Source: Lachnospiraceae bacterium
Lineage (GTDB): Bacteria > Bacillota > Clostridia > Lachnospirales > Lachnospiraceae
Assembly: GCA_022796475.1 (NCBI GenBank)
Contig: JAAWIS010000016.1
Location: 1-50,745, forward strand
Length of the DNA: 50,745 bases
Direction of reading: 5' to 3'
A program made the position numbers and the translations under genes. The notes beneath the pieces were generated by a model. That model saw only the letters and a program-made list of their open reading frames with translations, did not search any database and was not told the DNA's origin. This document shows, in pieces, positions 1-50,745 of this stretch (the stretch's first letter is position 1; each line of letters opens with the position of its first letter).

Positions 1-80
1 CCCTAAGCGGGGCATGGGGGTTACTGTGAAAGCTTGGCGCCCCGTCGCCAAGCTGTGCGGAAACGGGGCCGCGAAAACAG
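1..80. repeat. Structured repeat, cut by the window edge
   Basis: A GC-rich non-coding block ahead of the first gene. It contains a perfect 9-bp inverted repeat, AGCTTGGCG and CGCCAAGCT, separated by 6 bases (about 31-54). Two of its segments, one around GCCAAGCTGTG...CCGCGAA and one around GGCATGGG...TGTGAAAGCT, recur near 37684-37755 in the opposite order, as expected if both sites derive from a tandemly repeated unit. The remaining leader to the start codon at 128 shows no preQ1 riboswitch that I can recognise. Confidence 0.5.
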
Positions 81-127
81 CGTTATAGAGTAACATCTTT
101 CAGCAGATCATAAAAGAGGAGAATATT

Positions 128-1114
128 ATGGAAAAACGAACGGTTATCATAGACTGCGATCCAGGAATTGATGACAGCCTGGCATTAATGCTGGCTTTGG
201 TTTCACCTGAGATTCGGATTGCAGGAATTACGGTAGTAAGCGGAAATGTACCTGCTGATCAAGGCGGTAAAAATGCATTGAAAATTTTAAAATTTATGGG
301 ACAGCTTGATATTCCTGTCTGTCAGGGAGCCATGGTTCCACTGAAACGGGAATACATCAGCGCAAAAGATACCCATGGGGAAGATGGATTAGGAGAGTCA
401 GGAATTCCGGAAATAACAGAGGCGTCAGTTCATCCTGGAGCGGTTGATTTTATCCTGGATACTCTAAAGCGGGAGGAAAAAGTGTCAATAATTGCCATTG
501 GCCCTTTAACGAATCTTGCACTGGCCTTAAAAAAGGAGCCTTTGGCCTTTCAGAATCTGGATATGCTGGTATCTATGGGAGGCTGCTTTAAGAGCTACGG
601 AAACTGCTCTCCAGTAGCAGAATATAATTACTGGTGTGATCCGGACAGCGCAGAATATGTATATCAAAATCTGGGCAGGAAGATTCACATGGTGGGCCTG
701 GATGTAACCAGGGAAATTGTACTTAGTCCCAATATTTTGGAATATATGAAACGGCTGGATCAGAAAGAGTGTCAGAAGAGAGGCGCTTTTGTAGAAGCAA
801 TTACCCGTTTTTATTTTGATTATCACTGGAAATATGAAAATCTTATCGGATGTGTGGTGAATGATCCGCTGGCAGTAGCTTACTTTTTAAATCCGCAGCT
901 TTTAAGTGGATTTGATGCATATGTGGCAGTAGAAACTGGAGGAATTTCCATCGGACAGTCAGTAGTGGATGCCATGGGATTTTGGAAAAGACAGCCAAAT
1001 GCCCATGTCCTGACTCAGGTAGATTCTCTTGGTTTTTGGTCGTTTTTTCTGTCACGGCTTTATGGCATGGAAGAAGAGAGGATTCGCCAGGTATTAAAGG
1101 ATTTGATGATATGA
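128..1114 (+). CDS. queK: Nucleoside hydrolase, probable queuosine hydrolase QueK
   Basis: A 328-aa inosine/uridine-preferring nucleoside hydrolase family protein. These enzymes cleave the N-glycosidic bond of ribonucleosides using a Ca2+ ion held by an N-terminal aspartate cluster. The cluster is visible as DCDPGIDD at residues 9-16, and the C-terminal Asp ligand lies in VVNDPLAV (D246). Length is normal for the family. The start at 128 follows an AGAGGAGA ribosome site. The substrate is inferred from context: the next two genes are an ECF S-component and a small radical-SAM protein, and this trio is the queuine salvage set described in Clostridioides difficile, where QueK releases queuine from queuosine. 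A general purine or pyrimidine nucleosidase cannot be excluded from sequence alone. Family is certain; the queuosine assignment is moderately strong. Confidence 0.85.
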   Translation: MEKRTVIIDCDPGIDDSLALMLALVSPEIRIAGITVVSGNVPADQGGKNALKILKFMGQLDIPVCQGAMVPLKREYISAKDTHGEDGLGESGIPEITEASVHPGAVDFILDTLKREEKVSIIAIGPLTNLALALKKEPLAFQNLDMLVSMGGCFKSYGNCSPVAEYNYWCDPDSAEYVYQNLGRKIHMVGLDVTREIVLSPNILEYMKRLDQKECQKRGAFVEAITRFYFDYHWKYENLIGCVVNDPLAVAYFLNPQLLSGFDAYVAVETGGISIGQSVVDAMGFWKRQPNAHVLTQVDSLGFWSFFLSRLYGMEEERIRQVLKDLMI

Positions 1115-1206
1115 CAGTTATTGCCGGCAAAGGATTTGTAAGGAAAGTGCCGGCTGGATTTGGACAGAAACGATAGATGGAATATGAGAAAAAGGAGATT
1201 TTACAA

Positions 1207-1881
1207 ATGGAGTACAGTAAAAAAGAAAGAATGAGCAGAAAGAAAGAGAAGATAGGGATGAATGGAGTGGAAGAAATCATACAGCCGGAAAAACGGAACA
1301 AAAAAAGGATGCAGTCAAACTGTATGCGGCTGACCATGGCTGCCTTTTGCATTTCCATAAATTTTGCAGGGGCCTATCTTGCCCTTTGCTTAAAGCTTCC
1401 AGTATATTTAGACAGCATTGGAACCATTTTGGCTGGAGCGGTTCTTGGCCCCTGGTATGGAATGGCGGTAGCTTTCGGAAGCGGGCTGCTCAGCGGGGTA
1501 ACTTCCGATATTTACGCTATATATTTTTTGCCTGCCGGAATGATTACTGGGGCTGCCGCCGGTTTTTTGTTTCCTACCCGGCTGTTTGATAAAAAAAGGA
1601 TGCCTCTTGGAACGGCTTTGATTACACTGCCGGGAACAGCAGTCAGCTCGTGCATTTCTGCTTTTTTGTTCCACGGGGTAACCTCTTCTGGTTCTTCTAT
1701 TCTGGTTCAGTTGTTAAGCCAACTGGGATGCAGCATGGTGGTAAGCGCATTTGCAGTGCAGATTATTACGGAATATGCCGACCGTTTCATTTCAGTAGCA
1801 TTTGTGCTGATATTAAGGGCATGTATGACTGCAGATATGAAAGTTCGCTTGAAAGGGGGACGGCCCCATGGAGCGGTATAA
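1207..1881 (+). CDS. qrtT: ECF transporter S-component, probable queuine/queuosine transporter QrtT
   Basis: A small hydrophobic integral membrane protein of about 224 aa with five to six predicted membrane segments after a strongly basic, charged N-terminus of about 35 residues. It resembles substrate-binding S-components of energy-coupling factor transporters, which share a general EcfA/A'/T module encoded elsewhere. No ATPase is present locally. I chose ATG 1207 because AAGGAG lies 9 bases upstream; an earlier in-frame ATG at 1177 has no ribosome site. The last 14 bases overlap the downstream radical-SAM gene, implying translational coupling. Position between nucleoside hydrolase and QueL-like genes suggests queuine or queuosine as ligand (inference). 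Another ECF S-component specificity, such as riboflavin or a nucleobase, is possible by fold. Confidence 0.75.
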   Translation: MEYSKKERMSRKKEKIGMNGVEEIIQPEKRNKKRMQSNCMRLTMAAFCISINFAGAYLALCLKLPVYLDSIGTILAGAVLGPWYGMAVAFGSGLLSGVTSDIYAIYFLPAGMITGAAAGFLFPTRLFDKKRMPLGTALITLPGTAVSSCISAFLFHGVTSSGSSILVQLLSQLGCSMVVSAFAVQIITEYADRFISVAFVLILRACMTADMKVRLKGGRPHGAV

Positions 1882-2557
1882 TGTGATTCGAAATAAGAAC
1901 CAAAGAGAAATTGTCCTTTTGAAATCCTTTCCCTGTGCCTGGGGAAAATGTAAATTTTGTGACTATATTAACGATAATTCCAGAAATGAAGAGGAGATGA
2001 CAGTCTTTAATTCCCGGATTCTTTCCAGAGTAACAGGAGAACTTGGTGTTCTGGAAGTGATCAATTCCGGAAGCTGCTTTGAACTTCCAAAAGCTACACT
2101 GGAAGAGATCCGGAAGATTGTCCACGAGAAAAATATAAAAGAGCTGTTTTTTGAATCACACTGGATGTATCGCCATAAGCTGAATGAAATGCGGGATTTT
2201 ATGGGGATTCCCATCACCTATAAGATTGGGGTGGAAACCTTTGACTATGGGTTTCGGGAACAGTATCTTAATAAACATGCAGACTTTAAAACACCGGATG
2301 AAGTTGCAAAGTTTTTTGATTCACCTTGTATTATGGTTGGAATAAAAGGACAGACCAGAGAAATGATCGACTATGATATCCGCATGGTAAAAAAGCATTT
2401 TCGATTAGGAACTATTAATGTATTTACTAATAATACGACTCAGGTTAAAAAAGATCAGGAGCTGGTGGAATGGTTCATTAAGACCTATGAATGGCTGAAG
2501 GAGGATCCATCCATTGAAGTCCTTTACGAAAATACGGATTTTGGCGTAGGCGACTAA
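1868..2557 (+). CDS. queL: Radical-SAM family protein, probable queuine lyase QueL
   Basis: A 229-aa protein, short for a radical-SAM enzyme. The cysteines expected to bind the [4Fe-4S] cluster lie at C23, C28 and C31 in PCAWGKCKFCDY, giving CX4CX2C rather than the usual CX3CX2C. Downstream, the NSGSCFELP segment and a pattern of alternating strands and helices suit a partial TIM barrel. The context (nucleoside hydrolase, ECF S-component) matches the gut-bacterial pathway in which QueL converts queuine to preQ1, which Tgt can insert into tRNA. ATG 1868 follows a GAAAGGGGG ribosome site and overlaps the preceding gene by 14 bases. Family and pathway call rest on motif plus synteny, not on a database match. 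Confidence 0.78.
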   Translation: MERYNVIRNKNQREIVLLKSFPCAWGKCKFCDYINDNSRNEEEMTVFNSRILSRVTGELGVLEVINSGSCFELPKATLEEIRKIVHEKNIKELFFESHWMYRHKLNEMRDFMGIPITYKIGVETFDYGFREQYLNKHADFKTPDEVAKFFDSPCIMVGIKGQTREMIDYDIRMVKKHFRLGTINVFTNNTTQVKKDQELVEWFIKTYEWLKEDPSIEVLYENTDFGVGD

Positions 2558-2615
2558 TAAACAGCCCTTCGGAATCTGACGAATCTTACCTCTAAATTTA
2601 TGGAAATTTTATGGA

Positions 2616-2652
2616 AAAAGTACCTTCTGGGGATTTTGCAGAGGGTACTTTT
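2616..2652 (+). terminator. Hairpin terminator after the queuine cassette
   Basis: Left arm AAAAGTACCTTCT (2616-2628) pairs with right arm AGAGGGTACTTTT (2640-2652), with one mismatch and an 11-base loop. The T-run is part of the stem, so termination may be modest. Confidence 0.55.
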
Positions 2653-2734
2653 GTGCTATGATAAGGGCAGGATCTTTTACAGTATAATGGTTCAGCACAG
2701 GTTATCAGAATAAGGAAGAAGGTGAAAATTTCCA

Positions 2735-3160
2735 ATGTCATACACAATTTATGTCAGGATGAAAAAAGTCGGAAAACAGAAAAAGGAAGAGCTTGATCCG
2801 GTTTCGTTTGAACTGGAGAAAAAGCCGGATACAGTGAAAGAATTGATTACAGCTTTGGTAGCGTCCGGAGTCAGGGATTATAATGAGCGGAAGGCTAAGG
2901 GGGAGATTATCCAGTATCTGACCAGAGAAGAGATTGCCACTCAGGCTGAGGCTGGAAAGATTTCCTTTGGAGATTTGAGGGGAAATGATGCAGATTTAAA
3001 AAAAGCCATAGAAAATGGGATTCAATGCTTTGAAGATGGGATTTACCGCATTTTTGCAGGACAAGAAGAAGTGACCAGCTTAGAGCAGAAGTTTTCATGG
3101 GCGGAGGATACGGTATTTACATTTATCCGGCTTGCTATGTTATCCGGCAGGCTTTGGTGA
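2735..3160 (+). CDS. Small protein with ubiquitin-like (beta-grasp) pattern
   Basis: A 141-aa soluble protein I do not recognise as a named family. Its start (YTIYVRMKKVG, then ELDPVSFELEKKPDTVKELI) reads as two strands followed by a helix. Its end (IYRIFAGQEEVTSLEQKF, then EDTVFTFIRLAMLSGR) closely follows the ubiquitin pattern of LIFAGKQLEDGRTLSDYNI...STLHLVLRLRGG. Between them sits an insert of about 55 residues, mostly helical and charged. This suggests a beta-grasp fold with an insertion; no C-terminal di-glycine is present (it ends SGRLW). It lies 22 bases upstream of the giant DUF4132-type gene in the same orientation, so the two products probably act together. Function unknown. Confidence 0.7.
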   Translation: MSYTIYVRMKKVGKQKKEELDPVSFELEKKPDTVKELITALVASGVRDYNERKAKGEIIQYLTREEIATQAEAGKISFGDLRGNDADLKKAIENGIQCFEDGIYRIFAGQEEVTSLEQKFSWAEDTVFTFIRLAMLSGRLW

Positions 3161-3182
3161 TAAGTGGTTTCAGGAGGAGATT

Positions 3183-6100
3183 ATGGCAGAGTTTACATAT
3201 CAGACAAGAAAAAAGTTAACAGAAGAATGGGTAAAACAGGTGAAGAATCAGGAAGGGAATTTATCAGATACAGAGCGTTCTCTTTTGCCCGGAACAAGTT
3301 ACTATTCTGTGCCTGTGAAAGCCTGTGAATGGATGCAGCAGCTTTTGGAAAGCGGAACTTGCAGCAAACTAAGCGATCTGTATAAGACCCAGTTTTCCCG
3401 GCTGACTGCTGTCTGTGTACCCAAAGAGAAGACGGAAGAGTTTTACTATGCATTAGATGAAATGAATCAGTTTCAGATGACGGCAGGATGGTATCGGAGG
3501 AGTATTCGGTCTGCAAGTTACGAACCCTTTGTCCGCGGAAGTATTTTGCTGCTTTGGGGGTATTCCAGGCTGAAATTTTACGGCGGGAACCTGGCAGATG
3601 TGCTGACGGGGAAGGTGGATCCGGAAATTTATGATCATGCAAGGACAGAATACTGGACGTATGACGGGATGCTGGCAGCACAGATTGACCGGGGAGATGA
3701 AAAAACGATCCAGGCAGTAAAAGATATCCTGTTAGGTGAAACGAACACGCTGATGATTAGCTATGAGCTGATCCGCGGGATTGTAAAAAGTAAAAATAAG
3801 GAATTATACCAACTGTTAGGACAGTTTTTGTTGGCAGCACGTCTTCAGGAGGGGGCCAGGCAGGCGGTTTGCGAAACCATGGATGCCGGGAGGCCAGAAG
3901 CATTCCTTAGCTTATTTCAAGTAATCGAAGAGAATAACCTGATCCGGTATTCTTCTGTGAAGCGGGCGGTAAGCACATGGATTGGAATTTTTAATGAAAA
4001 AAGTGTGGATCGGATTACGGAAAAACTGGTCCGGCTTATGGGGCAGTGTCTGCGGGATGAAGCATTTTGTGAAGAGCAGCTTGCCACAAATGATTCAGTT
4101 GCCATAAGCTGCGGGCTGTGGGCAAAAGGTTTTTACGATGCACAAAAGGCAATTGAAGCAGAGCTTATGTTAGTCCGGAATGGAACGAAAAATCAAAAGA
4201 TGACGGCTTCCTATTTTAACCGTTCCCTTCAGGACAGTAAATTAAGGATGCAGGTATCCAGGGAGGTAATTGTATCGTATCCAGATGATCTGGAGTTAGT
4301 AGCCTGTTTCCTTCCCGGATTTTTGGGGGATGCCAGCTATGAGCTGAGTAGCCTTGTGAATGATAAGCATAATGGATATTATTCCCTTCAGGACTGCAAG
4401 GCCAGGGAACCGAAACAGATTCCGGTGGAAAAATGGTTCCGGGACAAGGAGGATGCCAGGCATATTTACGGCCTTCTAAAGGAGCTGCTAAAACAGATCC
4501 CAAAGAAGGGAATCGATTTAAATCCTTGTATTTTTCCGTGGCACAGGGTAGTGATGTATCAGTCTGATGTGGCAGTCAGGCTGTGTCTGATTGCATGGAT
4601 TCTGCAGGATGAAGACTGTCTTGATGAAGCAGCAGACTGGATTCCTTTGGTAGGCCAGGGAGAGGCTTACGGATCCAGGGCAGCAGCGGCAAGAGTTCTG
4701 CTGTACCAGCCAAAATCAAAGGTAAGAAGAGAGCGGTTATTTGAACTGCTGCATAATCCGGAAGAAACTACCATGCGCTCTGCTTTCCGTCTGGTAGAAG
4801 CTCTGAAACTGTCAAAGGAAGACTACGAAAAGATTGAACAGAATCTAAAATATAAGGCAGGCCGCAGCCAAACGCTTTCCCTTTTAAAGCAGCAGAAAAA
4901 GGAGGAGCTGACTGCCTGCATCGGAAGGCTGGTGCAGTCTAAATCAGAAGAATGCCGTATGGGAGCGCTGGATCTGGCCCTCCAGATGAAAAAAGAGGAC
5001 GAAAAAGAGTTTTCCAAATTAAAGCCGCTGCTGTCAGGGCTGACACAGCCGACGGGAAGAGAACAGGTACTGCTGGATGAATTGTTAGGAGAAGAGAGTA
5101 AGGCTCAGAGCATTCTAAACCTGCCGGGATACGGTTTGTATGATGAGAAAAAAGCCTGGATCCTTCCAGATGTTAAGACCAATGAGAAAGAAGCAGAAAA
5201 CCTGTTTGCTTATGGAGAGAAAGAATGTATCCGTATTTTGCATCAGTTAAATAAGCTGATTGAGGAAAAGAAAGACCTGGAGTACAAGACCACATGGGGC
5301 GAAGAGATGCTGTTAGGGACAGATTTAAGGACCAGCAGCCGTATTCATGGGGTGCCGGATGCAGTGCCGTTAGACGAATATCCTTTCCGTCCGCTTTGGG
5401 AGGAATTTTATCAAAAGGAAATCAAAACACCTGAAATGCTGCTGGAGCTGTACCTGTATCAGTGCTGCCGGGCAAAAAGAAACATTTATGAGAAAAATAG
5501 TTCTCTTTACAAAAAGGTATTTGGAAAAGGAACGATAAAAAAAGCTCCATTCCAGGAATTGGTTCAGGGGCTTCGCTATGGGAAACAGGCAGGAACGATC
5601 ATTAACGTATTATTCTGGCAGTATATTCCGAAAGAATTAAAGGTGAAGTGGGGCTTAATCGGGATTGCAAAGCTTTTAACTGTGCTGGATGAGGAAAATT
5701 CCCTGTGTGAATTAAGTGAAAAACGGTGGAATGGTGAAATAGAGGTATATACAATCCGGGCTGCCGATTATCCTGTGTTTAGCGAACTGCGGGGATGGCT
5801 TAACCTGGCAGAAGGAAAGGACTGGAAAATTGCATTCGTTTTACGGTTCCGGCTTCACAAGTATTATGAAACCGTGAAAAAGAAAGAAAAGGCAAAACGC
5901 TATAGCTATTACAACAACAGTTATCTTACACTAACCGATTTTGTGCGCTGCTACACAGAAGGAATTTGGGATAAGGATTTATTTTATAAAGCTGTTTTTA
6001 CTTTCCTGAATCTGGGAAGTATTTTAGGCCCTGTTAGTACTGTGGAACAGAAGGGGGCAGTTGCTTACCGAAAAGCCAGAGTAGGCGACTTAAGTGCATT

Positions 6101-8378
6101 TTTTGGGCATCAGGTGATCAAGCCTGTAGACGGAAAATATCGGTTTGATACCATTGGCAAAGAGATTCCGGCTATGGATTTTGCACATGAACTATATAGG
6201 GAAGTGATTCCGAAAGTACTGACAGTAGAGTTAAAGCGGGGAGAACAGGCTACGCCTTTTTCAGCTTTTATCCCAAATATCCAGGTGATCTATGGAATTG
6301 ACTACATGATTCAAATTTTAACGGCTCTGGGAAAAGATACTCTGCAAAGGGGCTATTCCTATCGTCTTAGCCAGACCGAGCGAAAAGTTGTGCTCAGCCA
6401 TCTGCTGGAAGTTTGCCATCCAAAGCCGGAAGAAGGGGCTAAAGATCTGAAGAAGGCGCTAAAAGGAACGGATATTACAAAGAAACGGCTGGTTGAGCTG
6501 GCTATGTACGCCCAGCAGTGGATTCCAATTGTGGAGGAATACCTTGCTCTTCCAGGTTTCCAAAGCGGCTGCTATTACTTTATGGCGCATACCAGCGAGA
6601 GTCTGGATGAATATACCGCTGCTATGGTGGCAAAATATACCCCTCTTTCTCCGGAAGAACTTCGGGACGGGGCCTTTGATTTGAATTGGTTTTTTGAAGC
6701 TTATCATAAGCTGGGAGAAAAGGAATTTAAGCTTTTGTATGATGCAGCAAAATATTCTTCCGGTGGAACGGCTCACACCAGGGCAAGGAAGTATGCGGAT
6801 GCAGCCCTTGGAAAGGTGGGGAAGGAAGAACTGATTTTAGAGATAGAAGAGAAACGGAACAAAGATCGATTGATGAGCCTTGGCCTTCTTCCCCTTGATG
6901 CTGAAAAGGGAAAACGGGAAGCAGACTTATTGGATCGCTACCAGTTTATTCAGAAGTTTAAGAAGGAAAGCCGGAATTTCGGCGCTCAAAGACGGGCCAG
7001 CGAAGGCCATGCAGTGGATCTGGCTCTCAGAAATTTAAGCGTTAACGCAGGTTTTACTGATGTAACCAGGCTGGTTTTGAGGATGGAAACAAAGCTGGTG
7101 GAATCCATGGAAGGGTATTTTGAATGGGCAGCATTAGATCCGGGGGAAGGAAAACCGGAAGAAGAGATTCAGCTTCGGATTTATGTGGATGAAACCGGAA
7201 AAAGTACGCTTCAATGCCAAAAGGGCGAAAAGCTTTTAAAATCCATTCCAACTAAGTACAAAAAGCATGAAACTATCCTGGCATACCAGGAGATGAATAA
7301 AAAATTAAAGGAACAGTACAGACGCACCAGACAGATGATGGAACAGGCTATGGAAGACAGGACATTCTTTGAAGTTTGGGAATTTTTGGAACTTATGAAA
7401 AATCCTGTTGTGCGTCCTATCGTAGAACCCCTGGTGGTAAAATTAGAAAAGGGCAGAAGCAAAGCAGGAAAAACCAAAGATTATGGGGAAATGTCCGGCG
7501 AGGGAAGGATTGGCTTTTTAACAGAATCCGGCTTATGCGGCTGGTCTGGGAAAACAGTGAAGGTAAAGCCTAATGATAAGATTTTGATTGCCCATCCGTA
7601 TGATCTGTATGAAGAAGGTCATTGGCATGATTACCAGAAACTTCTGTTTGAGAAAAAGATGAAGCAGCCATTTAAGCAGGTATTCCGTGAGCTGTATGTA
7701 AAGCTGTCCGAAGAGCTGGAAAAAGAGCATTCCATGATGTTTTCCGGAAACCAAATCCAGCCTCAGAAAACAGTAGGGGCTTTGAGAAGCCGCCGATGGG
7801 TAGCAGACTATGAGGACGGCCTTCAAAAGGTTTATTACAAGGAAAACATTGTGGCTCAGATTTACGCTTTGGCAGACTGGTTCTCACCAAGTGATATTGA
7901 AGCGCCCACCTTGGAATGGGTTGTATTTACCGATCGGAAAACCTTCCGTCCTTTACCGATTAAGGAGATTCCGGATATTATCTACAGCGAGGTAATGCGG
8001 GATGTGGATCTAGCGGTCAGTGTGGCACATGCAGGAGGCGTTGATCCGGAAACCAGCCATTCTACAGTAGAAATGCGGAAAGCCATTGTGGAATGCAATC
8101 TGGAACTGTTCCAGGTAAAAAATGTAAAGCTGGAAGGAAATCATGCAGTGATCACTGGAAAATTGGGACAGTATACGGTGCATTTAGGAAGCGGGATTGT
8201 GCATCAGATGGGAAATGCAATGCTGGCAGTACTCCCTGTACATTCCCAGCATCGGGGAAGGATCTTTTTGCCTTTTGTTGATGATGATCCTAAGACGGCA
8301 GAAATTATGTCAAAGATTCTGCTGTTTGCAGAAGATACAAAAATCAAGGATCCCAGTATTTTAACTCAAATCCGGTAA
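3183..8378 (+). CDS. Giant DUF4132-type protein, 1731 aa
   Basis: A very large cytoplasmic protein with no signal peptide or membrane segment. It is mostly alpha-helical with repeat-like stretches in the first 1000 residues. The last 250 residues (for example YSEVMRDVDLAVSVAHAGG and the segment ending PKTAEIMSKILLFAEDTKI) resemble the DUF4132/MolR-type C-terminal domain, which has no settled function. I chose ATG 3183 because CAGGAGGAGA lies directly upstream; an earlier in-frame ATG at 3132 lies inside the preceding gene and lacks a ribosome site. It follows the ubiquitin-like small protein by 22 bases. Large DUF4132 proteins have been noted beside MoxR/vWA-type ATPase modules in other bacteria; none is seen here. 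Role unknown. Confidence 0.75.
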   Translation: MAEFTYQTRKKLTEEWVKQVKNQEGNLSDTERSLLPGTSYYSVPVKACEWMQQLLESGTCSKLSDLYKTQFSRLTAVCVPKEKTEEFYYALDEMNQFQMTAGWYRRSIRSASYEPFVRGSILLLWGYSRLKFYGGNLADVLTGKVDPEIYDHARTEYWTYDGMLAAQIDRGDEKTIQAVKDILLGETNTLMISYELIRGIVKSKNKELYQLLGQFLLAARLQEGARQAVCETMDAGRPEAFLSLFQVIEENNLIRYSSVKRAVSTWIGIFNEKSVDRITEKLVRLMGQCLRDEAFCEEQLATNDSVAISCGLWAKGFYDAQKAIEAELMLVRNGTKNQKMTASYFNRSLQDSKLRMQVSREVIVSYPDDLELVACFLPGFLGDASYELSSLVNDKHNGYYSLQDCKAREPKQIPVEKWFRDKEDARHIYGLLKELLKQIPKKGIDLNPCIFPWHRVVMYQSDVAVRLCLIAWILQDEDCLDEAADWIPLVGQGEAYGSRAAAARVLLYQPKSKVRRERLFELLHNPEETTMRSAFRLVEALKLSKEDYEKIEQNLKYKAGRSQTLSLLKQQKKEELTACIGRLVQSKSEECRMGALDLALQMKKEDEKEFSKLKPLLSGLTQPTGREQVLLDELLGEESKAQSILNLPGYGLYDEKKAWILPDVKTNEKEAENLFAYGEKECIRILHQLNKLIEEKKDLEYKTTWGEEMLLGTDLRTSSRIHGVPDAVPLDEYPFRPLWEEFYQKEIKTPEMLLELYLYQCCRAKRNIYEKNSSLYKKVFGKGTIKKAPFQELVQGLRYGKQAGTIINVLFWQYIPKELKVKWGLIGIAKLLTVLDEENSLCELSEKRWNGEIEVYTIRAADYPVFSELRGWLNLAEGKDWKIAFVLRFRLHKYYETVKKKEKAKRYSYYNNSYLTLTDFVRCYTEGIWDKDLFYKAVFTFLNLGSILGPVSTVEQKGAVAYRKARVGDLSAFFGHQVIKPVDGKYRFDTIGKEIPAMDFAHELYREVIPKVLTVELKRGEQATPFSAFIPNIQVIYGIDYMIQILTALGKDTLQRGYSYRLSQTERKVVLSHLLEVCHPKPEEGAKDLKKALKGTDITKKRLVELAMYAQQWIPIVEEYLALPGFQSGCYYFMAHTSESLDEYTAAMVAKYTPLSPEELRDGAFDLNWFFEAYHKLGEKEFKLLYDAAKYSSGGTAHTRARKYADAALGKVGKEELILEIEEKRNKDRLMSLGLLPLDAEKGKREADLLDRYQFIQKFKKESRNFGAQRRASEGHAVDLALRNLSVNAGFTDVTRLVLRMETKLVESMEGYFEWAALDPGEGKPEEEIQLRIYVDETGKSTLQCQKGEKLLKSIPTKYKKHETILAYQEMNKKLKEQYRRTRQMMEQAMEDRTFFEVWEFLELMKNPVVRPIVEPLVVKLEKGRSKAGKTKDYGEMSGEGRIGFLTESGLCGWSGKTVKVKPNDKILIAHPYDLYEEGHWHDYQKLLFEKKMKQPFKQVFRELYVKLSEELEKEHSMMFSGNQIQPQKTVGALRSRRWVADYEDGLQKVYYKENIVAQIYALADWFSPSDIEAPTLEWVVFTDRKTFRPLPIKEIPDIIYSEVMRDVDLAVSVAHAGGVDPETSHSTVEMRKAIVECNLELFQVKNVKLEGNHAVITGKLGQYTVHLGSGIVHQMGNAMLAVLPVHSQHRGRIFLPFVDDDPKTAEIMSKILLFAEDTKIKDPSILTQIR

Positions 8379-8414
8379 CTGAAAATCAATAGCAAATTGC
8401 GGAAACAATCCAAG

Positions 8415-8510
8415 AGGCTGCTGCAAAAACTAGCATTCCTACAATAATCGCAGAAGTGATTGAGAAATTCGGACGATATGCTGTGGGGTTTCGCCATTTT
8501 GCAGCAGCCT
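8415..8510. terminator. Long inverted repeat between convergent genes
   Basis: AGGCTGCTGCAAAA (8415-8428) and its exact complement TTTTGCAGCAGCCT (8497-8510) enclose 68 bases. The site lies between the stop of the plus-strand DUF4132 gene and that of the minus-strand degV, so a bidirectional terminator is likely. The long loop would also suit a small non-autonomous element with 14-bp ends. Confidence 0.5.
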
Positions 8511-8629
8511 TTTGGGTTTTGGCTTATTTAACGAAGTCTGTTTACTGGCCTTACCTGGATAGATTTTCCACAGCCAGCCTTTTGAATACAGATGATAACT
8601 TACGCTTTACGAAAAATAAGTTTCAAATG

Positions 8630-9508
8630 CTACGGGCGTTTCGGACGGCATGCAACTCCGATTCCTAAGGCTCCGTAGCCGGTATGGCAGGATACTCCAA
8701 GGGATAAATCATCACATAAAACATTCATTCCAGGAAAAGCCTCCTGGATTTCAGATATCCACTGAGCCGTAGTTTCAGCAGAAGCACTGGAAGCGGCCAT
8801 CAGAGTAATTTGTCCCTCTCGGTAAGCCTCCTGAAACCTGGTTTCCAAGTCATGGTGAATCGCCTCGATCATGGTCTTTTTTGCTTTGGCAAAGCCACGG
8901 CATTTTTTAAAGGCATCCAGGTTTCCCACATCTAATTTCAAAACAGGCTTAATATTTAAAATGGTTCCAAGGGCAGCGGCGGCAGGGGTAATCCGCCCGC
9001 CCTTTTTCAGATGTTCCAAGGTTTCCACACCGATATAGATAACCATATCATTTTTGGAAGCTTCGATGATGGTTTTAATTTCTTTTGCCTGATATCCCTC
9101 TTCAATCAGTTCCAGCGCGTCCAGGATGGAACGGTGCATAGGGGTGGAAACCCGTCCATTGTCTACTACAAATACCCGGTTTTCATAAGGTTCTTCCTGA
9201 GAAAGGGCGGCAGCCGTCGCATAGGATCCGCTTAAACCGCTGCTGATTGGAAAATAAAGAATGGTTTCATAATCGGTTAAAACCTGATCCCAAAGGGCCA
9301 TAATCTCTGCAGGAGAAGGCTGTGAGGTGGTGATATCGGCACCAGAATCTAATTTTTCAAAAAATTGTTCCCGGGTTAATGTTACATCTTCATAATAGCA
9401 GTGGCTGCCAATGTAAAATGGAGCTGGCAGAATGGTAATCCCAAGTTCTCCTGCCAGTTTCTGGGAAATACTGCTGTGACTGTCTGCTACAATTCCGATT
9501 GGTTTCAT
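8630..9508 (-). CDS. DegV-family fatty-acid-binding protein
   Basis: A 292-aa DegV/FakB-family protein. Family members bind one fatty acid in a deep pocket and present it to the kinase FakA for phosphorylation, feeding phospholipid synthesis. Visible hallmarks are the N-terminal GIVADSHSSI strand-loop, the TTSQPSPAEI loop that contacts the carboxylate, and KGGRITPAAAALG in the second half. The start is the second of two adjacent ATGs, giving 7 bases to the AAGGAG site. It lies 96 bases downstream of a TetR gene in the same direction and may be co-transcribed with it. A paralogue sits at 14038-14901. Lipid ligand not predictable. Confidence 0.88.
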   Translation of the reverse strand: MKPIGIVADSHSSISQKLAGELGITILPAPFYIGSHCYYEDVTLTREQFFEKLDSGADITTSQPSPAEIMALWDQVLTDYETILYFPISSGLSGSYATAAALSQEEPYENRVFVVDNGRVSTPMHRSILDALELIEEGYQAKEIKTIIEASKNDMVIYIGVETLEHLKKGGRITPAAAALGTILNIKPVLKLDVGNLDAFKKCRGFAKAKKTMIEAIHHDLETRFQEAYREGQITLMAASSASAETTAQWISEIQEAFPGMNVLCDDLSLGVSCHTGYGALGIGVACRPKRP

Positions 9509-9604
9509 CATAATTCTCCTTTTCATTTGAATGTATTGGCAAAGCTTTTCGGTCATCCAAAATCATTGCTCCGTTTGGAATGGAAATGATCTGGCGGCAG
9601 ACTT

Positions 9605-10171
9605 TTATTGTATGGAAACGGGCTTAAGCAGCCTGCAGCATAAATCTGCCATATCAGAGATATTCTCTTTCATTCCCCTAAGATACCAGTCTTTCGTGAT
9701 GTTTAAAAGAGCGCCCCACCAGCCTAAAACTGCATAATGAGCCATGATGCTAAAATCAGCAAATTGCCTATTTATATGGGTACTGGCGTTCAAATATTCA
9801 TTTTGCAAAAGACCAGCCTTTAACATGACATCAAAATCTTTTTGGTTATCCCAGATAAGCTGAAAGATTTGACAGTACATGGGATAGGGGTTATCTTCCA
9901 GGACTGCTTTGACAATCATATTGGTTATGCATTCTAAGATGCTTTGTGACCAATCAGACAGCACATCTTCTTTGGAGGAGAAATTACGGTAAAAAGCTGT
10001 CCGTGATACGCCAGAGCGTTTGACCAGTTCCGTAATTGTGATTTTGTCAAAGGGTTTTTCACTCATCAGAACGATTAAAGCGGACAAAATGCATTCTTTC
10101 GTAATTTGATTGGACTTTTCATTGGAAAGCCGCTGCAAGTCCCGTTTCTGAAGTTCTGTTTTTTCGTTCAT
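9605..10171 (-). CDS. TetR/AcrR-family transcriptional regulator
   Basis: A 188-aa regulator with an N-terminal TetR-type helix-turn-helix: residues roughly 25-70 include ITITELVKRSGVSRTAFY followed by RNFSSKEDVL, the classic recognition-helix signature. The C-terminal ligand domain is helical and not assignable. The start has a TAGGAG site 11 bases upstream. It precedes the minus-strand degV gene, so regulation of fatty-acid handling is a reasonable guess. A 14-bp palindrome lies between about 19 and 32 bases upstream of the start codon and could be its own operator. Confidence 0.88.
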   Translation of the reverse strand: MNEKTELQKRDLQRLSNEKSNQITKECILSALIVLMSEKPFDKITITELVKRSGVSRTAFYRNFSSKEDVLSDWSQSILECITNMIVKAVLEDNPYPMYCQIFQLIWDNQKDFDVMLKAGLLQNEYLNASTHINRQFADFSIMAHYAVLGWWGALLNITKDWYLRGMKENISDMADLCCRLLKPVSIQ

Positions 10172-10189
10172 AAAAGAATTTGCTCCTAT

Positions 10190-10203
10190 CTGCCAAATGG
10201 CAG
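10190..10203. promoter_or_regulatory. Palindrome, candidate TetR operator
   Basis: CTGCCAAATGGCAG is a perfect 14-bp palindrome just upstream of the tetR ribosome site. Position and symmetry suit autoregulation. No clear -10 box was found with it. Confidence 0.4.
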
Positions 10204-10216
10204 TACGTCAACGATA

Positions 10217-10287
10217 ATGATTGGGGTCAAATATCCTTCTGCAGGCAAGCATGTATCAGATTTTCCATCTTTTGACACTGGTATCAT
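10217..10287. mobile_element. Deleted copy of MITE-like repeat family 1
   Basis: About 71 bp that begins ATGATTGGGGTCA and ends CTTTTGACACTGGTATCAT. These are the two ends of the 197-200-bp elements at 11913 and 39596, with most of the interior missing. It keeps a degenerate version of the GCAAGCTTGCATCGGATTTT block next to the right end. It lies between the divergent tetR and YhcH-family genes. Apart from this element, the 371-base gap holds only a leader hairpin (GGACTG...CAGTCC, about 10492-10520). Confidence 0.7.
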
Positions 10288-10542
10288 GATAATTGCTGCA
10301 ACAGCATTCGGCGTTACATCTGTAACTTCGATACAATTGTAGCTTAAAAAGAATGGTCTGTCAACGAAGAATTAATTAGGCCGGCAGATTTCAGAATATA
10401 GGAAACAAAAAATAAAGAATTCCGAAATTGCTGCAGGAATACTGGTAAATTCCTGCTGTTTGTGGTAAAATAGACCAAGCATATTAGTGGACTGACTGCT
10501 TGACTAAGAACAGGCAGTCCAAAGAAAGGAAGGTAATGTATC

Positions 10543-11007
10543 ATGATTTTATCATCATTAAATGTGGCAGAGTGTCCTTACAAGTATCCGACAGCGCTGC
10601 AGAAGGCTATGGACTGGCTGAAACAAGAGGATTTGGCATCTTTGAAAGCTGGAACTTACGAGATTGAGGGGAAAGACATCTATGTAATGATTCAGGAGAT
10701 TACCACTCAGCCGGCAGAAGAGCGCCGGGCTGAAAGACATGATTTGTATCTGGATGTCCAGTACATTATTTCCGGAACGGAACGTATGGGCTACGTTCCA
10801 TATACCGGCTCAGAGGAAATTTCAGAAAATCCGGAAGGAAGAGATGCATGTTTCTACAAAAATCTTTCCGGCGAAAATTTTATTGACGTTTCTGCAGGTT
10901 CCTACTGCATCTTTTTCTCCAACGATATCCATCGTCCAGGCGTAGCGGCAGGAGAGCCGGCAGCCGTAAAGAAAGCAGTTGTAAAGGTAAGGGAATCTTT
11001 GCTGTAG
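10543..11007 (+). CDS. YhcH/YjgK/YiaL family protein
   Basis: A 154-aa cupin-like protein of the YhcH/YjgK/YiaL (DUF386) family, which includes the EbgC beta-galactosidase small subunit and the sialic-acid anomerase NanQ. Typical features are AERHDLYLDVQYII (the HxDxxxxxxG-type metal region), the YVPY segment, and FSNDIHRPGVAAGE near the C-terminus, with His residues that bind the metal. Length matches the family. No sugar operon surrounds it: it stands alone between a divergent tetR and a convergent zinc-ribbon gene, so its sugar substrate cannot be inferred. A weak TAAAAT -10 box lies at 10466 and a leader hairpin precedes the ribosome site. Confidence 0.88.
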   Translation: MILSSLNVAECPYKYPTALQKAMDWLKQEDLASLKAGTYEIEGKDIYVMIQEITTQPAEERRAERHDLYLDVQYIISGTERMGYVPYTGSEEISENPEGRDACFYKNLSGENFIDVSAGSYCIFFSNDIHRPGVAAGEPAAVKKAVVKVRESLL

Positions 11008-11036
11008 AGCAGAGGGTATCTGAACATTCTTAGGAA

Positions 11037-11074
11037 AACCAGCCCTGCACAGGATGATTTGTGCAGGGCTGGTT
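11037..11074. terminator. Perfect 15-bp hairpin between convergent genes
   Basis: AACCAGCCCTGCACA (11037-11051) and TGTGCAGGGCTGGTT (11060-11074) pair perfectly around an 8-base loop. Only the minus-strand side carries a short T-run after the stem, so it may serve the convergent minus-strand gene as well as the plus-strand YhcH gene. Confidence 0.65.
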
Positions 11075-11177
11075 GAAGATTTGCATGTTGGTGTATACTT
11101 TTCTATGTATGAGAGGAAAGTACTTTTGATATCTTTTGCAGGGGAAGGAAAACCGCCTGTTTTATCTTTCGCACTTT

Positions 11178-11876
11178 TTATTCTTCCTGTCCGTACATTC
11201 TGTTGTAAATTTCTTCACACAGAAAATCCACATAACTGGGATCCGGCAGATCTTGTTCTGTTATCAGGAAATCCTGAATCAGTTCGTAGCGTTTTAAGAT
11301 GAATTCTTCTGGCGTATCTGTGCTGCTTTCTTTTGACTGGGATGAATCATTTTCCAGCAGATTGTCAATTTCCGTGGCAGAGTGGACATTTAAAAACTGA
11401 GTTATCAGACGGTTCGTTTCTTCTGCTTCCGCATCAGCTTCTTTTTTCATCCGGGCTGCCGATTGATTCGTTTTCAGGCATACAAATAGGCAGACCAGGC
11501 CAAAACAGCCAAGAACCCCTGCTCCAATGGAAACAAAAATATTATTTGAGGAATATGCCGGGATTAAGACCAGTAAGCCTATCATGGCAAATGCCAAGGC
11601 AAAGCCTCCCACCAAAAGAAAGGCAAAGGCTGAGGATTTCATATCTTGGTATTGTGCCGATTTTTTCACATAGACTGACGGGGCTGGCCTGGTTCTTTGG
11701 GCTTTTTCAGGGAAATCCAGGGGAGCCTGGGACACAGATTCCTCAAATTGTTCTTCTTCTTCCTGTTTCATGGCAGCCTGAGCGGCTTCTTTGGATTCAT
11801 ATAAGGGCTGTCCGCAGTCGGTGCAGACCTGGATCCCTTCTATAAATTCCATATCACATTTTGGACAATATGGCAT
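11178..11876 (-). CDS. Zinc-ribbon membrane protein, function unknown
   Basis: A 232-aa protein beginning MPYCPKCDMEFIEG with a second knuckle CTDCGQ, forming a four-cysteine zinc ribbon in the first 25 residues. A charged linker rich in Glu and Gln follows, then two adjacent hydrophobic segments (about residues 90-140), then a cytoplasmic acidic tail. The start ATG at 11876 has AAAGGAG 9 bases upstream; an earlier in-frame ATG at 11903 has none. This arrangement is common in clostridial proteins of unknown role. It is monocistronic, with a MITE-like element directly upstream. Confidence 0.75.
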   Translation of the reverse strand: MPYCPKCDMEFIEGIQVCTDCGQPLYESKEAAQAAMKQEEEEQFEESVSQAPLDFPEKAQRTRPAPSVYVKKSAQYQDMKSSAFAFLLVGGFALAFAMIGLLVLIPAYSSNNIFVSIGAGVLGCFGLVCLFVCLKTNQSAARMKKEADAEAEETNRLITQFLNVHSATEIDNLLENDSSQSKESSTDTPEEFILKRYELIQDFLITEQDLPDPSYVDFLCEEIYNRMYGQEE

Positions 11877-11912
11877 CGTGTAGTTCTCCTTTCTAAGTGG
11901 CAATTGTATTTC

Positions 11913-12109
11913 ATGATGTTGGGGTCAAAAGGTGTTTTGCCCCCTCTGATACCGGATTGCTCCGTACTTTGTACTCCCGCAATCCTCAAAAACATTCAAA
12001 ATCCGCCCTAATCGGGCTGCTTTTTCATGTTTTTGGCGGATCCCAAGTTCAAAAATCCTCTTGCAAGCAAGCTTGCATCGGATTTTAGACCTTTTGACCC
12101 TGGTATCAT
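11913..12109 (-). mobile_element. MITE-like repeat family 1, full copy
   Basis: A 197-bp non-coding element. Its ends, ATGATGTTGGGGTCAAAAGG and CCTTTTGACCCTGGTATCAT, form imperfect terminal inverted repeats of about 20 bp. Its reverse complement aligns nearly throughout with 39596-39795. Both copies carry internal hairpins: GGATTGC...GTAC/GTAC...GCAATCC, and an A-rich AAAAACATG/CATGTTTTT stem. No open reading frame of note. It fills most of the gap between the zinc-ribbon gene and the ABC exporter. Confidence 0.8.
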
Positions 12110-12230
12110 TTCATCTTTACATGAAAGAAGATATTTGTCAAGAACTCATTTTTCCTCTTCCATTTCAGAAGAAAATAAGATAGAATAAAAAAGACTATGC
12201 AAAAATTAAAGGAAGGAATCGAAGAAGGAA

Positions 12231-14003
12231 ATGAACCAAACAAGTCAAAACATGCGTACAATGAAAACTTCTGTGCTGCTTAAGCGTTTTCTGCCCTATT
12301 ACGGGCCATATAAAAAAATCATGATATTCGATTTATTCTGTGCGGCATTAACGATTATATGTGAGATGGTGCTGCCTCTGATTTTGCGGTATATTACGAA
12401 TCAGGGACTTAAGGATCTGTCAGCGCTTACAGTCCGGCTTGTAGTAGTGCTGGGGCTTTTTTACTTTGGGCTTCGCATTATTGACGGTCTGGCCAGTTTT
12501 TATATGGCTTATACAGGGCATGTAATGGGGGCGGCCATTGAAACGGACATGCGCAAAGACGCATTTGCCCACCTTCAGAAGCTTTCAGACAGTTACTACA
12601 GTAATACAAAGGTAGGACAGATTATGGCGCGGATCACCAGCGACTTATTTGACGTTACGGAATTTGCCCATCACTGTCCGGAAGAGTTTTTTATTGCATT
12701 TTTAAAGGCGGTGGTGTCCTTTTTGATTTTATCCCGGATCAGCCTGCTGCTGACTGTGGTTATTTTTCTTTTTATTCCTGTTATGGCGGTATCCTGTACG
12801 TATTTTAATTTAAAAGTCCGGGCAGCCTTTAAAGAGCAGCGGAACCATATCGGGGAACTGAATGCCAGGATTGAAGACAGCCTTTTGGGAAACCGGGTAG
12901 TACGGGCCTTTGCTAATGAGGCAGTGGAACTGGAAAAGTTTCAGAAAGATAATCTGCAGTTTTTAAAAATTAAGCGGAAGACTTATTTTTATATGGCGGC
13001 ATTCCAGGATACCATACGGATGTTTGACGGTCTGATGTATATGGTGGTTATTATGGCCGGCGGTATTTTTATGGTAAAGGGACTGATTGTGCCAGGGGAT
13101 TTAGTGGCGTATACGTTATACGTAACCACGCTGCTGGCCACTATCCGCCGGATCATTGAATTTGCAGAGCAGTTCCAGCGGGGAATGACAGGAATTGAGC
13201 GGTTTATGGAAATTATGGATGCTGACGTGGATATTTTTGACGATAAAGGGGCAAAACCGTTAGAGAAGGTAGAAGGAGCTATTCGCTTTGAGCATGTAAG
13301 TTTTGAGTACCCGGATGATCACAATCCGGTTCTGGAGGATATCTGCCTTGAGATTAAACCTGGTGAAAAGATAGCTTTGGTTGGGCCATCAGGAGGCGGA
13401 AAGACCACATTATGTAATCTGATACCGCGTTTTTATGACGCCACTTCCGGACATATCCTGATTGACGGAAAAGAACTGAGAGGAATCACACTGGAAAGCC
13501 TTCGCTCTCATATCGGAGTGGTGCAGCAGGATGTATATCTTTTTTCCGGTACAGTTTTTGATAATATCGCTTATGGGCGTCCAAAAGCTTCAAAAGAGGA
13601 AGTAAAGGAGGCTGCAAAGCTGGCTGGGGCACATGAGTTTATTATGCAGCTTAAAGATGGCTATGACACGTATGTAGGAGAGCGGGGAGTAAAGCTGTCC
13701 GGCGGTCAGAAACAGAGAATCAGCATTGCACGGGTATTTTTGAAAAATCCGGCAATCCTGGTTTTAGATGAAGCTACTTCAGCGCTGGATAATGAAAGCG
13801 AGCATTTAGTAAATAAGTCATTGGATCAGTTGGCAGTGGGAAGGACTACCCTTACGATTGCCCATCGCCTGACCACAATTCAGAATGCAGATCGGATTTT
13901 AGTTCTGTTTGAGAACCGGATTGTGGAAGAGGGAAATCACAAAGAGCTGATGGAAAAGAAGGGAATGTATTACCAGTTATACACCTCTGCTTATACTGGA
14001 TAG
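12231..14003 (+). CDS. ABC exporter, fused permease and ATPase half-transporter
   Basis: A 590-aa half-transporter of the MsbA/BmrA type. Residues 1-320 form a six-helix membrane domain. The ATPase domain carries Walker A GPSGGGKTT (from about G385), signature LSGGQKQR, Walker B ILVLDEATSALD and the IAHRLTT switch region. It would work as a homodimer or with a partner not seen here. The product exports lipids, drugs or peptides; substrate cannot be assigned. A DegV gene follows after 34 bases, suggesting co-transcription. The start at 12231 has GAAGGAA immediately upstream, with a further AAGGAAGG site further 5'. Confidence 0.9.
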   Translation: MNQTSQNMRTMKTSVLLKRFLPYYGPYKKIMIFDLFCAALTIICEMVLPLILRYITNQGLKDLSALTVRLVVVLGLFYFGLRIIDGLASFYMAYTGHVMGAAIETDMRKDAFAHLQKLSDSYYSNTKVGQIMARITSDLFDVTEFAHHCPEEFFIAFLKAVVSFLILSRISLLLTVVIFLFIPVMAVSCTYFNLKVRAAFKEQRNHIGELNARIEDSLLGNRVVRAFANEAVELEKFQKDNLQFLKIKRKTYFYMAAFQDTIRMFDGLMYMVVIMAGGIFMVKGLIVPGDLVAYTLYVTTLLATIRRIIEFAEQFQRGMTGIERFMEIMDADVDIFDDKGAKPLEKVEGAIRFEHVSFEYPDDHNPVLEDICLEIKPGEKIALVGPSGGGKTTLCNLIPRFYDATSGHILIDGKELRGITLESLRSHIGVVQQDVYLFSGTVFDNIAYGRPKASKEEVKEAAKLAGAHEFIMQLKDGYDTYVGERGVKLSGGQKQRISIARVFLKNPAILVLDEATSALDNESEHLVNKSLDQLAVGRTTLTIAHRLTTIQNADRILVLFENRIVEEGNHKELMEKKGMYYQLYTSAYTG

Positions 14004-14037
14004 AAGCAGGGAGAAAGGTGAAACAGGGAGATTGATT

Positions 14038-14901
14038 ATGAAAATTGCGATTGTAACAGACAGTAACAGCGGAATTACTCAGAAAGAAGGGAAGGAAAGA
14101 GGGATATTTGTACTCCCCATGCCCTTTATGATTAATGGAACTACGTATTTTGAAGACATTGATTTAAGCCAGTCCCAGTTTTATGACATGCTGGAGGATG
14201 GGGCTGATATTTCTACCTCCCAGCCTTCTCCGGCTTCGGTTACAGATTTATGGGATTCTCTTTTAAAAGAATACCAGGCCATTGTTCACATCCCTATGTC
14301 AAGCGGCTTAAGCAGCTCATGCCAGACAGCTATGATGCTGGCCCAGGACTATGAGGGGAAGGTTTGGGTTGTGAATAACCAAAGGATTTCCGTAACTCAG
14401 CGGCAGTCAGTTTTTGATGCAAAAGAAATGGCAGAGAAAGGCTTTTCGGCGGCTGAGGTGAAAGAAAAGCTGGAGGAAGTAAAGTTTGAAAGCAGTATTT
14501 ATATTATGGTAGATACGCTGAAATATTTGAAAAAGGGAGGCCGGATTACCCCGGCAGCGGCAGCTCTTGGAACCCTTCTTCGAATTAAGCCGGTATTGCA
14601 GATCCAGGGAGAAAAACTGGATGCATTTTCCAAGGTGCGCACATTAAAACAAGCAAAAACGGTTATGCTGGCTGCTATGCAGAAGGATTTGGAAAATCGG
14701 TTCCAGGATCCAGAGGCAAAAAATACTCATCTTGAGATTGCGCATACACAGAATCAGGCGGCGGCAGAGGAATTTAAAAAGGAGCTTTCCGGGATCTATC
14801 CGGAAGCAGAAATTGTAATCTGTCCGCTCTCCTTAAGCGTTTCCTGCCATATAGGTCCTGGATCCCTTGCCATTGCCTGTTCTAAGAAAGTGGAGTGTTA
14901 A
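14038..14901 (+). CDS. DegV-family fatty-acid-binding protein (second copy)
   Basis: A 287-aa DegV/FakB-family protein, paralogous to the one at 8630-9508. Shared landmarks are IAIVTDSNSGIT at the N-terminus, ISTSQPSPASV, and LKKGGRITPAAAALGTLLRI. The start is ATG 14038, 7 bases after a GGGAG site; a TTG at 14032 is too close to that site. It follows the ABC exporter in the same direction and precedes the sensor kinase by 7 bases, so the three genes probably form one transcript. Two DegV proteins with different fatty-acid preference are typical of Firmicutes with a FakA kinase. Confidence 0.9.
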   Translation: MKIAIVTDSNSGITQKEGKERGIFVLPMPFMINGTTYFEDIDLSQSQFYDMLEDGADISTSQPSPASVTDLWDSLLKEYQAIVHIPMSSGLSSSCQTAMMLAQDYEGKVWVVNNQRISVTQRQSVFDAKEMAEKGFSAAEVKEKLEEVKFESSIYIMVDTLKYLKKGGRITPAAAALGTLLRIKPVLQIQGEKLDAFSKVRTLKQAKTVMLAAMQKDLENRFQDPEAKNTHLEIAHTQNQAAAEEFKKELSGIYPEAEIVICPLSLSVSCHIGPGSLAIACSKKVEC

Positions 14902-14908
14902 GTAAGCT

Positions 14909-16534
14909 ATGCTGCTATTTCATAAAGATTTGTTTGCAAATATTATGGGCCGGGGAAAAGTTAGTTTTCGGGTTCCTTTGACGGTACTGTTAATGGCTGT
15001 TGGCCTGTTTCCTATGCTGATTCACGGGAATATTTTATCGTCTTTTGTGGAACAAAGCCACGTAAGCAGCCGCAGTGTAGATGTGCAGAACCAGTGCCTG
15101 ATTTTAAGCAGCAAGATGTCCCGGACCGGATATATGGATGGGACGGTAAAGGATTCTTCCGTTGACACAGAGATCAATATTACGGCGGATTTGTTCCACG
15201 GCAGGATCGTAATTGTGGATCGAAACTACCGGATTATCAAAGATACGTTTGGCCTGGCAGATGGGAAACTTGCGGTGTCAGAAGAAGTAATCCGCTGCTT
15301 CCAGGGAGAAAACAGCAATAATTATAATAAAGAAAAAAATTATTTTGTCCAAACATTCCCTATTTATGAAAACACGCCGGAAAGGCAAATCAGGGGAGTA
15401 ATGGTGATGGCGGCATCCACCGGCTCTATAAGCAGCTTAGCCGATCAGGTGGAGGAAGAATCCAGATTTTTAAATATTATTACAGCAGTTGCCCTTTTCA
15501 TGATTTCGATCGGTGCGATCGGAGTTTTATCCAAGCCTTTTTCCAGCCTCCAGGGGATGCTGGAAAAGGCTTCAGAAGGAAATTTAGAGCAGGATATTGA
15601 TGAACATACATATCGGGAAACTAGGGAGATTTCTGAGGCAGTGAACCGGGCGCTGACCAAACTTAAAGTAGTTGACCAATCCCGCCAGGAATTTGTTTCA
15701 AATGTATCCCATGAACTGAAAACCCCCATTACTTCCATTCGTGTGCTGGCTGATTCCTTAATGGGGATGGAAGCTGCTCCGGTGGAGTTATATCAGGAAT
15801 TTATGGCAGATATTTCAGATGAAATTGACAGGGAAAGCAAGATTATTGATGATTTGCTGACTTTAGTAAAAATGGATAAGTCTTCTTCAGACCAGATGAA
15901 CGTAGCTCCCATGTCGATTAACGGATTGATGGAAATTATCTTAAAACGTCTGCGGCCTATCGCAAAGAAACGGAATATAGAGGTAATTTTTGAAAGTATC
16001 CGGGAAGTTAGCGCTGATGTGGATGAGGTGAAAATTTCATTGGCATTTAATAACCTGGTGGAAAATGCAATTAAATATAATGTAGATAACGGGTGGGTAA
16101 AAGTTACGCTGGATGCCGACCATAAGGCATTTCAGGTTAAGGTGGAGGACTCCGGAATCGGGATTCCGGAAGAATTCCAGGAGCATATATTTGAACGCTT
16201 TTACCGGGTAGACAAGGCCCGTTCACGGGAAACTGGAGGAACGGGACTTGGACTTTCCATTACCAAAAGCGTTATTATGATGCACAAGGGAACGATTAAG
16301 GTAGAAAGCAGGGAAGGAGAGGGGACGGTATTTTTAGTCAGAATTCCTCTAAATTATGTGCCGGGAGGAATAAAAAAACCGGGAGGACCGGCAGCGGTTC
16401 CAGGCACTCCCAAAGATTCTCCGGCTTTAAAAGGCTTTTGGATCAGCGGAGGCACTTTCAAGAAGAAATCATCAGGCTCTCAGGAAGCCCGTCTGAAACT
16501 GTCTGATGAATATGGAACAGGAGGCAGAGAATGA
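14909..16534 (+). CDS. Membrane sensor histidine kinase, orphan
   Basis: A 541-aa sensor kinase. One membrane helix near residues 20-40, an extracytoplasmic sensor of about 145 residues, a second helix around 188-207, then a HAMP linker, a HisKA dimerisation domain with phospho-acceptor H268 in VSHELKTPITS, and an ATPase domain with NLVENAIKYN, DSGIGIP and GGTGLGLSI boxes. A Pro/Gly/Lys-rich tail of about 60 residues follows. No response regulator is encoded next to it, which is unusual. Its stop overlaps the start of the GerMN lipoprotein gene (ATGA), so the two are translationally coupled. The signal sensed is unknown. Confidence 0.92.
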   Translation: MLLFHKDLFANIMGRGKVSFRVPLTVLLMAVGLFPMLIHGNILSSFVEQSHVSSRSVDVQNQCLILSSKMSRTGYMDGTVKDSSVDTEINITADLFHGRIVIVDRNYRIIKDTFGLADGKLAVSEEVIRCFQGENSNNYNKEKNYFVQTFPIYENTPERQIRGVMVMAASTGSISSLADQVEEESRFLNIITAVALFMISIGAIGVLSKPFSSLQGMLEKASEGNLEQDIDEHTYRETREISEAVNRALTKLKVVDQSRQEFVSNVSHELKTPITSIRVLADSLMGMEAAPVELYQEFMADISDEIDRESKIIDDLLTLVKMDKSSSDQMNVAPMSINGLMEIILKRLRPIAKKRNIEVIFESIREVSADVDEVKISLAFNNLVENAIKYNVDNGWVKVTLDADHKAFQVKVEDSGIGIPEEFQEHIFERFYRVDKARSRETGGTGLGLSITKSVIMMHKGTIKVESREGEGTVFLVRIPLNYVPGGIKKPGGPAAVPGTPKDSPALKGFWISGGTFKKKSSGSQEARLKLSDEYGTGGRE

Positions 16535-17466
16535 AACAAATGAAGAAAAGGTGGAAACTTTGCCTGATTGTATTTGTGCTTTTCCTGGCAGGCTGCCGGC
16601 AGAAAGAATTTTTGGACGAGAATGCCGGAAAAAACAAATATCTGATTTATTATCTGAATACGGGAATGACTAAGATGATATCCCTGGAATATATAACAGA
16701 ATCTGAAGAACCATTAGATTTGATTCAGGAACTGTACGGACAGCTTGTAAATGTTCCCATTGATTTTGACGGGAAATCACCGCTTTCTGCAAAGACGGAG
16801 CTTCAGCGATTTCAGTGGGATTCCAATGTTTTATATCTGTATTTTGATGCCAGCTATGCGCTGATGGATGCCAGCCAGGAGATTTTGTGCAGGGCGGCAT
16901 TAACCAAAACTTTTACCCAGATCGACGGGGTGGAGTTTTTAAATATTTACAGCGGAGAACAGCCTCTGATGGACATTTTGGGGAATCCGGTGGGGATTTT
17001 AAGCGCCGGAGATTTTATGGATAATATCAGTGATGTAAACGCATTTGAAAAATCGGAGTTGACTCTGTATTTTGCAGATGAAGCAGGGGAGTATCTGGTG
17101 GAAGAAAAGCGGGAGGTTATGCACAGCATTAATACTTCCATGGAGCGTTTGATTGTGGAGCAGCTTTTGGAAGGACCGAAGAAGGCCGGCTGTGCTGCAA
17201 CCATACCGCCGGATACCAAGCTTTTAAATATTTCTGTAACGGATAATGTATGCTATTTAAATTTTGATTCTGCCTTTTTAAATAACAGCCTGGGGGTGAA
17301 AAAGGAGCTTCCTATTTATTCTATCGTAAATTCCCTGACCCAGCTTACTACAGTGAACCGGGTTCAGTTTTCGATTAATGGCTCTCCTGCAGTTATGTTT
17401 CGGGATACGATTTTGCTGGATACATTGTTTGAACAAAATATGGATTATGTGTTAGGAGGGGAATAA
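16531..17466 (+). CDS. GerMN-domain lipoprotein
   Basis: A 311-aa lipoprotein. The signal peptide ends in the lipobox LAGC with C22 as the lipidated residue. Two GerMN-like domains follow in tandem: about residues 40-150 and 175-300, each with the alternating strand pattern and the VLYLYFDASY / VCYLNFDSAF core. GerM in Bacillus takes part in sporulation and germination; the paired arrangement here resembles LpqB- and GerM-type lipoproteins found next to sensor kinases. It overlaps the kinase gene by four bases and ends one base before the apparent start of comEC. Confidence 0.88.
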   Translation: MKQMKKRWKLCLIVFVLFLAGCRQKEFLDENAGKNKYLIYYLNTGMTKMISLEYITESEEPLDLIQELYGQLVNVPIDFDGKSPLSAKTELQRFQWDSNVLYLYFDASYALMDASQEILCRAALTKTFTQIDGVEFLNIYSGEQPLMDILGNPVGILSAGDFMDNISDVNAFEKSELTLYFADEAGEYLVEEKREVMHSINTSMERLIVEQLLEGPKKAGCAATIPPDTKLLNISVTDNVCYLNFDSAFLNNSLGVKKELPIYSIVNSLTQLTTVNRVQFSINGSPAVMFRDTILLDTLFEQNMDYVLGGE

Positions 17467-17467
17467 A

Positions 17468-20065
17468 ATAAAACGACCGCTTTTTGCAGCAGCAATGGGC
17501 TTCGTACTTGGAGAGGCAGCCGCTTGGTGGGCAGAAAGTGGATACATTTGGAAAGGTAATCATTGGTTTGTCTTGTGGGGAATCGTTGGATTCCTGCTGC
17601 CGGCTGCTTTTTTAACGGCAGTCTGGCTGATGGGGAAGGTGAAAGGGCAGCGGCCTGTTTGGGGCCAATGGAGAGAACTGAGCAGAAGTATGCGCTGGTA
17701 TTTGCGGATGCTTCTGCTTTTGTGCGTATTTACAATCGGATATGTCAGGATGGATCATGAGTTTGCTTCCTGGAATCAGATAATGGAGCGTCTTCCTGAG
17801 GAAGGAAGTGTGGCTTCTGTTTCGGGGCAGGTTCTGGATATTCGGGAAAAGGGAATGTATCAGGTAATTACTCTTAAGACCAGTATGGAAGGAAAGGTAT
17901 TGGTTTACGTAAAGACAAGAGAAAAGTGGAAAAAGACCAATGGCAGGCGGGATGAGGAGCTGCTTGAAACCCTTTCGATCCGGGAAGAAATTACTGCAAC
18001 AGGGAAGGTACGAATCCCAAAAAGAGCCAGGAATCCTGGCCAGTTTGACTTAAAGAATTATTACCGTGCCCAGGGAATTTCTATGATGCTGTTTGCAGAC
18101 TCCCTGGAAAAGGAAAATTCGCTGCAAGCCAAATCCAGCGGCTCCCCTTATTTTAATGGATTATATCGGATCCGGAGAAGCTGTGGCAGGATACTGGAAC
18201 AAATATGTGAAGAGGAGGATAAAGGAATTTTTCAGGCGGCCATATTAGGCGAAAAAGAAGGGATGAAGGAAGAGATTAAAAATCTCTATCAAAAAAGCGG
18301 CGTTGCCCACTTGCTGGCTATCAGCGGGCTCCACCTTTCCATGATTGGAGCCAGCTGTTATGGACTGCTGCGAAAAGCCGGATTTCGGTACGGCACATCT
18401 GGATTGATATCCGGGGCTGTTATCGTAAGCTATGGTCTGATGACCGGAGGATCTGGCTCAGCAATCCGGGCCCTGATTATGCTGCTGGTGTCATTCTTGG
18501 CATCTTACCTTGGAAGAACCTATGATCTGCTGTCTGCCCTTTCCCTGGCAGCAATCCTGCTGTCCTGGAGCCAGCCTTTTTTGGTGGGAGAGGCTGGGTT
18601 TCAATTGTCCTTTGGGGCAGTGCTTGGAATCGGGCTTCTTGGTGATGAACTGATCCGGGCAGCGGAAATGAAAAAAGCATGGCAGAAAAATCTTCTTGTC
18701 AGCCTGGCAATTCAGCTCATGACCGGCCCTGTCATATTCTGGCACTATTTTCAGTATCCCGTTTATGGGATCTTGTTAAATCTGCTGGTAATTCCTCTGA
18801 TGGGGTATGTAATTTTATCCGGACTTATGGGAATCGGACTTGGATTTTTCGTTCCGCTTTTAGGGGTGGCGGCTGTGGGAAGCGGACACTATATTTTATG
18901 GTGGTATCAAAAGCTGTGCCAGATTGTGCTGTCCCTTCCTGGCTGTCAGGCTGTGTTTGGAAGACCAAAATGGCAGCAGGTGGCGGCTTACTATCTGATT
19001 TTAGCCGGAACCATTGGAATATTAAGATTAAGTGGGAAAAATAGAGATAAAATTGAAGAAAAATTAAATAAAAGTGGAGATGATATCTTTGATAAAAATA
19101 AAATAGAAAGGAAAAGTGGGGATAAGAATAGGAATATAGGGGGCAAAAGAAGAAAATGGGGAAAGGGCGCAAAACGAATTTTAATTGGGGCAGGAGCGGC
19201 AGGCTGCTTGTTCTCTCTCTATCCTATTCACCACAAAGGATGCGATATCACATTTTTAGACGTGGGCCAGGGAGATGGGATTGTGATTCAGTGTGAAAGA
19301 AGCTCCTGGGATTTTAGAAGGCCCAGTGTGGTTTTAGTGGATGGAGGAAGTACCAGTGAGAAAGAGGTTGGAAAAAAACGCCTGGAGCCGTATTTAAAGT
19401 CAGAAGGGATTACAAAAATTGATGCTGCCATAGTCAGTCATGGAGATGAAGATCATATTAGCGGGTTGCTGTATTTGCTAAAAGAGTGCAGAGAAATCCA
19501 GATTGAAACGATTATACTGCCCAAACTGGGACAGGAGGATGAGGCCTATTGCAGGCTGACAGAGGCTGGAAAAGAGCGGGGAAGCCGTATTCTGTATATG
19601 AAAGCAGGGGATTGGATCGAGGCAGGCAGATGCCGTTTTACCTGTCTGTACCCCAAAGGGGATGATGCGGTTGATCCTTCTGACCGGAACCAGCAGTCTT
19701 TGATAGTCCGGATGGATTATGAGGATTTCCATCTGCTTTTGACAGGCGATGCGAATCGGGAAGGAGAGGTGCGGATGATAAAACGCCAAGGGAAAGGAGC
19801 GCTATTAAAAATTCAGGTATTAAAGGCATCTCACCACGGTTCCAGGTTTTCCAACAGCCGGGAACTGTTAGAGGCAGTAAAACCGGCACTTACGGTAATT
19901 TCATATGAGGAAGGAAATTCTTATGGCCATCCTCATAAAGAAGCTTTGGAGCGGTTTATTGAAGCTGGCAGCAAGGTATTAAAAACAGGAGAGCAGGGAG
20001 CTGTGCTGATGCATGTGGAAGAGGGAAGGCTGGAGTATAAAACGTATTTGCACAATGAATCTTGA
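17468..20065 (+). CDS. comEC: ComEC/Rec2 DNA uptake channel
   Basis: Channel that carries single-stranded DNA across the membrane in natural transformation. N-terminal membrane helices and a DUF4131-like region come first, then the Competence domain with LLAISGLHLSMIG, then after a very Lys/Asn-rich linker a metallo-beta-lactamase-like domain with DVGQGDG, SHGDEDHISG, LTGDAN and KASHHGSRFS. Length (about 865 aa) is normal. I start at AUA 17468: it lies 8 bases after AGGAGG, one base after the preceding stop, and yields the KRPLFAAAMGFVLGE N-terminus typical of ComEC. The first in-frame ATG, 17495, has no ribosome site and would trim helix one. Confidence 0.9.
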   Translation: MKRPLFAAAMGFVLGEAAAWWAESGYIWKGNHWFVLWGIVGFLLPAAFLTAVWLMGKVKGQRPVWGQWRELSRSMRWYLRMLLLLCVFTIGYVRMDHEFASWNQIMERLPEEGSVASVSGQVLDIREKGMYQVITLKTSMEGKVLVYVKTREKWKKTNGRRDEELLETLSIREEITATGKVRIPKRARNPGQFDLKNYYRAQGISMMLFADSLEKENSLQAKSSGSPYFNGLYRIRRSCGRILEQICEEEDKGIFQAAILGEKEGMKEEIKNLYQKSGVAHLLAISGLHLSMIGASCYGLLRKAGFRYGTSGLISGAVIVSYGLMTGGSGSAIRALIMLLVSFLASYLGRTYDLLSALSLAAILLSWSQPFLVGEAGFQLSFGAVLGIGLLGDELIRAAEMKKAWQKNLLVSLAIQLMTGPVIFWHYFQYPVYGILLNLLVIPLMGYVILSGLMGIGLGFFVPLLGVAAVGSGHYILWWYQKLCQIVLSLPGCQAVFGRPKWQQVAAYYLILAGTIGILRLSGKNRDKIEEKLNKSGDDIFDKNKIERKSGDKNRNIGGKRRKWGKGAKRILIGAGAAGCLFSLYPIHHKGCDITFLDVGQGDGIVIQCERSSWDFRRPSVVLVDGGSTSEKEVGKKRLEPYLKSEGITKIDAAIVSHGDEDHISGLLYLLKECREIQIETIILPKLGQEDEAYCRLTEAGKERGSRILYMKAGDWIEAGRCRFTCLYPKGDDAVDPSDRNQQSLIVRMDYEDFHLLLTGDANREGEVRMIKRQGKGALLKIQVLKASHHGSRFSNSRELLEAVKPALTVISYEEGNSYGHPHKEALERFIEAGSKVLKTGEQGAVLMHVEEGRLEYKTYLHNES

Positions 20066-20091
20066 CGGTTCCTAAGGTTTCTTTGTATAAT
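20062..20091 (+). promoter_or_regulatory. Sigma-A-type promoter for the methyltransferase gene
   Basis: TTGACG (20062-20067) and TATAAT (20086-20091) are separated by 18 bases. The -35 box overlaps the comEC stop codon. Transcription would start near 20098. Confidence 0.7.
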
Positions 20092-20173
20092 ACCCACAGT
20101 GGATCAGGCAGAGAATCCTCCATGGCAGGATTCTTTTTATATAGGGCGAATGCCCGGAAAGGCTGGAAAGATT

Positions 20174-21037
20174 ATGTGGATTGCAGATGGCTGGAAGGAT
20201 TACCAGGTAATTGATTGTTCAAAAGGGGAGAAGCTGGAACGGTGGGGGGAATACCGTTTGATCCGTCCGGATCCTCAGGTGATTTGGGATACGCCAAAAT
20301 CCAATAAAGGGTGGCACTCACCTGACGGACATTATCACCGCAGTGCAAAGGGCGGCGGCGAATGGGAGTTTTTCGGCCTGCCGAAGCAGTGGTCAGTCGG
20401 ATATAAAGGCCTTACCTTCCACCTAAAGCCCTTTAGTTTTAAGCACACAGGTCTGTTTCCGGAGCAGGCCGCCAATTGGGACTGGTTTAGCGAAAAGATT
20501 CGCAGTGCAGGGCGGCCAATAAGGGTATTAAACTTGTTTGCCTATACAGGAGGAGCAACTATTTCTGCCGCTGCTGCCGGCGCCATGGTAACACACGTAG
20601 ACGCTTCGAAAGGCATGGTAGGCTGGGCAAAAGAAAATGCATTGTCTTCAGGACTTAAAGATGCGCCGATTCGATGGCTGGTGGATGACTGTGTAAAATT
20701 TGTAGAACGGGAAATCAGGCGCAACAGCAAGTATGATGCTATTATCATGGATCCGCCCTCCTACGGCCGCGGACCAAAAGGCGAGATTTGGAAAATTGAG
20801 GAGGCCATTCACCCCTTGATCCGGCTGTGTGCCCAGCTTCTGTCAGAGGATCCCTTGTTTTTCCTGCTAAATTCCTATACAACCGGGCTGGCGCCGGCTG
20901 TTTTAACCTACCTGCTGTCCACAGAAATCTGTCCCTTGCGGGGCGGACAGGTATGTTCCAAAGAAATCGGGCTGCCAGTAAAAGAAACAGGTCTGGTGCT
21001 TCCATGCGGGGCTTCGGGAAGATGGGAAAAGCGGTAA
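20174..21037 (+). CDS. RlmI-like class I SAM-dependent methyltransferase
   Basis: A roughly 287-aa methyltransferase of the RlmI (COG1092) type, which methylates cytosine in 23S rRNA in related proteins. Motif I appears in NLFAYTGGATISAAAAGA with the acidic VDASKG, and the catalytic-site motif is MDPPSYGRGPKG. The N-terminal PUA-like part of RlmI is reduced. Start choice is uncertain: ATG 20174 (MWIADGWKDYQ) matches where homologues usually begin but has only a GGAAAG site; ATG 20150 and GTG 20099 are further in-frame options. GTG 20099 would give a leaderless mRNA from the promoter at 20062-20091. Target base unproven. Confidence 0.8.
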   Translation: MWIADGWKDYQVIDCSKGEKLERWGEYRLIRPDPQVIWDTPKSNKGWHSPDGHYHRSAKGGGEWEFFGLPKQWSVGYKGLTFHLKPFSFKHTGLFPEQAANWDWFSEKIRSAGRPIRVLNLFAYTGGATISAAAAGAMVTHVDASKGMVGWAKENALSSGLKDAPIRWLVDDCVKFVEREIRRNSKYDAIIMDPPSYGRGPKGEIWKIEEAIHPLIRLCAQLLSEDPLFFLLNSYTTGLAPAVLTYLLSTEICPLRGGQVCSKEIGLPVKETGLVLPCGASGRWEKR

Positions 21038-21095
21038 AGGAAGAGGCGCAATTCAAGTACCAAAAGTAATTTTTGTATACAAAAGCAGAAGCTTG

Positions 21096-21104
21096 TGTTA
21101 TACT
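21096..21104 (+). promoter_or_regulatory. Extended -10 promoter
   Basis: TGTTATACT is an extended -10 element (TGn plus TATACT). A TTGTAT sequence lies 20 bases upstream of the hexamer, too far for a standard -35. Probably drives the downstream alcohol dehydrogenase. Confidence 0.45.
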
Positions 21105-21145
21105 TCCGGTATGAACCTTTATGCGCCCGGCAGCGGACGCAACAC

Positions 21146-21170
21146 AGCTCAGCGGACGCAGCGCTGAGCT
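21146..21170. repeat. Leader hairpin AGCTCAGCG/CGCTGAGCT
   Basis: A perfect 9-bp inverted repeat with a 7-base loop in the leader of the alcohol dehydrogenase gene. Nearly the same hairpin recurs at 31129-31152. Confidence 0.55.
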
Positions 21171-21269
21171 TATAGTAACAATAGAAAAGCAGATACCCTG
21201 ACAGACAAATTAGGATACGCGGCAAGTAAATACAGGGAATGGCTGAAACCAGAACAGGAGGCAAACAGC

Positions 21270-22457
21270 ATGAAAAATTTTGATTGCAGGATTCCTACCA
21301 GAATTATTTTTGGCGAGGATGGGGAAAAACGAGTAGGAGAGCTGGTTAAGGAATACGGCTTTCACAAGGTATTAATCCACTATGGCGGCGGAAGCGTGAA
21401 ACGCTCAGGCCTTTTGGATTTGGTAAAAGATTCGTTAAAGGAATCTGGAATCGGGTATGTGGAGCTTGGAGGCGTTCAGGCTAATCCGGTACTTAGCATG
21501 GTGCGGGAAGGAATTGAACTTTGCAGGAAGGAACAGGTGGATCTGATTCTGGCAATAGGCGGCGGAAGCGTGCTGGATTCTTCAAAAGCCATAGGCGACG
21601 GTGCCGGAAACCCGGAAAGCGATGTATGGGATTTCTTTATCGGAAAGGATATCCCAAAAGGGCATATTCCAGTAGCATCTATTTTAACGTTAGCGGCCTC
21701 CGGAAGTGAAATGAGCCAGTCAGCAGTGTTAACCAATGAAGAAAACGGGTTAAAGAGAGGATTTAACAGCCCCACCCATCAGCCGCTGTTTTCGATCTGC
21801 AATCCGAAGTTAACTTATTCTGTAAGCAAATTTCAAACGGGATGCGGCACAGTGGATATTATGATGCATACGCTGGAGCGGTATTTCGGATGGACCAAGG
21901 AAAGCGAGGTTACAGACCGGATAGCAGAAGGGCTGTTAAAGGCTGTAATCGAAGCAGGGAAAGTTGCAGATAAAAATCCGGAAGATTATGAGGCCCGGGC
22001 AACGCTGATGTGGGCTGGAAGCCTTTCTCATAATGGCTTAACTGGTTTTGGACGGGAATTTTTAATGCAGGTTCACCAGCTGGAGCATGAGCTTTCCGGA
22101 ATGTATCCGAGGATTGCCCATGGGGCAGGACTCTCAGCGCTTTGGGCTTCCTGGGCCAGATATGTGTGTCCTGCATGGCCGGAGCGTTTTGCTCAGTACG
22201 GGGTCCGGGTCTGGAATGTAGAAATGGATTTTGAAAATCCTATGACTGCCGCATTAGCCGGAATCCAGGCTACAGAAGACTTTTTCAGAAGCCTTCAGAT
22301 GCCTATATCATTAGAGGAGCTGGAAGTGGAACCGGAACGTTTTGAAGAAATGGCAGAAAAATGTTCAAATTTCGGGAAGCGGACGCTGCCTGGGATTCGT
22401 AAGCTGGATAAGCAGGAGATGATTGAGATTTACCGGCTGGCATATCCGAGAAGGTAA
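21270..22457 (+). CDS. Iron-containing alcohol dehydrogenase (butanol dehydrogenase type)
   Basis: A 395-aa group III alcohol dehydrogenase of the BdhA/YqdH type, which reduces aldehydes such as butyraldehyde with NAD(P)H in fermentation. The nucleotide-binding GGGS lies at residues 97-100. Metal ligands can be read at D196 and H200 (TVDIMMHTLE) and in the VHQLEHELSG...IAHGAG region. Full length for the family. The start follows CAGGAGG. It has its own promoter and leader hairpin and is followed after 3 bases by holA, so the replication gene may be read from the same transcript. Confidence 0.92.
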   Translation: MKNFDCRIPTRIIFGEDGEKRVGELVKEYGFHKVLIHYGGGSVKRSGLLDLVKDSLKESGIGYVELGGVQANPVLSMVREGIELCRKEQVDLILAIGGGSVLDSSKAIGDGAGNPESDVWDFFIGKDIPKGHIPVASILTLAASGSEMSQSAVLTNEENGLKRGFNSPTHQPLFSICNPKLTYSVSKFQTGCGTVDIMMHTLERYFGWTKESEVTDRIAEGLLKAVIEAGKVADKNPEDYEARATLMWAGSLSHNGLTGFGREFLMQVHQLEHELSGMYPRIAHGAGLSALWASWARYVCPAWPERFAQYGVRVWNVEMDFENPMTAALAGIQATEDFFRSLQMPISLEELEVEPERFEEMAEKCSNFGKRTLPGIRKLDKQEMIEIYRLAYPRR

Positions 22458-22460
22458 CCG

Positions 22461-23432
22461 ATGGAAACATTAAATCAGGATATCAATAACAGGAAATTTA
22501 AACGGATTTACCTGCTGTACGGGGAGGAAGGCTATTTAAAGAAAAGCTATAAAAACCGTTTGAAAAAGGCCGTCTTAGGTGAGGATACCATGAATTTCCA
22601 CAGTTTTGAAGGAAAAGGGTGGGAACTTTCAGAAATAATCGGATTGGCGGAAACAATGCCTTTTTTTGCGGAAAAACGGCTGATTCTTTTGGAAGACAGC
22701 GGCGTTTTTAAAGGAAATGCAGACCCGTTTGCAGATTACCTTCCATCGATACCGGAAAGCACCTGTATCATGTTTGTTGAATCAGAAGTAGACAAGCGGA
22801 GCCGGATGTATAAAGGAGTAAAAAAGTACGGATATGCGGCTGAGCTGGCACGCCAGGATTCTTCGCGGCTCTCAAAATGGGCTGCGGGGATTTTGGCTAA
22901 TGAGGGAAAGAAAATCACAAGTTCTACCATGGAGCTGCTGTTAGACAAAACCGGGGAAGATATGGAAAATTTATATTCTGAGCTGGAAAAGCTAATTAGC
23001 TATACTCTTGGAAAGGATGTGATTACAGCAGCAGATGTGGAAGATGTCTGCACCACTCAGGCAACCAATAAGATTTTTGAGATGACAGCCGCTATTTCCG
23101 CAGGCCGCATAAAACGGGCAATGGAACTTTATGAAGACTTGCTGATTTTAAAGGAACCGCCTATGCGGATTTTGTTTTTAATTGCAAGACAGTTTAATCA
23201 GCTTCTTTTGATAAAAGATATGTCCGACAAGGGAATGGGGAAAGGTGAAATGGCATCTCTTTTGAAGATACCGCCTTTTGCCGTCAGTAAAATGATACCT
23301 CAGGCCCGGGCATTTACAAGGGAACAGGTACTATCCTGTGTACAGCTTTGTATCGATACAGAAGAAGCGGTGAAACAGGGAAGGATTCAGGATCGGCTGG
23401 CAGTGGAGCTTTTAATCTGCGGATCCGTTTAG
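22461..23432 (+). CDS. holA: DNA polymerase III delta subunit
   Basis: A 323-aa clamp-loader delta subunit, which opens the beta sliding clamp. It begins with YLLYGEEGYLKKSYKNRLKK, the usual HolA opening, and shows the delta-type AAA+ fold without an intact Walker A. A helical C-terminal collar domain follows (MRILFLIARQFNQLL). It starts 3 bases after the dehydrogenase stop and ends at a strong bidirectional terminator. The order holA-rpsT(-)-gpr-spoIIP-lepA is the common clostridial arrangement. Confidence 0.95.
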   Translation: METLNQDINNRKFKRIYLLYGEEGYLKKSYKNRLKKAVLGEDTMNFHSFEGKGWELSEIIGLAETMPFFAEKRLILLEDSGVFKGNADPFADYLPSIPESTCIMFVESEVDKRSRMYKGVKKYGYAAELARQDSSRLSKWAAGILANEGKKITSSTMELLLDKTGEDMENLYSELEKLISYTLGKDVITAADVEDVCTTQATNKIFEMTAAISAGRIKRAMELYEDLLILKEPPMRILFLIARQFNQLLLIKDMSDKGMGKGEMASLLKIPPFAVSKMIPQARAFTREQVLSCVQLCIDTEEAVKQGRIQDRLAVELLICGSV

Positions 23433-23480
23433 AAGATATGAGAAGACACAGGCAAATATAAATAGAATAATAGTAAAAAT

Positions 23481-23526
23481 AAAAACTCCCTTGTTTTGCC
23501 ACACCTGCAAAATAGGGGAGTTTTTT
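23481..23526. terminator. Bidirectional terminator between holA and rpsT
   Basis: AAAAACTCCC...GTTTTGC (from 23481) pairs with GCAAAAT...GGGGAGTTTTTT (to 23526). Both strands end in a T-run, as needed for the convergent holA and rpsT genes. Confidence 0.88.
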
Positions 23527-23540
23527 AACATGTCTATAAA

Positions 23541-23804
23541 TTAAGCAATGCCGTTTACAGCCTTCGCTAAGCGGGATACCTTGCGGGAAGCAGTATTTTT
23601 ATGATATACTCCCTTGCTGGTAGCCTTATCAATTTCAGTAGTAGCAGCTACTAATGCAGTCTGTGCAGCAGCCTTGTCACTGGCAGCAACAGCAGCGTCT
23701 ACTTTCTTAATTGCGGTTTTCACTTTTGACCGAATAGCTTTGTTTCTAGCAGCCTTAGTTTCATTCACTAAAATTCGTTTTTTCGCAGATTTGATATTTG
23801 CCAT
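23541..23804 (-). CDS. rpsT: 30S ribosomal protein S20
   Basis: An 87-aa basic protein starting MANIKSAKKRILVNE, the S20 signature, with the Lys/Ala-rich three-helix pattern. It binds 16S rRNA early in small-subunit assembly. The start is ATG 23804, with GGAGGTG 6 bases upstream; an in-frame ATG five codons earlier overlaps that site. Transcribed alone on the minus strand from a strong promoter at 23892-23920, with a long 5' leader. Confidence 0.97.
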   Translation of the reverse strand: MANIKSAKKRILVNETKAARNKAIRSKVKTAIKKVDAAVAASDKAAAQTALVAATTEIDKATSKGVYHKNTASRKVSRLAKAVNGIA

Positions 23805-23891
23805 TTCGTACACCTCCATTCATCAATGCAATTCTTTGTGTTTTCCATCAAAGCCTGGACACGGACAGTTCAATGTGAAACATACTTTAAT

Positions 23892-23920
23892 ATCATACTC
23901 AAAATCGGAAGAGATGTCAA
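23892..23920 (-). promoter_or_regulatory. rpsT promoter
   Basis: On the minus strand, TTGACA (23920-23915) and TATGAT (23897-23892) are 17 bases apart. The leader to the rpsT start codon is about 80 bases. Confidence 0.85.
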
Positions 23921-23984
23921 TACATAAATAGAGGAATTTTTGCGGAAACTATGCTGTAAGGTTATTGACTGTTACTGTTTACAC

Positions 23985-24014
23985 CATGACGAATCACCAC
24001 GCTGATTCGTCATG
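23985..24014. promoter_or_regulatory. Perfect 12-bp palindrome upstream of gpr
   Basis: CATGACGAATCA (23985-23996) and TGATTCGTCATG (24003-24014) form a perfect inverted repeat with a 6-base spacer, ending 32 bases before the gpr start. No T-run follows, so an operator or mRNA hairpin is more likely than a terminator. Confidence 0.5.
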
Positions 24015-24046
24015 AGCCAGCACACTAGTGGAAGGGAAATGGATTG

Positions 24047-25222
24047 ATGAAGAAAACAGCAAAGAAATGGAAACGGGGCATAAGGAAGTTAATAAAAAAC
24101 ATGGAAGAAGGAAAAAGGATTCCGCCAGAGCAGATGAAACGGGTGAAACGGGCGGTTAAAAGGGCTGGCAATCAGATAGAAGGGCGAAGGGAGATGAAGC
24201 GGAAAAAGGAGTTCTTTTGTGAAGCGGCAAAAACGCTGCAAAGAGGATTGGACTTGAATCCGGGAATGAAGCTTAGGACGGATCTGGCTTTGGAAGAGAA
24301 GGAACGGTTTCCCGGAGATGGAGGAGAGATCCGTGGAGTTTCCCTGCAGGAATGGTATCAGCAGGAGCGTCAGATAAAGATTACAGAGGTGAAAATTTTA
24401 AACCGGCAAGGGGCAAAGGCCATGGGAAAGGAGATGGGTACGTATCTGACCATTGAGGCCCATGGAATTGAGAAAAAGGGGAAAGGGCTTGAAAAACGGC
24501 TGACAGATGAGCTGGCGGTTCAGATCCGAAAGCTGTCAAAAGGTATCCAGGGACGGGAAGAAAAAAAGGCTCCGGAGCATGTTTTGGTGGTGGGACTTGG
24601 AAACCTTTATGTAACACCAGATTCCTTAGGCCCCAGGGTTCTGCAGCATCTTCAAGTAACCAGGCATCTGGACGGACAGTATGGGGAAGGCTTTTTAAAG
24701 GAACATGACCTGGCATCCATCAGCGGGATTGCTCCAGGGGTTATGGCTCAGACTGGGATGGAAACAGCAGAAATTTTAAAAGGCGTAGTACAGGAAACGA
24801 AACCAGAGCTGATGATAGCAATTGATGCGCTGGCGGCCAGAAGCGTGCGCAGGCTTGGATGTACCATTCAGCTAACAGATACCGGAATCCGGCCTGGTTC
24901 TGGGGTGGGAAACCACAGAAACGGATTAACCAGGGAAACACTGGGAATTCCTGTTTTAGCTATCGGCGTTCCTACAGTGGTAGGTGCAGCAGCCATTGTT
25001 CAGGATACCATAGAAGCAATGGTAAAGGCATTAGAAATGGGGAAAACTACAAGGGGAACGGGACAGTATTTAAGCGGCTTAGATCCAGAAGAGCAGTATG
25101 CACTGATCCGGGAACTGCTGGAGCCGGAATTCGGCCCTATGTTTGTAACACCGCCAGATATCGAAGAGCGGGTAGAACAGTTGGGAAGCGTGATTGCAGA
25201 GGCTATTGAACTTGCTTTTTAA
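24047..25222 (+). CDS. gpr: Spore germination endopeptidase GPR
   Basis: The aspartic-type protease that degrades small acid-soluble proteins when spores germinate. The conserved core begins at LRTDLALEEKE (about residue 75) and continues through VLVVGLGNLYVTPDSLGPRV, SGIAPGVMAQTGMET and the AIDALAARS segment. The usual propeptide before the RTDLA motif is only about 15 residues; here about 70 highly basic residues precede it. ATG 24047 has an AAGGGAAA site; ATG 24193 with GAAGGG upstream is an alternative that would give a propeptide of about 28 residues. spoIIP follows after 98 bases, as usual. Confidence 0.93.
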   Translation: MKKTAKKWKRGIRKLIKNMEEGKRIPPEQMKRVKRAVKRAGNQIEGRREMKRKKEFFCEAAKTLQRGLDLNPGMKLRTDLALEEKERFPGDGGEIRGVSLQEWYQQERQIKITEVKILNRQGAKAMGKEMGTYLTIEAHGIEKKGKGLEKRLTDELAVQIRKLSKGIQGREEKKAPEHVLVVGLGNLYVTPDSLGPRVLQHLQVTRHLDGQYGEGFLKEHDLASISGIAPGVMAQTGMETAEILKGVVQETKPELMIAIDALAARSVRRLGCTIQLTDTGIRPGSGVGNHRNGLTRETLGIPVLAIGVPTVVGAAAIVQDTIEAMVKALEMGKTTRGTGQYLSGLDPEEQYALIRELLEPEFGPMFVTPPDIEERVEQLGSVIAEAIELAF

Positions 25223-25320
25223 TGGTAAAGGCAGATATCTGTTTCAAATGCAAATGGTTAAGAATTGAGAAGGCATGTTGCAAGATTCCGACGAAATATT
25301 TTCTGTTTCCTGCATAAGAT

Positions 25321-26649
25321 GTGAAGAAGGATGGCTTAACAGGTGATTATGTGAGGAAGGGACAACGCTGGTTTCGGATGGGGAAAAAACGGGTTTTAGG
25401 AACATTGTTTGCGGTATTGCTCCTTCTGGTGCTGATAAAAGCATGGAATGATGCAGTGATTCCGGGAATGTCTGTGAGAAATGTTAAGAAAGCGGAAGCA
25501 CTTTTAAAGGCAGCCGGACAAGATGTATTCCGACATATTTGGGAGCGGTTTTATCCGGCGCCTGTTTTTCCCGGGCAAAAGGAAAAGGAACGGGATCAGG
25601 AACCAGATCCGGCTTATCGGACAGCCCAGGAAGTGGAAGGATTTTTTCTGGAACATGAATATCTGGCTTATTATGGAAATGAAGAAACATGGGAGAAAAG
25701 CGGCCAGGGAACAGATACAATGACAGGAAATGATGAGATGGTGGAAGGGAAAACCGCTGAGGAAGAAGGCAAAAAAGAACAGGCAGGAGATGACAGCGGA
25801 GCGGGAACAAATGAGGGTCAAGGGGGAAAGGAGGCGATGGCAAAGGCTTCATTTCCAGGACAAACGTACCAATTGGCCCAACTGGAAGACTATGATTTTT
25901 TAATGAGCCATTTTTATAATGTCCATACTTCCACCACAGCAGATCGGCAGCTTATGGATGCGAAAAAGCTCCTGAGCCGAAATTTTCAACTGTTTCCCAA
26001 ATCTCAGGAGAATCAAGGAGGGGAGGAAGAAGAAAATAAACCGCAGATTTTGATTTATCATACCCATTCCCAGGAAACTTTTGCAGATTCCGGGCCTGGC
26101 CAGGGAATTGTGGAAGTTGGCGCATATCTGGCTGAACTGTTAGAGGAGAAGGGATTTTCCGTTTACCATGACCGCTCCGTCTATGATGTCCGGGATGGCA
26201 AGCTGGATCGGAATAAAGCATATACATATGCATTAGAGGGAATCCGTAAGATTTTAGAGGAAAATCCCTCGATTCAGGTGGTGATTGATCTGCACCGGGA
26301 CGGAGTAAAAGAGGGAACCCGGCTGGTAACGGATGTAAATGGGAAACCTACGGCCCAGATCATGTTTTTTAACGGATTAAGCCAGACACCGGAAGGACCC
26401 GTTCCTTATCTGGATAATCCCAACAGGGAGGATAACCTGGCCTTCAGCCTTCAGCTTCAGCTAAAAGCAGCCGCCTATTATCCTGGCTTTACCAGGAAAA
26501 TATATCTGAAGGGACTTCGGTATAATCAGCATTTAAGGCCCTGTTCCTGCCTGGTGGAAGCAGGGGCACAGACTAATACTTACGAAGAAGTCCGAAATGC
26601 CATGGAACCTTTGGCAGAAGTTTTCACTATGGTGTTGCGTGGAAATTAA
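25321..26649 (+). CDS. spoIIP: Stage II sporulation protein P
   Basis: A 442-aa peptidoglycan amidase and endopeptidase that works with SpoIID and SpoIIM in engulfment. One membrane anchor near residues 20-42, then a long Glu/Gly/Lys-rich linker, then the catalytic domain: HTHSQE from H247, VIDLHRDG, and the C-terminal CLVEAGAQTNTYEEV. The linker is low-complexity and longer than usual. I accept GTG 25321 as start; ATG 25378 (MGKKRVLG) is the alternative and lacks a good ribosome site. In the mother cell it would be driven by sigma-E, but I saw no confident sigma-E promoter. Confidence 0.92.
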   Translation: MKKDGLTGDYVRKGQRWFRMGKKRVLGTLFAVLLLLVLIKAWNDAVIPGMSVRNVKKAEALLKAAGQDVFRHIWERFYPAPVFPGQKEKERDQEPDPAYRTAQEVEGFFLEHEYLAYYGNEETWEKSGQGTDTMTGNDEMVEGKTAEEEGKKEQAGDDSGAGTNEGQGGKEAMAKASFPGQTYQLAQLEDYDFLMSHFYNVHTSTTADRQLMDAKKLLSRNFQLFPKSQENQGGEEEENKPQILIYHTHSQETFADSGPGQGIVEVGAYLAELLEEKGFSVYHDRSVYDVRDGKLDRNKAYTYALEGIRKILEENPSIQVVIDLHRDGVKEGTRLVTDVNGKPTAQIMFFNGLSQTPEGPVPYLDNPNREDNLAFSLQLQLKAAAYYPGFTRKIYLKGLRYNQHLRPCSCLVEAGAQTNTYEEVRNAMEPLAEVFTMVLRGN

Positions 26650-26772
26650 AAAGATGGTATATTTTTGTATAGCTGCGGGCGCAAACAGAGTTTCAGCTTA
26701 TCTGCCATGCAGGACAGACAGATTTTCTGCCAGACAGGATGCTGGTATTCAGGAAAGGAAGAGAGGTACAAT

Positions 26773-28587
26773 ATGACGAATATTGAACAAAAGAATATTC
26801 GCAATTTCTGCATCATTGCCCACATCGATCACGGCAAATCCACATTAGCGGACCGGATCATTGAAAAAACCGGGCTTTTGACGAAAAGGGAGATGCAGGA
26901 TCAGATTTTAGATAATATGGATATTGAGCGGGAGAGAGGAATTACCATTAAGGCTCAGACGGTTCGCACCGTATATACGGCAAAAGATGGTAAGGAATAT
27001 ATTTTTAATCTGATTGATACTCCCGGCCATGTAGATTTTAATTATGAAGTTTCCAGAGCCCTGGCGGCCTGTGACGGAGCTGTTCTGGTGGTGGATGCTG
27101 CTCAGGGAATCGAGGCCCAGACGCTGGCTAATGTTTATATGGCGCTGGATCATGATCTGGATGTATTTCCGGTAATCAATAAAATCGACCTGCCAAGTGC
27201 AGATCCTGATCGGGTAGTAGAGGAGATCGAAGATGTAATTGGAATTGAAGCTCAGGATGCTCCCAGGATTTCTGCAAAAACAGGATTGAATGTGGAGGAT
27301 GTGCTGGAAGCGATAGTAGAGAAAATTCCGGCGCCGGGGGGAGATTCTGGAGCGCCCCTTCAGGCGCTGATTTTTGACTCCCTTTACGATCCATATAAAG
27401 GGGTTATTATATTCTGCCGGATAAAGGAAGGATGCGTAAAAAAGGGAACTCCTATCCGCATGATGGCGACAGGGGCAGAGGCAGACGTAGTGGAGGTAGG
27501 ATACTTTGGGGCTGGTCAGTTTCTGCCTTGCGAGGAGCTGGATGCAGGCGCTGTAGGGTATATTACTGCCAGCATTAAAAATGTAAAAGATACGGAAGTG
27601 GGAGATACGATTACCAACCGCCAGAACCCCTGCAAAAATCCGTTGCCTGGATATAAGAAAGTAACTTCTATGGTTTACTGCGGCATGTATCCGGCAGACA
27701 GCGCGAAATACCCGGATTTAAGAGATGCATTAGAAAAGCTGCAGTTAAACGATGCTTCCTTGTTTTTTGAACCGGAAACTTCTCTTGCCTTAGGTTTCGG
27801 GTTCCGCTGTGGTTTTTTGGGACTTCTTCATCTGGAAATTATCCAGGAGCGTTTGGAACGGGAATATAATCTGGATCTGGTTACCACAGCTCCCGGCGTT
27901 ATTTACCACGTTTACAAGAAAAATGGAGAAATGATTGAACTAACCAATCCCTCCAATCTTCCGGATCCCACTGAAATCGACTATATGGAAGAACCTATCG
28001 TAAGTTCTGAAATTATGGTTACGACTGAATTTGTAGGCGCAATTATGAAGCTGTGCCAGGAGCGGAGGGGCGTTTATCTGGGAATGGAATATATGGAGGA
28101 AACCAGGGCGCTATTAAAGTACGAGCTGCCGCTCAATGAAATTATTTATGACTTTTTTGATGCCTTAAAATCCAGATCCAGAGGCTATGCTTCATTTGAT
28201 TATGATTTGAAAGGCTATGAGCAGTCAGAGCTGGTGAAACTGGACATTTTGGTGAACAAAGAAGAAGTGGATGCCCTGTCCTTTATTGTACATGCAGATT
28301 CTGCTTATGAGCGGGGCCGGAAAATGTGCGAAAAACTGAAAGAAGAAATTCCGCGGCACCTTTTTGAAATTCCTGTTCAGGCGGCTGTAGGCGGCAAGAT
28401 TATTGCCAGGGAAACGGTGAGAGCCATGCGCAAAGATGTTCTGGCGAAATGTTATGGCGGCGATATCAGCCGGAAGAGAAAGCTTCTGGAAAAACAGAAG
28501 GAAGGAAAGAAGCGGATGCGTCAGATTGGCAATGTGGAGATTCCGCAGAAAGCTTTTATGAGTGTTTTAAAGCTGGATGAGGAATAA
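26773..28587 (+). CDS. lepA: Elongation factor 4 (LepA)
   Basis: A 604-aa ribosome-bound GTPase (EF4). G1 is AHIDHGKST at residues 16-24, G2 lies in [11 protein letters not shown]3 is DTPGHVDF, and G4 is [10 protein letters not shown]. The C-terminal LepA-specific domain with [18 protein letters not shown] completes the protein. Start ATG 26773 has AGAGAGG 6 bases upstream; the reading frame is open further 5' but the residues there do not match the family. lepA followed by hemW and the heat-shock genes is a classic Firmicutes order. Confidence 0.97.
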
Positions 28588-28640
28588 ATCAGCATACATT
28601 GTAAGCCTTACCTATAGGGAAAGGCTGGAATAGAAATTGG

Positions 28641-29870
28641 ATGAAGGACAAAATGACAAAAAAAAGAAGCTTGGAATTGTATATTCATATTCCTTTTTGC
28701 GTGCAAAAATGCTTTTACTGCGATTTTCTCTCCTTTCCGGCAGCCCGGAATGTGATGGCAGAATATATGGATCAGTTAAGATGTGAAATTGCATCTTCTG
28801 GCGGATGGTATGAAAATTATCAGGTACAGACCGTATTTATCGGCGGAGGAACCCCGTCTATTCTGGAATCGGAACAGATCCTGATGCTGATGCAGACTGT
28901 GAGAAAAGCATTTTCTCTGGCAGAAGACGCAGAAATTACAATAGAGGCGAATCCGGGGACCTTTTTAAACAAAAAGATTCCCGTGTACCAGGCAGCAGGA
29001 ATCAACCGCTTAAGCATAGGGCTTCAGTCTGCCAGCAATGGAGAATTAAAGCGCCTTGGGCGGATTCATTCCTTTGAAGATTTTCTGAAAAGCTTTCAGA
29101 GTGCCAGAATGGAAGGCTTCGGGAATATTAATATTGATTTGATCAGCGCAGTTCCGGGGCAAACCATAGACTCCTGGCGAAATACGTTAAAAAAAGTAAT
29201 TATGCTGAAGCCGGAGCATATTTCAGCATACAGCCTGATGATAGAGGAAGGGACTGTCTTTGGAGAACATTACCAGAAGGAAGGCGAAGGTTACGGGCTG
29301 GAAAGAGTGCAGAAAACGGATAAGCTGGCAGGATGGCCCGATCTTCCAAATGAGGATGAGGAAAGGCAGATGTATGAGCTGACCAAAAAGCTTTTGGCAG
29401 ATGCGGGTTTTATTCATTATGAAATTTCGAATTTTGCAAAACCTGGATATCAATGCCGTCATAATTTGGGTTACTGGAGCGGCATTGAATACTTAGGCTT
29501 TGGACTTGGTGCCTCTTCCTGTGTAAAAGGGCAGCGGTTCTGCAACGAAACCGATTTGGAAAATTACCAGAAACTGGACTTTTCGCTGGATGGGCTGGAA
29601 CGGCTTCATGGCCGTGTTCATATTCAAAGCAGAAGGGAGCAGATGGAAGAATTTATGTTTCTTGGCCTGCGCAAGATGGAGGGCGTAACAGAGCTGGAAT
29701 TTATCCGGGAATTCGGTATCCGAATGGATTCCGTTTATGGAGATGTAATCCGGAAACTGACAGAGGAAAGACTGATAGAGCGCAAGGCAAGCCGGATAGC
29801 CCTTACTGACCGCGGAATTGACGTCAGCAACTATGTATTTGGCCAGTTTTTGCTGGACATGGAATTTTAG
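28641..29870 (+). CDS. hemW: Radical-SAM heme chaperone HemW
   Basis: A 409-aa HemW-family protein (often misnamed oxygen-independent coproporphyrinogen oxidase). The radical-SAM cluster motif is CVQKCFYCDF with C20, C24 and C27, followed by FIGGGTPS and the NPGT segment. HemW proteins bind heme and insert it into respiratory enzymes. The usual start region fits either ATG 28641 or ATG 28653; the latter has GAAGGACAA just upstream. It lies 53 bases after lepA, likely in the same transcript, and ends at a perfect hairpin. Confidence 0.93.
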   Translation: MKDKMTKKRSLELYIHIPFCVQKCFYCDFLSFPAARNVMAEYMDQLRCEIASSGGWYENYQVQTVFIGGGTPSILESEQILMLMQTVRKAFSLAEDAEITIEANPGTFLNKKIPVYQAAGINRLSIGLQSASNGELKRLGRIHSFEDFLKSFQSARMEGFGNINIDLISAVPGQTIDSWRNTLKKVIMLKPEHISAYSLMIEEGTVFGEHYQKEGEGYGLERVQKTDKLAGWPDLPNEDEERQMYELTKKLLADAGFIHYEISNFAKPGYQCRHNLGYWSGIEYLGFGLGASSCVKGQRFCNETDLENYQKLDFSLDGLERLHGRVHIQSRREQMEEFMFLGLRKMEGVTELEFIREFGIRMDSVYGDVIRKLTEERLIERKASRIALTDRGIDVSNYVFGQFLLDMEF

Positions 29871-29892
29871 ATATAGCAGAACCCAAAGGTTT

Positions 29893-29950
29893 ATAAGGGA
29901 ATGCCAAAGAAAGGATTATCCGGAAATGGCATTCCCTTATTTGAGCCTGC
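29893..29950 (+). terminator. Perfect 14-bp hairpin after hemW
   Basis: ATAAGGGAATGCCA (29893-29906) and TGGCATTCCCTTAT (29937-29950) pair perfectly around a 30-base loop. Only TTG follows the stem, so it may act as a weak terminator or as an mRNA-stabilising end. Confidence 0.55.
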
Positions 29951-30072
29951 AGGGCATCGTTTTCTGGAGCAGATAATCTTCTGAATCTTCTAAATTTTGC
30001 TTTTGGCGCCTTAGCCGGAAACTGCCTGCAAACTAGATCTCGTAAAATACATTTGCCAGTGTTTTTCATTGG

Positions 30073-30771
30073 TTATGACTCAACCAAAAATACTTCTGCG
30101 TACTGGACTCCCTGATTGCGGGCTTCGCCGTGAGTATCAAAGAAAATATCAATATGGTTTCCGCGAACGCTGCCTCCGCAGTCTTCCGCCGTATAAAGGA
30201 TACCGTTAATCATAACTTTGCTGCCATAAGGGATGACTCGGGGATCCACAGCAATGGTGTGCTTAGATCTGGCAATGGCTCCGGTGCTGGTATTCCATCC
30301 CCAGTTTTTCGAACAGGAACGGCAGGGACAGTATCCGGTGGTTTTAAAGACACCGAGAGATCGAAGACGGGGCTGGCCCTTTTGATACTGGCTCTGGCCG
30401 CCTATGGGCTGCCCGTCAGCCATAACGGATACCGAGTAGAAATCATCCGGAAGTTTAGACCAGTCAACGGGGATGGAAAATCCGCTTAATCCGCTGCCAT
30501 AGCCGCTGGCTGCCACGTCTTCCCGGCAGATATCTACGGCAGCAGACATTTCATCTACGATGGTTCCGGCGCTGTTAAAGATGGCAATCGATACCTGAGG
30601 CACTTCTGCAGGTGTTTCAGAGTTCCAGGCCCAGCCAGAAATAGCATTTTCCTGGATATTATCCACATTGCCGTGAACTTGGGCAGCCATGGCATTCATA
30701 CTGGCGCCAGGCGTAAAAGCTGCGGCAAATAAAAACTTTATCAGGTGTTTCTTTAAATAAACTGCTTTCAT
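30073..30771 (-). CDS. Secreted 3D-domain protein
   Basis: A 232-aa exported protein: signal peptide ending near AMAA, a domain of about 90 residues with the ISGWAWNSETP motif, then a C-terminal 3D (Asp-Asp-Asp) domain with HTIAVDPRVIPYG, TAEDCGG and HIDIFFDTH. 3D domains form the double-psi barrel of MltA-like and Rpf/YocH/YuiC cell-wall hydrolases, so peptidoglycan cleavage is likely. Four cysteines in CPCRSCSKNWG may form disulfides or bind metal. Start ATG 30771 (MKAVYLKKHL) is preferred over an upstream ATG without signal-peptide character. A paralogue lies 457 bases upstream on the same strand. Confidence 0.85.
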   Translation of the reverse strand: MKAVYLKKHLIKFLFAAAFTPGASMNAMAAQVHGNVDNIQENAISGWAWNSETPAEVPQVSIAIFNSAGTIVDEMSAAVDICREDVAASGYGSGLSGFSIPVDWSKLPDDFYSVSVMADGQPIGGQSQYQKGQPRLRSLGVFKTTGYCPCRSCSKNWGWNTSTGAIARSKHTIAVDPRVIPYGSKVMINGILYTAEDCGGSVRGNHIDIFFDTHGEARNQGVQYAEVFLVES

Positions 30772-31128
30772 AAAATAATCAACCTCTCTTTCCAATGCTG
30801 CTGGTTTGTGGCCCAAGAATAAAATATAACAGATATTAAAATATCAACAAAATCGACACAAAACAGCAATTAAAAGTTAACACAAAAATAAATAATGTAA
30901 CACTTTTGTAATACTCACTGGCATTGCCTATTTTACCGCTTTTTTCAAATTTGTCAAGGCGTCAGAAAAACAAGTTAATGGGAAAAAGAGGAAAAAATTG
31001 ACTAATACAGAGGATTTTCGGTAGATTTTTACAAGAAAAGAAGAAAAAAATGATAGAATTTATATAAAATTGAAGATCGGTTTTTGAAACAACAGGGACA
31101 AAAAGTCTGGAAAATTGAACATTCCCAC

Positions 31129-31152
31129 AGCTCAGCGGCGGAGCGCTGAGCT
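31129..31152. repeat. Hairpin AGCTCAGCG/CGCTGAGCT, second copy
   Basis: The same perfect 9-bp stem as at 21146-21170, with a 6-base loop. It lies in the 457-base gap between the two 3D genes. Besides this and the terminator next to it, the gap holds only AT-rich sequence without a clear promoter. Confidence 0.55.
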
Positions 31153-31164
31153 TTCGCAGTCATT

Positions 31165-31208
31165 AAAAAAACTGCTGTTTCTGGAATTTCCAAAAGCAGC
31201 AGTTTTTT
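31165..31208 (-). terminator. Terminator of the distal 3D-domain gene
   Basis: AAAAAACTGCTG (31165-31176) pairs with CAGCAGTTTTTT (31197-31208). Read on the minus strand it is a stem followed by a run of T, 20 bases after the stop codon of the gene at 31229. Confidence 0.8.
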
Positions 31209-31228
31209 ATGTTCATGTGCAGCCGGAG

Positions 31229-32071
31229 CTACTGAACCAAAAATACTTCTTGTTGGGTACGGCCGTGGGCATTGGCTTCATCATGAGTGTCATAATAGAT
31301 ATCCAGCATATTTCCTCTGATACTGGATCCTTTATCTTCTACAGTATAGATAACATTTCCTACCCGAACCTTGCTTCCAATAGGAAGAATGGACAAGTCA
31401 GCAGCAATTGTATGGTTTGCCTTAGGTATTGTGCCGGAATATGTAATTCCAAGACCGCTTCCACATGCGTCACAGCCGCAGTAGCCGCTGATGGAAAAGA
31501 TGCCAAGTGAGCGCTCTGTACCGGAAATCGGAACAAGCTGGGGAAGGCTGCTTACAGTATCTGCAGATGGCTGCGGTGCAGGAATCTGGGTAACTGGAGC
31601 GGACCCTGTGCTTTCCGAGGAGGGTTTTACAGAAGAAGCAGGAATTGCTTTGGAAACGCTGCCGGAGGACTTGGAATAAGTTACAGCACTGCCTAACGGA
31701 TAGTAGGAATCACCCTTTACCGAATATGCTTTTACCTTAAAATCCGTTCCGTTGAGCTGAGTCCAGTCGATCTTTGCATGGAATCCGTGCCATCCATCTT
31801 TTAAATTCGCCACTAAATCTTCCCGGTATAAGTCAGCAGTAACATGAAGGTATTTTACTGGATCTGATTTGCCAGACTGGAAGATATGAATCTCCACATT
31901 CTGAACATCATTCGTATTATCCGGATTCCAGGCCCAACCAGAAATCGAGCTGGAATCCACAGATGTAATCCCGCCCTGTGCAACGGCGGCTTTGGCTGGA
32001 AATGCCATCATGGCAGCAGCCGATAGAGATAAAATAAAAAGCTTACATGATTTTAAAATAGAATGTTTCAT
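31229..32071 (-). CDS. Secreted 3D-domain protein (paralogue)
   Basis: A 280-aa exported protein with the same plan as its neighbour at 30073: signal peptide (ending near AKAA), an ISGWAWNPDN domain, a Ser/Pro-rich linker of about 60 residues, then a 3D domain with HTIAADLSILPIG, VEDKGSSIRG and MLDIYYDTHDEA. The linker is the main difference. Cysteines sit in CGCDACGSG. Probably a peptidoglycan hydrolase of the cell surface. ATG 32071 has GAGGT 9-10 bases upstream. The pair interrupts the usual hemW-hrcA junction on the opposite strand. Confidence 0.85.
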   Translation of the reverse strand: MKHSILKSCKLFILSLSAAAMMAFPAKAAVAQGGITSVDSSSISGWAWNPDNTNDVQNVEIHIFQSGKSDPVKYLHVTADLYREDLVANLKDGWHGFHAKIDWTQLNGTDFKVKAYSVKGDSYYPLGSAVTYSKSSGSVSKAIPASSVKPSSESTGSAPVTQIPAPQPSADTVSSLPQLVPISGTERSLGIFSISGYCGCDACGSGLGITYSGTIPKANHTIAADLSILPIGSKVRVGNVIYTVEDKGSSIRGNMLDIYYDTHDEANAHGRTQQEVFLVQ

Positions 32072-32369
32072 AATTAATGTACCTCGCAATGAAAATGACG
32101 CTAAACCATAAAAATTTCGGGTAACTTAATTTATGTATTGCTGCATCTTCTGTAACCAATTATGATAGTAAAGGGTAATATTACAATTGTTATGGCACAT
32201 TTACTATTATATTACAAAAATATTAAATGTCAAGATAATCAATCGTCTTTTCTGAAGGAAAGAAATTGCGAAAGTAATTTTGCATCCCCACTTTTATGGA
32301 AGAAATCAACAAAATTAGCGTATTGAAATGGGATTTTTACCCACTTGGCAGGTGTTTTGCTGTTAGAAG

Positions 32370-32480
32370 GCGATATTGATTTGCAGCGGGAGTTTTGATT
32401 CGCTGCAGCAGACAGCGCTGCCATCTTGGCAGTCTGCTTGCTGACGGAATCCGTCTGCCTGTCTGCTTTCGCTGCCGTCC
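32370..32480. repeat. Hairpin-rich intergenic segment
   Basis: Several nested inverted repeats: GCAGCG/CGCTGC, AGCAGAC...TGCC/GGCAGTCTGCT and GACGG/CCGTC. It sits in the gap before hrcA and resembles, in composition only, the structured repeat family seen at 37852 and elsewhere. No gene is supported in the rest of the 537-base gap. Confidence 0.4.
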
Positions 32481-32512
32481 TTAGATAAAATGAACTTTTT
32501 TAAAATATGGTA

Positions 32513-32541
32513 TTGACAAATAATTTAGATTGTAATATATT
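32513..32541 (+). promoter_or_regulatory. Heat-shock operon promoter
   Basis: TTGACA (32513-32518) and TATATT (32536-32541) are 17 bases apart. Transcription should start near 32548, just ahead of the CIRCE operator. Confidence 0.85.
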
Positions 32542-32555
32542 AACTAATGTAGAAA

Positions 32556-32582
32556 TTAGCACTCGTTCTTGTTGAGTGCTAA
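32556..32582. promoter_or_regulatory. CIRCE operator (HrcA-binding site)
   Basis: TTAGCACTC (32556-32564), nine bases, GAGTGCTAA (32574-32582): a perfect match to the CIRCE consensus. HrcA binds here and represses its own operon, released on heat shock through GroEL depletion. Confidence 0.97.
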
Positions 32583-32608
32583 CAAAACGAAAGGGAAGGC
32601 GGGATGAG

Positions 32609-33664
32609 ATGGAGTTGGAGGGACGGAAGGTTACCATATTAAAAGCAATTATTAAAACCTATCTGGAAACCGGAGAACCAGTTGGCTCCAGAACCATTTC
32701 TAAGTACTCCGATTTAAAGTTAAGTTCTGCCACCATTCGGAATGAAATGTCGGATTTAGAGGAAATGGGGTATATTATACAGCCTCATACTTCGGCGGGA
32801 CGGATTCCATCAGACAAAGGTTATCGATTCTATGTAGATCAGCTGATGGAAGAGAAAGAGCAGGAGATAAACCAGGTACAGGAGCTGATGTTTCAGCGGG
32901 TTGACCGTCTGGAACTGGTATTAAAGCGCCTGGTACAAATGCTTGCATCCAATACCAATTATGCTGCCTTAATCAGCGGCCCTCAGTACCATCAGAACAA
33001 ACTGAAATTTATTCAGTTGTCCAAGGTAGATGAGGAGAAACTTCTTCTGGTATTAGTGATGGAAGGAAATATTATTAAGAATACAATGATTCCCCAGAAG
33101 CAGGCAGTAAGGGATGAAGATATGCTGAATTTAAATATCCTGCTGAACAGCACCCTAAACGGGCTTACTGTGGAGGAGATCAATTTGGGCCTGATTTCAA
33201 AATTAAAAGAACAGGCAGGCATCCATAGCGGGGTAGTGGAATCTGTATTGGAACAGATTGCAGAAGCGGTTCAGGCGGAAGCAGAGGATCTTCCGATTTA
33301 TACCAGCGGAGCAACCAATATCTTTAAATATCCTGAATTAAGCGACGGGGAAAAGGCAAGTAAGCTTTTAAGCACATTTGAGCAAAAGGATATGCTTCAG
33401 GAGCTGATTGCAGACGTAAATTCTTCAGAACAAAGTGCAGGCACCGGAATCCAGGTATATATTGGAGATGAGATGCCGGTGCAGTCTATGAAAGACTGCA
33501 GCGTGGTAACAGCCAATTATGTATTAGGTGAAGGATTACGAGGCACGATAGGAATAGTAGGGCCAAAGCGGATGGACTATGATAAGGTGGTAAGCACCTT
33601 GCGCAATGTGATGAGTCAGCTTGACTTAGCCTTTAACAAAACGCCCAAAGGCGATGGAAGTTAG
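32609..33664 (+). CDS. hrcA: Heat-inducible transcription repressor HrcA
   Basis: A 351-aa repressor that binds CIRCE. The N-terminal winged helix is visible in ETGEPVGSRTIS and LSSATIRNEMSDLEEMGYI, followed by HTSAGRIPSDKGYRFYVD, the classic HrcA signature, then a dimerisation and GAF-like core. ATG 32609 follows AAGGGAAGG; a GTG at 32576 in the same frame lies inside CIRCE and is not the start. First gene of the hrcA-grpE-dnaK-dnaJ operon. Confidence 0.97.
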   Translation: MELEGRKVTILKAIIKTYLETGEPVGSRTISKYSDLKLSSATIRNEMSDLEEMGYIIQPHTSAGRIPSDKGYRFYVDQLMEEKEQEINQVQELMFQRVDRLELVLKRLVQMLASNTNYAALISGPQYHQNKLKFIQLSKVDEEKLLLVLVMEGNIIKNTMIPQKQAVRDEDMLNLNILLNSTLNGLTVEEINLGLISKLKEQAGIHSGVVESVLEQIAEAVQAEAEDLPIYTSGATNIFKYPELSDGEKASKLLSTFEQKDMLQELIADVNSSEQSAGTGIQVYIGDEMPVQSMKDCSVVTANYVLGEGLRGTIGIVGPKRMDYDKVVSTLRNVMSQLDLAFNKTPKGDGS

Positions 33665-33675
33665 AAGGAAAGGTG

Positions 33676-34347
33676 ATGAAAGTGGAAGATACGAACATAA
33701 AGAATCAGCAGGAAGCAAAAGAAGAGAGCCTAAGCTCTGAGCAGTTGAATGAGGAAAGGCAGGAAGGTTTTTCAAACGAAGCGGAAAACCAAAACAGCGA
33801 GAACCAGCCGGAAGATGGGAATCCGGCAGAAGAGCCAGCCGGTGAAGAAGCAGATTCCCAGGAAAAAGAGAAAGAAAAAAAGGGTTTTTTCCATAAGAAA
33901 GAAAAGAAAGATCAAAAAGACGAAAAGATCGAAGAGTTAACGGATCGCCTGAAACGAACGATGGCAGAATTTGATAATTTCAGAAAGCGGACAGAAAAAG
34001 AGAAATCCGCTATGTATGAAATCGGAGCCAAAGACATTATTGAGAAAATCCTGCCGGTGGTAGACAATTTCGAGAGAGGGCTGGCCGCCATTCCTGAGGA
34101 TGCAAAGGAAACAGCATTTGCAGAAGGGATGGAAAAAATCTATAAGCAGTTTATGAAAACTCTGGAGGAGATAGGCGTTACCCCGATTGAGGCAGTGGGA
34201 AAAGAATTTGACCCTAATTTCCATAATGCAGTGATGCATGTGGAAGATGAGAATTTTGGTGAAAACGTTATATCGATGGAACTGCAAAAGGGCTATCTGT
34301 ACCGTGACAGCGTGGTTCGTCACAGCATGGTTCAGGTTGCAAACTGA
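33676..34347 (+). CDS. grpE: Nucleotide exchange factor GrpE
   Basis: A 223-aa GrpE. The first 80 residues are disordered and extremely charged (Glu- and Lys-rich), then the long coiled coil starts at ELTDRLKRTMAEFDNFRKRT, and the beta-wing domain carries GVTPIEAVGKEFDPNFHNAV and YRDSVVRHSMVQV. It releases ADP from DnaK. ATG 33676 has AAGGA 5 bases upstream; the GTG three bases earlier is too close. Starts 11 bases after hrcA. Confidence 0.96.
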   Translation: MKVEDTNIKNQQEAKEESLSSEQLNEERQEGFSNEAENQNSENQPEDGNPAEEPAGEEADSQEKEKEKKGFFHKKEKKDQKDEKIEELTDRLKRTMAEFDNFRKRTEKEKSAMYEIGAKDIIEKILPVVDNFERGLAAIPEDAKETAFAEGMEKIYKQFMKTLEEIGVTPIEAVGKEFDPNFHNAVMHVEDENFGENVISMELQKGYLYRDSVVRHSMVQVAN

Positions 34348-34353
34348 CAGTAA

Positions 34354-36318
<1,965 letters not shown>

Positions 36319-36362
36319 AATGGATAATCGGTTCGGTTCCCCCTCGGGGCCGGCTAAGCAAA

Positions 36363-36394
36363 AGGGGATTTGCGGAATTATTCCGCAAACCCCT
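36363..36394 (+). other. Intercistronic hairpin between dnaK and dnaJ
   Basis: AGGGGATTTGCGGAA pairs with TTCCGCAAACCCCT across a tiny loop, with one bulge. No T-run follows, so an mRNA-processing or stabilising element is likelier than a terminator. A second small hairpin (CTTTCTG...CAGAAAG) follows near 36431-36451. Confidence 0.55.
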
Positions 36395-36528
36395 ATTGCA
36401 GGTTGTGGAAAACCTGGCGGGTCTGAGAAATGCTTTCTGTCAGGCAGAAAGCCGCCGATGGAGGGTTGGAAGCAAAGCTTAACAGACAAAGTTTCCGGGA
36501 GGTGGCCGGATAATGAGAGGATTAGGAT

Positions 36529-37665
36529 ATGGCAGAGAAAAGAGATTACTATGAGGTCTTAGGCGTTCCAAAAGATGCGGATGAGGGGGCCATTAAAAAA
36601 GCATACCGTGTGCTGGCTAAGAAGTACCATCCAGATGCCAACCCAGGCGATGAGGCGGCGGCTGAGAAGTTTAAGGAGGCATCAGAAGCCTACGGTGTGT
36701 TAAGTGATCCCCAGAAACGGCAGCAGTATGATCAGTTCGGCCATGCAGCCTTTGACGGCGGAGCAGGCGGAGGCGGCTTTGGAGGGTTTGATTTCAGCGG
36801 AGCCGATATGGGAGATATATTCGGAGATATATTCGGAGATATTTTTGGCGGAGGAAGCCGCAGGGGACGAAGCAGCAATGGACCAATGCGGGGGGCAAAT
36901 GTAAGAAGCGCTGTCCGCATTGCCTTTGAGGAAGCAGTATTTGGCTGTGAAAAGGAAATTGAGATTAATTATAAGGAAGAGTGCAAGAGCTGTCACGGCA
37001 GCGGCGCGAAGGCAGGAACGGCGCCGGTAACCTGCGGCAAGTGCAACGGAAAAGGAAAGATTACTTATGTGCAGCAGTCCTTCTTTGGCCAGGTACAGAA
37101 TGTACAGACCTGTCCGGACTGCGGCGGAACTGGGAAAGTGATTAAAGAGAAATGCCCGGACTGTTATGGTACTGGATATAAAACGATCCGGAAGAAGTTT
37201 AAGGTATCCATTCCTGCCGGAATCGATAATGGCCAAAGTGTCCGCTTGGCAGGGGCAGGGGAGCCTGGAAGAAATGGAGGCGAACGGGGCGATCTGCTGG
37301 TAGAGGCAGTGGTATCTCAGCATCCTATCTTTAAACGGCAGGATACCAGCATCTTCTCCACAGTACCGATTTCATTTGCAAAGGCAGCCTTGGGCGGCCC
37401 GATCCGGATTAAGACAGTAGACGGAGAAGTGGAATACGAGGTAAAATCAGGAACCCAGACCGATACAAAAGTCCGGTTAAAAGGAAAAGGAGTGCCGTCT
37501 TTGCGGAACCGGAATCTCCGTGGAGATCACTATGTAACCTTGGTGGTTCAAGTACCGGAACGGATGAACGAAGCCCAGAAGGAAGCTTTAAGGAAATTTG
37601 ATGAGGCTATGACCGGAGTGTATCCGGAAGGAGAGAAGCATAAAAAGAAAGGGCTGTTTAAATAA
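36529..37665 (+). CDS. dnaJ: Chaperone protein DnaJ (Hsp40)
   Basis: A 378-aa type I Hsp40 that stimulates DnaK ATPase and delivers substrates. J-domain with HPD at residues 34-36, then a Gly/Phe-rich region containing three exact GDIF tetrapeptides in a row, four CXXCXGXG zinc motifs ([32 protein letters not shown]), and the C-terminal peptide-binding domain. 210 bases separate it from dnaK, an unusually long gap with a strong hairpin. Followed by a clear terminator. Confidence 0.97.
36811..36846 (+). repeat. 12-bp tandem repeat inside dnaJ
   Basis: Three tandem copies of GGAGATATATTC, the last slightly changed, encoding GDIF three times within the Gly/Phe-rich linker. In frame, so length changes would not break the gene. 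Confidence 0.8.
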
Positions 37666-37683
37666 CAGTCAGACAAGGAAAGT

Positions 37684-37755
37684 TCAGCGCTTAAGCGCCA
37701 AGCTGTGGGAAAACAGAACCGCGAAGCGCGGTGGCATGGGTATTGTGAAAAGCTA
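37684..37755. repeat. Structured repeat related to 1-80
   Basis: Contains GCGCCAAGCTGTGGG...CCGCGAAGCGCGG, then GGCATGGGTATTGTGAAAAGCT, the same two segments as at 1-80 but in the reverse order. Lies between the dnaJ stop and its terminator. Confidence 0.5.
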
Positions 37756-37786
37756 AAGAAATTATGAGAATATTTTAATCGTTTTA

Positions 37787-37818
37787 GCCGTCATTGTGGT
37801 GCAATGACGGCTGTTTTT
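37787..37818 (+). terminator. Terminator of the heat-shock operon
   Basis: GCCGTCATTG (37787-37796), loop, CAATGACGGC (37802-37811), then TGTTTTTTG. A perfect 10-bp stem with a T-run. Confidence 0.92.
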
Positions 37819-37851
37819 TGTCAGGCCAAGGGCCTGTTTTCATTATGGGAA

Positions 37852-37963
37852 ATTGCGCCCTATAAAGCAAAAACCTCCGGGGGATGCGCATTTCGCGCCT
37901 AAGGAAACTGTCTGCTGACGCAGACGCGCTCCGGCGCGAGTCCGGCAAGCCGGACTTTTTGTT
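37852..37963 (+). repeat. Dispersed multi-hairpin repeat family 2, copy 1
   Basis: Starts TTGCGCCCTATAAAGCAAAA and ends in the stem AGTCCGGC/GCCGGACT followed by TTTTTGTT. Internal GTCTGC/GCAGAC hairpin and CCTCCGG/CCGGCG pairing. The same module recurs at 41410, 46161 and 46287. Non-coding. The terminal hairpin is an intrinsic terminator in form. Confidence 0.85.
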
Positions 37964-37978
37964 CTAATTTCCTGCGGT

Positions 37979-39403
37979 TTACAGGTGCAGTATGTGAATC
38001 AGAAGTATCCATGTTAAGCCATAGTAGATAACAACGGCTACCAGATCATTGATTGTTGTTATAAGCGGGCCGGAAGCGACTGCTGGATCAATATGGAGTT
38101 TTTTGAATACAAGAGGAACAGTAGTTCCTGATACACTGGCTAAAAACATTGCAGCTAATAATGCCGTGCCAGTGCAAAAAGAAACTACAAATGCTGTTAT
38201 GGCAGGCTGCCCTTTTATAAAAATCAGATATAAGCCTATCAGCAGAAAGGATAATAAACCTAAAATAATTCCGTTAATCAGGCCGATGTTTGCTTCTTTG
38301 GCAATCAGATGCCGCTTTTGCCTGCCATTTATATGTTCATCCATTAAAACGCGGATCGTAACAGCCAGGGATTGGGTTCCTGTATTGCCAGCCATATCGA
38401 GGATAAGTGACTGAAAGGCAATGATAAGAGGAAGATGGGCTACAACGTTTTCAAACATTCCCACAATACCAGAAACGAAAAGCCCTAATCCAAGGAGGAT
38501 AACCAGCCAGGGCAGACGTTTTTGAATGCTTTTTTTCAGCGGTTCATGCAGGTCCTCTTCCGATAAAAGTCCAGCCAGCTTTGCATAATCATCTCCCAGC
38601 TCCTCATCCACAAGCTGCATAATTTCCTGGGATGTTATGACTCCACACAGTTTGTTTTTGGAATCAAGAACAGGGATGGAATCTTCCGAATAATCCACCA
38701 TACGGCTAATACAGTCTTCAATCCGCTCATTTGCATAAACGTAAGGATAAGAAGTCATAGTAATTGCATTAAGTTTTGTGCCTTCACGGGCAATAATTAG
38801 TTTTTTTAAATCGATAGCGCCAATGAAAGCTTTATCATGATCCACAACGTAAATTGTGGAAATATTGTCATGTTCTGCTGCCTGTTCTACTAATGAATGC
38901 ATTGCTTCACGGATGCTGAGGCCAGAATGCAGCAAAATGTAATTTGTAGACATTCTGCTTCCGATTTCCTCCTTATCAAAGGAGTTAAGAAAAATTATTT
39001 CCCTCCGTGCTTCATCATTCATCATTTCCAGTATCGCAGTCCGCTCCCCTTTTTCCATTCGGCGGAAACACTCGATTGTAGTGGTAATTTCAAATTGAAG
39101 CATAATATCTATTTTTTTTCGTATTCCCAGTTCACTGATATATGTTTCCGGATGCTCAGAATGCTCCAATATGTTTGCTAGATCTTCTGTATCAAGAATG
39201 AGATAAAGCCTGTGGCGTTCCTCTTCGCTGAGCAGTGTAAAAGTTGATGCAATATCTTTTTCGTGATATGCTAAAATACGTTCCCGCTTTATTTTAGGTA
39301 TTAGATTGCTGCGAAGAATTTCTATGATCTCCATTTTGTAGTCCGGGCGCTGCACAGACTGTAAATTTTTTTGCTGAATATAGGTTTTGTTTGTTGCGTT
39401 CAT
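37979..39403 (-). CDS. mgtE: Magnesium transporter MgtE
   Basis: A 474-aa Mg2+ channel of the MgtE family. The N-terminal helical superhelix (about residues 30-130) and a pair of CBS domains (about 130-260) sense cytoplasmic Mg2+ and gate the pore; five membrane helices follow, with GNTGTQSLAV and the conserved pore-lining PLVFKKLHIDPAVASGP. Start ATG 39403 has AAAGGAGG upstream; the frame is open earlier without family resemblance. I looked for an M-box riboswitch upstream and saw none. Monocistronic, convergent with dnaJ. Confidence 0.95.
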   Translation of the reverse strand: MNATNKTYIQQKNLQSVQRPDYKMEIIEILRSNLIPKIKRERILAYHEKDIASTFTLLSEEERHRLYLILDTEDLANILEHSEHPETYISELGIRKKIDIMLQFEITTTIECFRRMEKGERTAILEMMNDEARREIIFLNSFDKEEIGSRMSTNYILLHSGLSIREAMHSLVEQAAEHDNISTIYVVDHDKAFIGAIDLKKLIIAREGTKLNAITMTSYPYVYANERIEDCISRMVDYSEDSIPVLDSKNKLCGVITSQEIMQLVDEELGDDYAKLAGLLSEEDLHEPLKKSIQKRLPWLVILLGLGLFVSGIVGMFENVVAHLPLIIAFQSLILDMAGNTGTQSLAVTIRVLMDEHINGRQKRHLIAKEANIGLINGIILGLLSFLLIGLYLIFIKGQPAITAFVVSFCTGTALLAAMFLASVSGTTVPLVFKKLHIDPAVASGPLITTINDLVAVVIYYGLTWILLIHILHL

Positions 39404-39595
39404 TGTACCGTCCTCCTTTACTTTCCATAAAATAAAAGATTCATGGATGCAAAGGCAGGCATATAGAGGTATTCCGGCACTGGAAATGGGCATAAAAATA
39501 CCATTGCCGCTGCTGGAATATACATATTCTACACCCGCCCTGACGATGTGCAGTTTTAGAAACGGACAATGGCATTCATTCTATTTATTAATATC

Positions 39596-39795
39596 ATGAT
39601 ACCAGGGGCAAAAGGTCTAAAATCCGGTGCAAGTCTGCTTGCAGGAGGATTTTGATCTTGGAACCTGCCAAAAACATGTAAAAGCAGCCCGTTCAGGGCA
39701 GATTTTGAATGTTTTTGAGGATTGCGGGAGTACAAACAAAGTACGGAGCAATCCGGTATCAGAGGGGGAAAAAGACCTTATGACCCCAATATCAT
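39596..39795 (+). mobile_element. MITE-like repeat family 1, full copy
   Basis: A 200-bp non-coding element with imperfect terminal inverted repeats: ATGATACCAGGGGCAAAAGG at the left and, as reverse complement, ATGATATTGGGGTCATAAGG at the right. It matches the inverse of 11913-12109 nearly end to end, including internal GGATTGC...GCAATCC and AAAAACATG stems. Located upstream of mgtE. Confidence 0.85.
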
Positions 39796-39938
39796 ATCAT
39801 AAATAATTCAGAATATGGACAGCATGCAGCCGCCTATGTTCTGACAAAATATGAAGCCCTTGTCTGCACTTCGACTACAACTACTGCCGTCCATAATCTC
39901 ACCTCACTTATCGAAAATTAAATGTTATATTTCCTAAG

Positions 39939-40112
39939 GATACCCTTAGGGAGCAGGGAGATAGATGTCCCAAGTGCCGTCCTTTGGCGTCTGGAGGCAT
40001 TACTGTCAATCGGCGTATGTGTCCAGTACGCCCCATTCCTCTGCATTGCCAGTTTCCAAAATCAGGTACTCGGGGGCCCAAACTGTGTGTCCCCTTGTTC
40101 ACTGAGGGTATC
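39939..40112. mobile_element. Second MITE-like element, 174 bp
   Basis: The ends GATACCCTTAGGGAGCAGGG and (reverse complement) GATACCCTCAGTGAACAAGG form imperfect terminal inverted repeats of about 20 bp. The interior is GC-richer than its flanks and has no supported gene. No second copy is seen in the window. Together with the family 1 element it fills the 820-base gap between mgtE and the ROK gene; the remainder (39796-39938) shows nothing recognisable. Confidence 0.6.
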
Positions 40113-40180
40113 ATATTATAGCTCCTTTTGTCAACTGCTGAAAGGCAAAAAAATGTAGAAAAGCAATGCCTTTTATGATA

Positions 40181-40189
40181 TGTTATACT
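40181..40189 (+). promoter_or_regulatory. Extended -10 promoter for the ROK gene
   Basis: TGTTATACT provides TGn plus TATACT, 35 bases before the ROK start codon. No good -35 hexamer. Confidence 0.5.
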
Positions 40190-40223
40190 TAGAAAAACAC
40201 TTTTTGAAAGTATAGGAGCTAAA

Positions 40224-41342
40224 ATGGATAAAAAGAAACATACAAATATGGAAGTAAAAAAGAAGAATAGGAATGACGTTTTTCGCTATATATGCAGAAA
40301 CGGGATGGTGTCAAATCCGGATATCTCTTATGGATTGAAATTAAGCCTGCCTACAGTAACACAGATTACAAAAGAATTGATAGAACGCGGGCTTGTGGAA
40401 GAAATGGGGGAGATGGAATCTACCGGCGGCAGACGGGCAAAAGCATTAGCTGTATCTGGGAATGCCGGGAAAGCAATAGGGCTGGATATTACGAAAAATC
40501 ATATCAACCTGGTTCTTACAGAACTGACGGGCAAAATTTTAAAATATGAGCGTATCTTTCTTCCATATGCCGCAGGAGATGACTACTATTTGGAGGTGAA
40601 CCAAAAGACAGAACGTTTTCTGGAAGATGGCGGATGCAGCAAGGAGTGTGTATTAGGAATAGGATTATCATTCCCTGGAATTATCGATCTGGATAAAGAA
40701 TTGGTTGCAGATTCTCACATTCTTGGGGTAAACGATCTTCCATTTTCTGCTGTAAGCCGTTTTTTTCCTTATCCCTGCCTCTTTCTAAATGATGCAAATG
40801 CCGGAGCATATGCAGAAGGAATCCAGTCAGAAAGCATGAACCGTTTTTTTTATCTGTCCCTGAGTAATACCGTAGGAGGCGGAGTTTACAGTAATGGAAA
40901 GCTGGAACAGGGAAGTAATTTCCGATGCGGGGAAGCAGGACATATGACAATTGTTCCGGACGGGAAAGCCTGTTACTGCGGAAAACAGGGATGCCTGGAT
41001 GCCTATTGCTCTGCAAAGTGCCTTGCTGATGGGAAAGTAGAAGATTTTTTTGAACGTTTGAAGCAGGGGGAGGGAATAGCAGCCAGTCAATGGGAACAAT
41101 ATACATCTTATTTGGCCATAGCAGTGAACAATATTCATATGGTTTTGGATTGCGATGTTGTTTTGGGAGGATATGTGGGAAGCTGTATGGGAGAATTTAT
41201 CCAGGATATCCGGGATAAAGTATCATTAAGAAACACATTTTCAGAAAATGGTTCCTTTATCAGAACGTGCAGACATAAGACAGGAGAGGCAGCGCTGGGG
41301 GCATCCTTAAACGTGATTGAGCAGTTTATAGAACAAGTTTAA
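40224..41342 (+). CDS. ROK-family transcriptional regulator
   Basis: A 372-aa sugar-responsive repressor of the XylR/NagC/Mlc type. N-terminal winged helix (about 15-75) with LKLSLPTVTQITKELIERG; ROK domain with GIGLSFPGIID, VGGGVYSNG and the zinc motif CYCGKQGCLDAYC. It begins MDKKKHTNMEVKKKNRND after a TAGGAG site. It lies just upstream of a polyol/sugar operon in the same direction and probably controls it; the sugar ligand is not predictable. It has its own terminator. Confidence 0.92.
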   Translation: MDKKKHTNMEVKKKNRNDVFRYICRNGMVSNPDISYGLKLSLPTVTQITKELIERGLVEEMGEMESTGGRRAKALAVSGNAGKAIGLDITKNHINLVLTELTGKILKYERIFLPYAAGDDYYLEVNQKTERFLEDGGCSKECVLGIGLSFPGIIDLDKELVADSHILGVNDLPFSAVSRFFPYPCLFLNDANAGAYAEGIQSESMNRFFYLSLSNTVGGGVYSNGKLEQGSNFRCGEAGHMTIVPDGKACYCGKQGCLDAYCSAKCLADGKVEDFFERLKQGEGIAASQWEQYTSYLAIAVNNIHMVLDCDVVLGGYVGSCMGEFIQDIRDKVSLRNTFSENGSFIRTCRHKTGEAALGASLNVIEQFIEQV

Positions 41343-41364
41343 GAAAAATAGAAGTGAAAGTTTG

Positions 41365-41395
41365 AGAGATTTCAGAGATGGAATCTCTTTTTTTG
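41365..41395 (+). terminator. Terminator after the ROK gene
   Basis: AGAGATT (41365-41371) pairs with AATCTCT (41382-41388), followed by a run of seven T. Confidence 0.8.
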
Positions 41396-41409
41396 TTTTA
41401 TTTAGGAAG

Positions 41410-41526
41410 GTGCGGCCTATAAAGCAAAAAAACTCCAAGGGATGCGCACTTCGCACATAAGGAAAATGTCTGCTGGCGCAGACGCACTCCGCTGCAAGAG
41501 TCCGATTCATCGGATTCTTTGTTTTT
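41410..41526 (+). repeat. Dispersed multi-hairpin repeat family 2, copy 2
   Basis: The most diverged copy: TGCGGCCTATAAAGCAAAAA, GTCTGC/GCAGAC hairpin, and a terminal stem AGTCCGAT/ATCGGATT followed by CTTTGTTTTTG. Stem changes are partly compensated on the other arm, which suggests the structure matters. Confidence 0.8.
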
Positions 41527-41599
41527 GTTGATTTTTGCTAAAAATAGTACTTGGATTTCTGACAAACTGCTGAAAATAAGGTTATTTTTTTATTTTGTA

Positions 41600-41628
41600 T
41601 TGACAGAAAGCATGTGAAAGAATAAAAT
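41600..41628 (+). promoter_or_regulatory. Promoter of the polyol operon
   Basis: TTGACA (41600-41605) and TAAAAT (41623-41628), 17 bases apart, about 70 bases before the dehydrogenase start. Confidence 0.85.
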
Positions 41629-41647
41629 AATACACATAATAAAACTA

Positions 41648-41664
41648 TTTAATAAAGTATTAAA
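41648..41664. promoter_or_regulatory. Candidate ROK operator
   Basis: TTTAATA-AAG-TATTAAA is a perfect AT-rich inverted repeat placed just downstream of the -10 box. ROK repressors bind AT-rich palindromes of this type. Inference. Confidence 0.45.
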
Positions 41665-41696
41665 TAAATAAAAAATAAAGAGGAGGAATTCAAGGC

Positions 41697-42746
41697 ATGG
41701 AAAGAACAATGAAAACTGCTGTAATGTTAGGAATCGGTAAAATGGGGTTTGAAGAGAGGGAGATTCCGGTGCCGAAAGATAACGAAGTTCTTGTAAAATT
41801 AGAGTATGTGGGTATCTGTGGAAGTGACCTGCATTATTATGAAACAGGCGCCATCGGCGATTATGTGGTTAAACCGCCATTTGTGCTGGGGCATGAGCCT
41901 GGCGGCACAGTAGTGGAAGTGGGAAAAGATGTGAAGCATCTGAAAGCAGGCGACAGGGTTGCGCTGGAGCCAGGAAAAACCTGCGGTCACTGTGAGTTCT
42001 GTAAAACAGGTAATTACAATCTTTGCCCGGATGTGGTATTTTTTGCAACTCCTCCAGTGGACGGTGTATTCCAGGAATATGTGGCACATGAAGCAGACCT
42101 TTGTTTTAAACTGCCGGATCATGTAAGTACAATGGAAGGTGCTTTGATTGAGCCTTTGGCAGTAGGGTTCCATGCAGCTATGCAGGGTGGCGCAAGAGCA
42201 GGACAGACAGCAGTCGTTATGGGGGCAGGATGTATTGGACTGGTAACGATGATGGCACTAAAAGCAATGGGAGTATCCAGAGTATATGTGGTGGACATTA
42301 TGGAAAAACGGCTTCAGAAAGCATTGGAGCTGGGGGCAGACGGAGTGATTAATGGGAGCCTGACAGATGCTGTGGAGGAAGTAAAGAAGCTGACTGATGG
42401 AAAGGGATGTGATCTTGCAGTGGAAACAGCAGGCACCCAGGCAACTACTGTCCAGACTATTCATATGACGAAAAAGGGTGCAGCTATCGTTTTAGTTGGA
42501 TACAGCAAGAGCGGGGAAATGACGCTTCCTATGAGCCTTGCGCTGGATAAGGAGCTGTCATTTAAGACCGTATTCCGTTACCGGCATATCTATCCAATGG
42601 CCATTGATGCAGTTGCGGCAGGCAAGGTAAATCTGAAAGGCATTGTGACAGATGTATTTAGGCTTGATGAAGTGCAGAAAGCTATGGATTACAGTGTGAA
42701 TAATAAAGCAGATATTGTAAAGGCCGTTATCCGAATTGCAGAATAG
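41697..42746 (+). CDS. Zinc-dependent polyol dehydrogenase (xylitol/sorbitol type)
   Basis: A 349-aa medium-chain dehydrogenase of the xylitol/sorbitol dehydrogenase type, oxidising a polyol to a ketose with NAD+. Catalytic zinc ligands C41, H66 and E67 ([14 protein letters not shown]), structural zinc cysteines C96, C99, C102 and C110, and the Rossmann motif GAGCIG. Start ATG 41697 follows AGAGGAGG. First gene of an operon with a GPH symporter and HPr-like protein, and downstream of a ROK regulator. The exact polyol cannot be told from sequence. Confidence 0.9.
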
Positions 42747-42801
42747 TCAGGCGGAGCAGGGAGAAGGTTGAATTTAGCCAATATTTATAAGGAGGACGGC
42801 A

Positions 42802-44178
42802 ATGGAACAGAAAAATACAGATGTAAAAGTGCCGCTGATTAGTAAGATAGCTTATGGCATGGGTGATGTAGGATGCAATTTCAGTTGGATGTTTGTGGGG
42901 AATTTCCTGATGATTTTTTATACGGATGTTTTTGGGATTGGAATGGGAGCCGTTGCAGGGCTGATGCTGTTTTCCAGATTCTGGGATGCGGTTAATGATC
43001 CAATAATTGGAGGTTTGAGTGACAAAACCCATACAAGATGGGGGAGATACCGTCCCTGGCTTTTGATTGCCGCACCCCTTACAGCCATTGTATTAATGGT
43101 AACATTTTGGGCCCACCCGGACTGGCCGTCTACAGGAAAAATTGTTTATATGACAGTTACATACTGCATTCTGGTGTTGGGCTACACCTGTGTAAATATC
43201 CCTTATGGAACCCTGTGCGGCGCCATGACGCAGAATATAGAAGAACGGGCGAAAATTAATACATTCCGTTCAGTTAGTGCAATGATTGCTATTGGCATTA
43301 TCAATATCATAACAGTTCCTTTGATTGGGGCTCTTGGCAAAGGGGATAACAAGAAGGGGTATCTTTTAGTTGCTGTTGTTTATGGCTGTATCTTTGCAGC
43401 CTGCCATATTTTCTGTTTTGCGAAAACAAAAGAAGTCCTGGAGGTGCCTGAGAAAGAAAAAATATCTCTGAAAGTACAATTGACATCTGTGGCCCAAAAT
43501 AAGCCATATATGATTGCAGTAGCAGGGCAGTTTTTGTTTGGCGTTACACTTTATGGAAGAAATGCGGATGCACTTTATTATTTTACCTATGTAGAAGGCA
43601 ACCAGGCCTTATTTAGTACGTATTCCCTTTGTATTATTATTCCTTCGATTATTGGGGCAGCCTGTTTTCCCGCTGTATTCAGACTGACAAACAATAAGGG
43701 GCGATCAGCGTCTATATTTGCATTGCTTACCGGAATCAGTATGTTTAGCATGTACTTTTTTACAGTCAGGGAAGCTCCGATTCCATTTTATCTGTTTTCC
43801 TGTCTGGCACAATTTTTCTTTTCCGGATTTAACACAGCTATCTATGCGATTGTGCCAGATTGTGTGGAGTATGGAGAATGGAAAACAGGACTTCGCAATG
43901 ATGGTTTCCAGTATGCGTTTATTTCATTAGGAAATAAGATAGGGATGGCAATCGGAACTTCTGCTTTGGCAGGCGTTTTAGGCAGCATGGGATATCTGGC
44001 AAACCAGCAGCAGAATCCGGCTGTGCTGGCTGTTATGAAACATTCATTCACTACAGTTCCAGGGATATTATGGATCATTACAGCAGGAGTTTTATACTTT
44101 TACCGTCTGAACCGGAAAGCTTATAATAAAATCGTGCAGGAGATTCAGGAAAGGAAGGGAGAAACATGTTTGATGTAG
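42802..44178 (+). CDS. GPH-family sugar:cation symporter
   Basis: A 458-aa, twelve-helix glycoside-pentoside-hexuronide symporter of the MelB/XynB family. Family features include YGMGDVGCNFSW near the start, the FSRFWDAVNDPIIGGLSD cation-site helix and TRWGRYRPWLL. It imports a glycoside, pentoside or related sugar with Na+ or H+. Strong AAGGAGG site. It follows the polyol dehydrogenase by 55 bases and its last 13 bases overlap the HPr-like gene. Confidence 0.93.
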   Translation: MEQKNTDVKVPLISKIAYGMGDVGCNFSWMFVGNFLMIFYTDVFGIGMGAVAGLMLFSRFWDAVNDPIIGGLSDKTHTRWGRYRPWLLIAAPLTAIVLMVTFWAHPDWPSTGKIVYMTVTYCILVLGYTCVNIPYGTLCGAMTQNIEERAKINTFRSVSAMIAIGIINIITVPLIGALGKGDNKKGYLLVAVVYGCIFAACHIFCFAKTKEVLEVPEKEKISLKVQLTSVAQNKPYMIAVAGQFLFGVTLYGRNADALYYFTYVEGNQALFSTYSLCIIIPSIIGAACFPAVFRLTNNKGRSASIFALLTGISMFSMYFFTVREAPIPFYLFSCLAQFFFSGFNTAIYAIVPDCVEYGEWKTGLRNDGFQYAFISLGNKIGMAIGTSALAGVLGSMGYLANQQQNPAVLAVMKHSFTTVPGILWIITAGVLYFYRLNRKAYNKIVQEIQERKGETCLM

Positions 44179-44576
44179 CTGCTTCAGAGAAATTGCTGAT
44201 TGATTTTATTCAAACCAGCAGCAATGGAACTTCGGTCTTTGAAACAAACAAGGAAGGTACAGCCCGCAATGTGCAGGCCATGCCGGAGCGAGGAGAAATT
44301 CAGCGTTTGACTGGTGACAGTAAGAAGAATCAGAAAGAACATAAGTTTACAAAAACAGTTTCTGTTAAGCTGCATTCAGTCGAACAGGTGAAAGCATTTG
44401 TAAACGATATGAAACAGATAGAAGGAGATGTACTATTATTAGCTGGAAAGTATGTAATTGATGCAAAATCCATCATGGGGATTTTCAGCCTGAATCTGTC
44501 CGGCCCGCTGCAGCTTGAAATTGAGGACTGGAAAGAAGCTTATGGACCAATCGTTGAAAAATATCTTCACTCATAG
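44166..44576 (+). CDS. HPr-like protein, no canonical active-site His
   Basis: A 136-aa protein whose C-terminal 80 residues follow the HPr fold of the phosphotransferase system, including KYVIDAKSIMGIFSLNL. The HPr active-site segment with His15 (GIHARPA) is not present; the matching strand reads KTVSVKLHSVEQVKAF. The first 50 residues are unrecognised and charged. It therefore probably does not pass phosphate from PEP but may bind or regulate a partner. It is the third gene of the polyol operon, overlapping the symporter gene. Confidence 0.75.
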   Translation: MFDVAASEKLLIDFIQTSSNGTSVFETNKEGTARNVQAMPERGEIQRLTGDSKKNQKEHKFTKTVSVKLHSVEQVKAFVNDMKQIEGDVLLLAGKYVIDAKSIMGIFSLNLSGPLQLEIEDWKEAYGPIVEKYLHS

Positions 44577-44757
44577 GGTAGATATTAGAAGGATCCTGCA
44601 GCGAATCAGCAAAGAGTCGAATTGATTCCTCCAGTAATTATTGTTTTCTGCTAAATCATACTCAAAACAGAATGCTTACTTTGGGCCTTACATAAACCAT
44701 AATAGACTCAGCTATGAATGGTGTATACCAAACGGCCTGGAGAGGAGCAGCAGAAAG

Positions 44758-45579
44758 ATGATTGATATCAATGATGCAAAAATGAAATTTGACGAATATT
44801 TAAATGGATATGACAGGAACGATGATAAAATTCATTTGAAGATAACCCATACTTATCACGTTTTGCAGGCAGCAGACGAAATCTGCCGCGGGGAAGGGAT
44901 TGGCAAGGAGGATCACGGAATTGCTTTACTGATCGCTCTTCTTCATGATATCGGAAGGTTTGAGCAGTTAAAACAGTTTCACAGTTTTCAGGACAGCTTA
45001 TTCAATCATGCGGATTTTGGCGTAAAAGTGCTGTTTGAGGACAGAATGATTGAATTATTTTTGCCAGAGCGAAGGTATGATGAAATTATAAAAAAAGCGA
45101 TCCAGTATCATTCCGTTTATTCCCTTGGGGATGTGAAAGGATTGACAGCCAGAGAACTTCTTCATTGTCAGATTATTCGGGATGCGGATAAGCTGGATAA
45201 TTTCCGGGTTAAGGAAACGGAATCCATCGAAACTTTGTTTGATACGCCCAGAAAACAAGTGGAGCTGGAATCGATTACGCCTAACATAATGGAAGCAGTC
45301 CGAAACAGGAAAAGCATTTTGTCTGGTCATCGGGTTACTCATATGGATTGCTGGGTTTCTTACCTTGCATTTGTCTTTGATTTAAATTTTAAAACCAGTT
45401 TTCGATGGATTTTAAACCAGGATTACATGAACCGCAACATTGACCGGATTGCATATAAAAATCCGGAAACGAAAGAACAGATGGAAGAGATCAGGGAAAT
45501 CTGCAATGAATTTATCTGGGAGAGGGCTTTGCCTTCCGGTAAAAGCCAGGTGGTTTATCAGGATACGGAATACTTATAG
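44758..45579 (+). CDS. HD-domain phosphohydrolase
   Basis: A 273-aa HD-family metal-dependent phosphohydrolase. The metal-binding residues are visible in HTYHV, LLHDIGRF and RDADKLDNF, spaced as in the HD superfamily. Substrate unknown (nucleotide or sugar phosphates are typical). I chose ATG 44758 (MIDINDAKMKF) after GAGAGGAG; the frame is open further upstream without a ribosome site. The 181-base gap before it shows a weak GAATCA/TGATTC hairpin only. It may or may not belong to the polyol operon. Confidence 0.85.
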   Translation: MIDINDAKMKFDEYLNGYDRNDDKIHLKITHTYHVLQAADEICRGEGIGKEDHGIALLIALLHDIGRFEQLKQFHSFQDSLFNHADFGVKVLFEDRMIELFLPERRYDEIIKKAIQYHSVYSLGDVKGLTARELLHCQIIRDADKLDNFRVKETESIETLFDTPRKQVELESITPNIMEAVRNRKSILSGHRVTHMDCWVSYLAFVFDLNFKTSFRWILNQDYMNRNIDRIAYKNPETKEQMEEIREICNEFIWERALPSGKSQVVYQDTEYL

Positions 45580-45587
45580 ATTGCAGT

Positions 45588-45698
45588 ATGCTTGAAATTG
45601 ATGGTGAGAGGCATCCGGGTAAGGCAACGGTTACGGCAGGACGAGAAAAGGTGGTTCGAATCCTGCCAATTGCTGCCAATGGAGATGCCTTCTGTTAA
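45588..45698 (+). pseudogene. Short ORF, possible gene remnant
   Basis: A 36-codon frame beginning MLEIDGERHPGKATVTAG and ending in NGDAFC. Its codon use and residue pattern look protein-like, but it is very short and has no ribosome site. It may be the remnant of a longer gene. Within it, GGTTCGAATCC mimics a tRNA T-loop by chance. Confidence 0.3.
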
Positions 45699-45862
45699 GT
45701 TGCAGATTTTTGTGCGGAACTATATGAAAGTTAAATTGTATTCTCAGTACATATTTTTGGGTGATTTTCAGATTAGCAGATTATGGACGAAAGAATCAGA
45801 ATTGATTATACTAAAAACATAATCAATCAGAAATATATTTATTCAGATAGGGAGGTTTTGGT

Positions 45863-46036
45863 ATGATCGGTAATGAGATTGGTTTTATTTATTGGAACAG
45901 GCAGGTTTGTCCTCAATGGATTGCAGAAGATCGCTTTTACAACTGTGAGAATTTTTACCAGGTAGTTTCCGCAAATGGATTGCGGCTGGGACAGTTGTTC
46001 CATCGTACCATTGAATTCTGCATCAATAGTATTTAG
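45863..46036 (+). CDS. Small protein, 57 aa, unknown
   Basis: ATG 45863 is preceded by a good ATAGGGAGG ribosome site at about 8 bases. The product begins MIGNEIGFIYWNRQVC and ends FCINSI; it is rich in aromatic residues, has three cysteines, and shows no signal peptide. I do not recognise it. It lies between the HD gene and a strong terminator at 46122. It could be a genuine small protein or the start of a truncated gene. Confidence 0.45.
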   Translation: MIGNEIGFIYWNRQVCPQWIAEDRFYNCENFYQVVSANGLRLGQLFHRTIEFCINSI

Positions 46037-46121
46037 GATACAAGTTACAAGGTACTGTTGATAAAATCTGAGTTAGGCTGCGCCAACATATGAAACAGAA
46101 AACATAAGATTGAAAAGTACT

Positions 46122-46158
46122 GCTGCAGTATGTATATCTGACATACTGCAGCTTTTTT
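46122..46158 (+). terminator. Strong terminator
   Basis: GCTGCAGTATGT (46122-46133) and ACATACTGCAGC (46141-46152) form a perfect 12-bp stem with a 7-base loop, followed by six T. Confidence 0.93.
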
Positions 46159-46160
46159 GC

Positions 46161-46286
46161 TTTATAGGAACTTGCGCCCTATAAAGCAAAACCCTCCGGG
46201 GGATGCGCACTTCGCGCTTAAGGAAACTGTCTGCTGACGCAGACGCGCTCCGGCGAGGGAGTCCGGCAAGACGGACTCTTTGTTCC
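46161..46286 (+). repeat. Dispersed repeat family 2, copy 3 (tandem unit 1)
   Basis: TTTATAGGAACTTGCGCCCT start, GTCTGC/GCAGAC hairpin, terminal GAGTCCG/CGGACTC stem plus TTTGTT. First of two tandem units with a 126-bp period. Confidence 0.9.
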
Positions 46287-46396
46287 TTTATAGGAACTTG
46301 CGCCCTATAAAGCAAAACCCTCTGGGGGATGCCCGCTTCGCGCTTAAGGAAACTGTCTGCTGACGCAGACGCGCTCCGGCGAGGGAGTCCGGCAAA
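46287..46396 (+). repeat. Dispersed repeat family 2, copy 4 (tandem unit 2)
   Basis: Nearly identical to the preceding unit but stops within the terminal stem: after GAGTCCGGCAAA the right arm is missing. It ends only a few bases from the stop codon of the minus-strand ABC gene. Confidence 0.88.
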
Positions 46397-46404
46397 ACAA
46401 ATTT

Positions 46405-47880
46405 TCAGACTATGGGAAGTAAGTGTACCGTTTTTCCATTGATTAAAGCAGCATCTTCTTCCTGATGGGTAGAAAGGATCAGCAATTTGCCAAAACTTTT
46501 TTCTGAAATATACTGGATCACCTGTGCCTTGGTTTCTTCATCCAGCCCGGTAAAAGGTTCATCCATTATAATCCCGTCAGAGGAGGCTAACAGTGCCCGA
46601 AGAATTGCCACGCGGCGCTTCATGCCGCCGCTTAAGGTAGAAACCGGACGGCTGAAGCATTCTTCCGGAAGAATCCGGGACAATTCCCGGATGATTTGGT
46701 TTTTTGAAAGTTCTGGTATGACCAGACGGATATTATCAATAGGGGAAAAACTTTCACACAGACGGTTTTCCTGAAATACTGCGGCAGCAAAAAATCCTTT
46801 GAGATCACAAGCGCCGCCGGAATGGCCATTTCCAGGGCCGGATACCTGACAAAATCCGGAGTCTGCCGTTTCTAGGTTTAAAAGGATTCGCAAAAGAGTA
46901 GTTTTTCCGGAACCGGAAGGCCCCATGATACAGCAGGGCTGTTTTGAAACAATGGTAAGGTTGAGCTGCTCAAAAATCGGAAGAGCATTAAAATTTTTGG
47001 AAAGTTTACGGATGGACAAAGTAAATTCGCTGTCTTCCTCTTTACTATTTGCAGAAATTTTTACAGACCCTTTAGGCAGAAATCTGAAACGGTTTGACTT
47101 AGGTTTTCCTGCTGAAATATCCAGAAACAGTCCGGCTTTTTTCGTCTGGCAGAGAACTTTTAAAAACAGTTTCTCAAATAGTGCGCTTGCAAGGATAATA
47201 ACAAGCGTCCAGGCAAACAGCTCAGAAGTGCTTAAGTAAATTTTAGAGAAATAAAGCTGCTCACCGATGGTATGTTCCGGAACGCCGATTACCTCAGCAG
47301 CAATTCCGGATTTCCAGCTCATCCCAAGGGCTGTTTTGCAGCCGCTGGTAAGATAAGGAAGGAGAGCGGGCCAGTAAAGGCCCAGGAATTTTCTCCAGGG
47401 AGTCATTCGGAATACCTTTGCCATTTCCAGCAGTTTTTGATCCGTGCTTTTCAGTCCGGCGATGGTATTAATATAAATAACGGGAAATACCACCAGAAAG
47501 GAAATCAGTACAGACAGATTTCCGGAGCCCATCCAAATCAAAGCTAAAATCACAAAAGAAGCCACAGGAACAGATTTTACCAGCAAGATGACAGGAGCGA
47601 AAAAATCCTGAAGAAATGGATGGAAGAAACTGAGCCATCCCAAGAACATTCCGGTAAAAAAGCCTGCTAAAAATCCAAAGCTGATTTTCTGAAAGGAAAA
47701 AGCAATAGAATGCCAAAAGTCCAGCTTTCCCGCAAGGGATACCAGCGTTTTCAGCACATCAAATGGCCCTACAAAAAGGATTTTGTTTCCGGCAGCCCAG
47801 GCAATCCCCTGCCAGAGGAAAAGCCAGAACAGCAGGATCAGGGCAGTGCGGGCGGGTTTATTCTGAATAGTAGAAATCAT
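46405..47880 (-). CDS. ABC transporter permease fused to its ATPase (NitT/TauT type)
   Basis: A 491-aa protein joining two usually separate subunits. Residues 1-245 form a SsuC/TauC-type permease with about six helices and the cytoplasmic EAA-like loop (KVFRMTPWRKFLGLYWPALLPY). From about residue 285 an ABC ATPase domain follows with Walker A GPSGSGKTTLL (near 320), signature LSGGMKRR and Walker B GIIMDEPFTGLD. It would assemble with the lipoprotein at 47858-48997, overlapping it by 23 bases, to import an anion, sulfonate or vitamin precursor. The substrate is unknown. The reading frame is continuous, so the fusion is real. Confidence 0.92.
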   Translation of the reverse strand: MISTIQNKPARTALILLFWLFLWQGIAWAAGNKILFVGPFDVLKTLVSLAGKLDFWHSIAFSFQKISFGFLAGFFTGMFLGWLSFFHPFLQDFFAPVILLVKSVPVASFVILALIWMGSGNLSVLISFLVVFPVIYINTIAGLKSTDQKLLEMAKVFRMTPWRKFLGLYWPALLPYLTSGCKTALGMSWKSGIAAEVIGVPEHTIGEQLYFSKIYLSTSELFAWTLVIILASALFEKLFLKVLCQTKKAGLFLDISAGKPKSNRFRFLPKGSVKISANSKEEDSEFTLSIRKLSKNFNALPIFEQLNLTIVSKQPCCIMGPSGSGKTTLLRILLNLETADSGFCQVSGPGNGHSGGACDLKGFFAAAVFQENRLCESFSPIDNIRLVIPELSKNQIIRELSRILPEECFSRPVSTLSGGMKRRVAILRALLASSDGIIMDEPFTGLDEETKAQVIQYISEKSFGKLLILSTHQEEDAALINGKTVHLLPIV

Positions 47881-48997
47881 CCCCAGGCAATTCTCCTCCT
47901 ACAGATTTTGCATCCTGGTCAAAAAGCACCTGCAGATATCCTTTTAAGGAATCTTTCATTTCCTGTCCGGTAATGCAGGTAATATTACAGTAGGGAAGTG
48001 CTTTTTTTGCTATCGGTGCCTTTTCAATAATGCCGGCTTTTACAATTAATTCTGCTGCCTGGTCAGCCTGTTCTGCGGTAAAGCTTGCAGATTTTTCATG
48101 ATCCGCTAAAAATGCAGATACTGCATCTGGACGGGTATTTAAAAATTCATTCCGAACTAAGGTTACCCCTGTAACAAGACGGCTTTTTTCTTCATCAGAC
48201 TGGATGAGATCCCATTCTTTTGTCAGATCCAGAACCATATTCAAAGATTCATTTTGACTGCATGCTGCGGTGACAAAAGGCTGAGGAAGTACGCCGATGG
48301 CATTGGGGTTTTCTGCCAGCAAAGCGGCTACTTCTGCCGGTTCTGATTTAAATTCTAACACCACATCTGAATCAGTCAAACCATTTGCATCCAGCAAATA
48401 GCGGAATACATAGTCCGGGGTAGTTCCTTTCCCCGTCATATAAATAGTCTTTCCCTTTAAATCCGGAACAGACTGGATGGAAGAATCGGCGGAAACGGCG
48501 TAAAGTACTCCAAGTGTATTAATGTCAATTACTGAAACCTGCCCTTCTGTCCGGCTGTAAAGCACACTGGCTACATTTGCCGGAACAAGAGCAATATCCA
48601 AATCACCACTTATAACCTTGGGAAGAAGCTCATCGGCGGCAGTAACCATGGTAAATTCATAAGGATTTTCTGATTTCCCTTCCTCTGCCATTTTCATTAA
48701 AAATACCAGCCCCATAGAAGTAGGGCCTTTTAAAGAGCCTACCCGCACCGGGGCGGCATCCTCCATGGCAGTTTCAGGGACTTTGTCTGCGGAAGCATCC
48801 TCCTGGCTTTCGTTTTTTGTTTCTTCTGTACTTTGCTGGTCAGTTTCTTCTTTGCCTGCTTCGGAAGAGGATTCTTCCTGGCTTATGGCTGAGGAGGCGG
48901 CAGCAGATGTGGGAGATTCTGGCTGGGAGCTGCCGCACCCGGTAATAAAGGATGCAGCCAGAATAGCTGTGAGAATAACTGCAATTGATTTTTTCAT
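47858..48997 (-). CDS. ABC transporter substrate-binding lipoprotein
   Basis: A 379-aa lipoprotein: signal peptide with lipobox ITGC (C21), then a Ser/Glu-rich linker of about 60 residues, then a periplasmic-binding fold of the NMT1/SsuA/TauA type (VRVGSLKGPTSMGLVFLM, LVPANVASVLY, YMTGKGTTPDYVFRYLL). These bind small anions, sulfonates, nitrate or thiamine precursors. It is co-transcribed with the permease-ATPase fusion from a strong minus-strand promoter at 49079-49107. Its ligand cannot be told from sequence. Confidence 0.92.
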   Translation of the reverse strand: MKKSIAVILTAILAASFITGCGSSQPESPTSAAASSAISQEESSSEAGKEETDQQSTEETKNESQEDASADKVPETAMEDAAPVRVGSLKGPTSMGLVFLMKMAEEGKSENPYEFTMVTAADELLPKVISGDLDIALVPANVASVLYSRTEGQVSVIDINTLGVLYAVSADSSIQSVPDLKGKTIYMTGKGTTPDYVFRYLLDANGLTDSDVVLEFKSEPAEVAALLAENPNAIGVLPQPFVTAACSQNESLNMVLDLTKEWDLIQSDEEKSRLVTGVTLVRNEFLNTRPDAVSAFLADHEKSASFTAEQADQAAELIVKAGIIEKAPIAKKALPYCNITCITGQEMKDSLKGYLQVLFDQDAKSVGGELPGDDFYYSE

Positions 48998-49078
48998 AAT
49001 TTAATATCCTCTCTTTTCAGTAAAATGGTAAACGGTGCCTTCTTTTGGCAGTATGTTTCCTTAGAAGAACTGTTATGC

Positions 49079-49107
49079 ATTATAACTCCCCAAAATGTAT
49101 TTGGCAA
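49079..49107 (-). promoter_or_regulatory. Promoter of the ABC operon
   Basis: On the minus strand, TTGCCA (49107-49102) and TATAAT (49084-49079) are 17 bases apart. Confidence 0.85.
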
Positions 49108-49227
49108 TCGGCATTTCAAAATCAAAGCTGGGGTGTATTTCTGGAAAATGGCCTTTTACAGCAGGAAGCCCTTCTGAAAAGGTACAAATAGACCAAAAAT
49201 TGCCTGAAAATTGTAACAAAAATAATA

Positions 49228-49256
49228 TTGATAATAAGTTCACAATATGAGATAAT
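49228..49256 (+). promoter_or_regulatory. Promoter of the hydrogenase cassette
   Basis: TTGATA (49228-49233) and GATAAT (49251-49256), 17 bases apart, 64 bases before the first start codon. Divergent from the ABC operon promoter; the rest of this 322-base gap shows nothing else. Confidence 0.7.
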
Positions 49257-49319
49257 AAAAACAGCAGTGCCCAAAGGGCAGATGAACAAGAATTTTACAT
49301 AATGCGGAGGGATTTACGT

Positions 49320-49559
49320 ATGAAGGTAACGATTTGTATCGGAAGTGCATGCCATTTAAAAGGATCCAGAGAAATTATCCAAAAGATGCAGGGATTAGTA
49401 GCTGCTAACCAGATAGGCGATAAGGTGGATTTAAACGGCGCTTTTTGCAGCGGGAACTGTGTAAACGGTGTTTGTGTTACTGTAGATGGGACGTTATATT
49501 CCGTGTCACCGGAAACTACGGAAGAGTTCTTTCAGAAGGAGATTATGGGGAGGCTGTAG
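49320..49559 (+). CDS. [2Fe-2S] thioredoxin-like ferredoxin
   Basis: A 79-aa NuoE/HydC-type ferredoxin. Cluster ligands C6, C11, C43 and C47 (ICIGSACH; AFCSGNC) follow the family spacing. It transfers electrons, probably to or from the sensory hydrogenase encoded 3 bases downstream. Start ATG 49320 follows GGAGG by 9 bases; an upstream in-frame ATG lacks a site. This pair is typical at the head of clostridial sensory hydrogenase operons. Confidence 0.88.
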   Translation: MKVTICIGSACHLKGSREIIQKMQGLVAANQIGDKVDLNGAFCSGNCVNGVCVTVDGTLYSVSPETTEEFFQKEIMGRL

Positions 49560-49562
49560 TCT

Positions 49563-50745
49563 ATGAAAAAGATAATTGACTTTAAAGCCACAAAATGCAA
49601 GCATTGCTATAAATGTGTGCGCAACTGCGACGTAAAAGCCATTACCATAAAAGACGAGCGGGCAGAGATTATGCCGGATCACTGCATCCTGTGCGGACAC
49701 TGTCTTCAGGTTTGTCCCCAATCTGCAAAAACATTAGTCAGCGATCTGGATATCGTAAAATATATGATTAAGAGGGGGGAAACAGTAGTAGTTTCAATCG
49801 CGCCTTCTTACATGGGGCTGTTAAAGCATCATACAATCGGACAGGTAAACACAGCTCTTAGAAAATTAGGATTTGCTGATGTGCGGGAAACATCAGAAGG
49901 CGCTGCTGTGGTAACAGCAGAGTATGACCGCCTTTTGGAAGAAGGGGCTATGGAAAACATTATTACTACCTGCTGCCCCAGTGTAAACGATCTGATTGAA
50001 ATTTACTATCCTAAGCTGGTTCCTTATATGGCTCCGGTCGTATCGCCTATGGTAGCTCACGGCATGATGCTGCGAAAGGAGTACGGAAAAAATGCAAAAA
50101 TTGTATTTCTTGGTCCCTGTATTGCCAAAAAGAAAGAAGCAGCAGACGAAAGGCATTTAGGCTATATTGATGCGGTGCTGAATTTTAATGATATTAACCA
50201 GTGGTTAGAGGAAGCGGGAATTGATATCGATTCTTGTGAGGATACGCCTTTTAAACAACTGGATCCCAAGGTAAACCGGCTGTATCCAGTTACCAATGGC
50301 GTTGTAAATTCGATTCTTGCTACCCAGAAAAAGGTGGATGAATACCATAAGTTTTATGTCCATGGAACGAAAAACTGCATCGATCTTTGCGAAAGTATGC
50401 AAAAGGGCGATCTTTCCGGCTGCTTTATTGAGATCAATATGTGCTCCGGCGGCTGTGTGAAAGGACCTACTGTAGAGGATGATCAGTTTATTTCCAGATT
50501 CCGTATTAAATTGGAAATGGAGGAATCCGTTTCCAGGGAGCCGGCAGATGAAGAAGGTCTGGCAAAAGCCATGGAAGGGATTGATTTTAAGAAACAGTTT
50601 GAAAACCGTGCGCCTAAGGATCCGATTCCTACGGAAGCAGAGATTCGGGAAATTTTAGCTGAAATCGGAAAGAGCAAACCGGAGGATGAGCTAAACTGCG
50701 GCGCCTGCGGATATGCAACCTGCCGGGAAAAGGCCATTGCTGTAT
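49563..50745 (+). CDS. Sensory-type [FeFe]-hydrogenase, 3' end outside the window
   Basis: The first 394 residues of a protein with two [4Fe-4S] motifs (CKHCYKCVRNC at 12-22 and CILCGHCLQVC), an H-cluster domain and the start of a C-terminal FeS domain (CGACGYATCREK). H-cluster cysteines are C137/C138 in TTCCPSV, C186 in GPCIAKKKEA, and C294/C298 in MCSGGCVKGP. Catalytic hydrogenases read MPC and SCKSP where this has GPC and VVSP, so it fits the sensory groups. Homologues continue with PAS and regulatory domains, and the open frame runs past 50745. Confidence 0.88.
   Translation, partial: MKKIIDFKATKCKHCYKCVRNCDVKAITIKDERAEIMPDHCILCGHCLQVCPQSAKTLVSDLDIVKYMIKRGETVVVSIAPSYMGLLKHHTIGQVNTALRKLGFADVRETSEGAAVVTAEYDRLLEEGAMENIITTCCPSVNDLIEIYYPKLVPYMAPVVSPMVAHGMMLRKEYGKNAKIVFLGPCIAKKKEAADERHLGYIDAVLNFNDINQWLEEAGIDIDSCEDTPFKQLDPKVNRLYPVTNGVVNSILATQKKVDEYHKFYVHGTKNCIDLCESMQKGDLSGCFIEINMCSGGCVKGPTVEDDQFISRFRIKLEMEESVSREPADEEGLAKAMEGIDFKKQFENRAPKDPIPTEAEIREILAEIGKSKPEDELNCGACGYATCREKAIAV

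Follow-up and report, generated by a model that had tools for sequence, protein, structure and literature searches.

The first genes of the 50,745-nucleotide stretch of Lachnospiraceae DNA analysed here (the window) very probably form a three-gene operon for the indirect salvage of queuosine (Q) or queuine, and a preQ1-I riboswitch probably lies upstream of it. The genes follow one another on the plus strand: queK (128-1114, 328 residues), for a predicted queuosine nucleoside hydrolase of the IUNH family; qrtT (1177-1881, 234 residues as listed, start uncertain), for a putative S-component of an ECF transporter; and queL (1868-2557, 229 residues), for a putative radical-SAM queuine lyase. These frames, read from the sequence, agree with the initial annotation, which had described three overlapping or adjacent plus-strand genes. 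queK and qrtT are 62 nucleotides apart, while qrtT and queL overlap by 14. Probable ribosome-binding sites can be read directly on the same strand before queK (AGAGGAG, 115-121) and before queL (AAGGGGG, 1853-1859, within the end of qrtT).

The order queK-qrtT-queL, all on one strand, is present in 25 of 28 loci collected from relatives (L041-L068), in six of seven loci of the same genus (L104-L110) and in 16 of 17 of the same family (L012-L028). These sets overlap in part, and two short matches (L069 and L070) were excluded from every locus count. The arrangement is not due to chance, and it extends to loci labelled Clostridiaceae and Oscillospiraceae. Among the exceptions, L047 and L014 start at a contig end, 46 nucleotides 5' of queL; the L110 cassette has decayed; and in L055 and L068 queL is accompanied by neither queK nor qrtT. 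Within the genus, eight of 11 genomes have a queL match, counting the decayed one, and three have none.

The only preQ1-I riboswitch in the genome (RF00522, 53.5 bits against a cut-off of 39) is located on another contig, C17, at 168-212 of the minus strand and near the contig end; the initial annotation did not see it for that reason. On the same strand, a promoter-like TTGAAA-17-TATACT lies upstream of the aptamer (C17:338-310) and a terminator-like site of 11 pairs lies downstream (C17:130-105, fold z-score −2.81). The 450-nucleotide stretch of C17 contains two promoter-like and five terminator-like sites, where shuffled sequences lead one to expect 0.5 of each. The aptamer ends in CTAAGGA, exactly complementary to TCCTTAG of the terminator stem, and the riboswitch is most likely an off-switch: CTAAGGA would pair with TCCTTAG, and binding of the ligand would free the terminator, turning transcription off when preQ1 is plentiful. 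This match, or an eight-nucleotide form of it, recurs in six of 29 loci, a count not set against a chance expectation. In other lineages control seems to run through different platforms or to act on translation. In seven loci (L044, L045, L046, L048, L051, L052 and L112) no stretch of five T follows the aptamer within 160 nucleotides; in L044 the aptamer tail overlaps, by eye, the likely ribosome-binding site of queK, which suggests translational control.

A preQ1-I aptamer above the Rfam cut-off precedes queK in 21 of the 24 loci scanned among those of L041-L068 with all three genes. Of the remaining three, L050 scores 36.1 bits against 39, and L056 and L057 are truncated where their contigs begin; L061, the 25th locus of this kind, starts inside queK and falls outside this count. 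The aptamer is also present in all ten loci L104-L113, the decayed L110 included, a set that partly overlaps the former (L104 with L049, L111 with L043).

Contig C38 begins with the window, so that 127 nucleotides precede queK up to the contig end. The aptamer on C17 would lie directly upstream of them, to judge from gene order in a related genome and from a repeat shared by the two contig ends. On C17 the neighbour of the aptamer is a GNAT gene, and genome G007 of the same genus (L049/L104) has, in order, GNAT, aptamer, queK, qrtT, queL and then relatives of window 2735-3160 and 3132-8378; the next gene outward on C17 also resembles, by eye, its counterpart in L104. The repeat has a 149-bp unit. 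The window opens with the 3' end of one copy (1-21, plus strand, unit positions 129-149; blastn identity 100% over 21 nucleotides), followed in the queK leader by the start of the next (22-75, plus strand, unit positions 1-54; 98% over 54 nucleotides), and window 21-75 is identical to C17:99-45 of the minus strand. On C17 a copy breaks off at unit position 98, where the contig ends; the window resumes at position 129 in the same orientation, from which a gap of 30 nucleotides plus a multiple of 149 is predicted between the contigs.

That the operon is real but is not under preQ1-I control in this genome, C17 not being upstream of C38, is very unlikely, although the assembly does not join the two contigs and the link relies on synteny with one genome and on a repeat of many sites: window 1-115 has 67 blastn matches in the genome, its own included. 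Against it stand the uniqueness of the aptamer in the genome, the GNAT-aptamer-queK-qrtT-queL order of G007 with the resemblance of the next C17 gene, and the manner in which the repeat breaks off on one contig and resumes on the other. The repeat is dispersed and intergenic, folds into hairpins and occurs as one to three copies per site (sites include L085-L103); the window copy has no Rfam match at gathering score, and no match to the repeat was found across 404 kb of relatives' loci. It flanks the riboswitch on both sides (C17:1-98 and 232-300, in L084), and the copy at C17:300-232 of the minus strand, between the promoter-like site and the aptamer, is diverged (75%). The leader itself (window 1-127) was considered as a folded riboswitch and rejected: its fold z-score is −0.83, it consists mostly of the repeat with 67 matches, and it has no Rfam match at gathering score. 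A match to Clostridium-PBP there is at chance level (E 4.6, 23.5 bits against 94.4), and the other sub-threshold Rfam matches were likewise set aside as chance.

The queK product scores 306.7 bits against IU_nuc_hydro (PF01156, cut-off 34.2), and stays below the cut-offs of the profiles for RihA, RihC, UriH and the ribosylpyrimidine nucleosidase NF007417. Aspartates 11, 15, 16 and 246, which we take to be metal ligands, are conserved. QueK proteins linked to the cassette are 48-71% identical to that of the window, whereas other IUNHs of the genus reach at most 38% (ten aligned of 11; L136 gave no match). In a tree, a single branch separates 33 cassette rows, the window included, from ten other rows, with support of 82/93, under the mark of 95; the root is for drawing only, and long branches make fine placement unsure. 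L136 and a sequence with a split frame (L058) were dropped from it. By analogy with the work on C. difficile, QueK would be a queuosine hydrolase, converting Q to queuine.

The qrtT product resembles ECF S-components, at scores under curated thresholds. In the alignment A3 all 17 sequences match PF12822 at E ≤0.01 and all 17 match NF045596 (the CD3073-type ECF S family); the window protein itself scores 23.3 bits against a PF12822 cut-off of 30.7 and 77.5 bits against an NF045596 cut-off of 180. Seven of 24 rows were left out of A3, three of them for stops (L045, L059 and L065) and further L050, L053, L064 and L067. The S-component profile matches a FolT S-component structure with an E-value of 8e-5. 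PMC11130926 assigns QrtT to PF12822, the family matched by the A3 sequences; the window protein differs from the known QueT/QrtT S-components in lying under both cut-offs, and no family named QueT is among its profile matches. Its amino-terminus is uncertain: in 19 of the 25 three-gene loci of L041-L068 the similarity does not begin before residue 32, and Met45 is one alternative start. From its neighbour genes and the riboswitch, the S-component may import Q, queuine or preQ1.

It might be supposed that the hydrolase and the S-component have a part in general nucleoside or vitamin uptake and are linked to queL by position only, both being members of broad families, with the S-component under its curated cut-offs and three further IUNHs in the same genome. 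This is highly improbable: order and strand of the two genes are conserved with queL, into loci labelled Clostridiaceae and Oscillospiraceae; on the tree, a branch separates the cassette QueK proteins from the remaining IUNHs of the genus; a preQ1-I riboswitch lies 5' of the cassette in relatives and probably here; and PMC11477304 describes such an operon in C. difficile, assigning these roles to its products.

For the queL product the only PDB match is queuine lyase 6P78, over the full length (residues 1-229) with an E-value of 3.8e-73 and 51% identity. The CX4CX2C spacing of its cysteines, pointed out in the initial annotation, is made up of Cys23, Cys28 and Cys31; 6P78 has the same spacing, and in alignment A1, whose 36 sequences include that of the window, these three are among 43 invariant columns. 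CX4CX2C is therefore the normal motif of the queL family. The two proteins also share TDFGVGD at the carboxy-terminus; the difference between them lies in the 51% identity. By analogy with 6P78 and the C. difficile work, QueL would be a queuine lyase, converting queuine to preQ1. The best NCBIfam match is to RaSEA (TIGR01210), at 44.9 bits far under the cut-off of 212, and Radical_SAM scores 13.7 bits against 29.5; a better score to an unrelated radical-SAM or nucleosidase family had been named as evidence against the assignment, and no unrelated family exceeds its cut-off. An archaeosine-type (RaSEA-like) or different function for QueL, as the top NCBIfam match might suggest, is most improbable, given the low RaSEA score, the full-length likeness to 6P78, the linkage of queK to queL and a genome without a QueD or QueF match.

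The initial annotation had suggested a search of the genome for tgt and queA in the absence of queCDEF. Tgt (478.6 bits) and QueA (498.7 bits) are both found above equivalog cut-offs, and the epoxyqueuosine reductase QueH is present (239.7 bits). The search of the genome, which is 95.6% complete, gave no match to QueD or QueF; any single absence could therefore be an assembly gap. Two QueC matches were rejected, being MnmA and GuaA. The examination of QueD, QueF and QueC in the assembly thus did not reveal the complete de novo pathway that would have spoken against salvage.

In a survey of the family, 33 of 299 genomes have a QueL-like match: 18 of the window's branch (at least 65% identity) and 15 of a diverged branch, whose proteins share 40-44% identity with that of the window. 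A strong QueF is present in 69 of the 299, coinciding with QueL in none of the 18 and one of the 15. The exclusion of QueL and QueF has a Fisher p of 0.0018 for both branches and 0.017 for the window branch alone. Neither value is corrected for kinship, and each presupposes that the two draws were of the same 299 genomes, as agreement in handles and sizes indicates, 111 QueF-negative ones being unlisted. QueF-family matches occur in 168 genomes, 69 strong and 99 weak, and the weak ones were not counted as QueF, although the curated cut-off is passed by 119 genomes (the 69 strong and 50 weak). None of the weak matches listed exceeds 35.4 bits, over about 58 residues; they may represent another T-fold protein such as FolE. 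One genome, G027, has a strong QueF together with a QueL fusion, which argues against simple exclusion.

Taken as a pathway, the S-component, with a putative shared ECF module, would import Q, queuine or preQ1; QueK would release queuine from Q; the radical-SAM enzyme QueL would turn queuine into preQ1; and bacterial Tgt would insert preQ1 into tRNA, where QueA and QueH would complete Q. The correspondence with a published gut-bacterial salvage pathway, noted in the initial annotation, is borne out: the available text of PMC11477304 describes a C. difficile operon of preQ1-I riboswitch, queK, qrtT and queL, in the same order and with roles for the three products, and cites Yuan et al. 2019 (PNAS). 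The recycling of a host-shared micronutrient, also proposed in the initial annotation, is an ecological reading that reaches further than these data. By the C. difficile description, the likeness comprises the three gene roles, their order, the lack of de novo preQ1 synthesis and a preQ1-I riboswitch, probably upstream here too; the present organism is a different one, and in it copies of the repeat flank the riboswitch. According to passages of PMC11130926, most species of the large intestine lack queDECF and have QueKL; the known work also includes PMC10723273 and PMC7694415. Since the C. difficile operon is already published, the window cassette is one more ordinary case of a pathway already described, to which it contributes documented members; its probable riboswitch was traced on a different contig of this genome.

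The diverged QueL proteins occupy a different setting. Neither queK nor qrtT was found within about 1.5 kb of the gene in 12 loci (L029-L040), nor within about 5 kb in the regions of ten genomes of this branch (L114-L123), and a preQ1-I match was found in none of these ten longer loci. Instead, a gene for QPTR (PF02592, confirmed with Pfam for two) adjoins it in 11 of the 12 loci L029-L040, L040 being the exception, and in L123, that is, in 12 of 13 genomes; the other two of the 15 genomes (G277 and G145) are outside this count. In genome G027 (L114:4230-5618), a metallo-beta-lactamase-fold domain is fused to the QueL-like protein (462 residues), next to QPTR. None of the 33 genomes has both QueL branches, each having one match.

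Judged by their sequences, the diverged proteins may also be queuine lyases. We suggest tentatively, with slightly less than even confidence, that the family has two mutually exclusive modules: the queK-qrtT-queL operon with its riboswitch, and a QPTR-QueL pair without queK that would be a queuine-only route, with one metallo-beta-lactamase-fold fusion and QPTR as the queuine importer. If the QPTR-linked QueL is a true queuine lyase, 15 of 299 family genomes would have another way of salvaging queuine, under a different regulation, and this would bear on the sharing of the micronutrient between the host and its gut bacteria. The titles and passages at hand contain no description of the QueL-QPTR pairing, which Yuan et al. 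2019 may describe. In one of the ten longer loci a TwoAYGGAY RNA (RF01731; L118:5064-5228) lies directly upstream of the diverged queL.

Some further features were observed. The decayed locus of the same-genus genome G009 (L110:5802-8342) retains the preQ1-I aptamer and only pieces of qrtT and queL, queK being gone; a retron-type reverse transcriptase adjoins these remnants and scores 197 bits against the retron St85 family model, with a cut-off of 235. Downstream of the cassette, window 3132-8378 encodes a very large protein (1726 residues, scanned from 3198) with DUF5724, DUF4132 and DUF7737, of which a relative was found 3' of the cassette in G007. The window contains two Clostridiales-1 RNAs (RF01699), at 11947-12108 on the minus strand and 39597-39761 on the plus strand, with 140.5 and 108.2 bits, respectively. 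Towards its end, at 46152-46395, is a tandem repeat of a 126-bp unit in 1.9 copies that are 95% alike.
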